From Pseudomonadota bacterium (GTDB lineage: Bacteria > Pseudomonadota > Alphaproteobacteria > Acetobacterales > Acetobacteraceae), in assembly GCA_021851785.1 (NCBI GenBank), contig JAJZBV010000001.1:124001-188000 (forward strand): DNA of 64,000 nt, given 5' to 3'. This document shows positions 1 to 64,000 of this stretch, piece by piece. The first letter of the stretch is position 1. The number at the start of each line of letters is the position of its first letter. Position numbers and translations under genes: made by a program. Under the pieces are notes generated by a model. That model did not search any database. It saw only the letters and a list, made by a program, of their open reading frames with translations, and was not told where the DNA came from.

Positions 1-1322
1 TCCTTGGTGCGGCCGTTGATGCGGATGTAGCCCTCGTCGTCGATGTAAGCGAGGTCGCCGGTGTCGAACCAGCCATCGGCGTCGAACGGTTGCATGTCCG
101 GACGCTTGTAGTAGCCGAGCGCCATCTGCGCGCCGCGTACCTTCAAGGCGCCGGTCTCGCCGACAGACGCGGGCGAGCCGTCGGTCCGCACGACCTTGAC
201 ATTGACGCCGTCCAGCTCCCGTCCGTCCGAGGTCGCGGACTTGATCAGCGCGCGCTCCGGTTCCGTCAGCGTGCTGGACAAGGATTCCGTCATGCCCCAC
301 AGCGAGCAGACGACGGCACCGAGTTCACGATGCACGCGCTCGATCAGCGCCGGCGGAATCGGCGCTCCGGCGCACAGGAATTTGCGCAGGCACGCCGGTT
401 TGGGCGCTCCGTGGATGACCGCCTCGCACATGTCGGTGAGGAAGGTCGCGGCGCCGGCGGAGAAGGTGACGCCCTCCTGCGCCATGATCGCGACGCCGCG
501 CTTGGGCTCCCACACGTCCTGAAAAATGACGCTCGCGCCGATATTCAGTCCGAGCAGCATGCCGGCGGCGAAGCCGGTCATGTGACCCAACGGCGAACAG
601 ACCAGCATCGTATCGCTCTCGTCGAGTCCAAATCTTCCGGCGAGCGCGATATTGCAGGCCATCAGAGTGTTGAGGCAATGCATGACGCCCTTGGGCGAAC
701 CGGTCGTTCCGGAGGTAAACATCAACACGGCCATCGCGCCGCCCAGAAGCGGGCCAATGTCGCCGACGGGCGGCGGCCCGAGCCGCTCCTCGCCGGAGAG
801 CAGCGCCGCGTCGAAGGCGTTCGGGCCCGCGCCGTCGACGACGAAAACGTGCTGGAGTTTCGCCAGCACGGGCGTCAACGCCGCCGCCATCGCTTCGTGA
901 TCGAAGCCGCGAAACGTCTTGGGGACGACGAGCACCTTGCTCTCGGCGCATTCGAGCATGTAGCTGAGTTCGCGCTCGCGGAAGATCGGCATCAGGGGAT
1001 TGACCACCGCGCCAACGCGAAACGCCGCGAGCGTCACGACCGCGAACTCCCACCAGTTCGGCAGTTGCACGGAGACGACGTCGCCGGGACCGATCCCGCG
1101 CCGCCGCAGCGAGGCGGCGACGCGGGAGATCACGTCGCCGAACTCAGCGTAAGTGAAGCGACGCCCGTCGGGGCGATCCTGGCGATAGGCCAGCAGCGCA
1201 AGCTTGTCCGGCGTGCCCGCGATTGTCCGTTGAAGGAACTCGTCATAGCTTTTGTCGATCCAGAAACCCCCCGCACGCATCGCCGCGGCGTGCGCGACAG
1301 GATCGAAACGCGTTGCCGTCAT
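1..1322 (-). CDS. aliA: AMP-forming acyl-CoA ligase, probable cyclohexanecarboxylate-CoA ligase (3' end cut by window)
   Basis: Adenylate-forming ligase that would activate a carboxylic acid to its CoA thioester in the cytoplasm. The ATG at 1322 is preceded by AAGGAG with 8 nt spacing; about 440 codons are present and the gene runs off the left edge. The core AMP-binding motif FTSGTTGSPKGVMH is visible, followed by the A5-type segment SLWGMTES and the hinge-side motif YYKRPDMQ...GWFDTGDLAYIDDEGYIRINGRTK. The N-terminus resembles the cyclohexanecarboxylate-CoA ligase group, and the adjacent badI/badH/badR homologues support an alicyclic acid as substrate (inference). It is separated from the upstream hydratase by 64 nt holding a candidate operator. 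Other medium-chain or aromatic acid ligases cannot be excluded. Confidence 0.85.
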   Translation of the reverse strand, partial: MTATRFDPVAHAAAMRAGGFWIDKSYDEFLQRTIAGTPDKLALLAYRQDRPDGRRFTYAEFGDVISRVAASLRRRGIGPGDVVSVQLPNWWEFAVVTLAAFRVGAVVNPLMPIFRERELSYMLECAESKVLVVPKTFRGFDHEAMAAALTPVLAKLQHVFVVDGAGPNAFDAALLSGEERLGPPPVGDIGPLLGGAMAVLMFTSGTTGSPKGVMHCLNTLMACNIALAGRFGLDESDTMLVCSPLGHMTGFAAGMLLGLNIGASVIFQDVWEPKRGVAIMAQEGVTFSAGAATFLTDMCEAVIHGAPKPACLRKFLCAGAPIPPALIERVHRELGAVVCSLWGMTESLSSTLTEPERALIKSATSDGRELDGVNVKVVRTDGSPASVGETGALKVRGAQMALGYYKRPDMQPFDADGWFDTGDLAYIDDEGYIRINGRTK

Positions 1323-1345
1323 GGGCTTCTCTCCTTGGCGTCTAA

Positions 1346-1361
1346 TTCGTTAGTTAGCGTA
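1346..1361. promoter_or_regulatory. Candidate operator copy 1, upstream of the ligase
   Basis: The 16-bp sequence TTCGTTAGTTAGCGTA sits 24 nt upstream of the ligase ATG, in the only sizeable gap within the leftward operon. It shares 12 of 16 positions with a sequence in the divergent promoter region at 8801-8816. The overlapping CTAA-N4-TTAG at 1342-1353 has dyad symmetry. Its AT-richness stands out against the GC-rich surroundings. A binding site for the operon's MarR-family regulator is an inference. Confidence 0.4.
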
Positions 1362-1386
1362 TCGTTTGCGCCGCCGCCCCTTCGAG

Positions 1387-2664
1387 TCAAGTGGCCCCGA
1401 ACGCGTGAGGGCCGCCGAGATAGGCGGGATAGCCCGCCTGCCGCACCGCCGCGTAATCGGCGATCCTGAGTTCCTCCTCGCTGCGGCCCGCTCCGAGCGG
1501 CCTGACCGCCTCGCCGATGCGCGCGAGCGCGGCGCGTGCGATCCTCGCGCGCGCGTCGTCGCTGTCGATCCAGTAGCCCGGCAGACAACGCTGGCGTGCC
1601 GGCGCGGCCTCGCCCATGCCGGCGAAACCCGCGGCGGCGAGCGCGGCGGCGTCGCCCCGGCTGCGATCAAGCTCGCCTCGCACGGCCGCAATGGTCCTTT
1701 CGACAATTTCGGGCAACTGGCCCTTGCGCTCCAGCCGCTCGTAATCGAGGCGACCGATGAACATGGTCTGGATCATCGCGCGCGGCTCCGGGCGCAGCAC
1801 GAGATGAACGAAGCTCGTCATCTCGCTGCGAATGCCGCCTTCGAGACTCTGCGGCAGCCCGAACTCGACGCAATCGAGAATAGCGAACACGGCCGGGTAG
1901 TGCCCGAGGGACGTTTGCAGCGCCGCGCGGCGCACGGGCGCCAGCGCCGCGCTGACCTCGGTCGGCGACGGCGCGACCCAGTTGTCGCGATCCCAGGGTT
2001 GCAGGGGCGCGGGCGAGGAGAGCAACCAGGCCTCGGCGGCCGCGATCTCCTCGCCGGGCTTGACGACCCTGTGCGCGATGCCGGCGGCGACCGCCGCTTC
2101 GCCCGCGAAGCGCTTGCCGTCGAGCAGCGCCGGCATGGCCGCCTCTACGCCGACCAGGCGCGGCAGCCGCTGCGTGCCGCCGGCGCCCGGCAGCAGACCG
2201 ACGAGCGATTCCGGCAGGCCGATGGCGGCGTACCTGTCGTCGGTCAGGACGCGATAGTGCGAGGCGAGCGCCAGCTCGCCGCCGCCGCCGAGCGCTAGGC
2301 CGGCGACGGCCGAGGCGACCGGCTTGCCGCAGGTCTCCAGCGCGCGCAGCGCGGCGCCGAGGCGGAAGAAGTGCTCGTAGGCCGCAGCGAAGCGGCGTGG
2401 CTTCGGCGTCGCGAGGATCGTGTCGTAGGCGGCCCAGATCTCGGGCAGATTGGCGCCGGCGCAGAAGCCGGTCGGCTTGCCCGACCGGATCAGCGCGCCC
2501 TTGACGTCCGCCTGCTCCAGCCAACCGGCGACGCGACCAATGTCGAGGATGGCCGCTTCCGAGAACACGTTCATCGAGCGGCCCGGAGCGTCGAACACAA
2601 TGTGCGCGAGCCCGTTGCCGGGAAATTCGACGTGAAATTCCGAGAGGGGCGGCGGCGTTTTCAT
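1387..2664 (-). CDS. FadJ-like enoyl-CoA hydratase lacking the NAD-binding domain
   Basis: A 425-residue protein. Residues 1 to about 280 form a crotonase domain like the N-terminal half of FadJ/FadB, with the oxyanion-hole stretch ALGGGGELALAS and GLPESLVGLLPGAGGTQRL; both hydratase glutamates (GGGGE and LPES) are present. The last ~100 residues, ending GYPAYLGGPHAF, resemble the very C-terminal 3-hydroxyacyl-CoA dehydrogenase repeat of FadJ (consensus GfP..lGGP). The Rossmann NAD-binding domain that normally lies between (~200 residues) is absent, so it probably hydrates enoyl-CoA but cannot oxidise. It could serve ring hydration or beta-oxidation of the ring-opened dicarboxylyl-CoA. The ATG overlaps the stop of the preceding ligase remnant (ATGA), with AAGGAAAC as the ribosome-binding site. 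Confidence 0.8.
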   Translation of the reverse strand: MKTPPPLSEFHVEFPGNGLAHIVFDAPGRSMNVFSEAAILDIGRVAGWLEQADVKGALIRSGKPTGFCAGANLPEIWAAYDTILATPKPRRFAAAYEHFFRLGAALRALETCGKPVASAVAGLALGGGGELALASHYRVLTDDRYAAIGLPESLVGLLPGAGGTQRLPRLVGVEAAMPALLDGKRFAGEAAVAAGIAHRVVKPGEEIAAAEAWLLSSPAPLQPWDRDNWVAPSPTEVSAALAPVRRAALQTSLGHYPAVFAILDCVEFGLPQSLEGGIRSEMTSFVHLVLRPEPRAMIQTMFIGRLDYERLERKGQLPEIVERTIAAVRGELDRSRGDAAALAAAGFAGMGEAAPARQRCLPGYWIDSDDARARIARAALARIGEAVRPLGAGRSEEELRIADYAAVRQAGYPAYLGGPHAFGAT

Positions 2665-2880
2665 TTCTGCGTTTCCTTAAGCATGGCTTTGCGCGCCTTT
2701 CCGGCGTCGTCGCGCGCCGGAGCCGTCTGGATTTCGAGCGAGCGGGGGTGTTTGTCGCGACTGAGATGGGGCGCCAGGAAATCGCGCAAGGTCGCGAGGC
2801 TCAACCCCGTGTCGTCGGCTTCGACGATAGCATGCACGCGCTCGCCCATGTCGTCGTCGGGACGGCCGACCCACGAGATC
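2661..2880 (-). pseudogene. C-terminal remnant of a second acyl-CoA ligase
   Basis: This frame encodes only the C-terminal lid of an AMP-forming ligase: WVGRPDDDMGERVHAIVE, then a segment ending APARDDAGKARKAMLKE with the GK-x-x-K/R lysine motif of the family. No AMP-binding core precedes it; upstream the sequence becomes the N-terminal half of a BKACE gene in another frame, with the join at about 2871-2886. An ATG at 2849 could start a 62-residue peptide. Its TGA overlaps the ATG of the FadJ-like gene, so an intact ligase was probably once translationally coupled to that gene. Read as a deletion scar; an assembly error is the alternative. Confidence 0.75.
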
Positions 2881-3306
2881 GTGCGAGCCCTCCAGCATCT
2901 TCGGCTCCCACTCGTGCTTGAACTCCTTGTAGCGCTTGAGCATCGGGAACAGGCCGAAATTCATCGAGCCCATGTTGCGCGAGGCGATCTCCGGCCGCCA
3001 CTTCTTGGCCGGCCGAACGCGCTCCTCGACCGTCATGTAAGGCGAACCGCCGGTCGTCAGATTGACGACGACATTCGAGGACTGCTTGATGACGCGGAGA
3101 AACGGCTCGAACGCCTCCGGACTCTGGTCGGGTCGGCCGTCCTGCGGGTTACGCGCGTGCAGATGGACGATGGCGGCGCCCGCTTCCGCCGCGCCGATCG
3201 CGCTTTCCGCGCTTTCCTTCGCCGTCACGGGCAGGTGCGGCGGCATCGACGGCGTATGGATCGAGCCAGTCACCGCACAACTGATGATAACTTTGCGTTG
3301 TGCCAC
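2877..3306 (-). pseudogene. N-terminal remnant of a BKACE (DUF849, beta-keto acid cleavage) gene
   Basis: The GTG at 3306 follows a strong GGAGG. The first ~143 residues are a typical BKACE start: KVIISCAVTGSIHTPSMPPH, then AAIVHLHARNPQDGRPDQSP and VVVNLTTGGSPYMTVEERV, ending at EWEPKMLEGSHD. Family members are about 300 residues TIM barrels that use acetyl-CoA to cleave a beta-keto acid. Here similarity stops abruptly; the frame continues through out-of-frame ligase sequence to a stop at 2677. The second half, including C-terminal barrel strands, is missing, so activity is unlikely. It lies 27 nt after the CoA-transferase gene, in the same operon. Confidence 0.8.
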
Positions 3307-3333
3307 GTCTTTCCTCCAATGTCCGTTTGCTTT

Positions 3334-4575
3334 TCAGAACTTCCGCGCGACCTCCCGCCATTGCTCGCCAAGACGGTCGCGATGGTCAGGTGGCGCAATC
3401 GTGATCAGCGCGCGCGCACGCTCATGGTGATCGAGCCCGCGAAGATCCGCGGCCCCGTGTTCGGTGACGACGATGTCGGTGTCCATGCGTCCGAGCGAGA
3501 CCGGACCCTGCGCCGCGCCCGGCGCGACGATACGGCTGATGCTGCCCTTCGCGGCCGAGGCGGCAAGCGCGACGATGCGCAGGCCTCCGGCGGCCCAGAC
3601 GCCGCGCGCGAAATCCGACGCGCCGCCCGGTCCCGACATGAGGCCGCCGGCACCAAACTCGGCGTAGGCATGTCCGAACAGATCGACCTCGAGCACGGAA
3701 TTTATCGCAATCGGGTTCTCCAGCCGCATCAGCACGCCCGGCGCGTGGGTATAGGAAACCGGCAGGAAGCGGTAGGCGGCGCCGTGGACGCGGCCATACA
3801 GGCGCCGCGATCCTATCGCCACGCCGCCGGTGACCACCGTCCCCTCGGCCAGCGCGTCCGCGTCCTCGAGATCGCAGACCGCCTCGGGGATCAGGCCGGA
3901 ATGTATCTTCAGGCCGCGCCTGTTGCGTAGCGCCCGCAGCGCGGCGCCGGGGATCTTGCCCAGACCCGTCTGAATGGTGGCGCCGTCGGGCACGAAACGG
4001 GCGATATGCTCGCCAATGGCGCGGGAGACCTCGTCGTCCGGCGCGTCGGGGATTTCCAGTAGGTCCTGATCGGCCTCGACATAGGCGGTCAGTTGCTCGA
4101 ATGGAATCCGACAGGGACCGGCGACTCGCGGCAGCCGTTGATTGATATGCGCGATCCGCACAGGGATCCGCGGCCAAAGCGCGGCGAGGAAATCGACGAT
4201 GGGGCCGAACCCGCAAAACCCTTCCGCGTCCGGCGGCGTCGCCATGAACAGCGCGGCGTCGATGCGGATCGTCTGCAGCCGCGCGAAAATGTCGGCGTAG
4301 CAGAGCGGCAAAAATTTCGCGGCTTCGCCCGCGGCCTTGAGCCGCGGCGTCTGGAAGAACGTTTCGACGCGGCAGAGCGGGTTAGCGAGATAGGCGCGCG
4401 TATTGAGACCGGGCACGAACACGCCGGTGAACGTCATCGGCCCCAGTGCGGCGCCGGCCCACGCGACCGCCTCGCCCAGCACAAGCGATTCCCCCGAGCA
4501 CGCCCCGACCAGCACGCGCCCGCCGCACGGCAGCGCCGCGGCGAGATTGTCGGGATCGAGGCGGCGCGGGGCCAC
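3334..4575 (-). CDS. Acetyl-CoA hydrolase/CoA-transferase family protein
   Basis: A 413-residue member of the acetyl-CoA hydrolase/4-hydroxybutyrate CoA-transferase family, which moves CoA between acyl donors and free acids. The C-terminal domain has IQTGLGKIPGAAL, the segment INSVLEVDLFGHAYAEFG carrying the conserved glutamate expected to form the glutamyl-CoA intermediate, and the late motif MDTDIVVTEHGAADLRGL. The N-terminal domain (GRVLVGACSGES) is intact. The start is GTG, 4 nt after the badI stop, with only a weak ribosome-binding site, so translation is probably coupled. In this operon it could load or unload CoA on ring-cleavage acids; the real substrate is unknown. Confidence 0.85.
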   Translation of the reverse strand: MAPRRLDPDNLAAALPCGGRVLVGACSGESLVLGEAVAWAGAALGPMTFTGVFVPGLNTRAYLANPLCRVETFFQTPRLKAAGEAAKFLPLCYADIFARLQTIRIDAALFMATPPDAEGFCGFGPIVDFLAALWPRIPVRIAHINQRLPRVAGPCRIPFEQLTAYVEADQDLLEIPDAPDDEVSRAIGEHIARFVPDGATIQTGLGKIPGAALRALRNRRGLKIHSGLIPEAVCDLEDADALAEGTVVTGGVAIGSRRLYGRVHGAAYRFLPVSYTHAPGVLMRLENPIAINSVLEVDLFGHAYAEFGAGGLMSGPGGASDFARGVWAAGGLRIVALAASAAKGSISRIVAPGAAQGPVSLGRMDTDIVVTEHGAADLRGLDHHERARALITIAPPDHRDRLGEQWREVARKF

Positions 4576-4579
4576 CGCG

Positions 4580-5377
4580 TTATTTCACATATTTGTGGAA
4601 GTCGGGCTTGCGGCGCTCCTTGAACGCGTTCACGCCTTCCTTGGACTCTTCTGTCTCGTAAAACAGCTTGACCGCATTGAGCATCGCCAGGCTGATGCCT
4701 CTGATATTCTCGCTGTCGGCGTTGAACGAGCGCTTGGCGAGCGCAAGCGCGGTCGGCGAACGCTCGGCGAGAATGTCGGTCCAGGCCTTGACGGCGGCAT
4801 CGAGGTCGGCGAGCGGCACGACCTTGTTGACGAGGCCCATCTCATAAGCCTGTTGTGCGGTATATTGTTCGTTGAGATACCACATTTCTCGCGCGCGTTT
4901 GTCGCCGATGTGGCGCGCCAGCATCGCCGTGCCCCAGCCGCCATCGATCGAGCCGACCTTGGGACCGACCTGTCCGAATTTCGCCGTTTCGGCGGCGATG
5001 GTGAGATCGCACAAGGTCGCGAAGACATGACCGCCGCCGATGGCGAAACCGTTGACGCGCGCGATCACCGGCTTCGGCACGTCGCGGATGACGGATTGGA
5101 ACTCATCGATGGGCAGGCCGACGATGCCGCGCCCGTCGTACTGTCCCTCATGCGCGCTCTGATCACCGCCGGTGCAGAAGGCCTTGTCGCCGGCGCCAGT
5201 CAGCACGATCGACGAGACCGACTTGTCATAGCCAGCCAACTGGAAAGCCCTGATCAGATCCTCCATCGTCTGGGCGCGGAAGGCGTTGTAGAGCTTCGGC
5301 CGGTTAATGATGATCCAGGCGGCGCGATTGTCGCGCTTTTCGTAGAGAATGTCCTCGAAGGCGGAGGCGTTGGCCAT
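4580..5377 (-). CDS. badI: 2-ketocyclohexanecarboxyl-CoA hydrolase
   Basis: A crotonase-superfamily enzyme of 265 residues that hydrolytically opens the ring of 2-ketocyclohexane-1-carboxyl-CoA to pimeloyl-CoA. The whole length resembles R. palustris BadI: EDILYEKRDNRAAWIIINRP at the start, AFCTGGDQSAHEGQYDGRG, DVPKPVIARVNGFAIGGGH, FGQVGPKVGSIDGGWGTA, and the tail ESKEGVNAFKERRKPDFHKY. These are features shared with the MenB-like ring-cleaving subgroup rather than ordinary hydratases. The ATG has AAGGAG 6 nt upstream. It lies between badH and the CoA-transferase gene in the leftward operon. This gene is the strongest indicator that the cluster degrades alicyclic acids. Confidence 0.92.
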   Translation of the reverse strand: MANASAFEDILYEKRDNRAAWIIINRPKLYNAFRAQTMEDLIRAFQLAGYDKSVSSIVLTGAGDKAFCTGGDQSAHEGQYDGRGIVGLPIDEFQSVIRDVPKPVIARVNGFAIGGGHVFATLCDLTIAAETAKFGQVGPKVGSIDGGWGTAMLARHIGDKRAREMWYLNEQYTAQQAYEMGLVNKVVPLADLDAAVKAWTDILAERSPTALALAKRSFNADSENIRGISLAMLNAVKLFYETEESKEGVNAFKERRKPDFHKYVK

Positions 5378-5391
5378 ATCGGACTCCTTTG

Positions 5392-6150
5392 TCAGATCAT
5401 GTTCATGCCGCCAGCGACCGAGAAGGTCTGGCCGGTTATGAAACTGGCGTCGTCGGAGGCGAGGAAAGCGACGATGCCGGCGTAGTCGTCGGGTTCGCCC
5501 ATGCGCTTCAGCGGAATGCCGCGCACCATCGCATCCTTCCACTTCACAGCCTGCTCGCCCTCGCCCAGAACCGACGCCATCATCGGCGTATTGGTCGGGC
5601 CCGGGCAGACGGCGTTGAGCAGCACGCCCTTGGTGGCAAGCTCGCGCGCCAGCGATTTGGTGAAGCTGATGACGCCGCCCTTGCAGGCGGAATAGACAGC
5701 TTCGTTGCTCGTGCCGACGCGCGCCGCGTCCGAGGCGATGTTGATGATGCGACCGCCGCCGCGCTTGACCATCAGCGGCGCGACCGCGTGGTGCGTGTTG
5801 AGCGGACCGTAGAGATTGATGCGGATGATCTTGTCCCACAACGCCTGATCGGTGGAGAGGAACGGCGCAGGCCGATCCCAGCCGGCGTTGTTGACGAGGG
5901 CCCAGATCGGGCCGAGTTCGGCCTCCACTTTCGCCACCGCCGCGGCCACCGCGCCATAGTCGCCGACATCGAGTTCATAGCCCTTCACGCGCCCTTCCGG
6001 CGCCAGCTTCTCGGTCTCGCGCGCGGCCTCCAGCTTGAGGTCGAAGATCGCGACCTTGCAGTCCTCCTCGGCGAGCCGCAGCGTCAACGCCCGCCCGATT
6101 CCCTGACCGCCGCCGGTGACGACGGCGACTTTGTCCTTCAATCCACGCAC
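5392..6150 (-). CDS. badH: 2-hydroxycyclohexanecarboxyl-CoA dehydrogenase (SDR)
   Basis: A classical short-chain dehydrogenase of 252 residues. The cofactor motif is TGGGQGIG near residue 12, followed by NNAG, a serine in the INIASDAAR stretch, and the catalytic YSACK; the end GGMNMI is typical of the family. It would oxidise 2-hydroxycyclohexanecarboxyl-CoA to the 2-keto compound that BadI cleaves. I chose the GTG at 6150, which has GAGGAG 8 nt upstream and begins RGLKDKVAVVTGG; the frame is open further upstream, but that part overlaps the marR gene and does not look like an SDR. It follows the marR gene by 14 nt and precedes badI by 14 nt. Confidence 0.88.
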   Translation of the reverse strand: MRGLKDKVAVVTGGGQGIGRALTLRLAEEDCKVAIFDLKLEAARETEKLAPEGRVKGYELDVGDYGAVAAAVAKVEAELGPIWALVNNAGWDRPAPFLSTDQALWDKIIRINLYGPLNTHHAVAPLMVKRGGGRIINIASDAARVGTSNEAVYSACKGGVISFTKSLARELATKGVLLNAVCPGPTNTPMMASVLGEGEQAVKWKDAMVRGIPLKRMGEPDDYAGIVAFLASDDASFITGQTFSVAGGMNMI

Positions 6151-6164
6151 AGATTTATCTCCTC

Positions 6165-6653
6165 TCAAGCCAGGTTCTCTATTTCGACCGTCGTACCCGC
6201 CTCGGGCTCGCCGCCGAGAATTTCCAGCAAAGTTTCCTTGAGCGTGCGCAGCGTTTCGGTCGCTTGCATGAGCGCCTCGTCGGGAACTCGGCTCAGGATG
6301 TCGAGTTCGACCGTCTCGACGCTCTCGCGGATGGCGGTCACCATCTTGGCGCCCGCGCGCGTCAGACAAACCCGCCGCGCGCGCCCGTCGCTCTGGTCGG
6401 CGCGCCGCTCGACGAAACCCGACGCCTCCATGCGGTCAAGCAGGCCGCCGACCGCGACTTTGGTCAGATCGAGATCGGCGGCGAGCGCCGTCTGCGTCAT
6501 GCCGTCGCGCCGCGAAAGAAAGGCTAGCACCCACCATTGCGCGCGCGTGATGCCGAGCGGCTTCAGCGCCCGGTCCACCGCCACGCGCCGCAGCCGAGAG
6601 ACGTCGTGGATGAGGAAGCCGAAGCGAAGGCCGGTGTTGAGGTCCCTGGTCAA
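6165..6653 (-). CDS. badR: MarR-family regulator, BadR-like
   Basis: A 162-residue winged-helix protein of the MarR family. Helices flank the DNA-binding stretch MTQTALAADLDLTKVAVGGLLDRMEASGFVERR, followed by the beta wing DQSDGRARRVCLT. It starts with the poor codon TTG at 6653, 9 nt after the acyl-CoA dehydrogenase stop, with GAGGCGAG as a possible ribosome-binding site, so it is probably made at low level. In R. palustris BadR is a MarR repressor of the cyclohexanecarboxylate genes that releases DNA on binding an intermediate CoA ester. The same role here, with autoregulation, is inferred from position inside the operon. Confidence 0.78.
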   Translation of the reverse strand: MTRDLNTGLRFGFLIHDVSRLRRVAVDRALKPLGITRAQWWVLAFLSRRDGMTQTALAADLDLTKVAVGGLLDRMEASGFVERRADQSDGRARRVCLTRAGAKMVTAIRESVETVELDILSRVPDEALMQATETLRTLKETLLEILGGEPEAGTTVEIENLA

Positions 6654-6662
6654 GATCTCGCC

Positions 6663-7835
6663 TCAGTCGCGCCGCGCTCGCTGCGCGAGCCGCCCCTTGA
6701 ACATGTCGCGCGCGATGATCGTCTTCATGACTTCGACCGAACCGCCGGCGATCTTGACGACGCGCGCGTCAGCATAGGCGCGGCAGATCGGATATTCCCA
6801 CATGTAGCCCCAGCCGCCGAACAATTGCAGACACTTGTCGACCGCCTCGCAGTGCAGTTCGGAGGTGACAAGCTTGGCCATCGCGGCGTCGACCGCGTCG
6901 AGCCTGCCCTGCCGGAACAGATCGACACATTTGTCGGTGAACACGCGCGCCATCGTCGCGCGCGCCTTCAAATCCGCCAACACAAACTGCGTGTTCTGGA
7001 AATCGGCGATCGTCTGCCCGAACGCTTTACGTTCGGCAGTGTAGTCGGCCGTCCACTCGATGACCGTCTCAGTGACCGTTGCCGAGCGGATCGCCTGCGC
7101 GAGGCGCTCCTGCGGCAGCTTGGTCATCATCAGCGCGAAGCCCTGCCCCTCGCCGCCGAGCATGTTGGACGCTGGGATGCGCACGTCCTCGAAGAACAGC
7201 TCCGACGTGTCTTGCGCCTTCATGCCGAGCTTTTCGAGATTGCGCCCGCGCGTGAAGCCCGGCCGGTTCGATTCGACCAGGAACAGGGTGACGCCCTTGG
7301 CGCCTGCTCCCGAATCCGTCTTGGTCGCGAGCACGATGACGTCGCAGAGCTGGCCGTTCGAGATGAACACCTTCTGACCGTTGATGATGAATTGGCTTCC
7401 GTCGCGGCGCGCGTGCGTCCGCACCGCCTTCAGGTCGCTCCCGGCATGCGGCTCCGTCATGCCGAGCGAGCCGATCGCCTCGCCACGCACCATCTTCGGC
7501 AGCCAATGACGTTTCTGCTCCTCCGAGCCGAAGGAGAGGATATAGGTTGCGACCAGATCGGTATGGATCAAAAAGCCGGGGCCGCTGGCGCCCACCCGCC
7601 ACAGTTCCTCGAAGACGACGACGTCGAACAGATAATCGAGCCCCATGCCGCCGTATTCCTCCGGCACCGTGCAGCACAGGAGCCCTCTCTCACCCGCCTT
7701 CAACCAAAGCTCGCGCGGCACTATGCCTTCCTCCTCCCATTTCGTGTGATGGGGGACGATCTCCTCCGCGACGAACCGGCGCACCGTCGCGCGCCAGATT
7801 TCGTGCTCCTCGGAAAAAAGCGATCGTTCGATCAT
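6663..7835 (-). CDS. Acyl-CoA dehydrogenase (long-chain/isovaleryl type), candidate cyclohexanecarboxyl-CoA dehydrogenase
   Basis: A 390-residue FAD enzyme of the acyl-CoA dehydrogenase family. Visible marks are GSLGMTEPHAGSDL and INGQKVFISNGQ (FAD/substrate region) and AERKAFGQTIADFQNTQF. The usual medium-chain catalytic glutamate position is replaced (KIAGGSVEVM), while LPQERL carries the glutamate in the position used by long-chain and isovaleryl-CoA dehydrogenases. The ATG at 7835 opens the frame IERSLFSEEHEIW, typical for the family. It would introduce the first double bond into cyclohexanecarboxyl-CoA (AliB role) or act on a later intermediate. It sits 18 nt after the SDR gene in the leftward operon. 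Confidence 0.87.
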   Translation of the reverse strand: MIERSLFSEEHEIWRATVRRFVAEEIVPHHTKWEEEGIVPRELWLKAGERGLLCCTVPEEYGGMGLDYLFDVVVFEELWRVGASGPGFLIHTDLVATYILSFGSEEQKRHWLPKMVRGEAIGSLGMTEPHAGSDLKAVRTHARRDGSQFIINGQKVFISNGQLCDVIVLATKTDSGAGAKGVTLFLVESNRPGFTRGRNLEKLGMKAQDTSELFFEDVRIPASNMLGGEGQGFALMMTKLPQERLAQAIRSATVTETVIEWTADYTAERKAFGQTIADFQNTQFVLADLKARATMARVFTDKCVDLFRQGRLDAVDAAMAKLVTSELHCEAVDKCLQLFGGWGYMWEYPICRAYADARVVKIAGGSVEVMKTIIARDMFKGRLAQRARRD

Positions 7836-7853
7836 ATCTGTTTCATCCTGAAC

Positions 7854-8750
7854 TTAGGCGCCCGCCCGCTGCGCCTTGTCGCGGTCAGAAGCACGCCGAA
7901 TCGCCTCGCGCGCCGCGCGCCATTGCTCGTCCGTAAGCCTGCCGAGGTCGGCGAAGGTCGCCGGCCCCGCGAGGTGCTGGCCGCCATCGATCGCGATCGT
8001 CTGGCCGGTTAGAAACTCGCAGGCGTCAGACAACAGAAATACGATGAGGTTCTGCAGTTCCTCAATGCGTCCGTAGCGTCCGAGCGGGATCGTCTCCGCC
8101 CCCGTCGCCGAGGAGCCGACAGCGGGAAGCGGGTTCAGCTTCTCCCAGGCGCCTTCGGTGGGGAATGGCCCCGGCGCCGTGGCGTTCAGCCGGATGCCGT
8201 AGCGCCCCCACTCGACGGCGAGCGACATCGTCATCGCGTGCAGCGCGGTCTTCGCCATCGCGGAGGGCACGACATAGGCCGAGCCGGTCCACACCCACGT
8301 TACGAGATTGCTGACGACGGCGCCCTTCAGTCCGCCGGCGATCCAACGCTTTCCGGCGGCGAGCGTCGCATGGAAACTGCCGTCCATCACGGTGGAGGTC
8401 ACGGCGCGGAAGCCGCGCGGACTCAGATCCTTCGTCGGCGTTATGAAGTTGGCCGCGGCGTTGTTGACGAGGCCCGTGAGCGGGCCCTCGCTCCAGATCG
8501 CGTCCATCATCGCTTCAACCCGATCGGCGTCGCGGACGTCGCAGACGTGGTGCGATGCCGGGAGGGCGCCGCCGGCTGCGATCGCCTCGGCCGCGGTCTC
8601 CAGCACCGCCGGCCTGCGCCCGCAAATGTGAACCTTCGCGCCCTTGGCCGCGAGCGCCTTGGCGATCTCCAGCCCAAGACCGCCGCCGCCGCCCGTCACC
8701 AATACGGATTTGCCGGCTAACGCGCCCTCACGAAAAATATCCTTGCTCAC
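7854..8750 (-). CDS. SDR oxidoreductase, 2,4-dienoyl-CoA reductase-like
   Basis: A 298-residue SDR and first gene of the leftward operon. The N-terminus has VLVTGGGGGLGLEIAKAL; LVNNAAANFITP follows. In place of the classical YxxxK, the sequence reads PSAMAKTALHAM, as in the 2,4-dienoyl-CoA reductase group where the lysine is kept and the tyrosine is not in the usual place. LTGQTIAIDGGQHL closes the fold, and a polar C-terminal tail of ~35 residues follows. It would reduce or isomerise dienoyl-CoA intermediates; a direct role in the ring pathway is an inference. The start is GTG with GGGAGG about 9 nt upstream. Confidence 0.82.
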   Translation of the reverse strand: MSKDIFREGALAGKSVLVTGGGGGLGLEIAKALAAKGAKVHICGRRPAVLETAAEAIAAGGALPASHHVCDVRDADRVEAMMDAIWSEGPLTGLVNNAAANFITPTKDLSPRGFRAVTSTVMDGSFHATLAAGKRWIAGGLKGAVVSNLVTWVWTGSAYVVPSAMAKTALHAMTMSLAVEWGRYGIRLNATAPGPFPTEGAWEKLNPLPAVGSSATGAETIPLGRYGRIEELQNLIVFLLSDACEFLTGQTIAIDGGQHLAGPATFADLGRLTDEQWRAAREAIRRASDRDKAQRAGA

Positions 8751-8800
8751 GAGGGCCAGCCTCCCGCATTTTGCTCATCTCTGCGCCTTGCCGACGCGAG

Positions 8801-8817
8801 TTCGTAAGCTAGTTTAC
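8801..8817. promoter_or_regulatory. Candidate operator copy 2 in the divergent promoter region
   Basis: The 135-nt gap between the two divergent operons holds TTCGTAAGCTAGTTTA at 8801-8816, sharing 12 of 16 bases with 1346-1361. It overlaps GTAAGCTAGTTTAC (8804-8817), a near-palindrome with 12 of 14 symmetric positions. It lies 51 nt upstream of the leftward SDR start and about 70 nt upstream of the rightward HMGS-like start, so one bound repressor could control both units. The assignment to the MarR regulator is an inference. Confidence 0.45.
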
Positions 8818-8885
8818 AAAACCGGAGAAAGCTGTCAAGGTTGGAAGCGACAAACGGGAGCGAGCGCTTGAGAGCAGAGGAAGAG

Positions 8886-10301
8886 ATGCGAGGCGTTGCG
8901 CGAGTCGGCGTCTATGCGCCATTGCTGCGGCTCGATTGCGCCGCCGCGGCGCGCGCGCTCAAGTTCTCCGGTCTGGCCGGCCGCCGCGACGGTTATCGGG
9001 CGGTTGGCGGTTGGGACGAGGACGCCTTCACTTTCGCGGTGGAGGCCGCGCGGGGCGGCGCCGCTGCGCTGGATACGTTGATATTCGCCTCCACCTCCGC
9101 GCCGTTCTTCGAGCGACTGCACGCGACCTTGGCCGTCGATGCGCTGGGATTGCCGCGCGAGACGCGAACTCGCGATGTCGCGGGCTCACGCAGATGCGCC
9201 GTGTCCGCGCTGCTCGACGCCTTGCTCGCGCGGGGATCGGCGTTGATCGCCGCCGGAGAGCGCCGGCCGGCGCGGCCCGGCGCGGCGGCGCACCTCGCCC
9301 AGGGCGACGGCGGAGCGGCCGCCTGGGTCGCCGACGAGGCGCCGGCGCGGTTCATCGGTTGGGCCAGCCTCTCCTATGATCTCGTCGACACCTACGCCTC
9401 GCGCGAACATCCGGAGCCCTACCCGGCCGAAGAGCGTTTCGTGAAAGAAGGCGCCGCCGCGCACGTCCTCGTCCCGACGATCCGCCGCGCGCTCGAATCC
9501 GCCGGCCTTTCTGGCGGCGACATTCATCACGTCGCGGCGCCTGAACCCGTTGCGGGCCTCTGGCGCGACATTTCCCGCGCGACGAAGATTTCCGCCCCCA
9601 ATCACGCGAGCGAGATCTCCGCCAAACTCGGCGATCTCGGCGCCGCGCACGCTTTGTTCGCCTTCGCGCTCGCAACCGCGCGCGCCAAGCCTGGCGAGCG
9701 CATTCTGCTTACCGGCTTCGGCAGCGGGTGCGATGCGCTCGTATTCGAGACGACAGGGTCCATGCCGGGCGCCGAGCTGGCCGAGGCGGCGCTGAACGAA
9801 GGCGCGCTTCTGGCCGATTATGTTCGCTTCCTGAGCCTGAATGGCGCGCTGGATCTCGACTGGGGCGTCCGCTCGGAGTTCGAACAGAAAGCGCAGGCGA
9901 CGGTGCTCGACCGCTACGGACGCGACACGCTCGGCTTCATCGGCGGACGCGACTGTGCCGGCAACGTTCAATTTCCCAAGAGTCGGATCCCGGTGCGGCC
10001 CGACGCGGACGGCCCGGAGGCGATGCAGGACGTGCGGCTCGCCGACGAACCCGCGCGCATCGTGTCCGTCACCGCCGACCGGCTCAACTACACGCCGGAT
10101 CCGCCGTTCTGGTTCGGCCTCGCGCAATTCAACAATGGCGCGCGGGTGATGATGGAGTTCACCGACGCCGACGCGCGGGGCTTCTCCGTCGGCGACCGGG
10201 TCGCCATGCGCTTGCGCATCAAATCGCACGACCGGCGGCGTGGGTTTCGCACCTATTTCTGGAAGGCGGCGCCCGCTGAGCGCCCGACGCTCGGAGGCTG
10301 A
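8886..10301 (+). CDS. HMG-CoA synthase-like condensing enzyme fused to an OB-fold (DUF35) domain
   Basis: A 471-residue fusion. Residues 1 to ~315 form a thiolase-fold condensing domain of the HMG-CoA synthase/KAS III type (GVARVGVYAPLLRL start, probable nucleophile Cys104 in SRRCAVSALL, APNHASEISAKLGDLGAAH near the active-site Asn/His region). Residues ~330-471 resemble a DUF35/OB-fold partner: GFIGGRDCAGNVQFPKSRIPV is a zinc-ribbon relic with one cysteine left instead of four, then an OB domain ending FRTYFWKA. In archaea, separate HMGCS, thiolase and DUF35 proteins form a complex that channels acetoacetyl-CoA. Here the bridge is fused to the synthase and a thiolase follows after 3 nt. ATG 8886 was chosen over the upstream TTG because AGAGGAAGAG precedes it. 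The substrate is unknown. Confidence 0.78.
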   Translation: MRGVARVGVYAPLLRLDCAAAARALKFSGLAGRRDGYRAVGGWDEDAFTFAVEAARGGAAALDTLIFASTSAPFFERLHATLAVDALGLPRETRTRDVAGSRRCAVSALLDALLARGSALIAAGERRPARPGAAAHLAQGDGGAAAWVADEAPARFIGWASLSYDLVDTYASREHPEPYPAEERFVKEGAAAHVLVPTIRRALESAGLSGGDIHHVAAPEPVAGLWRDISRATKISAPNHASEISAKLGDLGAAHALFAFALATARAKPGERILLTGFGSGCDALVFETTGSMPGAELAEAALNEGALLADYVRFLSLNGALDLDWGVRSEFEQKAQATVLDRYGRDTLGFIGGRDCAGNVQFPKSRIPVRPDADGPEAMQDVRLADEPARIVSVTADRLNYTPDPPFWFGLAQFNNGARVMMEFTDADARGFSVGDRVAMRLRIKSHDRRRGFRTYFWKAAPAERPTLGG

Positions 10302-10304
10302 AAC

Positions 10305-11504
10305 ATGGCGAGCGGCATCAAGGACAAGGTCGCCATAATTGGCATGGGATGCACGGCCTTCGGCGAGCATTGGGACAAGGGGCCGGAAGATCTCATTGTC
10401 GATGCGTTCGAGCAGGCGTTGGCGGACTCAGGCGTCGCGCGCTCGGACATTCAGGCCGCCTGGATGGGCAATGCGCTCGACGACATCAACGTCGGCAACA
10501 GTGCGCTCCCGCTCGCGCACGCGCTGCGCCTGAAGACAATCCCCGTCTCCCGCGTCGAGAACATGTGCGCGACCGGCACGGAAGCCCTGCGCGCGGCGGT
10601 TTACGCCGTAGCCGCCGGCGCCGTCGACTTCGCGCTCGCGCTCGGCGTCGAGAAGCTAAAGGACACCGGCTATGGAGGCCTGCCGCTACGCACGAAAGGG
10701 TTAGCCAACGATCTCTGGCTGCCCTACGGCTCCGCTCCGGGCTCGTTCGCGCAATTGGCGGGCGCCTATACTGCGAAACACCGCCTGAATGGCGACGACC
10801 TCAAGCGCGCCATGGCGCATGTGAGTTGGAAAAGCCATCAGAACGCAGCAAAGAACCCGCGCGCGCATCTGCGCAAGGCGGTCGACATGGATACGATCTT
10901 GAAGGCGCCGATGATAGCAGACCCGCTCGGCCTCTACGATTGCTGCGGCGTCTCCGACGGCGCCGCCTGCGCCATCGTCACGACGCCGGACATTGCAAGG
11001 GGGTTGGGCGTTGCCAATCCCGTGACGGTGAAGGCCGTGCAGCTTTCCGCGAGCCACGGTTGGGAAATGAGCTACGGGGCCTGGGACGGCTCTTATGTCC
11101 TCAACACCCGCGAGGCGGCGCGGCGCGCCTATGCCGAAGCGGGCGTCAAGGAGGCGCGCAAGGAGCTTTCGTTGACCGAAGTCCATGATTGTTTCTCGAT
11201 CACCGAACTCGTCACGATGGAGGATCTCGGACTCTCCGACGAAGGCTGCGCGCCGGCTGACATCCTCGCCGGACGTTACGACAGCGACGGCACCCAGCCA
11301 TGTCAGATCGACGGCGGGCTGAAATGCTTCGGCCATCCTGTCGGCGCGTCGGGCCTGCGCATGGCGTTCGAAATCTACACGCAATTGCTCGGCCGCGCCG
11401 GCGAGAGACAGCTTGCGGCGCCCCGCCTGGGCCTCACTCACAACCTCGGCGGCGCGCCGTTCAACAGCGTCGCCGCCGTTTCAATCTTCGGACGGCTGCA
11501 CTGA
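10305..11504 (+). CDS. SCP2-type thiolase / acetyl-CoA acetyltransferase-like protein
   Basis: A 399-residue thiolase-superfamily protein of the SCP-x/SCP2 type. The likely nucleophile is Cys88 in ENMCATGTEAL; the second-site motif is VHDCFSITEL and the third is GHPVGASGLRM, so the catalytic set looks complete. It would thiolytically cleave a 3-ketoacyl-CoA or run a Claisen condensation. Its ATG lies 3 nt after the HMGS/OB-fold gene. In related systems (archaeal mevalonate complex, steroid side-chain aldolases) SCP2-type thiolases need a DUF35 partner, which is here supplied by the fused neighbour; complex formation is an inference. Confidence 0.85.
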   Translation: MASGIKDKVAIIGMGCTAFGEHWDKGPEDLIVDAFEQALADSGVARSDIQAAWMGNALDDINVGNSALPLAHALRLKTIPVSRVENMCATGTEALRAAVYAVAAGAVDFALALGVEKLKDTGYGGLPLRTKGLANDLWLPYGSAPGSFAQLAGAYTAKHRLNGDDLKRAMAHVSWKSHQNAAKNPRAHLRKAVDMDTILKAPMIADPLGLYDCCGVSDGAACAIVTTPDIARGLGVANPVTVKAVQLSASHGWEMSYGAWDGSYVLNTREAARRAYAEAGVKEARKELSLTEVHDCFSITELVTMEDLGLSDEGCAPADILAGRYDSDGTQPCQIDGGLKCFGHPVGASGLRMAFEIYTQLLGRAGERQLAAPRLGLTHNLGGAPFNSVAAVSIFGRLH

Positions 11505-11514
11505 GGAGGCGTGT

Positions 11515-11967
11515 TTGGCTGGCAAGTATTTTGAGCAGTTCGAGGTTGGCCAGACTTTCGTGCATGAGATCCGCCGCACCGTGACCGATATGGACAATAT
11601 CCTGTTCTCGTCGTTGACTTACAATCCGGCGGCGATCCACATCGATCACGAATACGCCAAGACGACCGAGTTCGGCAAACCGCTGATCAACTCGATCTTC
11701 ACACTCGGCCTCGTCGTCGGTTTGTCCGTCCAGGACACGACGCTCGGCACCACGGTCGGCAATCTCGGCTGGGAGGAGGTCGCGTTTCCGAAACCTGTGT
11801 TCGCCGGCGACACCATCAGGGCCGAGACGAAAGTGGCCGCGCTGCGCGAGAGCAAGTCGCGCCCCAACCACGGCATCGTCACCTTCGCGCACAAGGGATT
11901 CAACCAGCGGGACGAGGTTGTCTGCACCTGCCGGCGCGTCGCGCTTATGCTGAGGAAGCCCGCGTGA
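11515..11967 (+). CDS. MaoC-type (hot-dog) enoyl-CoA hydratase
   Basis: A 150-residue single hot-dog protein of the MaoC dehydratase family. The hydratase segment reads SSLTYNPAAIHIDHEYAKTT, followed by FGKPLINSIFTLGLVVG, and the tail has SRPNHGIVTFAHKGFNQ and CRRVALM. The subgroup resembles mesaconyl-type hydratases often found beside CitE-like lyases. I chose the TTG at 11515 because GAGGAGG lies 5 nt upstream; in-frame sequence upstream belongs to the thiolase end read in another frame. The stop overlaps the next gene (GTGA), so the two are probably made together. It would hydrate an unsaturated CoA ester in this module. Confidence 0.85.
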   Translation: MAGKYFEQFEVGQTFVHEIRRTVTDMDNILFSSLTYNPAAIHIDHEYAKTTEFGKPLINSIFTLGLVVGLSVQDTTLGTTVGNLGWEEVAFPKPVFAGDTIRAETKVAALRESKSRPNHGIVTFAHKGFNQRDEVVCTCRRVALMLRKPA

Positions 11968-12827
11968 AGCTACGATCCCTTCTCTTCGTTCCCGGCGATT
12001 CGGAGCGCAAGTTTGCGAAAGCGCAAGCGGCGGGCGCTGACGCGCTCATCCTCGACCTGGAAGACTCGGTCGCGCCTCAGCAAAAGGCCAAAGCGCGCGA
12101 GCATGTCGCCGCGCTACTGGAAAGCCCCGCCGCGCGCGACTGGTCGTTCTTCGTGCGCATCAACGCCCTCGACACCGCCCTGACGCTCGAAGACCTCGCC
12201 GCTGTGGTGAAGCCGGGTCTCGACGGGCTCCTCATTCCGAAAGCCAACGGCGGCGAGGACATCGCGCGCTTCGGCTATTTTCTTGACGCGCTTGAGGCCA
12301 AGGCCGGCATGGCCAACGGCTCTGTCAAGCTCGCGGCCGTCGCCACCGAGACCGCGCGGGCGATGTTCGGCCTCGCGAGCTATGCGCCCGCCCATCCGCG
12401 TCTTGTCGCGCTCACCTGGGGCGCGGAAGATCTAGCCGCCGCGGTTGGCGCGACCGACAATCGCGAGAGCGACGGCGCGTGGACCGAGCCGTACCGCATG
12501 GTGCGAACGCAATCTCTGTTCGCCGCCGCCGCCGCCGAGACGACACCGATCGACACCATCCACGCCGACTTTCGTGATTCCGACGGCCTGGAGCGCGACT
12601 GCCGGCGCTCGCGCCGCGACGGTTTCCTCGGGCGCATGGCGATCCATCCCGATCAGGTCGCCATCATCAACCGCTGCTATACGCCCTCCGAGGCCGAGAT
12701 CGCCCATGCACGACGCATCGTCGACGCTTTCGCCGCCGATCCCGGCGCGGGCGCCCTCGGGATCGACGGCAAGATGGTCGACATTCCGCACCTCAAGGCC
12801 GCACGCAAGGTTCTCGCGTCCATCTGA
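11964..12827 (+). CDS. CitE/HpcH-type CoA ester lyase
   Basis: A 287-residue TIM-barrel lyase of the CitE/malyl-CoA lyase superfamily. Visible are RSLLFVPGDSERKFAKAQ at the start, LILDLEDSVAP with metal-binding acidic residues, FVRINALDT with the substrate arginine, LTWGAEDLAAAVGA, and GRMAIHPDQVAIIN. Members reversibly cleave beta-hydroxyacyl-CoA esters such as malyl-, citramalyl- or methylmalyl-CoA. Its GTG overlaps the MaoC stop by 4 nt, an arrangement that pairs hydration with retro-aldol cleavage. The true substrate in this locus is not known; a branched hydroxy-dicarboxylyl-CoA made by the HMGS-like enzyme is one hypothesis. Confidence 0.85.
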   Translation: MKLRSLLFVPGDSERKFAKAQAAGADALILDLEDSVAPQQKAKAREHVAALLESPAARDWSFFVRINALDTALTLEDLAAVVKPGLDGLLIPKANGGEDIARFGYFLDALEAKAGMANGSVKLAAVATETARAMFGLASYAPAHPRLVALTWGAEDLAAAVGATDNRESDGAWTEPYRMVRTQSLFAAAAAETTPIDTIHADFRDSDGLERDCRRSRRDGFLGRMAIHPDQVAIINRCYTPSEAEIAHARRIVDAFAADPGAGALGIDGKMVDIPHLKAARKVLASI

Positions 12828-12844
12828 TAAGGGGAAGACAAGCT

Positions 12845-14023
12845 ATGACCGTGAGCCGGTCCCTGCCGACGGAAGACGAGCGCAACGCGATCCGCGACGG
12901 CGTCCGGGCCGTCGTGACAAAATTCGGCGACGATTATTGGCTCGCCCGAGACGATGACGGCGCTTTTCCACGCGAATTCCACCGCGCGATGGCGGAGGCG
13001 GGCTGGCTCGGCATGACCATGCCGGAGGAATACGGCGGCGCCGGGCTCGGCGTCACAGAAGCCGCGATCATGATGCATGAGGTCGCGAGCCACGGCGGCG
13101 CGATGGCGGCCGCCTCGACGGTGCATATCAACCTGTTCGGGCCACATCCCATCGTCGTCAAAGGCACGCCCGAACAGAAGGCGCGATGGGTGCCGCGCCT
13201 CATCGCCGGCCAGGATCAGGTCGCGTTCGGCTTCACCGAGCCCGACGCCGGCCTCAACACGACGCGCATCAAGACCTTCGCCGAGAAGGTTCCGGGCGGC
13301 TATGTCGTGCGCGGCCAGAAGGTCTGGACCTCGACGGCGCAGGTCGCCAATAAGATCATGCTGCTGACGCGCACGACCAAATATGAGGACTGCAAGCGCC
13401 CGACTGACGGCATCACCATTTTCTACGCCGATCTCGACAGAGCCAAGATCGACGTCCAACGCATCCCGAAGATGGGCCGCAAGGCGGTCGATTCCAACGC
13501 CATCTTCATCGACGGCCTGTTCATTCCCGAGACAGATCGCATCGGCGAGGAGGGCAAGGGATTCTCATACATTCTCCATAGCCTGAATCCAGAACGCATT
13601 CTGATCGCGGCCGAGGCGATCGGCATCGGCCAGGACGCTCTGCGGCGTGCGACCCGCTACGCCAAGGAGCGTGTGGTATTCGACCGGCCGATCGGTCAGA
13701 ACCAGGGCATACAGCATCCGCTTGCCGAAAAGTGGATGTATCTCGAATCCTCCTGGTTGATGACAATGCGCGCGGCCGAGCTTTACGACGTCGGGCGTCC
13801 CTGCGGCGCCGAGGCCAACAGCGCCAAGTTCCTGGGCGCTCGCGCCGGCCACGACGCCGCCTGGCAGGCCGTCATGACGCATGGCGGTTTCGGCTACGCC
13901 AAGGAATATCACGTCGAGCGTCTCTATCGCGAAGCGTCGCTGACGCGCCTCGCGCCCATCACCGAACAACTGATTCTGAGCTTCATCGCCGAGAAGGTGC
14001 TGGAGTTGCCGAAGAGCTATTGA
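12845..14023 (+). CDS. Acyl-CoA dehydrogenase
   Basis: A 392-residue acyl-CoA dehydrogenase with the usual three-domain layout: an N-terminal helical domain (MPEEYGGAGLG), a beta domain (VAFGFTEPDAGLNTT, VVRGQKVWTSTAQ), and a C-terminal helical domain (RVVFDRPIGQNQGIQHPLAE, THGGFGYAKEYHVERLYREA). LNPERI carries a glutamate where long-chain and isovaleryl-type enzymes have their catalytic base, and the later position reads RLAPITEQ. It is the last intact gene of the rightward unit, 17 nt after the CitE-like gene. It may feed the MaoC hydratase by making the enoyl-CoA; the substrate cannot be read from sequence. Confidence 0.88.
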   Translation: MTVSRSLPTEDERNAIRDGVRAVVTKFGDDYWLARDDDGAFPREFHRAMAEAGWLGMTMPEEYGGAGLGVTEAAIMMHEVASHGGAMAAASTVHINLFGPHPIVVKGTPEQKARWVPRLIAGQDQVAFGFTEPDAGLNTTRIKTFAEKVPGGYVVRGQKVWTSTAQVANKIMLLTRTTKYEDCKRPTDGITIFYADLDRAKIDVQRIPKMGRKAVDSNAIFIDGLFIPETDRIGEEGKGFSYILHSLNPERILIAAEAIGIGQDALRRATRYAKERVVFDRPIGQNQGIQHPLAEKWMYLESSWLMTMRAAELYDVGRPCGAEANSAKFLGARAGHDAAWQAVMTHGGFGYAKEYHVERLYREASLTRLAPITEQLILSFIAEKVLELPKSY

Positions 14024-14034
14024 GGACCGCTTAC

Positions 14035-14262
14035 ATGGGAATGATGGAAGGCAAGGTTGCGATCGTCACCGGCGCCGGCCGTGGCGTGGTGCTGGAGCTT
14101 GCGCGCGCCGGCACCGCGGTCGTCGCCGAGATCGAGGCCCCGGGCGGCCGCGCCGTGGTTTGCCCTGTCAGCTTACGCCGCGACAGACCCTTTGAGACAG
14201 GGGCCATTCGGAACCCATATTTTTGCACGCCTGCGATTCCGGTCAGAGTGTTCGTGCTCTAA
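14035..14262 (+). pseudogene. Decayed short-chain dehydrogenase remnant at the island edge
   Basis: The frame begins GMMEGKVAIVTGAGRG, a textbook SDR N-terminus, with a plausible ribosome-binding site (GAGG). After GRG the expected Ile-Gly-Arg helix is missing and the text jumps to VVLELARAGTAVV, then AEIEAPGGRAVV, skipping more of the Rossmann fold. From about 14,165 there is no SDR similarity at all and the frame simply runs into the end of marC on the other strand. Intact relatives are 250-300 residues. This looks like a 3' truncated and internally deleted gene marking the end of the catabolic island. Confidence 0.7.
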
Positions 14263-14924
14263 AGCGCGAACACCGGCTTCAATGTCGCCTGCACGCCGTC
14301 GATGGTGATCTGCGTGCCGATGCAGAGCAGCACGAAGGCGATGAGGCGGCTGAGCGTCGCGACCCCGGTCGGGCCGAGAAACCCGATCAGCCGGTCGGCG
14401 GAGCGATACATGACCCAGATCACCACCGACAAGGCGCAGGCGGCGAGCGAGACGCCGAGAAAGAACCCGCCGACCGCGACCCCCTCATGCGGCCGCTCGG
14501 AGGCGAGCGCGATCGCGACCGAGATCGCGCCCGGCCCGGCGGTGAGCGGCATGGTGAGCGGGAAAAAGGCGATCGCCGCAGCTTCCCCCTCGGGGGCTTG
14601 TGCCCGCTCGGCCGGCCGCGCCTTGTGCTCGGGCCCGGAGAGCAGTTCCCAGGCCTTGACCGCGATCACCAGCCCGCCGGCGATGCGGAGCGCGGCCAGC
14701 GTGATGCCGAAGAAATTGAGGATGTAGGTTCCGGCCAGGAGCGAGCCCAGCATCACCAGGGTGGAATAGATCGCGATCCGGCCAGCGATCCAGGCGCGTT
14801 CCGCAGGGCTGCGCTCGGCGGTCGCCTCGCGGAAGATCAGCGCCCCGCCGATCGGGTTGACGATCGAGAACAGCGCCGGGAAGGCGAGAAGCAGGCTGTG
14901 GCTCGCCGCGGACCAGAACGCCAT
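14259..14924 (-). CDS. MarC family integral membrane protein
   Basis: A 221-residue membrane protein of the MarC family. About six hydrophobic segments can be seen, beginning LLLAFPALFSIVNPIGGALIF, with the family NPIG motif, and including FPLTMPLTAGPGAISVAIAL with its PLTxGPG motif in the second half. The function of MarC proteins is not established; a link to multiple antibiotic resistance has been withdrawn in E. coli. A charged cytoplasmic loop (residues ~95-115) separates the two homologous halves. It ends 4 nt inside the decayed SDR frame on the other strand, which supports that the SDR remnant is non-functional there. Confidence 0.88.
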   Translation of the reverse strand: MAFWSAASHSLLLAFPALFSIVNPIGGALIFREATAERSPAERAWIAGRIAIYSTLVMLGSLLAGTYILNFFGITLAALRIAGGLVIAVKAWELLSGPEHKARPAERAQAPEGEAAAIAFFPLTMPLTAGPGAISVAIALASERPHEGVAVGGFFLGVSLAACALSVVIWVMYRSADRLIGFLGPTGVATLSRLIAFVLLCIGTQITIDGVQATLKPVFAL

Positions 14925-15036
14925 GCGGACACCTCGGCTATGGGGGTGAAAAAACCCGGCATGCCCGTTCGCGCCGCGCGCGGCAATGGCCGGCGCGACA
15001 TTTCCCGGGAAAGTGTTCGCGCCAAGTTCGCCCAGA

Positions 15037-15108
15037 TGGGCGTGGTCAGATGGGCGTGGTCAGATTGACGCGGTCAGATTGGCGCGGTCAGGTGGGCACG
15101 GGTCAGGA
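15037..15108. repeat. Tandem 14-bp repeat, five copies, at the 3' end of the transglycosylase gene
   Basis: Two identical units TGGGCGTGGTCAGA (15037-15064) are followed by TTGACGCGGTCAGA, TTGGCGCGGTCAGG and a 16-bp diverged unit TGGGCACGGGTCAGGA. The last unit contains the stop codon of the leftward transglycosylase gene, so the array extends from the gene end into the spacer. The period is not a multiple of three. Confidence 0.85.
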
Positions 15109-16347
15109 TTGGGCTTCCGGCGAGAGCACGAGGCAATGGGTGTGGCTGCGCGCCAGGCGCTCGCAGGCATCGATCGCGCCGGCGCGCGACAACCCGGTGA
15201 GCCGGGCGCGATAGAGCCGCGCCCGCGCCTGCTGCACCATGCCGACCAGCGGCTGGCCGGCGGCGAGATGGGCGGCGTCACGCGCGGCGAGGGCGGCGCT
15301 GTGCGCTTGCGCGGCACTGGCGAAGGCGCCGACCTGGATCGCCCATTCATGCCCGGCCGCCTCGTCCCGCCGCGCCGGCAGCGGCTCGGCGACGGCCTGG
15401 GAGATCAGGTGAAAGCCCGAACCGCCATGCCCGCCACTCGCCGGGGTGGCGGCGGCGAATTCGCCGGCGGCGAGATTGGAATGGGTCGGCGCCGCCGCCG
15501 GGATCGGCGGCAGCGGCGCCGCGGTGACGGGTGCGACGGTGATGGGCGCGATCAGCGAGCGGCTGGCGACCGGCACCGGCGCGGCGAGCGGCCGCGGTGG
15601 CGCGGGCTGCGGTTGCGACGGCGGACGGTTCCAGGCGAAGAGCGCGTGGCTGCCGCGCCGTCCCGGCGGGACGACATCGGGGATCCGGTTATAGGCGAGC
15701 TGCTCGGCCGGCGAGCGCCGGGCCGGATAGGTGCCGGCGATCGCCGGGGCGATCATCGCGACATAGCGCCTCGCCTCATCGGGCAGCGGCGCATTGCCGG
15801 CGAGATAGCCATCGAGCCGGCGCGGGCCGGCGTTATAGGCGGCGAGGAAGGCGGGGATGCCGTAGAGGTCGTACATCGCCCGGAGATAGGCCGTGCCGGC
15901 GAGGATGTTGTTGTGCGGGTCATAGGGATCGTCGCCGAGATGGTTTTCGGCGCGCATTTCCCCGTAGGTCGCCGGCATGAGCTGCATCAGCCCCATCGCC
16001 CCGACCGGCGAGGTGATCGGCCGGCCGGCGAGGAATTCGTGGCCGCCGGATTCGACCTTCATGACCGCGCGGATCCAGCGATCCGGCACATCGAAACGCC
16101 GCGACGCCTCGGTGATGTAAGGGCCCCAGGGGTCGCTCGGCGGGCCGGGCGGCGGATAGTTGTGGCGCGCCTCGGCGGCGAAGCGCGCGGCCTCTTGCTG
16201 GGCGTTCATCGAGGAATGGCCGGCGCAGGCGGCGAGGAGAACGGGGAGCAGCAGCAGCGCGGCGCGGATCAGCGCCCTCTTCCCCGATCGCGCGGCGGAG
16301 GGACAGATCCGCCGCGATGGGCGGCGAGAGCAGGCGCGAACCGGCAT
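15103..16347 (-). CDS. Lytic murein transglycosylase lipoprotein with SPOR domain
   Basis: A 414-residue envelope protein. A long basic N-terminus leads to the lipoprotein signal LLLLPVLLAACAG with the lipobox cysteine near residue 41, so export and lipidation are expected. The SLT catalytic domain (about 70-210) has AVMKVESGGHEF with the catalytic glutamate, GAMGLMQLMPATYGEM, and LAAYNAGPRRLDGYL. A proline/alanine-rich linker follows, then a SPOR-like C-terminal domain (WAIQVGAFASAAQAHSAA) expected to bind denuded glycan at the division site. The 40-residue n-region is long, so a start nearer the hydrophobic core is possible. The gene ends inside a 14-bp tandem repeat. Confidence 0.88.
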   Translation of the reverse strand: MPVRACSRRPSRRICPSAARSGKRALIRAALLLLPVLLAACAGHSSMNAQQEAARFAAEARHNYPPPGPPSDPWGPYITEASRRFDVPDRWIRAVMKVESGGHEFLAGRPITSPVGAMGLMQLMPATYGEMRAENHLGDDPYDPHNNILAGTAYLRAMYDLYGIPAFLAAYNAGPRRLDGYLAGNAPLPDEARRYVAMIAPAIAGTYPARRSPAEQLAYNRIPDVVPPGRRGSHALFAWNRPPSQPQPAPPRPLAAPVPVASRSLIAPITVAPVTAAPLPPIPAAAPTHSNLAAGEFAAATPASGGHGGSGFHLISQAVAEPLPARRDEAAGHEWAIQVGAFASAAQAHSAALAARDAAHLAAGQPLVGMVQQARARLYRARLTGLSRAGAIDACERLARSHTHCLVLSPEAQS

Positions 16348-16506
16348 CCGGGCAACTTCCCCCGCGGTGACCCGCCACCCGAAAATGCGTCGAGCGGCGC
16401 GGAAACGCCCCGCTCCTCATCGCCCACGCGCCCGTGCTTGCGCGTGTCGCTGATAAACTCGATAAGGAACGGCCCCTAACGCTCTATATGAAAACGCCTC
16501 CTTGGG

Positions 16507-17574
16507 TCAAGGCTTGTTTTCCGCCGCCGCCGTCTCGCGCGCCAGCAGTTCGCGCTTGCGGTCAACCCCCCAGGCGTAGCCCGAGAGCGCGCCGTCGCCG
16601 CGCACCACCCGATGACAGGGGATGGCGACCGCGAGCCGGTTCGCGGCACAGGCTCCGGCGACGGCACGGGCGGCGCCCTTTGCCCCGATGCATTCGGCGA
16701 GCGCCGCATAGGACGCCGTCGCGCCGGGCGGAATGGCCTGGAGCGCGCGCCAGACGCGCTCCTGGAAAGCGGTGCCCCTGATGTCGAGCGGGAGGTCGGC
16801 GGTCGTCTCCGGGTGCTCCACCAGGGCGACGACGCGGGCGATCAGGCGCTCGAATGCCGCATCACCGCCGATCAGCACCGCCGCGGGGAAACGGGCCTGG
16901 AAGCGCGCAAGCAGGGTCTCCGCGTCGTCGCCGAGATCGATCGCGGCGATGCCTTTCTCGGTCGCGGCGACCAGGATCGCGCCGAGGCTGGTCTCACCGA
17001 GGGCGAAGCGGAGGCGCGCATGGGCGCCGCCGTCGCGCCAGGCCCGCGGCGCCATGCCGAGCCGGCCCGAAGCCTCGGCATAGAACCGGCTGCTGGCGCC
17101 GAAACCGGCGTCATAGAGCGCCGCCGTCACCGAGGCACCCGCGGCGAGTGCTGCGCGGGCGCGCCGGGCACGAAGCCCGGCGGCGTAGGCTTTCGGCGTG
17201 AGCCCGGTCGCCGCCTTGAAGACGCGGTGGAAATGAAACCGGCTGAGGCCGGCGCAAGCGGCGATGGCGTCGAGAGCGGGCGGCTCCTCGGCCGCTTCGA
17301 TCAGGCGGCAGGCGGCTTCGACCCCGGCCGCGTGGCGGCTCACAGCCGGCGGCGCGTCGGGCCGGCAGCGGCGGCAGGGGCGAAAGCCGGCCCGCGCCGC
17401 TTGCGCCGGGGTGGCGAAGAAGCGGACATGTTCGGGCTTGGCGCGCCGCGCCGGGCAGCTCGGCCGGCAATAGACGCCGGTGGTGGTGACGGCATAGACG
17501 AAGGCGCCGTCGGCGGCCCGGTCGCGGGCGGCGATCGCGTCTCTCCGGGCTGATTCGGTGGGGAAAGCGTTCAT
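16507..17574 (-). CDS. ada: Bifunctional Ada: methylphosphotriester sensor/activator and O6-methylguanine-DNA methyltransferase
   Basis: A 355-residue Ada protein with all domains. The zinc-binding N-terminal domain has Cys36 and Cys40 (VYCRPSCP) and Cys67/Cys70 (RPCRRC), matching the E. coli set in which the first cysteine accepts methyl from phosphotriesters. An AraC-type helix-turn-helix region follows (SRFHFHRVFKAATGLTPKAY, then FGASSRFYAEASGRLGM). The C-terminal methyltransferase has the suicide motif AIPCHRVV. It repairs alkylated DNA and, when methylated, activates its own operon. The ATG overlaps the stop of the DUF1203 gene (ATGA), so the two are co-translated. Base 16507 marks its TGA. 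Confidence 0.93.
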   Translation of the reverse strand: MNAFPTESARRDAIAARDRAADGAFVYAVTTTGVYCRPSCPARRAKPEHVRFFATPAQAARAGFRPCRRCRPDAPPAVSRHAAGVEAACRLIEAAEEPPALDAIAACAGLSRFHFHRVFKAATGLTPKAYAAGLRARRARAALAAGASVTAALYDAGFGASSRFYAEASGRLGMAPRAWRDGGAHARLRFALGETSLGAILVAATEKGIAAIDLGDDAETLLARFQARFPAAVLIGGDAAFERLIARVVALVEHPETTADLPLDIRGTAFQERVWRALQAIPPGATASYAALAECIGAKGAARAVAGACAANRLAVAIPCHRVVRGDGALSGYAWGVDRKRELLARETAAAENKP

Positions 17575-18050
17575 GCGCGCTCCACCCTCGCCGCATAGCA
17601 GCCGGGGGCGGCGAAATGGATGTGCAGATAGGCGGTCTCCTTATCCGCCAGCAGGCGAACGATCTCCGTCTCGACCTCGCGCCCGTCGACCAGGGCCCAG
17701 CCGCGCATCATCCCCGCCGCGTCGAAGCCGCGGACGGCAAGGGTGCGAAGCCGAAGCTGCTCGGGAACCTGGTTCACGGCGTCGAACCGCGTCTCTCCTT
17801 CGCGCACATAGATGGCGAATCGCATGCGGTAGGGGGAGTCGACGGCATGGTGCTCGTGATTGATCAGCAGCAGGGTATCGCCCGGATGTGAGTCGGTGAG
17901 GCTGACGCGGCACGGATAGCCGGGAACGCGGTCGTCGGCGATCCGGCGAACCGCGCCCTGCGCGGCGAGTTCGGCGTCGCTCATCGTGAAAAACGGCGCG
18001 AATGGCTCGGCCGGGAGGCCGAGAATACGGAAAGAGGGGGTGGTGTCCAT
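17571..18050 (-). CDS. DUF1203 family protein
   Basis: A 159-residue cytoplasmic protein of unknown function resembling DUF1203 proteins. It begins with TPSFRILGLPAEPFAPFF, has a conserved central region VPGYPCRVSLTDSHPGDTLLLINHEHH and DSPYRMRFAIYVRE, and ends YLHIHFAAPGCYAARVERA. No signal peptide or membrane segment is seen. ATG 18050 was chosen because GGAG lies upstream and the longer frame has no family similarity. It is the first gene of a two-gene operon with ada, overlapping by 4 nt, which hints at a role in alkylation or genotoxic stress; this is inference only. Confidence 0.8.
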   Translation of the reverse strand: MDTTPSFRILGLPAEPFAPFFTMSDAELAAQGAVRRIADDRVPGYPCRVSLTDSHPGDTLLLINHEHHAVDSPYRMRFAIYVREGETRFDAVNQVPEQLRLRTLAVRGFDAAGMMRGWALVDGREVETEIVRLLADKETAYLHIHFAAPGCYAARVERA

Positions 18051-18179
18051 GGCAAAGGCTCCACTGATCGGTTGCGGAGCCTGCCTAGCGCCTCGCGCGA
18101 GGCGGCGCGTTCGGTTTCTTGCGGTCGAATCAGCGGGGCCATTTGACGCTGATGGCTCCCGCAAGGCGGTTTTTCCGGC

Positions 18180-18554
18180 TCAGTCTCCGAGCAGGCGGCG
18201 GCGCTCCTCGAACTCGTCCCGGTCGATTTCGCCACGGGCGAAACGCTCCTTGAGGATATCGAGCGCCGTCCGGTTCGGCGGCGGGGTGTATGGCGGCCCC
18301 GCCGCATGCCATGGCCCGCCGATCCAACGGACCACCACGACGACGGCGACGATCACCACGACGAGCGGCAGGATCATGAACACTGGCCCGAACAACATGC
18401 CCGGCCATCCCCACATCATGCCCGACATCATGCCCGGCCCATATCCGTAGGGTTCGGCCGTTGTCTGCGCCCATGCCCAGATGGGCGCCAACGCGATCGT
18501 CGCGCCCACCCCGGCGCCGGCTTTTTGTCGCCATGTTGGCCCTCGCCAGAACAT
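18180..18554 (-). CDS. Small membrane protein with C-terminal SHOCT domain
   Basis: A 124-residue protein. It begins with a signal-like segment (AGAGVGATIALAPIWAWAQ), then a Met/Gly/Pro-rich stretch (YGPGMMSGMMWGWPGM), a strong transmembrane helix (FMILPLVVVIVAVVVVVRW), and ends with a SHOCT motif (ALDILKERFARGEIDRDEFE), a short helical hairpin found at the end of many small proteins. ATG 18554 follows GGAG with 6 nt spacing; ATG 18566 is in frame but lacks a ribosome-binding site. Such proteins often lie near metal-handling genes, and the methionine-rich stretch might bind copper, but nothing here proves that. Confidence 0.78.
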   Translation of the reverse strand: MFWRGPTWRQKAGAGVGATIALAPIWAWAQTTAEPYGYGPGMMSGMMWGWPGMLFGPVFMILPLVVVIVAVVVVVRWIGGPWHAAGPPYTPPPNRTALDILKERFARGEIDRDEFEERRRLLGD

Positions 18555-18580
18555 TGCTTTCTCCATCGGTTGCCGAATCC

Positions 18581-19186
18581 TCAGGCGGTCGGTTTCTCGA
18601 AGATCGCGCCGTAGTGGTAGGGCGGCAGTTCGACGACGCGCGCTGGACGAAAACCGGCCGGGGCGACCGCTGCCGCCACTTCCTCCGGCGTCATCCGCAT
18701 CTCGGTCCGTGGTCCGCGCCACTGGCCGAGGACGGTCGTCTCCTCGCGCGGGCGCCGGTGCCAGTTGACCACGATAAACCAGCCGCCCGGTTTCAGGACG
18801 GCGGCAATGCCGCGGGCCAGCCGTGCCTTGTCAGGCACGCCGTGAAAAGTGTTCGCGATCAGCACGAGATCCGCCGGGCGGCGCACCAGCCTGGCGATGT
18901 CGTAGGCGTCACCTTCGACGAAGTCGCAGGCCCCAGCGTCGCTGACCGCCGCCACTTTCTCCCGTGCAAGGGCCAGCATCCGCGGATCGTTGTCGATGGC
19001 GACGATATGCCGGGCCAGGCGCGCCAGCGGCGCGGTGAACAGGCCATCGCCGCAGCAGAGATCGACGGCCATCCCCGTGCCGGGTGCGATCCCGAGGCCG
19101 GCGAGCACCTGGCCGGGTTGGGGCCAGAGTGCCTGCCACCAGTCGGGATCGGGCATTACCGTCGCCGGGAAGCTCTCCGCGGTCAT
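18581..19186 (-). CDS. Class I SAM-dependent methyltransferase
   Basis: A 201-residue methyltransferase of the UbiE/class I type. The SAM-binding motif I is MAVDLCCGDGLFTAPLA, motif II region HIVAIDNDPRML, then FVEGDAYDIA and the post-motif DLVLIANTFHGVPDK, GIAAVLKPGGWFIVVNWH. The C-terminal part ends with VELPPYHYGAIFEKP, like small-molecule methyltransferases linked to metal or sulfur compounds. ATG 19186 has GGAAAGG upstream; an in-frame extension of 23 residues is not supported. The substrate is unknown. It lies 26 nt upstream of the SHOCT gene on the same strand, so a two-gene unit is likely. Confidence 0.82.
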   Translation of the reverse strand: MTAESFPATVMPDPDWWQALWPQPGQVLAGLGIAPGTGMAVDLCCGDGLFTAPLARLARHIVAIDNDPRMLALAREKVAAVSDAGACDFVEGDAYDIARLVRRPADLVLIANTFHGVPDKARLARGIAAVLKPGGWFIVVNWHRRPREETTVLGQWRGPRTEMRMTPEEVAAAVAPAGFRPARVVELPPYHYGAIFEKPTA

Positions 19187-19276
19187 TTCGAAGCCTTTCC
19201 CGAAACCTCTCACGACGCATGGGGGACTTCCCCGCGTAAAAGGGCTTTGATCCAAATCAACCGGATTTCGGCACGT

Positions 19277-20716
19277 TCATTTGACGCTGGCGACGCGGAG
19301 CGCGTTGGTGGTGCCGGGTTTGCCGAAGGGGATGCCGGCGACCACCACGATCTCCTCGCCGGGCCGCGCGAACCCCTCCTGCTGCACGAGGCGGACGGCG
19401 CGCGAAACGGTCTCGGTCATGGAGTGGGTGAGCGGCGTGATCAGCGCATGCACCCCCCAGGTGAAGGCCATCCGCCGCGCCGTCGCGACATCCGGGGTGA
19501 GGCCAAGCACCGGGCAATCGGGCCGCTCGCGGGCGACGCGGAGCGCGGTGCTGCCCGAGGAGGTGAAGGCGGCGATCGCTTTCGCGCCGATGGTGTGGGC
19601 GACGCCGCGGGCGGCGGCGGCGATGGCGTCGGCGGAGGAGTGTTCCGGCGCCGGGCGCGCGGCCTCGGTGATCGCGCGCCAGCCGGGATCGCGCTCGACG
19701 CGGGCGACGATGCGGTCCATGATGTTCACCGCCTCGAACGGGTATTGCCCGGCGGCGGTCTCGGCCGACAGCATCACCGCATCCGCGCCCTCGAACACCG
19801 CCGTCGCGACGTCGGAGGCCTCGGCGCGGGTCGGCGCCGGCGCGTTGATCATGCTCTCCAGCATCTGTGTCGCCACCACCACCGGGCGGCCGAGGGCGCG
19901 CGCGGCGCTGATGATGCGCTTTTGCGCGAGCGGCACCTCCTCGGGCGGCAATTCGACGCCGAGATCGCCGCGCGCCACCATCACCGCGTCCGAGAGCGCG
20001 AGAATGGCGTCGAGATTGTCGAGCGCCTGCGGCTTTTCGAGCTTGGTCATGATCCAGGCGCGCCCGGCGGCGATCTCGCGCGCCTCGGCGACATCCTCGG
20101 GGCGCTGGACGAAGGAGAGGCCGATGCAATCGGCGCCGTGATCGAGGGCGAAGGCGAGATCGGCGCGGTCCTTCGCGGTGAGCGCCGGGATCGGCAGCAC
20201 GATATCGGGGACATTGACGCCCTTGCGGTCGGAAAGCGGCCCGCCGACCACGATCTCGGTCTCGAGATGATCATCGCGCGTGTGAGTGACGCGGAGGCGC
20301 AATTTGCCGTCGTCGAGCAGGAGCATGGTGCCGATCCGCGCGGCGGCGATGATTTCCGGATGCGGCAATTCGACGCGACGGGAATTGCCCGGCGTCGGGT
20401 TGAGGTCGAGGCGGAATTCCTGCCCGGTCTGTAGATGCACACGCCCGCCGCCGAACCGCCCGACGCGGAGCTTCGGCCCCTGGACATCGGCGAGAATGCC
20501 GATCGGCCGACCGAATTCCGCTTCCAGGGCGCGGATCGCCTGGATCCGCGCGGCGTGGTCCTCATGCGTGCCGTGCGAGAAATTGAGCCGGAACACGTCC
20601 GCCCCGGCCTGGAACAGCCGCGCCAGAATTTCCGGCGTCGAACTCGCGGGACCGATGGTGGCGATGATCTTGGTGCGGCGGCGGCGGCGGAGATGGGGGT
20701 GGGGCTGTGAAATCAT
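19277..20716 (-). CDS. pyk: Pyruvate kinase
   Basis: A 479-residue pyruvate kinase converting phosphoenolpyruvate and ADP to pyruvate and ATP. The N-terminus TKIIATIGPASSTPE and FRLNFSHGTHEDH are diagnostic; LTAKDRADLAFALDHGADCIGLSFVQRPEDV, MTKLEKPQAL (PROSITE pyruvate kinase lysine region), MVARGDLGVELPPEEVPLAQK and VVATQMLESMINAPAPTRAEASDVATA (written here in two blocks of the family) follow. The C-terminal domain, ending GIPFGKPGTTNALRVASV, is complete. It starts 20 nt after the glycerate kinase gene, so the pair forms a unit that would take glycerate through 2-phosphoglycerate and enolase to pyruvate; in Agrobacterium tartrate clusters the same pair is ttuD-ttuE. Confidence 0.94.
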   Translation of the reverse strand: MISQPHPHLRRRRRTKIIATIGPASSTPEILARLFQAGADVFRLNFSHGTHEDHAARIQAIRALEAEFGRPIGILADVQGPKLRVGRFGGGRVHLQTGQEFRLDLNPTPGNSRRVELPHPEIIAAARIGTMLLLDDGKLRLRVTHTRDDHLETEIVVGGPLSDRKGVNVPDIVLPIPALTAKDRADLAFALDHGADCIGLSFVQRPEDVAEAREIAAGRAWIMTKLEKPQALDNLDAILALSDAVMVARGDLGVELPPEEVPLAQKRIISAARALGRPVVVATQMLESMINAPAPTRAEASDVATAVFEGADAVMLSAETAAGQYPFEAVNIMDRIVARVERDPGWRAITEAARPAPEHSSADAIAAAARGVAHTIGAKAIAAFTSSGSTALRVARERPDCPVLGLTPDVATARRMAFTWGVHALITPLTHSMTETVSRAVRLVQQEGFARPGEEIVVVAGIPFGKPGTTNALRVASVK

Positions 20717-20735
20717 CCGGTCTGTGGCCTTCCCG

Positions 20736-22013
20736 TCATGCGATCAGGATCGCGCGGATATCGTTGACGTTGGTCAGCGTCGGGCCGGTGACGACGAGAT
20801 CGCCGAGCGCCGCGAACAGGCCGTAGCTGTCATGCGCGGCGAGGACAGCGCGCGGGTCGAGCCCGCCGGCGCGGGCGCGGGCCAGGGTGTCGGGGGTGAT
20901 GATCGCGCCGGCCGCGTCCTCGGTGCCGTCGATGCCGTCGCTGTCGCCGGCGAGGGCGAAAATGCCGGGAGCCCCCGCGAGCGCGATGGCGAGGCCGAGC
21001 AGGCATTCGGTATTGCGCCCGCCGCACCCGGGGGCGGCGTCGGCGGCGAGCGTCACCGTCGTCTCCCCGCCCGAGAGCAGCAGCGCCGGCGGCGCCAGCG
21101 GCAGGCCGTTCCGGCGCACGCTGGTCGCGATGCCGGCGAGCACGGTGCCGAGTTCGCGGCTTTCGCCCTCCAGCGCATCGCCGAGGATGAGCGGCGCGAG
21201 CCCGGCTTCGCGCGCGCGCGCGGCGGCGGCGGCAAGGGCGAGGGCCGGGGTCGCGATGAGTTGGAAGGCGGCGTGGGGCAGATCGCCGGGCTTGGGCGTC
21301 TCGGCGCCGGCGCCGGCGAGATGGGCGGCGACGCCGGCGGGCGGGATGATGCGGTAGCGGGCGAGAATTTCACGCGCTTCCGCGGTGGTGGAAGGGTCAG
21401 GGACGGTCGGGCCGGAGGCGATGACCGCCGGATCGTCGCCGGGGACGTCGCTGATCGCGAGCGTGACGAGGGGCGCCGGGCGCGCGCAGGCGGCGAGACG
21501 CCCGCCCTTGATCGCCGAGAGATGTTTGCGCACCGTGTTCATCTCGCCGATCGTGGCGCCGGAGGCGAGGAGCGCGCGGTTGATCGCCTGTTTATCGGCC
21601 AGCGTCACCCCCGGCGCCGGCAGCGCGAGCAGCGCCGAGCCGCCGCCCGAAATCAGCGCCAGCACCAGATCCTCGGACCGCAAGCCCCGCACCAGGCCGA
21701 GGATGCGCCGGGCGGCGGCCTCGCCGGCGGCATCCGGCACCGGGTGGGCGGCCTCGACGACCTCGATCCTTCGCGTCGGCACGGCATGGCCGTAGCGGGT
21801 GACGACGAGGCCGGAGAGCGAAACCTCCGGCCAGGCCGCTTCCACCGCCTGCGCCATCAGCGCCGCCGATTTGCCGGCCCCGACCACCACCACGCGGCCG
21901 CGCGGCGGCGCCGGCAGGTGGGCGGCGAGCGCGCGGCGCGGATCGGCGCTGGCGACGGCGGCATCGAACACCGCCCGCAAAACCTCTCGCGCCGCCTTTT
22001 CCTCCCACGCCAT
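20736..22013 (-). CDS. Glycerate 2-kinase (MOFRL/DUF4147 family, TtuD/GckA-like)
   Basis: A 425-residue kinase of the MOFRL-type glycerate kinase family, historically called hydroxypyruvate reductase TtuD. Visible motifs are GRVVVVGAGKSAALMAQAVE, LVLALISGGGSALLALP, NTVRKHLSAIKGGRLA, LAISDVPGDDPAVIASGPT and, near the end, LLSGGETTVTL, GCGGRNTECLLGLA and LAGDSDGIDGTEDAAGA. It phosphorylates glycerate to 2-phosphoglycerate for entry into lower glycolysis. ATG 22013 has AGGAGG about 10 nt upstream; the longer frame is not needed. It is followed by pyk, and a tartrate/D-malate dehydrogenase lies 11 kb away, consistent with use of tartrate or glyoxylate-derived glycerate. Confidence 0.88.
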   Translation of the reverse strand: MAWEEKAAREVLRAVFDAAVASADPRRALAAHLPAPPRGRVVVVGAGKSAALMAQAVEAAWPEVSLSGLVVTRYGHAVPTRRIEVVEAAHPVPDAAGEAAARRILGLVRGLRSEDLVLALISGGGSALLALPAPGVTLADKQAINRALLASGATIGEMNTVRKHLSAIKGGRLAACARPAPLVTLAISDVPGDDPAVIASGPTVPDPSTTAEAREILARYRIIPPAGVAAHLAGAGAETPKPGDLPHAAFQLIATPALALAAAAARAREAGLAPLILGDALEGESRELGTVLAGIATSVRRNGLPLAPPALLLSGGETTVTLAADAAPGCGGRNTECLLGLAIALAGAPGIFALAGDSDGIDGTEDAAGAIITPDTLARARAGGLDPRAVLAAHDSYGLFAALGDLVVTGPTLTNVNDIRAILIA

Positions 22014-22105
22014 GCCGTTCCTGCCTCCTGATCCGCCGCCACTATGGCGAAACCGCGCGCGCCGCGCCATGTTGGAGAGCAATCTTTCGTCTCAGGAGAC
22101 CCGCC

Positions 22106-22417
22106 ATGACCCAGCCGATCGCCGATGACGCGACGCGCATAGCGCTCGAGGCCGCCGCCTTCCGCCGTCTCGTCGCCCATCTCCGCGAGCGCAGCGATGT
22201 CCAGAACATCGATCTCATGACCCTCGCCGGATTCTGCCGCAACTGCCTCTCGCGCTGGTATCGCGAGGCGGCCGAGGAAGCCGGCCTCGCGCTCACCGAC
22301 CCCGCGGCGCGGGAGATCATCTACGGCATGCCCTACAAGGACTGGCAGGCGAAACATCAGACCCCGGCGAGCGAGGCGCAGCGGGCGGCGCTGGCCAAAT
22401 CGCATCCCGGCCATTGA
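22106..22417 (+). CDS. DUF1244 family protein
   Basis: A 103-residue protein of the DUF1244 family, conserved in proteobacteria and without a proven function. The core signature NIDLMTLAGFCRNCLSRWYREAAEE includes two conserved cysteines (CRNC), followed by AREIIYGMPYKDWQAKHQ. It is soluble and alpha-helical by appearance. The ATG follows CAGGAGACC. It is transcribed divergently from the glycerate kinase gene, 92 nt away. The stop codon lies in the first unit of a three-copy CATTGACCC(C)GT tandem repeat. Confidence 0.85.
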   Translation: MTQPIADDATRIALEAAAFRRLVAHLRERSDVQNIDLMTLAGFCRNCLSRWYREAAEEAGLALTDPAAREIIYGMPYKDWQAKHQTPASEAQRAALAKSHPGH

Positions 22418-22445
22418 CCCCGTCATTGACCCGTCATTGACCCTG
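22412..22445. repeat. Tandem repeat of 11-12 bp, three copies, over the DUF1244 stop
   Basis: The units are CATTGACCCCGT (22412-22423), CATTGACCCGT (22424-22434) and CATTGACCCTG (22435-22445). The TGA in the first unit is the DUF1244 stop codon, so each copy carries a stop trinucleotide. Confidence 0.85.
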
Positions 22446-22501
22446 GGGCGCCGGCAAGCTACCCCGGCCCCCGATCAAATACGCGGCATGGCGGAGGCGG
22501 C

Positions 22502-22780
22502 ATGGCTCTCAGGGATGTGACCAAGGAGACCCCGGCGGACACCACTACCGGCGGCATCGCCGGCGAGCGGTTGCGCAGCCTCGTCGAGCGGATCGAGCGG
22601 CTGGAGGAGGAGAAGAAGGCCCTCGCCGACGACATCAAGGACGTGTTCGCCGAAGCCAAATCGGCCGGGTTCGACGTCAAGGTGCTGCGCCAGTTGATCC
22701 GCCTCCGCCGCCAGCAGCCGGCCGAGATCGAGGAACAGGAGACCCTGCTCGATCTCTATCGCCGCGCGCTCGGGATGTAG
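22502..22780 (+). CDS. gapR: GapR family nucleoid-associated protein (DUF2312)
   Basis: A 92-residue DUF2312 protein closely matching the GapR pattern: RLRSLVERIERLEEEKKALA, DDIKDVFAEAKSAGFDVKVL and RQLIRLRRQ, ending DLYRRALGM. In Caulobacter GapR is an essential dimeric/tetrameric coiled-coil protein that binds overtwisted AT-rich DNA ahead of replication and transcription forks and aids topoisomerases. The basic KVLRQLIRLRRQ helix is the DNA-contacting part. The family is characteristic of alphaproteobacteria, so this gene is taxonomically informative. The first 17 residues are a poorly conserved tail. GGAGG stands 4 nt before the ATG. Confidence 0.92.
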   Translation: MALRDVTKETPADTTTGGIAGERLRSLVERIERLEEEKKALADDIKDVFAEAKSAGFDVKVLRQLIRLRRQQPAEIEEQETLLDLYRRALGM

Positions 22781-22828
22781 CGGACGTCGCGGTTGCGGGA
22801 GGCTCGGAAACCCGGCAGATTTGCCGGC

Positions 22829-23557
22829 ATGGACGCGATGGAGGAGATTCTCGCCCTGCCCGGCGGGCCGACCATGGTGCGCTGGCGCCGGCACGCCCAG
22901 GCGCGGCGGGTCAGCCTGCGCATCGATCCGCGCGGCGGCGGTGTCGTGGTGACGCTGCCGGCGCGGGCCGGGCGACGGGCGGGCATGGCCCTCCTCATGA
23001 CCCATGCCGATTGGGTCGCCGAGCGCATCGCCGCCCTGCCCCGCGCCGTCGCCTTCGCCGATGGCGCCGAGATCCCGATCGACGGCGTCGCCCATCGCAT
23101 CCGCCATTTGCCGAAGGGCGACCCCAACGGTGATAACCCCAGTGGCGCGCGGGGCAGCGCCTGGGTGGCGGCGGGGACGCTTTACGTCACCGGCGGGACG
23201 GAGTTCCTGACCCGGCGGGTCGGCGATTTCCTGCGCGCCGAGGCGGGCCGGCGCCTGACCGCGCTGGCGGTGGCCAAGGCGACGATGATCGAGCGGCGTC
23301 CGGCGCGCATCGCCGTCAAGGACACCAGAACGCGCTGGGGAAGCTGTGCCCGCGACGGGGTGTTGAGTTTCAGTTGGCGCCTGGTCATGGCGCCCCCCTT
23401 CGTGCAGGATTATGTCGCCGCCCATGAGGTCGCCCATCTTCGCCACATGGATCACGGGCCGCGTTTCTGGGCGCTGGTCGAGACATTGACGCCGTGGCGG
23501 GCGGAGGGCATGCGCTGGCTCACCGGCGAGGGCGCGCGCCTGCTCAGGATCGGCTGA
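22829..23557 (+). CDS. YgjP-like metallopeptidase (M48-related, DUF45)
   Basis: A 242-residue soluble protein of the YgjP/DUF45 family. It has the substrate-facing RVSLRIDPRGGGVVVTLP start, KDTRTRWGSCARDGVLSFSW (family signature TRWGSC), and the zinc-binding HEVAHLRHMDHGPRFWALVE in which HExxH plus a downstream histidine form the metal site. Close relatives are annotated as M48-type peptidases; their physiological substrates are unknown. ATG 22829 was preferred; an upstream TTG (22793) and a downstream ATG (22838) are also in frame, none with a good ribosome-binding site. It follows gapR by 48 nt and may be read with it. Confidence 0.82.
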   Translation: MDAMEEILALPGGPTMVRWRRHAQARRVSLRIDPRGGGVVVTLPARAGRRAGMALLMTHADWVAERIAALPRAVAFADGAEIPIDGVAHRIRHLPKGDPNGDNPSGARGSAWVAAGTLYVTGGTEFLTRRVGDFLRAEAGRRLTALAVAKATMIERRPARIAVKDTRTRWGSCARDGVLSFSWRLVMAPPFVQDYVAAHEVAHLRHMDHGPRFWALVETLTPWRAEGMRWLTGEGARLLRIG

Positions 23558-23657
23558 TCGGCGCGCCGGAAAATCCGCCCGATGCGCGGCATTGTGGCTT
23601 GCCAAGCGGCCGGCCTGTGCTCTGATAGGCGCCACAAACTCCGGGGGAGCGAACGCC

Positions 23658-24659
23658 ATGAAGGCCGTCGTCTATACCCATTGCCGCCCGATCGACGCCG
23701 AAGACGCCCTGCTCGACACCACCCTTCCCGATCCCGCGCCGCGCAAGCGCGATCTGTTGATCGAGGTCAAGGCGGTCGCGGTCAATCCGGTCGATACCAA
23801 GCTTCGCCGCCATGCCGACCCGGTCGGCGAGCCCCGGGTGCTCGGCTTCGACGCCGCCGGGGTGGTGCGCGCGCTCGGCGCCGGGGTGACGCATTTCGGC
23901 GTCGGCGACGAGGTCTGGTACGCCGGCGCCATCAACCGCGCCGGCGCCAATGCCGAATACCAGCTCGTCGATGAGCGCCTGGTCGGGCGCCGGCCGCGCC
24001 GGCTCAGTCCCGCCGAGGCGGCTTCCATGCCGCTGGCGACGATCACCGCCTGGGAGATGCTGTTCGACCGCCTCCAGGTGCCGCGCACGGCGGCGGGAAG
24101 CCTTTTGATCATCGGCGGCGCCGGCGGGGTCGGCTCGATGGCGATCCAGCTTGCCTGCCGTCTCACCGCTCTCACCGTCATCGCGACCGCGAGCCGTCCG
24201 GAAAGCGTCGCTTGGTGCCATCGTCTCGGCGCCCATCACGTCATCGACTATCAGGGCGACATCCCGGCCCAGCTCGGCGATCTCGGTTTTCGCGCCGTCG
24301 ATTTCATCTTCGCGACCAACGCCTCCGACCAGCACTGGCCGGCGATGGTCCGCGCCATCCGCCCACAGGGGCGGATCGGCCTGATCGACGATCCGGCGCC
24401 GATCGATGTCCGCGACCTCAAGCAGAAATCGGTGTCGCTGCACTGGGAGGCGATGTTCACCCGCGGCCTGTTCGAGACCCCGGACATGGCCGAGCAGCAG
24501 CATATTCTGGAACAAGTGGCGGCCCTCGTCGATGAGAGGGTCGTGGACACGATTTTCGCCGAGCATCTCGGTCGCATCAACGCCGTCAATCTGACCCTCG
24601 CCCATCGCCTCATCGAAAGCGGCAAGATGCGTGGCAAAATCGTGCTGGAAGGCTTTTAG
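23658..24659 (+). CDS. Zinc-binding-type alcohol dehydrogenase / quinone reductase family protein
   Basis: A 333-residue medium-chain dehydrogenase/reductase. The N-terminal GroES-like part has VNPVDTKLRRHADPVGEPRV and GFDAAGVVRALGAGVTHFGVGDEVWYAG; the Rossmann cofactor motif is LLIIGGAGGVGSMAIQLA. The zinc-ligand cysteines of true alcohol dehydrogenases are missing, placing it with the NADPH:quinone oxidoreductase (zeta-crystallin) branch. It probably reduces quinones or enones using NADPH. The ATG has GGGGGAGCG upstream. It stands alone: about 100 nt after the peptidase gene and followed by a hairpin-rich repeat. Confidence 0.86.
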   Translation: MKAVVYTHCRPIDAEDALLDTTLPDPAPRKRDLLIEVKAVAVNPVDTKLRRHADPVGEPRVLGFDAAGVVRALGAGVTHFGVGDEVWYAGAINRAGANAEYQLVDERLVGRRPRRLSPAEAASMPLATITAWEMLFDRLQVPRTAAGSLLIIGGAGGVGSMAIQLACRLTALTVIATASRPESVAWCHRLGAHHVIDYQGDIPAQLGDLGFRAVDFIFATNASDQHWPAMVRAIRPQGRIGLIDDPAPIDVRDLKQKSVSLHWEAMFTRGLFETPDMAEQQHILEQVAALVDERVVDTIFAEHLGRINAVNLTLAHRLIESGKMRGKIVLEGF

Positions 24660-24728
24660 CGCTTGTTGAGAAATAAATGCGTCATTTTCACAGTCTCCGG
24701 AAGGCGCGGGGCAGAGTCATCATTTAGG

Positions 24729-24835
24729 CCAGGGGTTTCACCCCTGGACCCGAGCAAAGGCGGAGCCTTTGCAATCCTTTCCGGGATGCGGGTCTGGGGC
24801 CGCTGGCCCCAGTTTGTCCAGGGCAGCGCCCTGGC
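24729..24835. repeat. GC-rich triloop-hairpin mosaic element, copy A
   Basis: Four perfect hairpins with 3-nt loops stand in a row: CCAGGGGT/ACCCCTGG at 24729-24747, GCAAAGGC/GCCTTTGC at 24754-24772, CTGGGGCC/GGCCCCAG at 24794-24812 and CCAGGGC/GCCCTGG at 24818-24834. They are spaced by GACCC/GGGTC-type words. The last 46 bases match copy B (34645-34690) except for six changes, all in loops or the linker. It lies between convergent genes, and the flanks (24660-24728, 24836-24876) show no gene. Confidence 0.85.
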
Positions 24836-24876
24836 GTTGGCTTGATGCGATAAATTCTCCACAAGCCCTTAGCGCC

Positions 24877-26022
24877 TTATACCTCGCGGGGCGCTGACCC
24901 TGGCGGGGCGAAGCGGCCGGGGTCGATGCCGGCGATGATCTCTCCGGCGTCGCCGGCATCGCGCCCGAGGACCATCGCCGCGACCAGCGCGCCGGCCGCC
25001 GGCGCGGTCTGGATGCCGTAGCCGCCCTGGCCGATGCACCAGAAAAACCCCTCCGCGTCGCGGTCCCAGCCGAAGGCGAGGCTGCCATCTCGGGTGAAGC
25101 TGCGCAAACCCGCCCAGCTCCGCTCGATGCGCCGCACCTCGATCGCCAGCGCCTGCTGCATGCGGTCGATCCCGATCGCGATATCGATCTCGTCCGGCTG
25201 CACGTCATGCGGGTGGGTCGGGGTCGCGTCCGCCGGCGTCACCATGAGCCGGGTGCGTGCTTCCGGACGCACGTACCAGCTCTGCACCACGTCCTGCACC
25301 AACGGCCAGTCGGCGACCGCGAAGGGGGCGGGGTCGATGATCGCGCCGGTGCGGCGCTTGGGCACCAGGCCGAGCGGGGCGACGCCGGCGGCGCGCGCGA
25401 CCTCATCGCCCCAGGCGCCGGCGGCGTTGACGACGATCGGGGCGAGGAACCGCTCGCCGCCTTCGGTCGCGACCCGCCACAGCCCCTGGCTGCGTTCCAT
25501 CGCGCCGGCACGGGCATGGAGCGCGAGTTGGCCGCCGGCGCGGCGGAAGGCGCGCAAGAATCCCTGATGCAAGGCGGCGACGTCGATATCGAAGGCGTCA
25601 TCCTCGATCGCCGCGCCGATGGCATGGCCCGGGCGCAGCGCCGGCACAAGGCGCGCGACCTCGGCGAGCGCGATCTCGCGCACCGCGTCCCCCGCGAAAA
25701 GCAAGGTCGCGAGCGCCTGCGCCTGTTCGGGCGGGGCGAGAAACAGCACGCCACGGCGATGGGTCAGCGGGTGATCGGCGAAGCCGGGCGGCGGCGTGTC
25801 GAAAAAACCGCGGGAAAGCCGGGTCAGGACACGGACATCGGGGGGACCGTAATTGAGGATCCAGATCGCCGCCGAGCGTCCGGTGCTGTGATAGCCGGGC
25901 GTGTCCTCGGCCTCGATGAGGGCGATCCTGCGCCCGCTTTCCGCCTTCGCGAGCGCGGCGGCGGCGCTGGCGCCGGCCATGCCGGCGCCGATGACCAGGA
26001 TATCGACGTGATGCTCGTCCAT
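24877..26022 (-). CDS. FAD-dependent oxidoreductase (DAO family)
   Basis: A 381-residue flavoprotein of the D-amino acid oxidase/glycine oxidase fold. The dinucleotide motif is VDILVIGAGMAGASAAAALA near residue 7, with IALIEAEDTPGYHSTGRSAA right after; the second FAD region is VVNAAGAWGDEVARAAGV, and the C-terminal motif is FFWCIGQGGYGIQTAPAAGA. It would oxidise an amine or hydroxy acid; relatives include D-arginine and D-amino acid dehydrogenases. ATG 26022 was chosen because the FAD motif then sits at the usual distance; there is no strong ribosome-binding site, and an in-frame start 66 nt further upstream exists. Substrate unknown. Confidence 0.85.
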   Translation of the reverse strand: MDEHHVDILVIGAGMAGASAAAALAKAESGRRIALIEAEDTPGYHSTGRSAAIWILNYGPPDVRVLTRLSRGFFDTPPPGFADHPLTHRRGVLFLAPPEQAQALATLLFAGDAVREIALAEVARLVPALRPGHAIGAAIEDDAFDIDVAALHQGFLRAFRRAGGQLALHARAGAMERSQGLWRVATEGGERFLAPIVVNAAGAWGDEVARAAGVAPLGLVPKRRTGAIIDPAPFAVADWPLVQDVVQSWYVRPEARTRLMVTPADATPTHPHDVQPDEIDIAIGIDRMQQALAIEVRRIERSWAGLRSFTRDGSLAFGWDRDAEGFFWCIGQGGYGIQTAPAAGALVAAMVLGRDAGDAGEIIAGIDPGRFAPPGSAPREV

Positions 26023-26263
26023 AGGTGAAGGTTTCACCGTGCCGGAAGATTTGGCAAGGGCATGGAAAGCGGACCGGCAAGGCGCCATGCCGCAACAAAA
26101 CGGTCATGAAAACGACACGAAACCATGCACGGCCGCACCCGCCAGCCCGCGCTACAAACGCCAGGGAAGCGGGTTTGGTCCGCCGGCGGAGAGAATGGGT
26201 CGCCGCGGTCGGAAAAATCCAGACCCTTGTTTTCACTTTCCTGTGCGTTACGGAGAAGTTTCG

Positions 26264-26761
26264 ATGCGTCTCGCTGTTCTCGGCTGCCTTGGCCTGCTGG
26301 CCGCCACTCCGGCCTTAGCGCAATCGTCGGCCAACGGGGCCACGGCGCCATCCGGACAGGCCATGACCGCCAACACCGTCATGCCGGTCGCCGCCCAGCC
26401 GATGCCGACCGCGAGCCCACTCGATATCCACAATCTCCGCGACCTCGCGCTCGCTTGCACGCTCCGTAACGACAATCCCTATTACGTCGCCGGGACCAGC
26501 CTCTGCGCCGGCTATGAGGCGGCGGTGCTCGATTTCCATCTCCTCGATACGATGGGGTCGCGCCACAACAAGCGCAAAGTCTGCCTGCCCAATCCGGCGC
26601 CGACGCGGCGCCAATCCGTCGCCGGGCTGGTGTCCTGGGTGCAGAGCAATCCGCAATATCTCGACGAGCCGGCGGCGAGCGGGGTTTTGCGCTATTTCAT
26701 CAACACCTACCCCTGCCACCGCAAAACCTTCCAGTGGTCGCCGCCGGGGCCGATGCAATAA
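26264..26761 (+). CDS. Secreted protein with Rap1a/Tai-like domain
   Basis: A 165-residue protein with a clear Sec signal peptide (LAVLGCLGLLAATPALAQ) and predicted periplasmic location. The mature part carries a Rap1a/Tai-like pattern: LALACTLRNDN, SLCAGYEAAVLDF, KVCLPNPAPTRRQSVAGLVSWVQ and RYFINTYPCHRK, giving four cysteines that could form two disulfides. Rap1a proteins of Serratia are immunity proteins against type VI amidase effectors, but many genomes have lone members of unknown role. No effector or secretion gene lies nearby, so immunity is not supported here. The ATG has GGAGAAG upstream. The 241-nt gap before it shows no gene. Confidence 0.72.
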   Translation: MRLAVLGCLGLLAATPALAQSSANGATAPSGQAMTANTVMPVAAQPMPTASPLDIHNLRDLALACTLRNDNPYYVAGTSLCAGYEAAVLDFHLLDTMGSRHNKRKVCLPNPAPTRRQSVAGLVSWVQSNPQYLDEPAASGVLRYFINTYPCHRKTFQWSPPGPMQ

Positions 26762-26764
26762 CCC

Positions 26765-28216
26765 TCAGGTCCGGTAACAGACCCGCAAGCCGCCCCAGAT
26801 CCGGCCATTCACCCGGATCGGGGCGGATGCGTCTTTCATGAGGGCGAATTTGCCGCCGCCCATGTCGCGGCGATAGGTCTGCAGCAGAAACGGGGCCGCG
26901 TTCGTCGTCACCGCATGCGCTGTTTTGTCGTTATAGCGGCGGCGGTTGCGGCCATTGGCGGCGTTCCAGACCGGATCCGCCCCGTGCGGCTTGCGATATT
27001 GCGGGTTATGGGTCGGGATCAAGAGATTATGGTCGGTGCAGGCGCACCAGACGATGCGCGGATCGAGCGCCAGCACCGGATCATGGATCGGCGGCAAGAC
27101 GCGGTCGAGAAACGCGATGTAGCGGGCCATGAATTGCTGCGGATCGGTGCCGGGGATGGGGCGGAGATCCTTGTCGAAAAGATCGGCCTCGGTGATCGCC
27201 CCGGCGCTCAAGGCGTCGGCGAAAGCCGCCTCGATTCTTGCTGCGGTGTCTTGCGCGGCGGCGATGAATTTGCTGTCCACCGTCTCATAGCCGGAATCCG
27301 CGGTGCGGGCCATGATCCGCTCGCTTGCTTCCAGGAGCTTGTCGCCGCGGCCGGCGGCCGTCGCGAGCGTTGCCGCCGAGCGGGTGATGCCGGATTGCAT
27401 CTCCTCGACCAGGATCGCGAATTGCTCGCAGCGGGCGGTGATCTCATGGGTCGCGCCGCCGATCCGCCCGGCATTGGTCTCCACCGCCGCGACCGCGCCG
27501 CTCACCGTCTGCATCGCCTGATTGATGACATCGGCGCTTTTCCCCACCTCATGCGCCTCGCGGGCGCCGTCATCGGCGTGGCGGAGCAGGAGTTGCAAGG
27601 CATTGGTGAGGGCGGCGAGGGTCGCGCCGATTTCGGCGGTGGCGGCACTGGTCTGCTTGGCGAGCGCCTTGACCTCGCTGGCGACGACCGCGAAGCCGCG
27701 CCCGGCCTCGCCGGCCCGTGCCGCCTCGATCGTCGCGTTCAGCGCGAGAAGATTGGTCTGGCGGGCGATGCGGTCGATATTCTGGGAGACCTTGCCGACC
27801 GTCGCGATGGCCTCCCCGAAAGCGCCGACCTGGCTCCGGATCGTGCCGGCGGCGGCGACCAGCCGTTCGATCGCGCCCAAGGAGGCCCGCACCTCGGCGG
27901 CGGACATCTCGGTATCCTGGCGCGCCGCCGCCGCCATGCGGGCATTTTCCGCCGCCGTCTCGGCGATCAGGCGGTTGCTCGCGACGATCTCGGCGCTCGC
28001 GGCGCCGATCGCGCCGACCTGCCGGGACTGCCCCTCGAGATGGGCGTTGACCTCCTGCACATCGCCGACGAGATCGGCGATATCGACCGAAAGCCGGCCA
28101 ATATCCTCGGCGATGGCGGCGATGATGCGCGCCGGGGCGGGCGCCGCGGCACCCGCGGCCAGTACCTCGCCCGGCCTATCGATCCCTGCCCGATCAGAAT
28201 GAGCATCCAGAGGCAT
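26765..28216 (-). CDS. Soluble methyl-accepting chemotaxis-type receptor with C-terminal sensor domain
   Basis: A 483-residue cytoplasmic chemoreceptor. No signal peptide or transmembrane helix is present. A long coiled-coil signalling domain (about 40-300) contains the hairpin tip region [40 protein letters not shown] (given here as the recognisable receptor core). The C-terminal ~150 residues form a sensor-like domain with [59 protein letters not shown] and NGRIWGGLR. Such domains occur behind the signalling domain in other alphaproteobacterial receptors. The ligand is unknown. AAGGAGG precedes the ATG. It ends 4 nt from the Rap1a-like gene on the opposite strand. Confidence 0.85.
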
Positions 28217-28280
28217 TGTCCCCCTCCTTGCGGCCGGGGAACAGTTTAGCGTCGAAGTGCTACATTTCGATTAATGGCGC

Positions 28281-29003
28281 TCAGGTCATGTATTGGCCGC
28301 CATTGATGGTCAATGTCGCGCCGGTGATGAAACCGGCCGCCTCGCCGGCGAGAAACACCACGCTGCGGGCGATCTCCTCGACATCGCCGAGGCGGCCGAC
28401 AGGGATTTTCGCGATCACCTTCTGCAGCGCCTCCTCCGGCACCGCGCGCACCATCTCGGTATCGATGTAACCTGGGGCGATGGCGTTGACGGTGATGCCA
28501 TGGCGGGCGCCTTCCTGGGCCAAAGCCTTGGTGAAGCCGATCATGCCGGCCTTGGCGGCGGAATAATTCACCTGCCCATATTGTCCGGCCTGGCCGTTGA
28601 TGCTGCTGATATTGATGACGCGGCCGAATTTCAGCGTCCGCATCGCATCGAAGGTGAGCTTGCAGAGGTTGAAGCAGGAGGTGAGATTGGTCGCGATCAC
28701 CGCGTCCCACATCTCGCGCGTCATGCGCGCGAGTGTCGCATCGCGGGTGATGCCGGCGTTGTTGACGAGAATGCCGACCGGCCCGTGCGCCTTGACGATG
28801 TCGGCGACCGCGACCTCGCAGGCGCCGTAATCGCCGGCATCGAAACGCAGCACCGAGATCCCGGTTTCCTCGGCGAAGGCTCTCGCGGCGGCGTCATTGC
28901 CGGCATAGCTCGCGACCACGCGGCACCCCGCCGCCTTGAGCGCCCGCGAAATCGCCGCCCCGATGCCCCGTGTCCCGCCGGTGACCAATGCGACCCGTTC
29001 CAT
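28281..29003 (-). CDS. phaB: Acetoacetyl-CoA reductase
   Basis: A 240-residue NADPH-dependent SDR that reduces acetoacetyl-CoA to (R)-3-hydroxybutyryl-CoA for polyhydroxyalkanoate synthesis. It has VALVTGGTRGIGAAISRAL, NNAGITRDATLARM (typical of PhaB/FabG), INISSINGQAGQYGQVNYSAAKAGMIG with the catalytic Ser and YSAAK, and the end FITGATLTINGGQYM. The glutamine-rich NGQxGQ stretch distinguishes PhaB from FabG. GGGAGG precedes the ATG. It follows phaA by 135 nt, a gap that holds a hairpin and a possible operator, so phaB may have its own promoter. Confidence 0.92.
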   Translation of the reverse strand: MERVALVTGGTRGIGAAISRALKAAGCRVVASYAGNDAAARAFAEETGISVLRFDAGDYGACEVAVADIVKAHGPVGILVNNAGITRDATLARMTREMWDAVIATNLTSCFNLCKLTFDAMRTLKFGRVINISSINGQAGQYGQVNYSAAKAGMIGFTKALAQEGARHGITVNAIAPGYIDTEMVRAVPEEALQKVIAKIPVGRLGDVEEIARSVVFLAGEAAGFITGATLTINGGQYMT

Positions 29004-29080
29004 GCTTGCCTCCCGTTATGAACCTCTCGCGGTTTCAAGCCTAGCACGCCCTGCGGGGATTATGTTGAGCGAAATCAATG

Positions 29081-29094
29081 TTGCGGCACAGCAA
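29081..29094. promoter_or_regulatory. Possible PhaR-type operator between phaA and phaB
   Basis: TTGCGGCACAGCAA is an inverted repeat (TTGC-N6-GCAA) lying 78 nt upstream of the phaB start. PHA-responsive PhaR repressors are known to bind TGC/GCA-rich dyads near pha genes. The match is loose and the assignment is inference. Confidence 0.3.
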
Positions 29095-29101
29095 ATCGCG
29101 C

Positions 29102-29133
29102 CCCCTCCCCACCCCGACGAGGATGGGGAGGGG
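29102..29133 (-). terminator. GC-rich hairpin after phaA
   Basis: Arms CCCCTCCCCACCC and GGATGGGGAGGGG pair with one mismatch around a 6-nt loop, 5 nt beyond the phaA stop. There is no T tract after the stem in the direction of transcription, so it may slow or protect the transcript end rather than terminate on its own. Confidence 0.4.
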
Positions 29134-29138
29134 AGGGG

Positions 29139-30311
29139 TCAGCGTTCGACGCACATGGCGACACCCATGCCGCCGCCGATGCAGAGCGTCGCCAGGCCCT
29201 TATGCGCATCGCGTCGGGCCATCTCGGCGAGCAGCGTCACCAGGATGCGCGCGCCGGACGCGCCGATCGGGTGGCCGATCGCGATCGCGCCGCCATTGAC
29301 GTTCACCTTCGCCGGATCCCAGCCGAGATCCTTGTTCACCGCGCAGGCTTGCGCCGCGAACGCCTCGTTGGCCTCGATCAGATCGAGATCCTCGACGCTC
29401 CAGCCGGCGCGCGCCAGCGCCTTGCGCGAGGCCGGGATCGGGCCGGTGCCCATCAGCGCCGGATCGACGCCGGCGGTCGCGAAGGCGGCGATGCGGGCAA
29501 GCGGGGTCAGGCCGCGCTTGGCCGCCTCGCTCGCCGCCATCACGACGAGGGCGGCGGCGCCGTCGTTGATGCCGCTCGCATTCGCCGCCGTCACCGTGCC
29601 GTCCTTGGTGAACGCCGGACGCAGCTTGGCCATCGTCTCGGCGGAGGCGTCATGGCGGATATATTCGTCCTCGCTCACCACCACGTCGCCCTTGCGGCCC
29701 TTCACCGTCACCGGGGCGATCTCGCTTTGAAAGCGGCCGGCCTTCTGCGCGGCACTCGCCTTCTGCTGCGAGGCGAGGGCGAAGCCGTCCTGCTCCTCGC
29801 GGGTGATCTGATAGGCGCGGGCGACGTTCTCGGCGGTGACGCCCATGTGATAGCCGTTGAAGATATCCCAGAGCCCATCCTTGATCATGGTGTCGACGAA
29901 GCCGAGATCGCCCATTTTCACCCCGGCGCGGAGATGCGCCGCGTGCTGGGCGAGGCTCATGCTTTCCTGGCCGCCGGCGACGACGATCCTGCTCTCGCCG
30001 CTCAGCACCTGCTGCGCCGCCAAAGCGACGGCGCGGAGGCCCGAGCCACAGACCTGATTGATGCCGAACGCCGTCTTGTCGTCGGGGATGCCGGCGGCGC
30101 GGGCCGCCTGGCGGGCCGGGTTCATGCCCTGGCCGGCGGCGAGGATCTGGCCGAGGATCACCTCGTCGACGTCACCCGGGTCGAGTTTCGCGCGGCCGAT
30201 CGCCGCCGTGAGCGCGGTCGCGCCGAGCGTGTGCGCCGGCACCGCCCCGAAGGCGCCGTTGAAGCTGCCGACCGGGGTGCGGGCGGCGGCGACGATGACG
30301 ATGTCTTCCAT
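29139..30311 (-). CDS. phaA: Acetyl-CoA acetyltransferase (biosynthetic beta-ketothiolase)
   Basis: A 390-residue thiolase condensing two acetyl-CoA to acetoacetyl-CoA. It starts [20 protein letters not shown], has the acylation cysteine in [19 protein letters not shown], the motif [32 protein letters not shown] and the second cysteine in [16 protein letters not shown], so the active site is complete. ATG 30311 has AGGAGG 10 nt upstream. With phaB downstream it supplies 3-hydroxybutyryl-CoA; a PHA synthase (phaC) is not in this window. It could also serve the thiolytic step of the catabolic island, but it lies 16 kb away among core genes. Confidence 0.95.
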
Positions 30312-30545
30312 GATGTCACTTCCTCCTGAAGCCGTGATCGACCCAGCGCTCGCGGGCGGGGCGCCGAGGCGGCGCGTCACCCCGGAAAGGCGGGTCACTG
30401 GGAAAAGCCTAAGCCGCCCGCGCCCCGCCCGCCAGGGGGTGGATCAAGAAGAAGGCCGGCGGGGGCGAAAGACGGCGGGGGTTGGCGCGGCGCCGCCGGC
30501 GCGATACGAGCAGGCGGTTCGCAACCCCGCGCCGGAGGATCCCTC

Positions 30546-30842
30546 ATGCCCGCCACCGCGCCGCACAGCCCGGCCCCTCCGGAAAGCTCACCGGAAAATC
30601 CGCTCGCGAAGGCGCGCACGCGCCCCGTCGCCGATCTTTCCTTCGAGGACGCCATGGCCGAGCTGGAGCAGATCGTGCGCGCCCTCGAGGAAGGGCGGCA
30701 GACGCTCGAGGACGCGCTTGCCGCCTATGAACGCGGCACCGCGCTCCGCCAGCATTGCGAGGCGCGGCTGGCCGAGGTGGAGGCGCGCATCAACGCCATC
30801 GTGGTGACCGAGGACGGGCTCGCCACCCGCCCGGTGGCGTGA
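30546..30842 (+). CDS. xseB: Exodeoxyribonuclease VII small subunit
   Basis: A 98-residue small subunit of exonuclease VII. After a proline-rich, poorly conserved 28-residue head comes the family core: DLSFEDAMAELEQIVRALEE, then GRQTLEDALAAYERGTALRQ and HCEARLAEVEARINAIV. Several copies bind each XseA subunit to form the single-strand-specific nuclease. GGAGG precedes the ATG. The stop overlaps the ispA start (TGATG), giving the usual alphaproteobacterial xseB-ispA coupling. The 234-nt gap to the divergent phaA gene holds no other gene. Confidence 0.93.
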   Translation: MPATAPHSPAPPESSPENPLAKARTRPVADLSFEDAMAELEQIVRALEEGRQTLEDALAAYERGTALRQHCEARLAEVEARINAIVVTEDGLATRPVA

Positions 30843-31777
30843 TGACGAAAGTCCCGCCCGCAGCACCGGCGGCGCCGGAGGACGCGCCCGATCCCCGGCT
30901 CGCGGCGGCGCTCGGCGACGCGGCGGCGCGGGTCACGGCGGCGCTGGAGACCCTGCTCGTGGTGCCCGAAGGGCCGGAGGCGCGGCTGTTCGAGGCCATG
31001 CGCTATGCGACGCTCGGCGGCGGCAAGCGGCTCCGCGCCTTCCTGGTCTTGGAGAGTGCCGCGCTGTTCATGGTCAACGCCACCTGCGCCGCCCGCGTCG
31101 CCGCCGCGGTCGAGATGCTGCATGCCTATTCGCTGGTGCATGACGATCTGCCGGCGATGGATGACGACGATCTCCGCCGCGGCCGGCCGAGCGCCCATCG
31201 CGCCTTCGACGAGGCGACCGCGATCCTCGCCGGCGATGCGTTGCAGACCCGCGCCTTCGAGGTGCTGGCCGAGCCCGACACCCATTCCGACCCGCAGGCG
31301 CGCGCCGAGCTGGTGATGGCGCTGGCCCACGCCGCCGGCGCGCGCGGCATGGTCGGCGGCCAGATGATCGACATGATGGCCGAGGGCCAGAGCCTGGCCG
31401 CGACCGAGGTGGCGCGGCTGCAGGCGCTGAAAACCGGGCGGCTCATTCAGTTCAGCGCCGAGGCCGGCGCCATCCTCGGCCGCGCGCCGCACGCCCAGCG
31501 CCAGGCGCTGGCCTGGTACGGGCGCGATGTCGGCGCCGCGTTCCAGATCGCCGATGATCTCCTCGACGCCCTCGGCACCACCGAGGAAACCGGCAAGACC
31601 GCGGGCAAGGATCAGGCCGCCGGCAAGGCGACGCTGGTCACCATCCTCGGCCCCGAGCGCGCCCGCGCCCAGGCCCTCCTGCTCGCCGAGCAAGGGGCGA
31701 CCCATCTCGACATCTTTGGCGAGCGCGCCGCGAATTTGCGCGCCCTCGCCCGCTTCGTCGTCGCGCGGCGGCACTGA
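30842..31777 (+). CDS. ispA: Farnesyl/geranyl diphosphate synthase
   Basis: A 311-residue all-trans prenyl diphosphate synthase. The isopentenyl-diphosphate-binding region is LGGGKRLRAFLVLES, the first aspartate-rich motif is SLVHDDLPAMDDDDLRRG, and the second is FQIADDLLDALG followed by TAGKDQAAGKATLV. The DDLPAMD form with two extra residues is typical of type II bacterial farnesyl diphosphate synthases. It supplies precursors of quinones, undecaprenyl carriers and hopanoids. The ATG overlaps the xseB stop by 1 nt. In many alphaproteobacteria dxs comes next, but here tlyA follows after 37 nt. Confidence 0.93.
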   Translation: MTKVPPAAPAAPEDAPDPRLAAALGDAAARVTAALETLLVVPEGPEARLFEAMRYATLGGGKRLRAFLVLESAALFMVNATCAARVAAAVEMLHAYSLVHDDLPAMDDDDLRRGRPSAHRAFDEATAILAGDALQTRAFEVLAEPDTHSDPQARAELVMALAHAAGARGMVGGQMIDMMAEGQSLAATEVARLQALKTGRLIQFSAEAGAILGRAPHAQRQALAWYGRDVGAAFQIADDLLDALGTTEETGKTAGKDQAAGKATLVTILGPERARAQALLLAEQGATHLDIFGERAANLRALARFVVARRH

Positions 31778-31814
31778 AGGCGGCGCGGAGGCGAGGCAGT
31801 CGGAGGCCGGGAAC

Positions 31815-32552
31815 ATGGCCAAGATCCGCGCCGATCAACTGGTGCTGGCGCGCGGGCTGGCCGAAAGCCGGGCGCGGGCGCAGGCGCTGATCCTGGCTGG
31901 AAAAATCCTCTCCGGCACACGCCGGATCGACAAGCCGGGGACACCGATCGCCGAGGACGCGCCGCTCGCGCTCCGCGGCGAGGATCACCCCTGGGTGTCG
32001 CGCGGGGGGGTGAAGCTCGCTTACGCCCTCGATCATTTCGGCCTCTCGCCCGCCGGCCGGGTCGGGCTCGATATCGGCGCCTCCACCGGCGGCTTCACCG
32101 ATGTCCTGCTGGCGCGCGGGGCCGCGCGGGTCCATGCCGTCGATGTCGGGCACGGGCAGCTCGCCTGGAAGCTGCGTCAGGACGCCAGGGTGGTCGTGCA
32201 TGAGCGCACCAATGCCCGCCATCTCGACACGGCGCTGATCCCGGAGGCGGTCGGCGTGGTGGTCGCGGATGCGAGTTTCATCGGGCTCGAGATCGTGCTC
32301 CCGGCGGGTCTCGCCCTCGCCGCGCCGGGGGCGTTTGCCGTCGCGCTGGTCAAGCCGCAATTCGAGGCCGGGCGCGCCGGCGTCGGCAAGGGCGGCATCG
32401 TGCGCGATCAAGCGGTGCATGACGCGGTCTGCGCGCGCATCGCCGCCTGGTGGGCGGCGCTGCCGGGCTGGCGCGTGCTCGGGCTCACGCCGAGCCCGAT
32501 CACCGGCGCCGAGGGCAACCGCGAATTCCTGATCGCCGCCAGCCGGGGGTGA
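31815..32552 (+). CDS. tlyA: TlyA family rRNA (cytidine-2'-O)-methyltransferase
   Basis: A 245-residue TlyA-family protein. An S4-like RNA-binding domain (ADQLVLARGLAESRARAQAL) comes first, followed by an FtsJ-like methyltransferase domain with SAM motif VGLDIGASTGGFTDVLLARGA, HAVDVGHGQLAWKLRQD, and the family stretches VVADASFIGLEIVLP and ALVKPQFEAGR. Homologues methylate cytidines of 16S/23S rRNA; older annotation as haemolysin is not supported. The ATG has CGGAGG upstream. It belongs to the xseB-ispA-tlyA run. Confidence 0.9.
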   Translation: MAKIRADQLVLARGLAESRARAQALILAGKILSGTRRIDKPGTPIAEDAPLALRGEDHPWVSRGGVKLAYALDHFGLSPAGRVGLDIGASTGGFTDVLLARGAARVHAVDVGHGQLAWKLRQDARVVVHERTNARHLDTALIPEAVGVVVADASFIGLEIVLPAGLALAAPGAFAVALVKPQFEAGRAGVGKGGIVRDQAVHDAVCARIAAWWAALPGWRVLGLTPSPITGAEGNREFLIAASRG

Positions 32553-32588
32553 GCGGCCGGCGGCGGCCCGGGGACGAGCGGCGCCGGC

Positions 32589-33299
32589 TCAGCTTTTCGC
32601 GGCCTTGTGCCGCGCCGCCTCCTCGGCGCTGGCAACCCCGCCATGCGCCGCCGACCACGCGACCGGGTCTTCGAGGAAGCGCCGCACCGCGGCGAGTGCG
32701 GGCTCGGAAAAATGGTCGCGATCCTTGCAGGCATCGAGCACGTCCCACCACGTCGCGAGATGGTGCAGCGTGACCCCCATGCCCGCCAGGGTTTGCAGGC
32801 TGCCGGGAAAGACCCCGTAGAAAAACACCACGAAGGCGTGCTCGATGATCGCGCCGGCCTCGCGCAACGCCGCCGCGAAATGGATCTTCGATTGCCCGTC
32901 GGTGGTCAGATCCTCGACCAGCAGCGTCCGCTTGCCCTCCGGCACGTCACCCTCGATCAGGGCATTGCGCCCGAACCCCTTCGGCTTCTTGCGGATATAG
33001 GCCATCGGCGCCAGCATCCGATCGGCGATCCAGGCGGCGAACGGAATCCCCGCCGTCTCGCCGCCGACCACCGCGTCCACGCTCTCATAGCCGACATGGC
33101 GGCCGATCTTCTCCACCGCGAGGGCGCAGATCTTGGCCCGCGCGCGGGGGAAATAGATGATCCGCCGGCAATCGATATAGACCGGGGATTTCCAGCCCGA
33201 GGTCAGGGTGTAAGGCGCCTCGGGGCGGAAATTCACCGCCTCGATCTCCAGCAGAATCCGCGCCGTGGTCAGCGCCGCGCAACGATCCCAATCCGTCAT
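32589..33299 (-). CDS. pyrE: Orotate phosphoribosyltransferase
   Basis: A 236-residue phosphoribosyltransferase joining orotate to PRPP in pyrimidine synthesis. The PRPP-binding signature is TLLVEDLTTDGQSKIHF, with GGETAGIPFAAWIADRM and AYIRKKPKGFGRN upstream as expected. The protein is longer than the E. coli enzyme, matching the larger alphaproteobacterial form. Three in-frame ATGs are available because the segment bearing ribosome-binding site and start is duplicated; I chose the innermost (33299, reading TDWDRCAALTTARIL), which has GGGGA 5 nt upstream. Confidence 0.92.
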   Translation of the reverse strand: MTDWDRCAALTTARILLEIEAVNFRPEAPYTLTSGWKSPVYIDCRRIIYFPRARAKICALAVEKIGRHVGYESVDAVVGGETAGIPFAAWIADRMLAPMAYIRKKPKGFGRNALIEGDVPEGKRTLLVEDLTTDGQSKIHFAAALREAGAIIEHAFVVFFYGVFPGSLQTLAGMGVTLHHLATWWDVLDACKDRDHFSEPALAAVRRFLEDPVAWSAAHGGVASAEEAARHKAAKS

Positions 33300-33324
33300 C
33301 TCATTCCCCGCCATCTCATTCCCC
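33297..33324. repeat. 15-bp-period duplication carrying the pyrE ribosome-binding site and start codon
   Basis: On the plus strand CATCTCATTCCCC occurs at 33297-33309 and again at 33312-33324. On the pyrE strand each copy reads GGGGAATGAGATG, that is a ribosome-binding site followed by start codons. The 15-bp period keeps frame, so the outer start would add five residues (Gly-Asn-Glu-Met-Ala type). Confidence 0.9.
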
Positions 33325-33432
33325 ACCAGCGCCCGCCGAAGCGGTGACGGTCTAGCCGGATTGCCGGCCGTGGTCCATCATCGGCGAAGGCCGGGGCGGC
33401 GCCCTGGCCGGTGGCGGCAAGGGGAGGAAGAC

Positions 33433-34500
33433 ATGGCGCGCGCCTATCGTATCGCGGTGATCCCGGGGGATGGCATCGGCAAGGAAACCGTGCCCGAGGG
33501 TTTGCGCGTTTTGGACGCGGCGTCACGCCGCTTCGGCTTCTCGCTCGCCCTCGATCATTACGACTGGTCCTGCGCGACCTATCAGCGCACCGGCGCGATG
33601 ATGCCGGAAGATGGCATGGAACGTCTCGCCGCCGCGGACGCGATCTTCCTCGGCGCCGTCGGCTGGCCCGGGGTTCCGGATCACGTCTCGCTCTGGGGGC
33701 TCCTGATCCCGCTTCGCCGCGGCTTCGACCAATACGTCAATCTCCGCCCCTGCCGCCTGTTGCCGGGCACCACAACGCCGCTGGCCGGGCGCGGGCCGGC
33801 GGACATCGATTTCATCGTCGTGCGCGAAAACACCGAGGGCGAATATTCCGATATCGGCGGCCGCGCCTTCGCCGGAACCGCGCGCGAATTCGTGACCCAG
33901 CAGAGCGTCTTCACCCGCCACGGCGTCGATCGCGTGCTCCGCCACGCTTTCGAGCTGGCACGAAGCCGGCCGCGCAAGCATCTCACCTCGGCGACCAAAT
34001 CGAACGGCATCACCGTCACCATGCCCTATTGGGACGAGCGCTTCGCCTTGATGGCGAAGGCATATCCGGACGTGACCACGGCGCAGTTCCATATCGACAT
34101 CCTCTGCGCCCATTTCGTCCAGCACCCGGACTGGTTCGATGTCGTCGTCGGCTCCAACCTGTTCGGCGATATCCTGAGCGATCTCGGCCCCGCCGTCGCC
34201 GGCTCGATCGGCATCGCGCCCTCCGCCAATATCAACCCCGAACGCCGCCATCCCTCGATGTTCGAGCCGGTGCATGGCTCGGCGCCGGATATCGCGGGGC
34301 GGGGCATCTGCAACCCGATCGGCCAGATCTGGTCGGCGGCGATGATGCTCGACCATCTCGGCGAAAAAGAAGCGGCCCACAGCATCGAAACCGCGATCGC
34401 CGATCTCCTCGCCGAACCCGGCCCGCGCACCCGCGATCTCGGCGGCACCGCCAGCACCGAGGACGTCGGCCGAGCCCTCGCCGCGCGAATGGCCGGGTAA
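33433..34500 (+). CDS. ttuC: Tartrate dehydrogenase / D-malate dehydrogenase (isocitrate-isopropylmalate dehydrogenase family)
   Basis: A 355-residue NAD- and metal-dependent beta-hydroxyacid oxidative decarboxylase. It starts YRIAVIPGDGIGKETVPEGL; the substrate-binding segment reads VVRENTEGEYSDIGGR, characteristic of the tartrate/D-malate dehydrogenase branch; KSNGITVTMPYWDE, DWFDVVVGSNLFGDILSDL (metal-binding aspartates) and FEPVHGSAPDIAGRG follow. Reactions in the group include tartrate to oxaloglycolate or glycerate, and D-malate to pyruvate. The glycerate kinase and pyruvate kinase at 19.3-22.0 kb would complete a tartrate route. GGGGAGG precedes the ATG. A hairpin-rich repeat follows directly. 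Confidence 0.86.
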   Translation: MARAYRIAVIPGDGIGKETVPEGLRVLDAASRRFGFSLALDHYDWSCATYQRTGAMMPEDGMERLAAADAIFLGAVGWPGVPDHVSLWGLLIPLRRGFDQYVNLRPCRLLPGTTTPLAGRGPADIDFIVVRENTEGEYSDIGGRAFAGTAREFVTQQSVFTRHGVDRVLRHAFELARSRPRKHLTSATKSNGITVTMPYWDERFALMAKAYPDVTTAQFHIDILCAHFVQHPDWFDVVVGSNLFGDILSDLGPAVAGSIGIAPSANINPERRHPSMFEPVHGSAPDIAGRGICNPIGQIWSAAMMLDHLGEKEAAHSIETAIADLLAEPGPRTRDLGGTASTEDVGRALAARMAG

Positions 34501-34504
34501 GAAA

Positions 34505-34690
34505 GGCGGGGGCTCCGCCCCTCGACCCCGCCAGGGACCAAAGTCCCTGGACCCTATTTTGATAAGGGTTTTCTGGGCGGGGCGCTGGGAGGAATTGGCC
34601 AGCGCACGACATCGCCCCGCCCAGAAAACCCTTCAACAGGATGGGGGTCTGGGGCCTCAGGCCCCAGCGGGTCCAGGGCAGAGCCCTGGC
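34505..34690. repeat. GC-rich triloop-hairpin mosaic, copy B, enclosing a perfect 21-bp inverted repeat
   Basis: The left part has GGGGC/GCCCC and CCAGGGAC/GTCCCTGG (34531-34550) hairpins. The right part has CTGGGGCC/GGCCCCAG (34649-34667) and CCAGGGC/GCCCTGG (34673-34689), matching copy A at 24794-24834. Between them 34564-34584 and 34613-34633 are exact reverse complements (21 bp, beginning AAGGGTTTTCTGGGCGGGGC), with a smaller GCTGG/CCAGC pair inside the 28-nt loop. No open frame in it resembles a gene. It fills the gap between two convergent genes. Confidence 0.88.
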
Positions 34691-34704
34691 CTTTCCTTCC
34701 CCGG

Positions 34705-36831
34705 CTAATCCCGGCGCGCGATGCGGATGGCGGCGCCGTTGCGGCTTTGCGGCAGGCAGGCGATCCGCGACCCGGTGCGCTCGAACGAGAGGTCGATCCG
34801 GTCCTTGCCGAGCGGCAGGCCGCGCAGATGGAGACGATCGATGCCCTCGGGCAGCGCCGGGCGGTCGAGCACAATGTCGCCTTGCCAGCCATCGATGGTG
34901 ATGCCGAGGCAGGATTGCAGCAGCATGAACACCGCGCCCGCCGACCAGGCCTGCGGCAGGCAGGCGACGGGATAGGCGATCGGCGCCTCCCCTGGCGCGC
35001 GCGGGAAGCCGCAGAAGAGTTCGGGCAGCCGCATGTCGAAATGGACGGCCGCCTCGAACATCTGCCCGGTGAACTGCAAAACCGCTTCTTGCAGGCCGTA
35101 GCGCGCGAGCCCGGCGACGCAGAGCGCGGTATCATGCGGCCAGACCGAGCCGTTATGGTAGGACATCGGGTTGAACCGCGGCGCGCCGCGCGCCAGGGTG
35201 CGGATGCCCCAGCCGCTGTCGAAGCGCGGCGCCTGGAGATGGCGGGCGACGCGGGCGGCGCGTTCCGGCGCCGGCAGGCCGGAGAACAGGATCTGGCCGG
35301 CGTTGGAGGTCTGCACCCGGCAGAGTTCGCCGGCGCCGTCGATGGCGATGCCGTAGCTGCCGGCCTCCGGCATCCAGAATTTGGCCTCGACCGCCCGGCG
35401 CAAGGCCGCGGCGCGGGCCCGCCATTGTTCGGCGCGCGCCGTCTCGCCGCGCCGCTCGGCGAGATCGGCCATGGCGCCGAGGGCGGCGAAGACGTAGCCT
35501 TGAACCTCGACCAGGGCGATCGGCCCCTCGGGAAAGCGGCCATCGGCGTGGAACACCGAATCCTCGCTATCCTTCCAGCCCTGATTGGCGAGCCCGCTCG
35601 CGGCGCCGCGGGCATAGGCGAGAAACCCGTCCGGGTGCTGATCGGCGCTGCGCTCGATCCAGCCGAGGGCGGCGAGCAGCGCCGGCCAAAGGGTCGCGAT
35701 GAAGCCGAGATCGCCGCTCCGCGCGGCATAGGCGCCGGCGAGGATGAGAAACAGCGGCGTGGTATCGACGCCGCCGTAATAATGACCGAACGGCAATTCG
35801 CCGAGCGCGGTCATCTCGCCCTTGCGCGCCTCGTGCATGATTTTGCCCGGCTCGGCATCGCGAAACGCCGAGGTTTCGGTCGCCTGGTTCTTGGCGAGGA
35901 AGGCGAGCACGCCCTGGGCGAGGCGCGGGTCGAGCCAGAGCGTCTGCAAGGCGGTGACGATGGCATCGCGCCCGAAGGTGGTCGAGAACCAGGGGATGCC
36001 GGCGTAAGGGTAGGGGCCGGTCGGCAATTCGGTGGTGAGGAGCGCGAGATCGGCGGCCGAGCGGTCGATCCAGGCGTTGAAGAGGCGGGTCGGCGTCGCG
36101 AGCCGCGCGGCGCGGCGGCGTTCGCGCCACATGGTGGCCCGCGCTTGCGCGGCGGCGGCGCGAAACCGCGCCGGCGACGGCGACGGCTCGTCCCCCGGGC
36201 CGATCGCGAGATGGAGTGTGGCGCCGCCGGCCGGCGCGAGATCGACGTGGAACTCCGCCCGGCCGGCAGCGAGCGCGCCCGGCCGGGCCGAGAACGCGAT
36301 CAGGGATTGCCGTTCCACCCCGTCGAGGCCGCGATAGGCGAAGCGCACCGCCGCCTCCTGCAATTCGGGCTCGCGCATATCGCCACGGACGTCGCGATGG
36401 CTGCCGCGGACCTCGAACATGTCGCGGAAATCGGCCTCGAACAGCAACACCAGCGGCACCACCGCCGGGGTCTCGCCATAATTGGTGAACTGCAATTGCT
36501 CATAGAGATGCCGCCGCCAGAGGAAGCGGCGGCGTTCGATATGGATCACCCCTTCTGGCAGCGGATGCCCGCCGAGCGGCGGCAGCGGCCGGTTCGACAT
36601 ATTGGCGGTGAAAAAAACATTGTCGTGACTGATCGCGGTGCTGAGGAGGGACGGCGTGGTGTCGCCCAAAAGCAGCCGGAAGCGTGACAAAAGCCGGGTG
36701 TCGTCGTCGAACAATCCGTCGCCGTCGCCGAGGATGTCGCCGAGGGGGTCGCTGACGATGAAGGTATCGCCGCGTTTGAGGGCATGCAGGCGAAGCGGCT
36801 CACGCGCCGGCGGCGGCTCGGCCGTGGTCAT
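34705..36831 (-). CDS. Glycogen-debranching-type amylo-alpha-1,6-glucosidase family protein
   Basis: A 708-residue protein. The N-terminal beta domain (about 15-220) begins LHALKRGDTFIVSDPLGDI and FDDDTRLLSRFRLLLGD, typical of the GDE_N_bis domain. A six-hairpin glycosidase domain follows: GIPWFSTTFGRDAIVTALQTLW, GELPFGHYYGGVDTTPLFL, WKDSEDSVFHADGRFPEGPI, SAGAVFMLLQSCLGI. No signal peptide is seen, so a cytoplasmic role in glycogen or trehalose-type glucan trimming is likely. Glycogen synthesis genes are not in the window. The gene stands alone, divergent from uvrC, and its end borders the hairpin mosaic. Confidence 0.87.
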   Translation of the reverse strand: MTTAEPPPAREPLRLHALKRGDTFIVSDPLGDILGDGDGLFDDDTRLLSRFRLLLGDTTPSLLSTAISHDNVFFTANMSNRPLPPLGGHPLPEGVIHIERRRFLWRRHLYEQLQFTNYGETPAVVPLVLLFEADFRDMFEVRGSHRDVRGDMREPELQEAAVRFAYRGLDGVERQSLIAFSARPGALAAGRAEFHVDLAPAGGATLHLAIGPGDEPSPSPARFRAAAAQARATMWRERRRAARLATPTRLFNAWIDRSAADLALLTTELPTGPYPYAGIPWFSTTFGRDAIVTALQTLWLDPRLAQGVLAFLAKNQATETSAFRDAEPGKIMHEARKGEMTALGELPFGHYYGGVDTTPLFLILAGAYAARSGDLGFIATLWPALLAALGWIERSADQHPDGFLAYARGAASGLANQGWKDSEDSVFHADGRFPEGPIALVEVQGYVFAALGAMADLAERRGETARAEQWRARAAALRRAVEAKFWMPEAGSYGIAIDGAGELCRVQTSNAGQILFSGLPAPERAARVARHLQAPRFDSGWGIRTLARGAPRFNPMSYHNGSVWPHDTALCVAGLARYGLQEAVLQFTGQMFEAAVHFDMRLPELFCGFPRAPGEAPIAYPVACLPQAWSAGAVFMLLQSCLGITIDGWQGDIVLDRPALPEGIDRLHLRGLPLGKDRIDLSFERTGSRIACLPQSRNGAAIRIARRD

Positions 36832-37275
36832 GCGCGCCGCCGAACGCGACCGCCACGGCGATTTGGCATGGCACCCTGATCCTCGATCCTGCGCATGGCG
36901 ATCGTGCTCCTCTGATGGCAGACGAATTTCTGCATGGCTTTCGGCGGCTTGTCACGGAGGGATGGCCCGGCGCCACGCCGGGGCGCGGCTTCGGTCGGCG
37001 ATCCCGCGGATTAGTGATGGCCGGCACGCATCGCCGGCTCCCGGGAACGCGATCCCGAGGTTCCGCGGCGGAAGACATGCGCGCCTGAGTAGAGGCACCA
37101 CGGCGCCAGCGGCCTTGCCCCGGCTGGCCGGTGGCGATTGTCCACCGCGGGAGAAATCCTCAAGATTTCCAAGGCCGTGGCGAGCGACGTTAAAAACCTC
37201 ACGCGCTCCCGGTAATAGAATTCAATAAAATCAATGGATTAATCTATATCCGCGCGATCGGGCTGATTTTACCGA
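36832..37275. other. Gene-free spacer between debranching enzyme and uvrC, with an AT-rich stretch
   Basis: I see no convincing gene, tRNA or known RNA here. Most is GC-rich with small dyads such as GGCCGGC repeats near 37020. The segment 37213-37250 is strikingly AT-rich (AATTCAATAAAATC, GGATTAATCTATAT), and TTATCCACA, a perfect E. coli-type DnaA box, follows at 37327-37335 inside the annotated uvrC leader. Promoters of the two divergent genes must lie here. If uvrC starts at the GTG 37432 the spacer is 600 nt. Confidence 0.6.
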
Positions 37276-39423
37276 ATGGCGGAAACCGGGCATTCCGCGC
37301 CGGTCCGGGGCGCTCTGCCCACAAACTTATCCACAAGCCGCGCGGCGGCGGCGCGCCAGCGCCTCACAACCCTCGGCGGCAGACCCGGCTTGGGTCTTGA
37401 GCGCGCGCGGGCCAGCGCCTATCCCCAAGCGGTGTCTGAACCGCCCCCTCCCGCTCGGCCACGCGCCGCCGCGCCCAGCCCCACGCCCAGCCCCCCGCCC
37501 AGCCCCGGCGGGGCGGGGGTGATTACCGCCGCGATCGCGACGCTGCCGGAAGCGCCGGGGGTCTATCGGATGCTCGATGGCCGCGGCAACGCGCTCTATA
37601 TCGGCAAGGCGCGTAGCCTCAAAAAGCGGGTGCCGGCCTATCTCCAGGCGGCGCGCCTCCCTGAGCGGCTGCGGCGGATGGTTGCCGAGACCGCGTCGCT
37701 GGAGATCATCGTCACCCATAGCGAGGCCGAGGCGCTGCTTCTGGAAGCGACGCTGATCAAGCGCCTGAAGCCGCGCTACAACATCGTGCTCCGCGACGAC
37801 AAATCCTATCCCTGGCTGCTGCTGACCGAGGACCACCCCTTTCCCCAGATCACCAAGCATCGCGGCGCCCAGACACGGCGCGGGAGTTATTGGGGGCCGT
37901 TCGCCTCGGCGTGGTCGGTCGATCAGACGCTCACCGAATTGCAGCGGGTGTTTTTGCTGCGAAGCTGCGCCGATACCGTGTTCGCCCATCGCGCCCGGCC
38001 TTGCCTCCTTCATCAGATCCGGCGCTGTAGCGCGCCTTGCGTCGGGCGGATCAGCGCCGAGGATTATGCCGCGCTGGTCGAGCAGGCGAAGGCCTTTCTC
38101 GGCGGCGCCGGCCTCCAGATCCAGCGCCAGCTCGCCGCCGAGATGGAGGCGGCGGCGGCGGCGCTGGATTTCGAGCGCGCGGCGATGCTGCGCGACCGCA
38201 TCCGCGGCCTCACCCAGGTGCAGGGCCACGGCGCCATCAATCCCGCGGCGCTCGGCGACGCCGATGTCATCGGCGCCTGGCAGACCGCCGGGCAGACCGC
38301 GATCCAGGTGTTTTTCATCCGCGGCGGCCACAACAACGGCAACCGCGCCTTTTTCCCGAATCATGCGCAAAACGACGAAATCGGCGCCGTGCTCGCCGCC
38401 TTCATCGCCCAGTTCTACGACGACAAGCCGCCGCCGCCGCAAATCCTGCTCAGTGACGCGGTCCCCGAGCCGGCGCTGATCGCCGAGGCGCTGAACCTGA
38501 AAGCCCGGGGCTTGAAAGCGGGGGACTTGAAAGCGGGGGGCTTGAAAGCGGGGCGGAAGGTCACGCTCGCGGTGCCGCGGCGGGGCGAAAAGCGGGCGGT
38601 CCTGGATCTCGCCCGGATGAACGCGCGCGAGGCGCTGGAGCGCCGTCTCGCCGAGGCCGCCGGGCAGGCGGTGCTGCGCGAGGGGCTCGCGCGGACCTTC
38701 GCTCTCCCCGCGTCGCCGCGCCGGATCGAGGTCTATGACAACAGCCATATCATGGGCACCAGCCCCTATGGGGTGATAATCGTCGCCGGGCCCGAGGGGT
38801 TCGAGAAATCCGCCTATCGCAAATTCGCCATTCGCGGCCCGATCACCCCGGGCGATGATTTTGCCATGCTGCGCGAGATGCTGGAGCGGCGCTTCGCCCG
38901 CCTCGCCGCGGCCGACGCCGAAGACGCCGCCGCCAGCCGCCCCGATCTCCTGCTCATCGATGGCGGCGCCGGGCAGCTTTCGAGCGCGCTCGCGGTGCTC
39001 GACGCCCTCGGCCTCGGCGCGCTTCCGGTGATCGCGATCGCCAAGGGGCCGGATCGTGACGCCGGGCGGGAATGGTTCCACCGCGCCGGCCATGCGCCGA
39101 TGCAATTGCCGCCGCGCGACCCGGTGCTTTATTACCTCCAGCGGCTCCGCGACGAGGCGCATCGTTTCGCCATCACGACGCACCGCGCCGGGCGCGCGAA
39201 ACGCCTGATCCGGAGCGAACTCGACGAGGTCTCCGGGATCGGGGCTGCGAGGAAGCGCGCGCTGCTCAATCATTTCGGCTCGGCGCGCGGCGTCAAGCAG
39301 GCCGGGCTCGCCGATCTCGAGGCGGCGCCCGGGATCAACCGCGCCACCGCGCGGCGGCTTTACGCGCATTTTAATCCCGGCGCGCGGCTCGAAGACATTT
39401 CCCCGCCACGGCGGAAAGGCTAG
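37276..39423 (+). CDS. uvrC: Excinuclease ABC subunit C
   Basis: UvrC makes both incisions around bulky DNA lesions with UvrB. Domains in order: GIY-YIG nuclease ([30 protein letters not shown]), a cysteine-rich stretch ([19 protein letters not shown]), UvrB-interacting UVR motif ([16 protein letters not shown]), the RNase H-like 3' nuclease ([20 protein letters not shown] and [19 protein letters not shown]), and tandem helix-hairpin-helices ([18 protein letters not shown]). The 75 residues before the GIY domain are unconserved and proline-rich; GTG 37432 (reading SEPPPPARP) is a credible alternative start. Residues [20 protein letters not shown] (encoded at 38497-38556) form an unusual in-frame repeat in the linker. 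Confidence 0.93.
38497..38556 (+). repeat. In-frame 15-bp repeat, four copies, within uvrC
   Basis: The units CTGAAAGCCCGGGGC, TTGAAAGCGGGGGAC, TTGAAAGCGGGGGGC and TTGAAAGCGGGGCGG encode the five-residue repeat Leu-Lys-Ala-Gly/Arg-x. The array lies in the linker before the RNase H-like domain, and its period keeps the frame. Confidence 0.88.
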
Positions 39424-39435
39424 TTTGGCCCTCCC

Positions 39436-40038
39436 ATGCTGACCGATTTGCCCAATATCCTGACCTTGTCGCGGATCGCCGCGATCCCGCTGCTGGTGGT
39501 GCTGCTCGCGCTCCGGCTGCCTTGGGCCGATCTCGCCGCGACGATCTTGTTCGCCGCCGCCGCGATCACCGATTATTTCGATGGCTGGCTCGCGCGGCAC
39601 TGGCGGCAGATGTCGGATTTCGGGCGCATGCTCGACCCGATCGCCGACAAGCTCCTGGTCGGCGCGGCGCTGATGATGCTGGTCGGCACCAGCCGTCTCA
39701 GCCGCTTCGGCCTCTATCCCGCGATCGTCATCATGCTCCGCGAGATTCTGGTGAGCGGGCTCCGCGAATATCTCGCCGCAACCCGCGTCGGCCTGCCGGT
39801 GACCCGGCTCGCCAAGTGGAAGACCGGCATGCAGCTCGCGGCCCTCGGCGCGCTGATCGCCGGCAACGATAGCGCGCGACTGCTCGGCTTCGCTTTCGTT
39901 CCGGTCGCGGTGATCGGCGAGACGCTGCTGTGGCTCGCCGCCGTGCTGACGCTGTTCACCGGCTGGGATTACCTCACCGCCGGCCTCCGCCACGCCGCCG
40001 GGCCTGAGGCGCCGGCGGCGAGCGGCGAGCGGCGATGA
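39436..40038 (+). CDS. pgsA: CDP-diacylglycerol-glycerol-3-phosphate 3-phosphatidyltransferase
   Basis: A 200-residue inner-membrane enzyme that makes phosphatidylglycerol phosphate. The CDP-alcohol phosphotransferase motif D-G-x2-A-R-x8-G-x3-D-x3-D is complete in TDYFDGWLARHWRQMSDFGR followed by MLDPIADK. Several hydrophobic segments surround it (IPLLVVLLAL, FAFVPVAVIGETLLWLAAVL). It starts 12 nt after uvrC; the uvrC-pgsA order is common in proteobacteria. The stop overlaps the mobB start by 4 nt (ATGA). Confidence 0.94.
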   Translation: MLTDLPNILTLSRIAAIPLLVVLLALRLPWADLAATILFAAAAITDYFDGWLARHWRQMSDFGRMLDPIADKLLVGAALMMLVGTSRLSRFGLYPAIVIMLREILVSGLREYLAATRVGLPVTRLAKWKTGMQLAALGALIAGNDSARLLGFAFVPVAVIGETLLWLAAVLTLFTGWDYLTAGLRHAAGPEAPAASGERR

Positions 40039-40547
40039 AGGTGCTCGGCCTCGCCGGCTGGTCCGGGAGCGGCAAGACGACGCTGCTTCTCGCGCTGTTG
40101 CCGCTGTTTCGCGCCCGCGGCCTCACCGTCTCGACCATCAAGCACGCGCATCACGGCTTCGATCTCGACCGGCCGGGCAAGGATAGTTTCCGCCATCGCG
40201 CCGCCGGCGCCCATGAGGTTCTGGTGGCGAGCGAGACGCGCTGGGCGCTGTTGCATGAGAATGCCGGGGAGGCGATGGATTTCGCCGACCTGTTCACCCA
40301 TCTCTCACCGGTCGATCTGGTGCTGGTGGAGGGGTTCAAGCGCGCGCCGTATCCGAAAATCGAGGTCTTCCGGCCCGCTCTCGGCAAGCCGCCGCTCTGG
40401 CCGGAGGAGCCGGACATCGTCGCCGTCGCCAGTGACGCCGCCTTGCCCGGCTGCGACCGTCCGCTGCTGGCGCTTGACGCGCCGGGGACGATCGCGCACT
40501 GGGCGGCGCAACATCTCGGCCTTCCCGCCCCCGCGCAATCCGCTTGA
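40035..40547 (+). CDS. mobB: Molybdopterin-guanine dinucleotide biosynthesis adaptor MobB
   Basis: A 170-residue P-loop protein assisting MobA in attaching GMP to molybdopterin. The Walker A motif is GLAGWSGSGKTTLLLALLP at the N-terminus; STIKHAHHGFDLDRPGKDSFRHRAAGA is the family signature, and VDLVLVEGFKRAPYPKIEVFRP follows. It overlaps pgsA by 4 nt and precedes a lipoprotein gene and moaD-moaE, so a molybdenum cofactor cluster is attached to the uvrC-pgsA operon. MobA itself is not in the window. Confidence 0.93.
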   Translation: MKVLGLAGWSGSGKTTLLLALLPLFRARGLTVSTIKHAHHGFDLDRPGKDSFRHRAAGAHEVLVASETRWALLHENAGEAMDFADLFTHLSPVDLVLVEGFKRAPYPKIEVFRPALGKPPLWPEEPDIVAVASDAALPGCDRPLLALDAPGTIAHWAAQHLGLPAPAQSA

Positions 40548-40611
40548 GAAGCGTGCGCGCGCGGGGCACATTGATCGCCTGACGCATCACCGCATCGACG
40601 AGAACAGCCGC

Positions 40612-41073
40612 ATGCCCTTTTCTCCCCCCCTCTCCCTCTCGCGCCCGCGCGGCTGGCTGCTCGGCCTTGCGCTGCTGCTGCCCGGATGTTCGGGGTTCGG
40701 CACTTTCCTTGGCGATACCTACGGGTTTCACGGCGACGAGCATCTGCCGATCGGCGACTCGGAAAATGTCCGCCGCGTCGAGGGGCAGCCGGCCAACGAA
40801 GCGCCGCTGACCACGGAGCCGGGCAATGTCTGGCCGGGCCCGATCCCGACCGAGCCGACGCTCTCCGATCTCGAACGCGCGCAGGATCAGGACATCAAGC
40901 AATACCGCTCGAGCACGCCAGCGCCGGGCGCCGGCGGCAAATCCGCCCCGCCGGCGATCAGCGGCGGCAACACCTCCGCGCCCGGCGGCAATATCGTGAT
41001 CCCGAACGGCGACGGCACCAGCACCGTGATCATGCCGGATGGCAGCGTCCGCACCATTCCGACGCCAAAATGA
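40612..41073 (+). CDS. Hypothetical lipoprotein
   Basis: A 153-residue protein not assigned to a known family. Its N-terminus SRPRGWLLGLALLLPGCSG is a lipoprotein signal with the lipobox cysteine near residue 26, so it should be anchored in the envelope. The mature part is polar and rich in Pro, Gly and Ser, with NVWPGPIPTEPTLSDLERAQ and a C-terminal GGNTSAPGGNIVIPNGDGTS, TVIMPDGSVRTIPTPK that reads like a short beta-repeat. It lies between mobB and moaD in the same direction but has no evident link to molybdenum. Its stop codon falls in an 18-bp tandem repeat. Confidence 0.75.
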   Translation: MPFSPPLSLSRPRGWLLGLALLLPGCSGFGTFLGDTYGFHGDEHLPIGDSENVRRVEGQPANEAPLTTEPGNVWPGPIPTEPTLSDLERAQDQDIKQYRSSTPAPGAGGKSAPPAISGGNTSAPGGNIVIPNGDGTSTVIMPDGSVRTIPTPK

Positions 41074-41116
41074 GACCCGGCGCCCAAACGAGGCCCGACG
41101 CCCAAATGAGGAGGGA
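41063..41116. repeat. 18-bp tandem repeat, three copies, spanning the lipoprotein stop and moaD leader
   Basis: The units are CGCCAAAATGAGACCCGG, CGCCCAAACGAGGCCCGA and CGCCCAAATGAGGAGGGA (41063-41080, 41081-41098, 41099-41116). The first holds the lipoprotein stop codon; the third supplies the GAGGAGGGA ribosome-binding site of moaD. Confidence 0.88.
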
Positions 41117-41125
41117 GAACCGCGC

Positions 41126-41392
41126 ATGACCGGGTTTCGGGTGCATCTCCTCTATTTCGCCTGGCTGCGCGAGCGCATCGGCCGCGGCGAGGAGGAGATC
41201 GAGGTGCCGGGTGACATCCGCACCCTCGGCGCCCTCAGTGCCTGGCTTGCCGCCCGCGGTCCTGGCTATGCGAGCGCTTTTGCCGCCGGCAAAGCCGTTC
41301 GCGCCGCCGTCAACCAGAGTTTCGCCAGCCCCGAGGCGGCGATCGGCCCGGGCGATGAGGTGGCGTTCTTCCCCCCCGTGACCGGAGGCTGA
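41126..41392 (+). CDS. moaD: Molybdopterin synthase sulfur carrier subunit
   Basis: An 88-residue ubiquitin-like sulfur carrier. It begins VHLLYFAWLRERIGRGEEEI and ends GDEVAFFPPVTGG; the terminal Gly-Gly is the site of adenylation and thiocarboxylation by an MoeB-type E1 enzyme. The ATG has GAGGAGGGA upstream. The stop is immediately followed by the moaE start (TGA ATG), so the two subunits of molybdopterin synthase are made together. The E1-like gene at the right edge of the window (63314) could be its activator. Confidence 0.93.
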   Translation: MTGFRVHLLYFAWLRERIGRGEEEIEVPGDIRTLGALSAWLAARGPGYASAFAAGKAVRAAVNQSFASPEAAIGPGDEVAFFPPVTGG

Positions 41393-41857
41393 ATGCTGCG
41401 CATCCGCGTCCAGGAAGCGCCTTTCGACATCGCCGCCGAATTCGCCGCACTCGCCGCCGGGCGCGCCGATATCGGCGGCATCGGCTGCTTTCTCGGAACG
41501 GTGCGCGGCGAGGTGGGGGGCCGGCCGCTCGCGGCGATGACGCTGGAACACTACCCGGCGATGACCGAGCGGGCGCTCGCCGCGATCGCCGCCGAGGCGG
41601 AGGCGCGTTGGGCGCTGCTCGGCGGGACGATCCTCCATCGCGTCGGGCGTTTGCCGCCAGGCGCGCCGATCGTTCTGGTGCTGGCCGCCGCGCGCCATCG
41701 CCAAGCGGCGCTGGATGCGACCGGGTTTCTGATCGACTGGCTGAAGACCAGGGCGCCGTTCTGGAAAAAGGAAAGCTTCGCCGATGGCGGCGAAGCCTGG
41801 GTCGAGGCGCGCGCCGAGGACGACGCCGCGGCGGCGCGGCACGACACCACGAAATAA
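41393..41857 (+). CDS. moaE: Molybdopterin synthase catalytic subunit
   Basis: A 154-residue catalytic subunit that transfers sulfur from MoaD thiocarboxylate to precursor Z (cPMP), forming molybdopterin. The family marks are IGCFLGTVRGEVGG, LEHYPAMTERALAAIAAEA, LHRVGRLPPGAPIVLVLAAA and DWLKTRAPFWKKESF with the catalytic lysine pair. It abuts moaD without a gap. An AT-rich palindrome follows the stop. Together with mobB this points to use of molybdoenzymes. Confidence 0.94.
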   Translation: MLRIRVQEAPFDIAAEFAALAAGRADIGGIGCFLGTVRGEVGGRPLAAMTLEHYPAMTERALAAIAAEAEARWALLGGTILHRVGRLPPGAPIVLVLAAARHRQAALDATGFLIDWLKTRAPFWKKESFADGGEAWVEARAEDDAAAARHDTTK

Positions 41858-41860
41858 AGT

Positions 41861-41887
41861 TTTTTGGTTCTTTTTTACAAAAAAGAT
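41861..41887. repeat. AT-rich palindrome after moaE
   Basis: TTTTTGGTTCTTTTTTAC is followed by AAAAAAGA; TCTTTTTT (41869-41876) pairs with AAAAAAGA (41879-41886). It lies between convergent moaE and glnD and is nearly identical to the sequence 3' of qor at 59715-59741. It might end transcription in both directions. Confidence 0.6.
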
Positions 41888-41906
41888 CCGTTTTCCCTTG
41901 TTTCCT

Positions 41907-44732
41907 CTACTCCCGCGCGGCGCGACGGCGGGTCGGGACGGGGAGCGGGGCGGTTTCCTCGGGCGACGCCAGGGCTTCGAGGAGGGCGGAGCGGAGCTGA
42001 GCGAGTTTCTGCTCGTTCTCGATCTTCAGGCCGAACACATCCTTGACATAGAACACGTCCACCGCGCGCACGCCGTAAGTGGTGACATGGGCGGAGGCGA
42101 TCTGGAGGCCGAGGGCGCTGATCCGGGCGGTGACGTCGTGGAGCAGGCCGGGGCGGTCGCGGCCGTTGACCTCGAGCACGGTGTAGGTGCTGGAGGCGTG
42201 GTTATCGACGACGACGCGCGGCGGCACGTGGATCGCGCGCATCCGGCTGCCGATGAGGCCGCGCGAGAGCTTGCGGATTTCGCTGGCGAGGCGGAGCCGC
42301 CCGGACAGCGTCTGCTCGATCAGCACCGAGAGCCGTGCCAGGCGGTGCGGGGCGTCGAAGGCGCCGCCGCTGGTGTCCTGGATCCAGAACACGTCGAGCG
42401 CCATGCCGTTGGTCATGGTGTGGATGCGGGCATCGACGATGGACGCGCCGGCGATGGCGAGGGCGCCGGCGATGCGGCTGAAGAGGCCGGCATGGTCTTC
42501 GGTGTAGATCGTCACCTCGGTCACCGCGCGCGCCGGCAGCGGCTCGGAGGAGACCACCAGCCGCTCGCCGCGCGCCTCGGCGGTCCGGATCATCGCGGCG
42601 TGGCGGGCATGGGTCGGCGGGTCGAAGGAGAGCCAGTAGCTCGGATAGCCAAGACCGAGGAAAAGATCGAGATCGGGTCGCGGCCAATCCGCCAGGATCT
42701 CGGCGAGGGCGGCGCGGGCGCGATTGACCCGGGCATCGCGTTCGGTGGTGGCGAGCCCGCCCTCGAGCACTTCCATCACCCGGCCGAAGATTTCGCGCAA
42801 GAGCGTCGCCTTCCAGCCGTTCCACACCTTGGGCGAGACCGCGCGCATATCGGCGACGGTCAGCACCAGCAAAAGGCGCAGCCGCTCCGGCGACTGGATG
42901 GTGTCGGCGAGGTCGAGGATGGTTTTCGGGTCGTCGATGTCGCGCTTGAAGGCGGTCTGGCTCAGCAGCAGATGGTGCAAAACGAGCCAGGAGACCATTT
43001 CGGTCTCCTCCGCCGAGAGGCCGAGCGCCGGGCCGACATCGAGGGCGATCTCGGCGCCGATCTCGGAGTGATCACCGCCGCGCCCCTTGGCGATGTCGTG
43101 CAGCAGCATCGCGACATAGAGCGCGCGGCGCGATTGCAGGTGATCGACGAGGCCGGTCGCGACCGGGGCGATTTCGGCGAGGTCGCCCTGTTCGAGCTGG
43201 TTGAGCACCCGCACCGCCTCGATGGTGTGCTCATCGACGGTGAAGACGTGATAGGTGTCGAACTGCATCTGCCCGACGACGCGCGCCCAATCGGGCAGAA
43301 AGCGCGAGAGAAATCCGGTCTCGTTGAGCACGCCGAGCCAGCGCGCGCCATCCGGCCGGGCCGGCGCGCCGCGATAGGCGGAGGGTGTGCGCCCGCAGAG
43401 GAGATCGACGAACAGCGCCGCCGCCTCGGGATCATGGCGGAGCAGGAAGCCGGCGCGTTCATGGCGGATCAGGCCGCGGAGCGCCAGCGGATGGAGATCG
43501 AGCCCGCGATCACGGGCGATCTGCAGGAGGCGCAGCGTCTGGCGCGGCTCGCGGTCGAAGCCGCGCCCCGGCGCCGGCAAAAGCCTGCCGTCGGCGAGCA
43601 CGAAACCGGCTTCGAGCAAGGCCGGATCGGTTTCCGCCGCGAGTGCCGGCGGGCCTAGGGCGGCGCGCAGCAAGGCGGGTTCGAGGACGCCGGAGATGCG
43701 AACGATTTCGCGCGCGGTGAGGAAATAATGCCGCATGAAGCGCTCGACCCCATCCTGGCGGCCGTGTCTCGTGTAGCCCATGCGGGCGCCGACCACCGGC
43801 TGGAGATCGAAGGTCAGCCGCTCCTCGGCGCGGCCGGCGACGTAGTGGAGATGAAACCGCAGCGTCCAGAGGAAATTCCACGACCGCCGCGCGAGACGCA
43901 GCTCGGTTTCGGTCAGCAGATGGCCGCCCGTGCCGCGATCCAGGGCGAGATCCTCGAAACGCGCGATGCCGAGGGTCGCGCGCGCGATCCAGTAGAGCGT
44001 CTGGAGATCGCGGAGGCCGCCGCGGCCCTCCTTGATATTGGGCTCGACGAGGAAGGGGTTGTCGCCGAAACGGCGATGGCGGGCTTCGCGCTCGGCTTGC
44101 TTGGCGGCGATGAACTCGCCCGGCGAGGCGGCGCAGAAGGCGCTGAAGCGGGCCTGGAAATCATCGTAAAGGGCGCGTTCGCCGGCGAGGAAGCGGGCGT
44201 CGAGCAGCGTCGTGCGGATGGTGGTGTCATCGGCGGCAGCATCGAGACATTGCCCGACCGAGCGCGTCGCGTGGCCGACCTTGAGGCCGAGATCCCAAAG
44301 GAAATACAGCATGAACTCGACGACGCGCAGCGCTCCCGGGCTCGGCTCGCTTTCGGTGATGAAGAGCAGGTCGAGATCGGAAAACGGCGCCAGCATGCCG
44401 CGTCCGTAGCCGCCGGTCGCGACCAGGGCGAGGGGTTCGGGGACGCCGCTGACCTGGACGGCATGGGTATGGAGGGCCGAGACCAGCCCGTCGGTGAGTC
44501 CGGCGAGCAATTGCGCCGCTTGCAGGCCGGCGAGCCGCCCCTGCTCGAACACGTCGCGGACATGCGCCTGAATCCGGGCGAGATGGCGGCGGAAGACGCC
44601 GAACGCCGCGTCGCGCGCGCGCGCCTCGCCGCCCTCCTCGCTCCCTTTGCCAGGGCCGAGATCGGCAAGGGTCCGCGCGAGTTCGGAGGAAGCGTTTTCC
44701 GGGGCGAGTGGCTGCGATGAGGTCAACATCAT
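41907..44732 (-). CDS. glnD: PII uridylyltransferase / uridylyl-removing enzyme
   Basis: A ~941-residue nitrogen sensor that uridylylates and deuridylylates PII proteins in response to glutamine. Domains in order: nucleotidyltransferase (ATGGYGRGMLAPFSDLDLLF at ~105-124), central helical region, HD hydrolase (LLHDIAKGRGGDHSEIGAEI), and two C-terminal ACT domains (EVTIYTEDHAGLFSRIAGAL and LEVNGRDRPGLLHDVTARIS) that bind glutamine. The frame is open back into mutS; I chose ATG 44732, 8 nt after the mutS stop, because residues before it are mutS sequence in another frame. ATG 44729 and 44750 are alternatives; none has a strong ribosome-binding site, suggesting coupling to mutS. Confidence 0.93.
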   Translation of the reverse strand: MMLTSSQPLAPENASSELARTLADLGPGKGSEEGGEARARDAAFGVFRRHLARIQAHVRDVFEQGRLAGLQAAQLLAGLTDGLVSALHTHAVQVSGVPEPLALVATGGYGRGMLAPFSDLDLLFITESEPSPGALRVVEFMLYFLWDLGLKVGHATRSVGQCLDAAADDTTIRTTLLDARFLAGERALYDDFQARFSAFCAASPGEFIAAKQAEREARHRRFGDNPFLVEPNIKEGRGGLRDLQTLYWIARATLGIARFEDLALDRGTGGHLLTETELRLARRSWNFLWTLRFHLHYVAGRAEERLTFDLQPVVGARMGYTRHGRQDGVERFMRHYFLTAREIVRISGVLEPALLRAALGPPALAAETDPALLEAGFVLADGRLLPAPGRGFDREPRQTLRLLQIARDRGLDLHPLALRGLIRHERAGFLLRHDPEAAALFVDLLCGRTPSAYRGAPARPDGARWLGVLNETGFLSRFLPDWARVVGQMQFDTYHVFTVDEHTIEAVRVLNQLEQGDLAEIAPVATGLVDHLQSRRALYVAMLLHDIAKGRGGDHSEIGAEIALDVGPALGLSAEETEMVSWLVLHHLLLSQTAFKRDIDDPKTILDLADTIQSPERLRLLLVLTVADMRAVSPKVWNGWKATLLREIFGRVMEVLEGGLATTERDARVNRARAALAEILADWPRPDLDLFLGLGYPSYWLSFDPPTHARHAAMIRTAEARGERLVVSSEPLPARAVTEVTIYTEDHAGLFSRIAGALAIAGASIVDARIHTMTNGMALDVFWIQDTSGGAFDAPHRLARLSVLIEQTLSGRLRLASEIRKLSRGLIGSRMRAIHVPPRVVVDNHASSTYTVLEVNGRDRPGLLHDVTARISALGLQIASAHVTTYGVRAVDVFYVKDVFGLKIENEQKLAQLRSALLEALASPEETAPLPVPTRRRAARE

Positions 44733-44739
44733 CTTATCG

Positions 44740-47424
44740 TCATATTCCATCGGACGGGGCTTTGTCCGCAAGCATTTCGCGCATGCGATAGAGTGTTTCG
44801 AGCGCTTCTTTCGGCGCCATCCGATCGGGATCGATCTCGGCCAACTCGGCCAGCACGCCGGCCGCGGCCGGCGCCAGGGCCGCGACCTCCGGCTTCGCGT
44901 TCGCGACCGCGGCGAAAAGCGGCAGCTCGGCGCCCGCGGTGAGGCCGGCGGCACGTTTTTCGAGGGCGGCGAGCACTTCCCCGGCGCGGCGCACCACCGG
45001 CGCCGGCACCCCGGCGAGCCGCGCGACATGGACCCCCCAGGAGCGGCCGGCGACGCCGGCGATGACCTCATGCAGGAACACGACGCTGCCCTTGTATTCC
45101 ACGACCCGCATGGTGTGCGGCGAAAGCCGCGGCAATTCGGTGGTCAGGCGCGAGAGTTCGTGGAAGTGGGTGGCGAAAATGCAGCGCGCCCGCAGCGTCG
45201 AGTGCAGCGCCTCGAGCACCGCCCAGGCGATCGCGAGGCCATCCAGCGTCGCCGTGCCGCGGCCGATCTCATCGATCACGATGAGGGAATTCGGTCCCGC
45301 CTGATGGAGGATGGCGGCGGTTTCGGTCATCTCCACCATGAACGTGCTCTGTCCGCGCGCCAGATCATCGGCGCCGCCGACGCGGGAAAAGAGCTTGTCG
45401 ACGATGCCGATCTCGGCTTCGGCCGCCGGCACCGGCAGGCCGGCCTGGGCGAGAATGGCGGCGAGCGCGTTTTGGCGAAGATAGGTCGATTTGCCGGCCA
45501 TGTTCGGCCCGGTGAGCAAAACCACGCGCCGCTCGGGCGAAAGATCGCAGTCATTGGGCACGAAACGGGCCCGACCGGCGAGCGCCGCCTCGACCACCGG
45601 GTGACGGCCGGCGGTGATGCGAAACGCGCCATCCTCGTGGATCACCGGCCGGCACCAGGCGCCGGAGGTGGCGAGGGCGGCGGAGGCGAGCAGGACATCG
45701 AGCCGCGCGAGAGCGCTAGCGCAGGCGGCCAGCGTCTCGGCCACCGCCCCGGTCTCGGCGACCAGTGCCGCGAACACCTCCCGCTCGCGCGCCATCGCCC
45801 GCGCCGCCGCCTCGTTGATGCGACGGTCGAGATCGGCGAGTTCGCTGCTCGTGAAACGGGCGCCATTGGCCATGCCCTGCCGCAGGATGAGATCGGGATG
45901 CCCGGTCAGCTTTGCAACCGCGTTGGCGCCGACCTCGATGACATAGCCGAGTTGCGCGTGATGGCGGATTTTCAGCCCCGAGACGCCATAGCGCGCGGCG
46001 AGATCGCGCTGCAACGCGGCGACGACCTGGCGGGTGTCGTCGCGCAGCCGGCGCGCGTCATCGAGCGCCGCATCGAACCCGGGCGCGATCACGCCGCCCT
46101 CCTCGAGGCGCGCCGGCAGGCTCTCGGCGAGGGCTTGGGCCAGCCGCGCGGCGAGATCGGGCACTGGGCGAAGCGCGGCATGGATCGCGGCGAGCAGCGG
46201 CGGGTGCGCCGCGGCGGCGGCGAGATTGGCGTCATCGAGATTGGCGGCGGCGGCGCTTGCGGCGGCGAGCGCGTCGCGCACCGCGGCGAGGTCGCGCGGC
46301 GCGGCGCGGCCGAGCGAGAGACGGGCGAGGGCGCGGGCGAGATCGGGCGCGCCCCTGATCGCGGCGCGGAGACGCTCGGCAAGCGCCGGCTCGGCGAGCA
46401 GCCACGCCCAGGAATCCTGGCGGGCGATGATCGGGGCGGCCAGGGTGAGCGGCGCCGAGAGCCATTCACCGAGCAGGCGGCCACCGGCGGCGGTGCCGGT
46501 CCGCTGCACGGCGGCGAAGAGCGTGTGCTTCGTCCCGCCATCGCGGGCGCGGAGAATTTCGAGACTGGCGCGCGTCGCGGCGTCGATCAGCATGGTGCCG
46601 CGCCGCCCTTCCGGCGCCGGCGGGGCGAGGCGCGGCAACGCCCCGGCCTGGCTGCGGCGGACATAGGCGAGGGCCAAGGCCGCCGCCATCGCCTCCGGGT
46701 CGGAGAAATGGCCGAAAGCGTCGAGGCTGGCCACGGCGAAGGCGACGGCGATGTCGCGCCTTGCCTCGGCCGGCGGCGGCGGCGCGGCGTCTTCGGGCGC
46801 GCGCCTTGCTGCCCAGTCGCCGAGCGCGACCCCGTCCGCCGCGAGAATCTCCGCCGGCTCGAGCGCGGCGAGCAGGGCGGAGAGATCGGCGGCGGGAAGT
46901 GCTGCCGTGCGAAAATCGCCGGTCGAGACATCGAGCCAGGCGGCACCCAACGTCACACCGTCGCGGGCCGCGCCGTCGGTGGCAAGCGCCAGCAGGAGAT
47001 TGGCGCGCGTCGGCTCCAGCAGCGCCTCTTCGAGCAGGGTTCCCGGGGTGACGAGGCGGACCACTTCGCGATGGATCGGCGTCTTGGCGGCGCGGCGGGC
47101 GCGTGGATCCTCCATCTGCTCGGCGATCGCGACCCGGAAGCCTGCGCGGATCAGACGGGCGAGATAGGAGTCCGCGCTCGCCACCGGCACGCCGCACATC
47201 GCGACCGGCGCGCCGTCATGGGTGCCGCGGGTGGTCAGCGCGATAGCGAGCGCGGCGGCGGCGGCTTCGGCGTCGCCGAAGAATAATTCATAGAAATCGC
47301 CCATCCGAAAGAAAATCAGCGCCTCGGGGTGAGCTGCCTTGGCGGCGAACCATTGCGCGAGCGCCGGGCTCGCCCCGGCGGGGTTGGGCATGGTTGCGAG
47401 CGGTTGCGAAATCGCGGCGGTCAT
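44740..47424 (-). CDS. mutS: DNA mismatch repair protein MutS
   Basis: An ~894-residue mismatch-recognition ATPase. The mismatch-reading motif is FFRMGDFYELFF with the Phe-x-Glu that stacks on the mispaired base; the connector and lever domains follow, then the ATPase with Walker A VLLTGPNMAGKSTYLRQNAL, Walker B SLIVIDEIGRGTATLDGLAI, and FATHFHELSRLTTEL. ATG 47424 was chosen; the open frame extends far upstream across maeB on the other strand, which is a composition artefact. A second ATG 33 nt downstream is possible. MutS precedes glnD on the same strand; this order is seen in other alphaproteobacteria. Confidence 0.95.
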   Translation of the reverse strand: MTAAISQPLATMPNPAGASPALAQWFAAKAAHPEALIFFRMGDFYELFFGDAEAAAAALAIALTTRGTHDGAPVAMCGVPVASADSYLARLIRAGFRVAIAEQMEDPRARRAAKTPIHREVVRLVTPGTLLEEALLEPTRANLLLALATDGAARDGVTLGAAWLDVSTGDFRTAALPAADLSALLAALEPAEILAADGVALGDWAARRAPEDAAPPPPAEARRDIAVAFAVASLDAFGHFSDPEAMAAALALAYVRRSQAGALPRLAPPAPEGRRGTMLIDAATRASLEILRARDGGTKHTLFAAVQRTGTAAGGRLLGEWLSAPLTLAAPIIARQDSWAWLLAEPALAERLRAAIRGAPDLARALARLSLGRAAPRDLAAVRDALAAASAAAANLDDANLAAAAAHPPLLAAIHAALRPVPDLAARLAQALAESLPARLEEGGVIAPGFDAALDDARRLRDDTRQVVAALQRDLAARYGVSGLKIRHHAQLGYVIEVGANAVAKLTGHPDLILRQGMANGARFTSSELADLDRRINEAAARAMAREREVFAALVAETGAVAETLAACASALARLDVLLASAALATSGAWCRPVIHEDGAFRITAGRHPVVEAALAGRARFVPNDCDLSPERRVVLLTGPNMAGKSTYLRQNALAAILAQAGLPVPAAEAEIGIVDKLFSRVGGADDLARGQSTFMVEMTETAAILHQAGPNSLIVIDEIGRGTATLDGLAIAWAVLEALHSTLRARCIFATHFHELSRLTTELPRLSPHTMRVVEYKGSVVFLHEVIAGVAGRSWGVHVARLAGVPAPVVRRAGEVLAALEKRAAGLTAGAELPLFAAVANAKPEVAALAPAAAGVLAELAEIDPDRMAPKEALETLYRMREMLADKAPSDGI

Positions 47425-47577
47425 GACGAGAGGTTTAGCGAGCTGCGTCCGTGCTGCGAAGCATGATCTCGCAGATCCCCCCATCGGCGGCCGCATGGGA
47501 AGAGATGGCGCGCGGCCTTTCCTTCCGCGGGGGGAATGGCGCATGATGGGCAAAAGCCCGCTCTGGAGGAAACGACG

Positions 47578-49884
47578 ATGGCGCAAGGCCAATCTGATAC
47601 CCGCACGGCCGATACCCGCACCGCCCGAGTGTCGGCCGAGGAGGCGCTGGCGCTGCATGCCATGGGCCGGCCGGGCAAGCTCGAGACACGCCTGACCAAA
47701 CCGCTCGCGACGGCGCGAGATCTCAGCCTCGCCTATTCGCCGGGGGTTGCCGCGCCGTGTCTGAAGATCGCGAAAGAGCCAGATCTCGCCTATGATTATA
47801 CCACGCGCGGCAACATGGTCGCGGTGATCTCGAACGGCACCGCCGTGCTCGGCCTCGGCAATCTCGGGGCGCTGGCGAGCAAGCCGGTGATGGAAGGCAA
47901 GGTCGCCCTCTTCAAGCGTTTCGCCGATATCGACGGCATCGATCTCGAACTCGCGACCGAGGACGTCGATGAATTCGTCAACGCCGTGCGCTTTCTCGGC
48001 CCGAGCTTCGGCGGCATCAACCTCGAGGACATCAGAGCCCCTGAATGTTTCGTCATCGAGCAGAGGTTGCGCGAGCTGATGGATATTCCGGTGTTTCACG
48101 ACGATCAGCACGGCACCGCGATCGTCGCCGCCGCCGGGCTGATCAATGCCTGCCATCTGACCGGACGCGAACTGCGCGCAACCCGCCTCGTCGTCAACGG
48201 CGCCGGCTCGGCGGCGATCGCCTGCGCCGAGCTGGTCAAGGCGATGGGCATGCGGCCGGAAAATGTCATCCTCTGCGACACCAAAGGGGTCATCTATCAG
48301 GGGCGCAGCGAGGGTATGAATCAATGGAAATCGGCGCATGCGACGGCGACCTCGGCGCGCAGCCTCGCCGAGGCGCTGGACGGGGCGGATGTGTTTTTCG
48401 GGCTCTCGGCCAAGGGCGCGATGACCAAGGAGATGGTGCGCGCGATGGCGCCGCGGCCGATCATCTTCGCGATGGCCAACCCCGATCCGGAAATCACCCC
48501 GGAAGAGGCGCGCGAGGCGGCGGCGGATGCGATCATCGCCACCGGGCGCAGTGATTATCCCAACCAGGTCAATAACGTTCTCGGGTTTCCCTATATCTTC
48601 CGCGGCGCGCTGGATGTGCGGGCGCGCACCATCGACGAGGGCATGAAGGTCGCCGCCGCCGAAGCCTTGGCGCAGTTGGCGCGCGAAGACGTCCCCGACG
48701 AGGTGCATTCGGCGTCCGCGGGCGGGCGACTTTGTTTCGGTCCGGAATACATCATCCCGAACGCGTTTGATCCGCGCCTGCTCTCGCGCATCCCGCCGGC
48801 GGTGGCGCGAGCGGCGATGGCGAGCGGGGTCGCGCGGCGGCCGCTGGCCGATCTCCGCCGCTACGCGCGGGAATTGTCAGGGCGGCTCGACCCGACGGCG
48901 AGCGCACTTGATGCGATTATGGAACGAGTTCGCGCAAGCCCCTGCCGCGTCGTGTTCGCGGAGGGCGAGGAGGAAAAAATCGTTCGCGCGGCGGTCGCGT
49001 TCCGCAACGCCGGCTACGGCACGCCGGTGTTGATCGGCCGCGAGGCGCGGGTTCTCGCCTCCATGGAAGCGCTCGGGCTGGGGCATGTCGAGGGGATCGA
49101 GATCCACAACGCCCGGCTTTCGGGGGCCAATCAGCGCTATGCCGAATTTCTTTATGAGAAACTGCAACGCCGCGGATTTCTCGCGCGCGACTGCCAGCGC
49201 ATGGTCAACCAGGACCGCAACGTCTTCGCCGCCTGCATGGTGGCGACCGGCGATGCCGACGCGATGGTGACCGGGGCCACCCGCTCGACCTCGGTCTGCA
49301 TGGAGGATATCGGCCATGTCATCGAGCCGGCCGCCGGGCGGCTCGCCTTCGGCCTCACCTTGCTGCTCACCAGCCGGGGCGGCACGATTTTCATCGCCGA
49401 TACGCTGCTCCACGAGCGGCCGAGCCCGGAACAACTGGTCGGCATCACGCTCGGCAGCGCGGCGGCGGCGCGGAGCCTCGGGCATGAGCCGCGCGTCGCC
49501 TTGGTTTCGCATTCGACCTTCGGCAACCCAATGCACCCCACCGGGCAGGCGATCCGCGATGCCGTCGCGATGCTCGACCGGCGGGGGGTCGATTTCGAAT
49601 ATGACGGCGATATGAGCCCGGATGTGGCGCTGGAGCCGAGCTTGCGCGCGCTCTATCCGTTCTGCCGCCTGACCGGGCCGGCCAATGTGTTGATCATGCC
49701 GGGCTTGCATTCGGCGCACATCGCCTCGCGGTTGGCGCCGCGGGTCGGTGGCGGCAGCACCATCGGGCCGCTGCTCATCGGGCTCCAGCACGCGGTGCAA
49801 CTGGTGCCGATGGATGCGTCCGTCAGCCAGATCGTCGATATCGCGACACTGGCGGCGCATCAAGCGTTGGAGCTGCGGCGGTAG
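47578..49884 (+). CDS. maeB: NADP-dependent malic enzyme with C-terminal phosphotransacetylase-like domain
   Basis: A 768-residue MaeB-type enzyme decarboxylating malate to pyruvate with NADP. The malic domain (to ~430) has LSLAYSPGVAAPCLKIAKEP, FGGINLEDIRAPECFVIEQR, IPVFHDDQHGTAIVAAAGL and the cofactor motif RLVVNGAGSAAIACAELV. The rest is a phosphate acetyl/butyryltransferase-like domain (VVFAEGEEEKIVRAAVAFRN, DADAMVTGATRSTSVCMEDI, LVSHSTFGNPMHPTG) that in homologues acts as an acetyl-CoA-sensing regulatory part. GGAGG stands 8 nt before the ATG. Codons 7-16 contain a 15-bp duplication (Asp-Thr-Arg-Thr-Ala twice, 47596-47625). Confidence 0.95.
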   Translation: MAQGQSDTRTADTRTARVSAEEALALHAMGRPGKLETRLTKPLATARDLSLAYSPGVAAPCLKIAKEPDLAYDYTTRGNMVAVISNGTAVLGLGNLGALASKPVMEGKVALFKRFADIDGIDLELATEDVDEFVNAVRFLGPSFGGINLEDIRAPECFVIEQRLRELMDIPVFHDDQHGTAIVAAAGLINACHLTGRELRATRLVVNGAGSAAIACAELVKAMGMRPENVILCDTKGVIYQGRSEGMNQWKSAHATATSARSLAEALDGADVFFGLSAKGAMTKEMVRAMAPRPIIFAMANPDPEITPEEAREAAADAIIATGRSDYPNQVNNVLGFPYIFRGALDVRARTIDEGMKVAAAEALAQLAREDVPDEVHSASAGGRLCFGPEYIIPNAFDPRLLSRIPPAVARAAMASGVARRPLADLRRYARELSGRLDPTASALDAIMERVRASPCRVVFAEGEEEKIVRAAVAFRNAGYGTPVLIGREARVLASMEALGLGHVEGIEIHNARLSGANQRYAEFLYEKLQRRGFLARDCQRMVNQDRNVFAACMVATGDADAMVTGATRSTSVCMEDIGHVIEPAAGRLAFGLTLLLTSRGGTIFIADTLLHERPSPEQLVGITLGSAAAARSLGHEPRVALVSHSTFGNPMHPTGQAIRDAVAMLDRRGVDFEYDGDMSPDVALEPSLRALYPFCRLTGPANVLIMPGLHSAHIASRLAPRVGGGSTIGPLLIGLQHAVQLVPMDASVSQIVDIATLAAHQALELRR

Positions 49885-49916
49885 GGGGGCGGGATCGGTA
49901 TGCCAGGCGGTGGGGA

Positions 49917-50810
49917 TCAGTCCGCACCGCCCTCGGTCTCGTCACGGCTGAGCAGAGCGACGATCCCGTCGAGCTGATCGAGCGAGCGATAATGCAGGCG
50001 GACGGTGCCGCCTTGGCCGTTGAACGCGATATCGACGCGAAGGCCGAGGCGTTCGGAGAGCGTCTGCGCCAAGGCCGCGGTTTCCGGATCTTGCGGCTTG
50101 GCTGGCACGGCGCTCAACCCAGGGGCCGTGGTGGCCCGCTGTTTGGCGAGCGCCTCGGTCTGGCGGACGTTGAGCCCGCGCGCGATCACCTGCAACGCCG
50201 CTTTTTCCGGCTCGGGATGAGCGAGCAGGGCGCGCGCATGGCCGGCGGAGAGCGTGCCGTTGCGCAGTTCGCCTTGAACCGAAGCGGGAAGGTTGAGCAG
50301 ACGGAGCGTATTGGCGATATGGCTCCGCGACTTGCCAACCGAGCGGCCGAGATCGTCCTGGGTCAGGCCGAATTCGTCGAGCAGCCGACGATAGCCATCG
50401 GCCTCCTCGATGGCGTTGAGATCCTGGCGCTGAAGATTCTCGACCAGCGCCACCATCATCGCGTCGTTGTCGGAGAGATCGCGGATGAGGGCCGGCACCT
50501 CATGGATGCCGGCGATTTGGGCGGCGCGCCAGCGGCGTTCGCCGGCGATGATCTGATAGCGCCCGCTCGCCGCCGGATCGGGGCGGACGAGCAGCGGCTG
50601 CAGCACGCCGCGCGCCGCGATCGAGGCGGCGAGTTCCTGAACCCCCTGCGGATCAACGGTTTTGCGCGGCTGAAACGGCGAGGGATGGAGATGGGCGACG
50701 GGCAGGCTATGCACCGCGTTGCCGTCGGCGCGGTTTTGCGGCGCGGCGCCATCGCCGAGCAGGGCGGCAAGGCCACGTCCGAGGCGGGGGTTGGTTTCCT
50801 TGGCGCTCAT
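49917..50810 (-). CDS. parB: Chromosome partitioning protein ParB
   Basis: A 297-residue ParB CTPase clamp. The ParA-stimulating N-terminus is PRLGRGLAALLGD; the CTP-binding domain has HLHPSPFQPRK, LVRPDP, and GRYQIIAGERRWRAAQIAG; the helix-turn-helix region is GLTQDDLGRSVGKSRSHIAN, which reads parS. The C-terminal ~60 residues form the dimerisation domain. It loads on parS and spreads to form the segregation complex. The ATG overlaps the parA stop by 4 nt. Its two target sites lie 1.4 kb away in rsmG. Confidence 0.95.
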   Translation of the reverse strand: MSAKETNPRLGRGLAALLGDGAAPQNRADGNAVHSLPVAHLHPSPFQPRKTVDPQGVQELAASIAARGVLQPLLVRPDPAASGRYQIIAGERRWRAAQIAGIHEVPALIRDLSDNDAMMVALVENLQRQDLNAIEEADGYRRLLDEFGLTQDDLGRSVGKSRSHIANTLRLLNLPASVQGELRNGTLSAGHARALLAHPEPEKAALQVIARGLNVRQTEALAKQRATTAPGLSAVPAKPQDPETAALAQTLSERLGLRVDIAFNGQGGTVRLHYRSLDQLDGIVALLSRDETEGGAD

Positions 50811-51655
50811 GATGAGGTCTCGTTCATGGTGTGATGGCGGGCGGCGAATTCCTCGGCAAGACGTAGATACGCGACGGCGCCGGCGGAACGCGGGTCATAG
50901 GTCAGAACCGGCTTGCCGTGGCTTGGCGCCTCGGAGATACGGATATTGCGGGGGATCACCGTCTCATAGACGCTTTCGCCAAAAAATCCGCGCGCATCCG
51001 CGGCCACCAGATCGGAGAGATTGTTGCGCCGGTCATACATGGTGAGGACGATGCCATCGAGGCGCAGGCTCGGATTGAGCGCCCGCCTGACGAGATCGAT
51101 GGTGCGGGTGAGCTGGCTGATGCCTTCCAGCGCGAAAAACTCGCATTGCAGCGGCACCAGGACGGAATCGGCGGCGACCAGGCCGTTCAGCGTCAGCAGC
51201 CCGAGGCTCGGCGGGCAGTCGATGATGATGGCGCTATAGCGCGCGATCTCACGAAGCGGCGCGAGCACCTCTCGGAGCTGGTATTCCCGGCGCGACGTTG
51301 CCGCCAACTCGATTTCTGCCCCGGCGAGATCAGGATCGGCCGGGATGAGGGCGAGACCGTCGATCTCGGTCGGTTGGATCAGGTTTTCCGGTGTATCGGT
51401 GTGAGAGAGGAGCGCATAGGTGCCGCCGCGCCTTGCCGCACGCTCAAGGCCGAGGCCGGTGGACGCGTTGCCCTGGGGGTCGAGATCGACCAGCAAGACC
51501 GTTTGGCCGGCGGCGGCAAGGGCGGCAGCGAGATTGATGGACGTTGTCGTTTTGCCGACGCCGCCCTTCTGATTGGCCACCGCGACGACGAGCGTCCGGC
51601 CTCGCCGGGGCGTGGCGGAGGGGTCAGGCGCTGGGGCATTGGAGGGGACGGGCAC
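50807..51655 (-). CDS. parA: Chromosome partitioning ATPase ParA
   Basis: A 282-residue deviant-Walker ATPase that moves ParB-parS complexes across the nucleoid. The motif is VVAVANQKGGVGKTTTSINL, with the signature lysine, followed by LLVDLDPQGNASTGLGL, YSAIIIDCPPSLGLLTLNGL and PLQCEFFALEGISQL. The start is GTG 51655, which lies 32 nt inside the end of rsmG; a proline-rich 20-residue tail precedes the core. The stop overlaps the parB ATG (ATGA). The order mnmG-rsmG-parA-parB is the classical one near replication origins. Confidence 0.95.
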   Translation of the reverse strand: MPVPSNAPAPDPSATPRRGRTLVVAVANQKGGVGKTTTSINLAAALAAAGQTVLLVDLDPQGNASTGLGLERAARRGGTYALLSHTDTPENLIQPTEIDGLALIPADPDLAGAEIELAATSRREYQLREVLAPLREIARYSAIIIDCPPSLGLLTLNGLVAADSVLVPLQCEFFALEGISQLTRTIDLVRRALNPSLRLDGIVLTMYDRRNNLSDLVAADARGFFGESVYETVIPRNIRISEAPSHGKPVLTYDPRSAGAVAYLRLAEEFAARHHTMNETSS

Positions 51656-52280
51656 GCGTGACCCCGCTGATCTGAAGAATAGTCCCCGAAGGATCAGTTC
51701 GGCTTGGGTGGCAGACGACCTTCATCTGCCATTGATGGCGGGCTGCCGTCAACTCGACCGGGGCATTTCGCCCTTTGTAGAAGAGGCAAAGACCATCGGG
51801 CGCGAGTTTCGGGGCGGCGAGGGCAAGAAGCGCTCCCAGGGGAGCGAGGCCACGGGAGGTAATCAGCCGGAGCGGTGGGAGCGCCACGGCTTCGATTCGC
51901 TGCGGGTGGACGCTAACCGTGGCGCCGGTTGCCCGCGCGGCTTCGATCAGGAAGGCGGCTTTACGGGTATCGGATTCGATCAGATGGAATGGCTGATCCA
52001 GCGCAATCGCGAGGGCGAGGCCAGGGAACCCGCCGCCGGAGCCGAAATCCGCCGCCGGCGGGGCTAATTCGCGGAGAAATGGCAGGATTTGCAGCGAATC
52101 GAGGACGTGGCGCTGCCAGACGAAGGCTTCGTCACGCCGTGATATCAAGCGGATGACCGGAGACCAACGGAGAACGAGGGCGACATAGATCTCCAGCCGG
52201 GCGATGGTTTCACGTGAAACACCGAATTGCGCCAGAGCCTCACGGTCGAAATGTTTCACGTGAAACGAGGCGCCGCTCAT
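51624..52280 (-). CDS. rsmG: 16S rRNA (guanine527-N7)-methyltransferase
   Basis: A 218-residue methyltransferase (GidB) acting on G527 of 16S rRNA; loss causes low-level streptomycin resistance in many bacteria. The SAM site is [19 protein letters not shown] with [16 protein letters not shown] and [17 protein letters not shown]. The N-terminus FHVKHF and [11 protein letters not shown] is spelled by the two parS sites read in different frames. The ATG overlaps the mnmG stop (ATGA), and its own end overlaps parA by 32 nt. Confidence 0.94.
52206..52221. promoter_or_regulatory. parS: parS site 1
   Basis: GGTTTCACGTGAAACA matches the near-universal 16-bp palindrome TGTTTCACGTGAAACA at 15 of 16 positions. 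It lies inside rsmG, 46 bp centre-to-centre from the second site and about 1.4 kb from parB. It is the nucleation site for ParB. Confidence 0.95.
52252..52267. promoter_or_regulatory. parS: parS site 2
   Basis: TGTTTCACGTGAAACG matches the parS consensus at 15 of 16 positions, differing only at the last base. It covers codons of rsmG near its start that give Phe-His-Val-Lys-His, so protein sequence and segregation site are constrained together. Confidence 0.95.
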
Positions 52281-54121
52281 TGCCGGCGGGCAAAGGCGAA
52301 TAACGCCGCCATCGCCGCAGGCGTCATGCCCTCGATCCGCGCCGCCATTCCCAGCGTCTCCGGGCGACTATGACTGAGTTTTTGCCGCAATTCCCCCGAG
52401 AGCCCCCCAATCCGGGCATAATCGACCGCCACCCCGAGCGGCACGCCCTCTTCTTTGCGGAAGCCGCTTATCTCCGCTGATTGCCGGTCCAGATATCCGG
52501 CATATTGCGCTTCGACACGCAATTGCTCGACAACCCGAAGATCGAGCGCCCCGAGCCAGGGAAATGCGCCCTCGCACGCCTCGAACGAAACGCCGGGCAG
52601 GCCGAGAAGCGCCATCACCGAACGCCGGCAACCATCGGCTCGGACGGCAATGCCACGTCGCGCCAATTCCGCCGGCGTCGCGCCCTCCCTTTCGGCGCGC
52701 GCCCGCGCCGCTGTGACGGCCTGCCGATAAGCCTCGAACGCCGCGCGCCGTGGCGCTCGCACACAGCCCCAGGCGATCCCTTTCGACGTCAGCCGCAAAT
52801 CGGCATTATCGGCGCGCAAAGTGAGCCGATATTCCGCCCGCGAGGTGAACATCCGGTAGGGCTCGGTGACACCTTGCGTGACCAGGTCATCGATCATGAC
52901 CCCGATATACCCATCGGCCCGATCGATCGACGCACCGCCCTGCCCGCCGGCCAAGCGCGCCGCGTTCACCCCGGCGACCAATCCCTGCGCTCCCGCTTCC
53001 TCATAGCCGGTCGTGCCGTTGATCTGGCCGGCGAGAAAAAGCCCGGGCACTGACTTGACCTGCAAGGTCCGGAGGAGGGCGCGCGGATCGATATAATCAT
53101 ATTCCACCGCATAGCCCGGCCGCAGCATACGAACCCGCTCCAGCCCGGGGATCGTCCGCAGAAACGCGATCTGCACCGCCTCGGGCAAGCTGGTCGAGAT
53201 GCCGTTCGGATAAATCGTCTTATCGGCGAGGCCTTCCGGTTCGAGAAAAATCTGATGGCGCTGGCGATCCGGGAAGCGAACGATCTTATCCTCGATCGAC
53301 GGGCAATAGCGCGGCCCCCGCCCGGCGATCTTGCCGCCATAGACCGCCGAGCGCGCCAAATTGGCGCGAATGATCTCGTGCGTCGCCGGGGTCGTCGCGG
53401 TCAGATGGCAGACGGTTTGCGGGGTGGTGATCGCCTCGGTGAGGGTGCTGAAGGGAAGCGGCGGGTCATCGCCATGGTCCACGGTGAGCCCCGACCAATC
53501 GATACTGTCGCCATCCAGTCGCGGCGGGGTGCCGGTTTTCAGCCGCCCCATCGGCAAACCGAGGCGTTGCAGCGCCAGCGCGAGCCCCACCGCCGGCGCC
53601 TCACCCACCCGCCCGGCGGGCGTCTCTGTCTCGCCGATATGGACCAAACCGCGCAGGAAGGTGCCGGCGGTCAAAACCACCGCGCCACAGCGGATGCGGG
53701 CACCATCGCTGATCGTGACGCCCTGAATTTGTCCCTGGTCGTTGAGGACGAGATCGCTGACCTCGTCCTCGCGGATTTCGAGATGGTCGTAGGCGGCCAG
53801 CAAATCCTGGATGGCCTGGCGATAAAGCGCCCGGTCGGCCTGCGCGCGCGGGCCGCGCACGGCCGGGCCTTTGCTGCGGTTGAGCAGCTTGAAATGGATG
53901 CCGGCGCGATCGATCGCGGCGCCCATCAACCCGTCAAGCGCGTCGATCTCGCGCACGAGATGGCCTTTACCGATCCCGCCGATCGCCGGGTTGCAGGACA
54001 TCTCTCCGAGCTTCTGCCGGCTATGGGTGACGAGCAGCACGCGCGCCCCGACCCGCGCCGCCGCCGCCGCCGCTTCGCAACCCGCATGACCGCCACCGAC
54101 CACCACCACGTCAGGCATCAT
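52277..54121 (-). CDS. mnmG: tRNA uridine-5-carboxymethylaminomethyl(34) synthesis enzyme MnmG
   Basis: A ~614-residue FAD protein (GidA) that with MnmE modifies U34 of tRNAs. It begins [23 protein letters not shown] (FAD-binding GxGxxG), has [20 protein letters not shown], the signature [35 protein letters not shown], and a C-terminal helical domain ([20 protein letters not shown]) that meets MnmE. Several Met codons are clustered at the start; I chose ATG 54121 with GAGG upstream, an earlier ATG at 54139 is possible. It overlaps rsmG by 4 nt. Confidence 0.95.
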
Positions 54122-54166
54122 TCGTCGTATCCTCATCACCCAGATCAGGGATTTCTGCTATTCCAT

Positions 54167-55486
54167 CTATTTCCCGATGCAAAATCGGGAAAAAATCTCG
54201 CCGAGAATCTCCTCAACCCCCCAGCGTCCGGTCACCCGCCCGATCATCCGCAGGGTGATCCGCAACTCCTCCGCTCGCAACTCCTCGCTGCCTTCCGCCA
54301 TGGCCCGCGTCAATGCCGCCAAAGCCGCCTCGAGCGCGGCGCGGTGGCGGGCGCGGGTCAAGGGCGGCGGGCCGGCGCGCGCGGTGAGCCTCCGCCCGGC
54401 GGCGATCAAGGCTTCGCGCAGGCGATCCAGCCCCTGCCCGGTCAGCGCGCTGACGCCGATCGCACCGTCGGCGGCACGCCCTGCCGCGAGATCGACCTTG
54501 TTGGCGACCGGAATCACCACCCCCGCCCCGGCCACAATGGCACCGGCGCCCGCCGCTTCCCCCGGCGCCGAGACGTCACGCACGGCGAGCACGATATCCG
54601 CCTCGGCGGCGCGGGCGCGGGCGCGGCGCACGCCTTCGGCCTCGACCCGGTCCGCGGTCTCGCGCAGCCCGGCGGTATCGATCACCGTCATCACCATCCC
54701 GCCGAGCACCAACCGCGCCTCCAGCGCGTCTCGGGTCGTGCCCGGGAGATCGGAGACGATGGCGATGTCGCGCTCGAGCAAGCGGTTGATCAGGCTGGAC
54801 TTGCCGACATTGGGCGGGCCGGCGATGGCGATCCGAAGCCCTTCCCGGGTGCGCTCGCCGCGGCGATCATCATGGAGATGAGCACCGATCTCCGCCGCCA
54901 AGACCGCCATCTCGGCCTCGAGCGCAACCGCGACATCCGCCGGCAGCCCCTCGTCGGGGAAGTCGATGAGCGCCTCTTGCTGCGCCAAAATCCGCATCAG
55001 CCGCCGCGACCAATCTTCATAGAGCGCGCCGAGCGCCCCCTCCATCTGCCGCAGCGCCTGGCGCCGCTGCTCGGCGCTTTCCGCCTCCACGAGATCGGCG
55101 ACCGCCTCGGCCGCGGTCAGATCCATGCGGCCGTTGAGAAAGGCGCGGCGGGTGAATTCCCCGGCCTCGGCCGGACGCGCGCCGGCCCGAACGAGCGCTT
55201 CCGCCACCGCCTCGATCACCGCCGGCCCGCCATGGAGATGCAGCTCCGCGCCATCCTCGCCGGTATAGGTGCCGGGTCCGGGAAGCCAGAGTGCCAGCGC
55301 CCGGTCCAGCGTCTCGCCGCGCCCATCCCGGACCCGCCGCAAACTCGCCCGGCGCGGCGGCGGGCGGTGGCCGCAGAGCGCATCGAGCAGCGCCCCGCTG
55401 CCGGCGCCGCTGATCCGCAAGACCGCGACCGCCGCGCGACCGCCGCCCGAGGCGAGTGCGAAGATGGTATCCTCGTGATCCGCCAA
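54167..55486 (-). CDS. mnmE: tRNA modification GTPase MnmE
   Basis: A 439-residue GTPase partner of MnmG. The N-terminal folate-binding domain begins EDTIFALASGGGRAAVAVLR; the helical domain is split by the G domain with G1 IAGPPNVGKSSLINRLLER, G2/G3 PGTTRDALEARLVLGGMVMTVIDTAG and the NKVD motif (PVANKVDLAAG). The C-terminal FSRFCIGK carries the catalytic-type cysteine of the family CxGK tail. The frame begins with TTG 55486, giving ADHEDTIFAL, the expected start. It is followed 45 nt later by mnmG. Confidence 0.94.
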   Translation of the reverse strand: MADHEDTIFALASGGGRAAVAVLRISGAGSGALLDALCGHRPPPRRASLRRVRDGRGETLDRALALWLPGPGTYTGEDGAELHLHGGPAVIEAVAEALVRAGARPAEAGEFTRRAFLNGRMDLTAAEAVADLVEAESAEQRRQALRQMEGALGALYEDWSRRLMRILAQQEALIDFPDEGLPADVAVALEAEMAVLAAEIGAHLHDDRRGERTREGLRIAIAGPPNVGKSSLINRLLERDIAIVSDLPGTTRDALEARLVLGGMVMTVIDTAGLRETADRVEAEGVRRARARAAEADIVLAVRDVSAPGEAAGAGAIVAGAGVVIPVANKVDLAAGRAADGAIGVSALTGQGLDRLREALIAAGRRLTARAGPPPLTRARHRAALEAALAALTRAMAEGSEELRAEELRITLRMIGRVTGRWGVEEILGEIFSRFCIGK

Positions 55487-55496
55487 ATCCTCGCCC

Positions 55497-55847
55497 CTAT
55501 TCCTTCCCCGCCGTCGGGAGCATCAGCTCCGGCACCCGCTGGCCGTCGCGCACATGGCGCTCCAACACACGGTCGATATCGGCCGGGGTCGTGATCGTAT
55601 ACCATACCCCCTCTGGGTAAATGACCAGGCAAGGCCCGGATTCGCAGCGATCGAGGCACAGCGCGCCATTTACCCGCACCCCGCGAAGCCCCATTTCCTT
55701 GGCGCGTGCCTTCATATAGTCGCGGAGCCGCTCCGATCCCTTTGCCGCGCAACTGCCGCGCGGATGGCCATCGGGCCGGCGGTTGCAGCAGACAAAGAGA
55801 TGGGCGGCAAAATAGAGCGGCGGATCATCCACGAAACGGCCAGCCAT
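55497..55847 (-). CDS. Thioredoxin-like 2Fe-2S ferredoxin
   Basis: A 116-residue ferredoxin of the COG3411 type with a thioredoxin-like fold. The cluster ligands are expected in LFVCCNRRPDGHPRGSCAAKG (first pair) and VNGALCLDRCESGPCLVIYP (second pair); VWYTITTPADIDRVLERH follows. Such proteins are small electron carriers, sometimes found beside ligases and dehydrogenases; the partner here is unknown. ATG 55847 was chosen, but a GTG at 55874 would add nine residues; neither has a good ribosome-binding site. It precedes mnmE by 10 nt on the same strand. Confidence 0.87.
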   Translation of the reverse strand: MAGRFVDDPPLYFAAHLFVCCNRRPDGHPRGSCAAKGSERLRDYMKARAKEMGLRGVRVNGALCLDRCESGPCLVIYPEGVWYTITTPADIDRVLERHVRDGQRVPELMLPTAGKE

Positions 55848-55947
55848 GATGTCGAGATTCCCTACCACGCCCACGCCGAAACCCGGGCGGCTTGCGTTTA
55901 TCTAACGGATGTTATGAACTTTCCAAGGCGCGAGGGCGAAGGAAAGA

Positions 55948-56076
55948 GTCGTTCTTTTTTGAAAAAGACCTTTTCCCCATCGGGCAGTGCCTGCGGCACT
56001 GCCGCTCCGAGAAAACGGGAAGAAAGTCTTTTTGCTTCTTTTTCAGAAGTCAAAAAAGGCTTTTTTCTAAAAGACC
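55948..56076. repeat. AT-rich palindromic spacer with a GC triloop hairpin, upstream of the yyaL-like gene
   Basis: The divergent gap of about 250 nt holds runs such as CGTTCTTTTTTGAAAAAGAC, TTTTTGCTTCTTTTT, and GTCAAAAAAGGCTTTTTTC, each able to fold, around a perfect hairpin GGCAGTGCC-TGC-GGCACTGCC (55983-56003). The words TTTTTGCTTCTTTTT and AGAAG recur 3' of qor at 59715-59741. The triloop design recalls the mosaic elements at 24.7 and 34.6 kb. No gene is seen in it. Confidence 0.6.
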
Positions 56077-56096
56077 CGCGAAAAGGAAATAACACG

Positions 56097-58145
56097 ATGA
56101 CCGATCCCGGCAATCAGCTCCGCGACGCGCGTTCCCCCTATCTGCTCCAGCATGCCGATAATCCGGTCGCTTGGCGCCCTTGGGGGGAGGCGGCACTCTC
56201 CGAGGCGCGGGCAAGCGGGCGGCCGATCCTGCTCTCGGTCGGTTACGCCGCCTGCCATTGGTGCCATGTCATGGCGCATGAATCCTTCGAGGATCCGCAC
56301 ATAGCGGCGCTGATCAACCGTGATTTCGTCGCCATCAAGGTCGATCGCGAGGAGCGCCCGGATATCGACCATCTCTACATGCAGGCACTGCATGCGATGG
56401 GCGAGCAGGGCGGCTGGCCGCTGACCATGTTCCTGACCCCGGACGGCGCGCCGTTCTGGGGCGGCACCTATTTCCCGCCGGCGCCGCGCTGGGGCAAGCC
56501 CTCCTTCCGCCAGGTGTTGGAGGCACTCGCCACCGCCTGGGAAAAAGACCGCGCCGCCATCGCCAAAAGCGCCGCCAGCATGACCCGCGCCCTCGCCGCC
56601 ATGGCCCATGCCCATCCCGGCGGCGGGATCGCGCCGGCGGCCATCGCGCGCGCCGCGGCGCAGCTTCTCGCCGCTTGCGACCCGATCGAGGGCGGGCTGC
56701 GTGGCGCGCCGAAATTCCCCAATGCGCCGATTTTCCGCTTTCTCTGGCAGCAGGGGATCACCCGTGGCGTGGCGGACGGCATCGCCATGGTCGAATTGCT
56801 GTTGCGCAAAATGGCCTTGGGCGGCATTCACGATCATCTCGGCGGCGGCTTCGCCCGCTATGCGACAGACGATATCTGGCTGGTCCCGCATTTCGAGAAA
56901 ATGCTTTACGATAACGCTCAAATTCTTGATCTCCTGAGCCTCGCCGCGGCGCGCGCGCCAGATCCCCTGTTCGCCGAAAGCGCCGCCGGCATCGTCGCCT
57001 GGCTCACGCGCGACATGCGGGTCGCGATGCCCGGCATTTCGAGAACTGGCGGCCATGCCTTCGCCGCCTCCGAGGATGCCGATAGCGAGGGCGAGGAGGG
57101 AAAATTCTATGTCTGGCGCGCGGCCGAGATCGATGCCGCGCTCGGCGCCGATAGCCCGGTCTTCAAGGCCGCCTATGACGTGACCGCGGCCGGCAACTGG
57201 GAGGGCCAAACCATTCTCCGCCGCGTGACGGAGCGCGGGAGCGAGGCCGAGGAAGCCCGCCTCGCCGCCGCGCGCGAGCGGCTCCGCGCCCAGCGCGCGG
57301 GGCGCGTCCGCCCGGGGCGCGACGACAAGGTGCTGGTCGACTGGAACGCCCTGATGATCGCCGCCCTCGCCCGCGCGAGCAGCGTTTTTCGCGAGCCCGA
57401 TTGGCTCGTCGAGGCAAAATCCGTCTATCACGCGCTGCTCGCCAATCTCGCCGGCGCCGACGGGCGGATGGCGCATGCCTGGCGCACGGGAGAAATTTTC
57501 GCCGCTGGCCTCCTCGACGATCAGGCGGCGATGGCCCGCGCCGCCCTCGCTCTGTTCGAGGCCAGCGGCGATCCCGCCTATCAGGCCGATGCCGAACGCC
57601 TCGCCGAGGCCGCCTGCCAATGGTTCGGCGATGGCGCCGGCGCCTTCTACGCCACCGCCGCCGATGCGACCGACATCCCTCTCGGCGCCGAGATCCGCCC
57701 CCGCATCGTCGCCGACAACGCCACCCCCTCCGGCAACGGCCTGATGGCGGAGGTTTTGGCGCGGCTATTCCATGTGACCGGGGCACCGCTCTGGCGCGAC
57801 CGCGCGGCGGCGGCGCTGGCCGCGTTCAGCGGCCGCGAGGAAATGCTCCAGGCCTTTCCGACCCTGCTCGCGGCCGCGACCTTGCTCGCCGAGGGCGGCA
57901 CGATCGTCGTCACCGGCGCCGCTGGCGACCCGGCGATGGCAGCCCTTCTCGCGGTGGCCCGCGCGAGCCCCGATCCGACGCTGGCCGTGCTCGCGGTCGC
58001 AGCGGGAACGCCGCTTCCGCCCGCCCATCCGGCATCGGGCAAGACCGGTGTGAACCCGGCGGCGATGCTCTGCCGGCGCCAGACCTGCGGCCTCCCGGTC
58101 ACGACGCCGGCGGCACTGGCCGCCTCGATCGCCCCCGGCGCTTGA
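56097..58145 (+). CDS. YyaL/DUF255-type thioredoxin-domain protein
   Basis: A 682-residue protein of the YyaL/SPATA20 family. The N-terminal ~160 residues form a thioredoxin-like DUF255 domain with LLSVGYAACHWCHVMAHESF (CxxC-like CHWC), VKVDREERPDID and GGWPLTMFLTPDG. The rest resembles an (alpha/alpha)6 barrel of the six-hairpin type (GGIHDHLGGGFARYATDDIW, LVPHFEKMLYDNAQIL, GRDDKVLVDWNALMIAALAR), related to N-acylglucosamine epimerases. The biochemical role is unknown. No signal peptide. AAGGA precedes the ATG. It lies divergent from the ferredoxin gene. Confidence 0.9.
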   Translation: MTDPGNQLRDARSPYLLQHADNPVAWRPWGEAALSEARASGRPILLSVGYAACHWCHVMAHESFEDPHIAALINRDFVAIKVDREERPDIDHLYMQALHAMGEQGGWPLTMFLTPDGAPFWGGTYFPPAPRWGKPSFRQVLEALATAWEKDRAAIAKSAASMTRALAAMAHAHPGGGIAPAAIARAAAQLLAACDPIEGGLRGAPKFPNAPIFRFLWQQGITRGVADGIAMVELLLRKMALGGIHDHLGGGFARYATDDIWLVPHFEKMLYDNAQILDLLSLAAARAPDPLFAESAAGIVAWLTRDMRVAMPGISRTGGHAFAASEDADSEGEEGKFYVWRAAEIDAALGADSPVFKAAYDVTAAGNWEGQTILRRVTERGSEAEEARLAAARERLRAQRAGRVRPGRDDKVLVDWNALMIAALARASSVFREPDWLVEAKSVYHALLANLAGADGRMAHAWRTGEIFAAGLLDDQAAMARAALALFEASGDPAYQADAERLAEAACQWFGDGAGAFYATAADATDIPLGAEIRPRIVADNATPSGNGLMAEVLARLFHVTGAPLWRDRAAAALAAFSGREEMLQAFPTLLAAATLLAEGGTIVVTGAAGDPAMAALLAVARASPDPTLAVLAVAAGTPLPPAHPASGKTGVNPAAMLCRRQTCGLPVTTPAALAASIAPGA

Positions 58146-58231
58146 CAAGCGGCGCGCGCGGGGCTGGCATCCGGCCTCGTTCGGCGCCGGATGATCGGCG
58201 CCGGGCCAAAGAGAGGGGGAAAGAGCGACCG

Positions 58232-58717
58232 ATGCCGCAACTCTCGCTGCATACGCCGATCGGCGACCTCACCCTTTCGGAGGAGGACGGGGCGCTGGTG
58301 GCTTTGGATTGGGGCTGGGGGCGTGATCAGACGCCGACGAAGCTGCTTACCCGGGCGCGCGAGCGTTTGCAGGCGTATTTCGATGGCGTGCGGCCGGCGG
58401 CGGATTTCGGTTTGCCGCTCGCCCCAAGCGGCACCGCGTTTCAACGTCGCGTCTGGGCCGAACTCCGCCGCATTCCGCTGGGCGCGACCCGCACCTATGG
58501 CGAACTCGCGGCAATGGTGCAAAGCGCCGCTCGCGCCGTAGGCCAAGCCAACGGCGCCAATCCGCTGCCCATTCTCATCCCCTGTCATCGCGTGGTGGCG
58601 GCGGGCGGGCTCGGCGGCTATTCCGCCCCTGGCGGGCTCGAGACCAAGACCTGGCTGCTCGACCATGAGCGGCGCCTGACCCCATCCCTTCCCTCCGGCG
58701 CGACCGCCGGGCATTGA
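58232..58717 (+). CDS. ogt: Methylated-DNA-[protein]-cysteine S-methyltransferase
   Basis: A 161-residue O6-alkylguanine-DNA alkyltransferase. The DNA-binding helix region is GTAFQRRVWAELRRIPLGAT and RTYGELA; ARAVGQANGANPLPILIPCHRVV contains the arginine finger region and the suicide cysteine in PCHRV. It takes an alkyl group from damaged guanine once, then is spent. It is a second such enzyme beside Ada at 16.5 kb and lacks the sensor domains, so it is likely constitutive. TTGACA at 58142-58147 could be part of its promoter. It is followed 11 nt later by the quinone reductase gene. Confidence 0.92.
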   Translation: MPQLSLHTPIGDLTLSEEDGALVALDWGWGRDQTPTKLLTRARERLQAYFDGVRPAADFGLPLAPSGTAFQRRVWAELRRIPLGATRTYGELAAMVQSAARAVGQANGANPLPILIPCHRVVAAGGLGGYSAPGGLETKTWLLDHERRLTPSLPSGATAGH

Positions 58718-58728
58718 CGGAGATCGAC

Positions 58729-59703
58729 ATGACGCACGCGATCCGCATCCACACCCATGGCGGCCCGGAGGTGATGCGCTGGGAGGAGGTGCCCTTGCCC
58801 GAGCCCGGCGCCGGCGAGGCGCGGGTCCGCCATGAAGCGGTCGGCCTCAACTATATCGACGTCTATTACCGCACCGGGCTCTACAAATCCCCCGCCATGC
58901 CGGCGACCCTCGGCATGGAGGCCGCCGGTGTCGTCACCGCGATCGGGCCGGGGGTATCGCATCTCGTGGTCGGCGATCGCGTCGCCTATGCCTCCGGGCC
59001 GATCGGCGCCTACGCGACCGAGCGCTGCATCGCCGCCGATCGCCTGGTCAAGCTTCCCGATGACATCGATTTCCGCACCGCCGCGGCGATGATGCTGCAA
59101 GGCATGACCGCGCAATACCTGCTGCGCCGCACCTATGTCGTCAAACCCGGGGACACCCTCGTCGTTCACGCCGCCGCCGGCGGGGTCGGCCTCATCATGT
59201 GCCAGTGGGCGAAGCATCTCGGGGCGCGGGTGATCGGCGTCGTCTCAACGGCCGCGAAAGCCGACCTCGCCCGCGCCCATGGCGCCGCCGAGGTGGTGAT
59301 CGGCTATGAGCGCCTGCCCGAGGAGGTCAAGCGCATCACCGGCGGGGCGATGGTGCCGGTGGTCTATGACAGCATCGGCAAGGACAGCTTCATGGCCAGC
59401 CTCGACAGCCTCGCGCCGCTCGGGCTGATGGTCAGCTTCGGCAACGCCTCCGGCCCGGTCGGCCCGATCGATGTCGGGATGCTCGGCGCCAAGGGCAGCC
59501 TCTATCTGACCCGCCCGAGTCTCGCGACCTACACCGCGAAACACGCCGATCTGGAGCGGAGCGCGCAAGACCTCTTCGACGTGGTGCGGAGCGGCGCGGT
59601 GAAAATCATGGTCAACCAGACTTTTCCCCTGCGCGAAGCCGAAGCCGCGCACCGGGCGCTCGAGGCCCGCCAGACCACCGGCAGCACGGTGTTGCTGCCT
59701 TAA
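58729..59703 (+). CDS. qor: NADPH:quinone oxidoreductase
   Basis: A 324-residue zeta-crystallin-type quinone oxidoreductase. It begins [20 protein letters not shown], has [20 protein letters not shown] and [16 protein letters not shown] in the catalytic domain, the cofactor motif [20 protein letters not shown], and [15 protein letters not shown] at the end, all characteristic of QorA/QOR1. It reduces quinones by NADPH without zinc. ATG 58729 has GGAG 6 nt upstream; a start 15 nt earlier is not needed. It probably shares a transcript with ogt. An AT-rich palindrome follows. Confidence 0.92.
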
Positions 59704-59741
59704 AAAAGCAAGGTTTTTTGCTTCTTTTTTACAAAAAGAAG
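59704..59741. repeat. AT-rich palindrome after qor
   Basis: CTTCTTTTT (59721-59729) and AAAAAGAAG (59733-59741) are perfect arms around TAC, preceded by GCAAGGTTTTTTG. The block TTTTTG-STTCTTTTTTACAAAAA is shared almost exactly with the sequence after moaE (41861-41884). It lies between convergent qor and purH and could act as a two-way terminator. Confidence 0.65.
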
Positions 59742-59769
59742 TGCTTGCCTTGGCTTTTCGCCCGCGCGT

Positions 59770-61347
59770 TCAGTGCCGGAAATGCCGCATACCGGTGAAC
59801 ACCATGGCGATACCGGCGGCATCGGCGGCGGCGATCACCTCGGCATCGCGCAGCGAGCCGCCGGGCTGGATCACCGCCGTCGCCCCCGCCGCGATCACCG
59901 CTTCCAGCCCGTCGGCGAAGGGGAAAAACGCGTCGGACGCGGCCACACTTCCCTCCGTCAGCGGCGCCGCCATCCCCGCCGCCTTGGCCGCTTCGGCGGC
60001 TTTCCAGGCGGCGATGCGGGCGGCATCGACGCGGCTCATCTGCCCGGCGCCGATCCCGACCGTGGCCCCCTCCCTGGCATAGATGATCGCGTTCGATTTC
60101 ACGTGTTTGCAGACGCGGAAGGCGAATAGGAGATCGGCGATCTCCCGCGGCGAGGGCGCGCGCTTGGTCACGATCTTGAGATCCGCCGCCGCAACCCGGC
60201 CATTATCGCGGGTCTGGGCGAGAAACCCGCCGGCGAGGGATTTGACCAAAACCCCCGGCGCCGCCGGATCGGGCAGGCCGCCGGTCAGCAGCAGGCGAAG
60301 ATTTTTCTTCCGCGCCAGGATCGCCCGCGCCTCGGGGTCAGCATCGGGGGCGATGATCACCTCGGTGAAGATCGCCGCGATCCGTTCGGCGGTATCGCCA
60401 TCGAGGGGGCGGTTGAGGGCGACGATGCCGCCGAACGCCGAGACCGGGTCACAGGCCAGCGCCTTCTCCCACGCTTGCGCCGGGTGCTCGGCGAGGGCGA
60501 CGCCGCACGGGTTCGCGTGCTTGACGATCACCACCGCCGGGGCGTCGAATTCGGCGACGCATTCGAAGGCGGCGTCGGTGTCGTTGAGGTTGTTGTAGGA
60601 GAGTTCCTTGCCCTGCACCTTTCGCGCGGTCGCGATGCCGGGGCGCTCGCCGCTCCGGTAAAACGCCGCCTGCTGATGCGGGTTTTCGCCGTAGCGGAGG
60701 GTTTCGGCGCGCACGCCGCTCAGCGTGAGGCGCGGGGGGAAAACCTCCTCGCGGGCGAACCAGGCGGCGATCGCGGCGTCATAGGCGGCGGTCGCGGCGT
60801 AGGCGCCGCCGGCGAGGCGGAGGCGATCGGCGCGCGTCAAGCCGCCATTCGCCGCGATCTCGGCGATCGCCGCCGGATATTGCGCGGGATCGGTGAGCAC
60901 GGCGACGAAATCATGGTTCTTGGCCGCCGCCCGGATCAGCGCCGGGCCGCCGATATCGATGTTCTCGACACAGTCTTCCGCCGCCGCGCCGCGCGCGACG
61001 GTGGCCTCGAACGGATAGAGATTGACCACGACGAGGTCGATCGGCGCAATGCCGTGCGCCGCCATCTCGGCCTGATGGGCGGGGAGATCGCGACGGCCGA
61101 GAATGCCGCCATGAATTTGCGGCACCAGGGTTTTGACGCGGCCATCGAGGATTTCGGGAAATCCGCTATGGGCCGAGACCTCGCGCACGGTGATCCCGGC
61201 CGCTTCCAGCGCCCGGGCGGAGCCGCCGGTGGAGAGGATTTCGACGCCGCGCGCGGCGAGGGCTTTGGCCAGCGCGATCAGACCGGTCTTGTCGGAGACC
61301 GAGATCAGGGCGCGGCGGATGGGAACGAGATCGGTCTCGGTGGTCAT
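59770..61347 (-). CDS. purH: Bifunctional AICAR formyltransferase / IMP cyclohydrolase
   Basis: A 525-residue enzyme for the last two steps of IMP synthesis. The N-terminal cyclohydrolase has [37 protein letters not shown] and [21 protein letters not shown]; the C-terminal transformylase has [36 protein letters not shown] (catalytic Lys-His), and near the end [20 protein letters not shown]. Both parts are complete. The ATG overlaps the stop of the glycosyltransferase gene (ATGA), an unusual pairing that suggests co-translation. Its 3' end faces qor across an AT-rich palindrome. Confidence 0.95.
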
Positions 61348-62486
61348 GTCTGGTCTCCGGCTTCGCTGCGGGCGGCATAGACCGAGAGGCCGAGATGCTC
61401 AAGCGTGCGCGCGATCACCTTGGCCTCGTCATAGAGATCGACCGCCTGCGCCCGCGCGGCCCGACCCATGCGGGCGCGGAGCGCGGGATCGCCGGCGAGG
61501 CGCGCAAGTGCGGCGGCGAGCGGGGCGATCTCACGCGGCGGCACGAGAAATCCGGTTTCCCCCGCGATCACCTGCTCGCGCGGGCCACGGATAGCGGTCG
61601 CGACCACCGGCAGGCCGGCCAGCATCGCCTCGATCACCGACATCGGCAGGCCCTCGAAATGGCTGGGGAGCGCGAAAATATCGGCGCTGGCGAGCAGCGC
61701 CGGGATATCGGCACGATAGCCGAGCCGGCGGAGCCGCGCACCCAGCCCGGCCTGGGCGAAATAGGGTTCGAGATCGGTGCCGTGATCGGTGGGAAGGCGA
61801 TCGCCGACCACCCATAATTCCGCGTCCGCGACCATGCGCATCGCCGCCAGCAATTCGGGATGGCCCTTGTGGCGGACGAGGCGCGAGATGATGATGACGA
61901 CGACGCGCGCCTCAGGGATTCCGAGTTCGGCGCGGATCCGCGCCCGCGCCGCGGGGTCGGGGCGAAACCGCGCCGGGTCGCGGCCATTGCCGATCGCGAT
62001 CGGCGCGCGCGCGATGCGAAGGCGCCTGGCATCGGCGGCCTCCTCGGAGGAGACGGTGAAATAGATGTCGGTGACGCGCCCGCCGAGCCATTCCAGCGCC
62101 AAGGCGAGGCCGCGGCGCCAGAGCGGCCCCGGCTGGTTGAACAGAAACCCGTGGCAGGTATAGGCGATGCGTGGCACGCCGGCGAGGCGGGCGGCAAACC
62201 GCGCGAGGAGGCCGCTGATCGGCATATGGCCATGCACGAGATCGGGTTTTTCCGCCCGCAGCAGGGCAAAAAGCGCCCGAAACGCCCGCCATTGCGCGGC
62301 CGGGGAGAGGCTGCGCGCCATCGGCACGGCAAGGATGCGAAACCCCTCGGCCCGCGCGTCGGCGAGATGCGGCCCCTCGGCGCAGACGCCGATCACCTCG
62401 TGCCCGGCGTCACGCATGGCCCGCATCAACGGCATCACGAAATGCCAGAGGGCGTAGTCGACACTGGTGATTTCGATGATTTTCAC
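61344..62486 (-). CDS. Glycosyltransferase family 4 protein
   Basis: A 380-residue GT-B glycosyltransferase. The N-terminal acceptor half has [20 protein letters not shown] and [15 protein letters not shown]; the C-terminal nucleotide-sugar half has [40 protein letters not shown] (the E-x7-E signature) and [15 protein letters not shown]. It is related to enzymes that add sugars in capsule, lipopolysaccharide or exopolysaccharide synthesis; the product is unknown and no sugar cluster is in view. The start is GTG 62486, which lies inside a 16-bp tandem triplication. It overlaps purH by 4 nt. Confidence 0.88.
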
Positions 62487-62525
62487 GTGCCGGGATTTTC
62501 ACGCGCCGGGATTTTCACGCGCCGA
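62478..62525. repeat. 16-bp tandem triplication over the glycosyltransferase start codon
   Basis: On the plus strand GATTTTCACGTGCCGG (62478-62493), GATTTTCACGCGCCGG (62494-62509) and GATTTTCACGCGCCGA (62510-62525) follow each other exactly. The CAC in the first unit is the GTG start of the leftward gene; the other copies carry the same GTG in other frames. Confidence 0.92.
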
Positions 62526-62532
62526 GCGAAAC

Positions 62533-63234
62533 TCAGCCGCCGCGAAAGGCGCGATAGCCGGCTTCGCGCAATACGCAGGCGGGACAGGTGCCGCAGCCAT
62601 GACCCCAGTCATGCCGCGCGCCGCGCGCGCCGAGATAGCAGGTATGCGTCTCCTCGATGATCAGCGCGACCAGCGCCTCGCCGCCGAGATCCTTGGCGAG
62701 ATGCCAGCTCTCCGCTTTGGAGAGCCACATCAGCGGGGTTTCGAGCACGAAGCGCCGCGCCATGCCGAGATTGAGCGCCACTTGCATGGCCTTGATCGTG
62801 TCGTCACGGCAATCGGGATAGCCGGAATAATCGGTCTCGCACATGCCGCCGATGAGGCGGCGAAGATCGCGGCGGGCGGCGAGCGCGGCGGCGAGCGTGA
62901 GAAAGAGAAGATTGCGGCCGGGGACGAAGGTGTTGGGAAGCCCGTCGGCGCCGAGCGCGATCGCGGCGTTCCCGGTCAGCGCGGTCTCGCCGACCGCCGC
63001 CATCGCCGGCCCGAGATCGATCACATGATCCGCCCCGAGCCGGCCGGGAAACCTGAGGCCCGCGAGTTTTTCCCGGATCACCGGCCGGCAGGCGAGTTCC
63101 ACCGCATGACGCTGGCCATAGCGGAAGCCGATGGTTTCGACATGCGGATGGCGCGCCAGCGCGAGCGCGAGACAGATCGTCGAATCCTGCCCGCCCGAGA
63201 ACAGCACCAGCGCGTGATCGGCGTTCGCGTTCAT
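62533..63234 (-). CDS. queC: 7-cyano-7-deazaguanine synthase
   Basis: A 233-residue ATP-dependent enzyme converting 7-carboxy-7-deazaguanine to preQ0 for queuosine. The PP-loop is [20 protein letters not shown] near residue 9; [15 protein letters not shown] and [20 protein letters not shown] are family signatures; the C-terminal zinc site is [23 protein letters not shown] 63234 has AAGG upstream and places the PP-loop correctly; the longer frame is unconserved. The other queuosine genes are outside the window. The ThiF/MoeB gene is divergent, 79 nt away. Confidence 0.94.
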
Positions 63235-63313
63235 CGCGCCTTCATGCCGCCCTTCGATCCCGCCTGGCAATGCCCTATATCTGGTCTCGCAACCTCGGCG
63301 GCGGGAAAGCGGC

Positions 63314-64000
63314 ATGACCCTCGATTTCAGCGAAGACGAACTCCAGCGCTATTCCCGCCATATTCTCCTCGGCGAGATCGGCGCGACCGGCCAGGCGCGG
63401 CTCCGCGCGGCGAGCGTCCTGATCATCGGCGCCGGCGGCCTCGGCTCGCCGCTCTTGCTCTATCTCGCCGCCGCCGGGGTCGGGCGGATCGGCCTCATCG
63501 ATGACGACCGGGTGGAATTGTCCAATCTCCAGCGCCAGATCGCGCACGCGACGGCGCGGATCGGCATGGCCAAGACCCGCTCGGCGGCCGAGGCGGCGCG
63601 CGATCTCAACCCGCTGGTCGCCGTCGTCGAGCATGATTTCCGCCTCACCGCCGAAAACGCTCTCGCTCTGGTCGCGGGCTACGATATCGTCTGCGACGGG
63701 TCGGATAATTTCACCACCCGCTTCCTCGTCGCCGATGCCTGCGTGCTGGCGAGGCGCACGCTGGTTTCCGCCGCCGTGCTCCGTTTCGAGGGCCAGCTCG
63801 CGGTGTTCCGCCCCGATGGCCCCTGCTACCGCTGCCTCTACCCCGAACCGCCGCCGCCCGGGCTGGTGCCGAGTTGCAGCGAGGCCGGCGTCCTCGGCGC
63901 CGTCACCGGGGTGATGGGGACGTTGCAGGCGACCGAGGTTCTGAAGGAGATCACCGGCATCGGCGAAAGTCTCGCCGGGCGGCTTTTGCTGTGGGACGCG
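63314..64000 (+). CDS. ThiF/MoeB family E1-like adenylyltransferase (3' end cut by window)
   Basis: At least 229 residues of an E1-like enzyme that adenylates the C-terminal glycine of a sulfur carrier protein. It starts [18 protein letters not shown] (typical MoeB/ThiF head), has [20 protein letters not shown] for ATP binding, [36 protein letters not shown], and [20 protein letters not shown] with one zinc CxxC pair. The second pair and any rhodanese-like tail lie beyond the edge. It may activate MoaD (41126) or a thiamine carrier; the visible part cannot decide. The ATG lies 79 nt from divergent queC. Confidence 0.9.

Follow-up and report, generated by a model that had tools for sequence, protein, structure and literature searches.

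The window analyzed here, a 64,000-nucleotide stretch of an alphaproteobacterial contig, harbors two copies of a hairpin-rich element, each of which, as described in an earlier note on this DNA, is located between convergent genes. The first copy is flanked by genes for a zinc-binding dehydrogenase and a DAO-type oxidoreductase, and the second by genes for an Iso_dh-family dehydrogenase and a glycogen-debranching-type enzyme. The hairpins were confirmed as originally placed, four at 24729-24834 (stems of 8, 8, 8, and 7 bp, respectively, each with a 3-nt loop) and two at 34649-34689, and the two 46-nt copies at 24790-24835 and 34645-34690 do differ at six positions (24802, 24804, 24813-24815, and 24827), all of which fall in a loop or linker, with every stem base being kept. 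The extent of the elements required revision, since the real units are larger and are of two different kinds: 24659-24868 is a MITE-like insertion carrying a short form of the repeat, while 34503-34693 is a long form, whose left arm and 21-bp central palindrome had been missing from the earlier list (Table 1). The long form occupies almost the whole gap between the convergent stop codons, the gene ends being at 34500 and 34705, and its folding z-score (-8.7) indicates a very stable fold that is not a product of chance.

Table 1. Features of the two repeat units in the window
Feature	Coordinates	Strand	Basis
MITE-like unit with short form	24659..24868	+	Sequence read directly, sister copies
Left-arm outer hairpin, CCAGGGGT-TTC-ACCCCTGG	24729..24747	-	
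Left-arm inner hairpin, GCAAAGGC-GGA-GCCTTTGC	24754..24772	-	
Right-arm inner hairpin, CTGGGGCC-GCT-GGCCCCAG, preceded by GGGTC	24794..24812	+	R1 match C35:148784-148838
Right-arm outer hairpin, CCAGGGC-AGC-GCCCTGG	24818..24834	+	
Complete long form, 191 bp, AAGG...CCTT	34503..34693	.	R1 matches on both strands, spacing 136; fold z -8.7
Left-arm outer hairpin of long form, then CGCCTTTCTT on - strand (terminator-like)	34509..34521	-	
Left-arm inner hairpin of long form, CCAGGGAC-CAAA-GTCCCTGG, C-arm type	34531..34550	-	
Central palindrome, left strand, AAGGGTTTTCTGGGCGGGGCG	34564..34584	+	
Central palindrome, right strand, CGCCCCGCCCAGAAAACCCTT	34613..34633	+	
Right-arm inner hairpin of long form, CTGGGGCC-TCA-GGCCCCAG, T-arm type	34649..34667	+	
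Right-arm outer hairpin of long form, then CCTTTCCTTC (terminator-like)	34673..34689	+	

The building block of the repeat is an arm, which consists of GGATG-N-GGGTC, a hairpin, CGGGTC, a second hairpin, and CCTT. Among 106 elements (160 arms) taken from stretches of six genomes, arms were found singly or paired, with the paired elements pointing outward in 53 of 53 cases. The short form measures approximately 115 bp, with an arm spacing of 56 to 79, and the long form approximately 190 bp, with a spacing of 108 to 150 and a central palindrome. The earlier note had made its case dependent on the existence of further copies, and both of the searches which it recommended revealed a dispersed family of arms in the genome: CTGGGGCC-N3-GGCCCCAG is present at 10 places, compared with none for a reversed-pattern control, and the covariance model (R1) detects at least 34 arms in the 3.16-Mb genome (E ≤ 0.01). 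R1 matches were obtained in at least 33 of 60 genomes of the same family and in at least 1 of 40 genomes of other families, the latter being one weak single match. A class-wide search of 289 genomes identified, besides the own genome, a weak single match in each of at least 2 of approximately 285 other-family genomes, both of which belong to the same genus as the other-family match among the 40. Copy number varies greatly from one relative to another, with counts of exact hairpins ranging from 0 to over 200, and the arm types CCAGGG and CTGGGG recur in two other genera (represented by G020 and G033). The repeat is real, abundant, dispersed between genes, and restricted to one family. That family is probably the Acetobacteraceae, to which Rhodovastum atsumiense, the source of the single plasmid match to the long form, belongs. 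No description of the repeat family was found in the open-access literature, which is not proof of its absence. Plasmids and phages were considered as vehicles of spread and rejected, the R. atsumiense match being the sole one on a plasmid and a distant one; seven putatively viral contigs (L315 to L321) bear the exact arm core.

The stems of the arms are far less variable than the loops, the entropy across 74 arms of six genomes being 0.24 and 0.13 bits in the stems versus 0.69 and 0.74 in the loops, and the equal conservation of both that the earlier note had named as contrary to its proposal was not observed. Where stem positions vary in these arms, both partners change, and the GGGTC foot is invariant or nearly so. 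In 14 long forms of the genus, of which several are orthologues that inflate the covariation counts, 14 pairs changed on both sides, 96.0% of the cells were paired (89.9% when shuffled), and the covariation score reached 0.172, compared with 0.068 in shuffles (0 of 500) and 0.04 to 0.06 in slid controls. In G020 and G033, the central stem has another sequence and its pairing is maintained. Since template switching can yield covariation by matching the arms of an inverted repeat without selection, such a pattern does not constitute proof of RNA function.

Overlaps of more than 20 nt with predicted genes are absent among the 160 arms; the genes were predicted with a custom caller, which recovers the window's long open reading frames. 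In a sample from stretches of genomes that was chosen partly by strong matches, 41 elements occupy convergent gaps, 49 tandem gaps, and 9 divergent gaps; the background set, limited to gaps of 60 nt or longer, contains 35, 151, and 78 of these, respectively (chi-square P = 1.5e-9). Convergent gaps are thus over-represented and divergent gaps under-represented, with the caveat that the elements themselves widen gaps. Within tandem gaps, the median distance from an element to the stop codon upstream is 24 nt, shorter than the 47 nt to the start codon downstream (P = 3e-4). Outward of CCTT, the next 8 nt contain a mean of 2.97 T residues versus 1.57 in element-free intergenic DNA, and at least four T residues in 12 nt were found in 89% versus 23% of cases, the latter count including the CCTT which the model favors. 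These outer-hairpin tails are T/C-rich rather than purely T, the T runs being interrupted by C. In a consensus scan of the region, each of the two outer hairpins of the long form in the window scored as terminator-like when read outward. The scan returned five such sites in all, three of which are element hairpins, and this number is not above the 6.0 given by shuffles. The combination of T-rich tails and terminator-like outer hairpins leads to the reading of a bidirectional terminator; single arms in tandem gaps are present in both orientations, which is not predicted for a one-way terminator. A second dispersed palindrome, which is GTTTTTTGGTTCTTTTTTNCAAAAAAGAACC-like, is located in gaps after gene ends at 41855-41890 and 59710-59745 of the window. 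Its core, TTCTTTTTTNCAAAAA, is present at about 90 places in the genome (none for the reversed-pattern control), and this A+T-rich hairpin may represent the ordinary terminator type of the organism.

The flanks of 21 own elements were located in two genomes of the same genus. In this comparison, which is mainly one of two species pairs, strong arms at orthologous sites are 91 to 100% identical, compared with 37 to 83% for the intergenic surroundings of the majority, and the conservation of weak arms is mixed. At two loci with collinear flanks, the element of genome G151 is reverse-complemented, with identities of 0.921 inverted versus 0.759 direct at C41:8988 (best paralogue, 0.837) and 0.969 versus 0.728 at C60:13023 (best paralogue, 0.88). 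At the latter, the exchanged stretch extends to TCCGA repeats outside the core, and because a third species shares the G151 orientation, the own copy is probably the flipped one. The center of the element is missing in at least one relative at C35:44513, C53:42448, C60:13023, and the window's 34503 locus, sometimes together with an arm or part of an arm, and such losses explain single arms as deletion products. Species-specific gains were evident at C52:10179, which is without an element in G151 and G062, at C58:129940, which is without one in G151 and bears a candidate 11-bp direct repeat (ACGGCCCGRTC), and at C35:220393. At one locus of G062, the center and right arm are identical, as read by eye, to those of a different locus here, C35:44513, which suggests ectopic conversion. 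An N run adjoins a repeated arm and flank at C58:129940-130355 of the own genome (L023:9940-10355), probably as the result of an assembly break or of a duplication at this palindrome. Orthologous glucosidase loci (L051 to L053) were considered for dating the second element and discarded, as they have other neighbors and no element in the stretch covered.

The sequences directly outside the long forms also resemble each other in inverted orientation. For 25 independent long forms, the 40-nt left flank aligned with the reverse complement of the right flank at a mean score of 29.3, compared with 18.0 for within-genome permutations, of which 0 of 5,000 were as strong. The effect holds at distances of 10 to 40 nt, is weak at 40 to 80 nt, and is absent in short (n = 24) and single (n = 53) forms. 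The score lies above the 99th percentile of cross-locus pairs at 12 of the 25 loci. For the long form in the window it is 16, under the 95th percentile, and the flanking repeat there is weak. At element-free orthologous sites (C52:10179 and G137 L209:2139), the flanking repeat is gone as well. The left flank at L242 consists of ancestral coding sequence, of which the right flank appears to be an inverted copy. These locus-specific repeats probably reflect template switching that reaches beyond the element; less probably, they arose from insertion into a pre-existing hairpin. In a separate case (L246:3060-3400), the flanking repeat seems to enter the coding ends of both neighbors by approximately 58 nt, as if neighboring gene ends were converting each other.

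The short form of the window is carried by a 210-bp unit with the ends GCGCTTGT (24659-24666) and ACAAGCCC (24861-24868), on both sides of which TTA is present (24656-24658 and 24869-24871). A sister copy, C35:220268, has the ends GGGCTTGT/ACAAGCCC and TTA/TTA flanks, while another, C33:56107, is flanked by TAA/TAA. Across the short-form copies, terminal inverted repeats, target duplication, and an empty orthologous site, the features by which a MITE is recognized, were all found, the empty site being that of C35:220268 in G151 and G062. A genome search for an autonomous insertion sequence with these ends, using a 20-base end pattern with up to three mismatches, matched only two MITE copies. 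The first base of the unit in the window (24659) is also the G of the TAG stop codon of the upstream dehydrogenase gene, the G151 orthologue of which ends in TGA.

We propose, with about even confidence and from sequence comparison, that the repeat is a family-specific dispersed extragenic palindrome that serves as a bidirectional 3′-end or terminator module and is remodeled by template switching during replication, termination, template switching, and the name of the family being the parts which we infer. Each outward arm has a strong GC hairpin and then a T/C-rich tail at its end, and transcripts from either side would thus encounter, on the far side of the element, a hairpin that resembles a terminator or may protect RNA. 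As the long form represents one large near-palindrome, hairpin formation in replication would probably permit the polymerase to switch templates, which would keep the arms matched, invert the element in place, copy its flanks as inverted repeats, and at times delete the center, so that only single arms stay behind. In some cases, the short form is presumed to have been mobilized within a MITE with TNA target duplications. A further reading, which is put forward tentatively, is that the long form is a self-remodeling palindrome, in which fold-back during replication would invert the element and copy gene ends as a locus-specific mirror halo while the bidirectional end function is kept. If true, this would represent a mode of spread and upkeep without a transposase, unlike that of RAYT-driven REPs.

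A REP-like nature had been suggested at the outset, and the repeat is indeed dispersed, extragenic, and structure-conserving; it is not a RAYT-driven REP, given the GGGTC foot and the absence of a PF01797 match, the signature of the REP-type transposase which the earlier note had proposed to look for, from both the own genome (G000) and G151. PF01797 is also absent from most of the element-rich relatives (G003, G004, G018, G020, G026, G028, and G042), and a linked helper gene was likewise rejected, as the only families that recur among the proteins flanking approximately 105 elements are orthologues and small groups of four. Y1_Tnp-like matches in the genus were noted at G137:C42:14049, G152:C183:1779, and G062:C1:3016059, inside open reading frames of 783 to 1,196 amino acids, unlike RAYT. 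It is conceivable, if rather doubtful, that the repeat is a non-autonomous mobile element of REP/BIME or MITE type which has no role in the host and whose extragenic, 3′ placement reflects tolerated insertion sites. The very uneven copy number, the species-specific gains (one with its candidate direct repeat), and the MITE form with TNA duplications would all be consistent with such an element, but the lack of a RAYT in element-rich genomes, of an insertion sequence bearing the MITE ends within three mismatches, and of a recurrent neighbor gene argues against it, as do the high identity of orthologous strong arms relative to the surrounding DNA and the T-rich tails at both outer hairpins.

The high stability of the fold, its covariation, and the proximity of the sites to stop codons could be expected of a structured RNA or an mRNA 3′ stabilizer, rather than a terminator; its conserved fold would counter exonucleases within the transcript or work in trans. 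Such a role appears improbable: a search of the window against Rfam 15 at the gathering score returned no match, so that a known RNA family was rejected, template switching provides another source of covariation, and the near symmetry of the long form, together with its inversion in place, leaves neither strand privileged. Still less probable is an architectural DNA site between genes, bound for example by gyrase, IHF, or a nucleoid protein in the manner of Escherichia coli BIMEs. Near-perfect dyad symmetry, extragenic placement, and enrichment in convergent gaps, where positive supercoils meet, agree with this explanation, yet the central sequence changes freely so long as pairing stays. The proposed terminator module, for its part, has to be weighed against the approximately 90 copies of an A+T-rich hairpin resembling an ordinary terminator which the genome already has.

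Of the known systems, REP/BIME sequences are the closest in outline, being extragenic GC-rich palindromes in opposite-orientation pairs with high and uneven copy numbers, whose palindromic features are maintained despite sequence change (PMC2817692). In the loose sense of high-copy extragenic palindromes in alternating orientation, the present repeat belongs with them, as all 53 pairs are inverted and predicted genes contain none of the 160 arms. It differs from REPs with an associated RAYT (TnpA-REP) in that the own genome and most element-rich relatives are without one, in its GGGTC foot, as opposed to a GTAG or CGTC tag, and in its fixed unit of approximately 190 bp with a central palindrome, in-place inversion, and locus-specific flanking inverted repeats. 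CGTC repeats were reported to be missing from the Acetobacteraceae (PMC3733652), and an abundant repeat family is hereby documented where one of the two classic REP superfamilies had not been found. RepRanger counted 1,369 putative REPs in Lichenicola cladoniae, a member of the Acetobacteraceae, and parts of the repeat family may therefore have been counted already; these calls are program counts, and the section consulted describes neither a unit nor an arm grammar, and gives no rule for orientation and no dynamics (PMC12306157).

A further comparison is with IS5/IS1031-like MITEs that have TNA target duplications. The short terminal inverted repeats and TTA/TAA duplications of the 24659-24868 unit and its sisters, together with one empty orthologous site, are shared with this class; in contrast, only a few short-form copies have such ends, which the long and single forms lack, and no autonomous insertion sequence with the same ends (up to three mismatches) was found. 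The paired uptake sequences of Neisseria and Pasteurellaceae are used as bidirectional terminators. They share with the present repeat its dispersal as inverted repeats near gene ends, and can terminate transcription from both sides, but here there is no short uptake word and each unit has several hairpins.

The surprising part is the dynamics of the long form, through which the repeat may reveal how palindromes spread and rebuild themselves. Its fixed architecture renders it recognizable and testable, and the locus-specific flanking inverted repeats provide a direct, countable signature for such a test. Homogenization of inverted repeats and inversion of their spacers by template switching have been described in yeast genes (PMC8604942), and the matching of arms and inversion between inverted repeats observed here resemble that process. 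The spacers inverted in yeast are much shorter, at 2 to 5 bp, than the segment inverted here, which is approximately 190 to 220 bp, and here the flanks are involved as well. If template switching is indeed responsible, covariation alone would not be proof of RNA function in such repeats, and natural 190-bp palindromes would persist, flip, and capture their flanks rather than simply being deleted.
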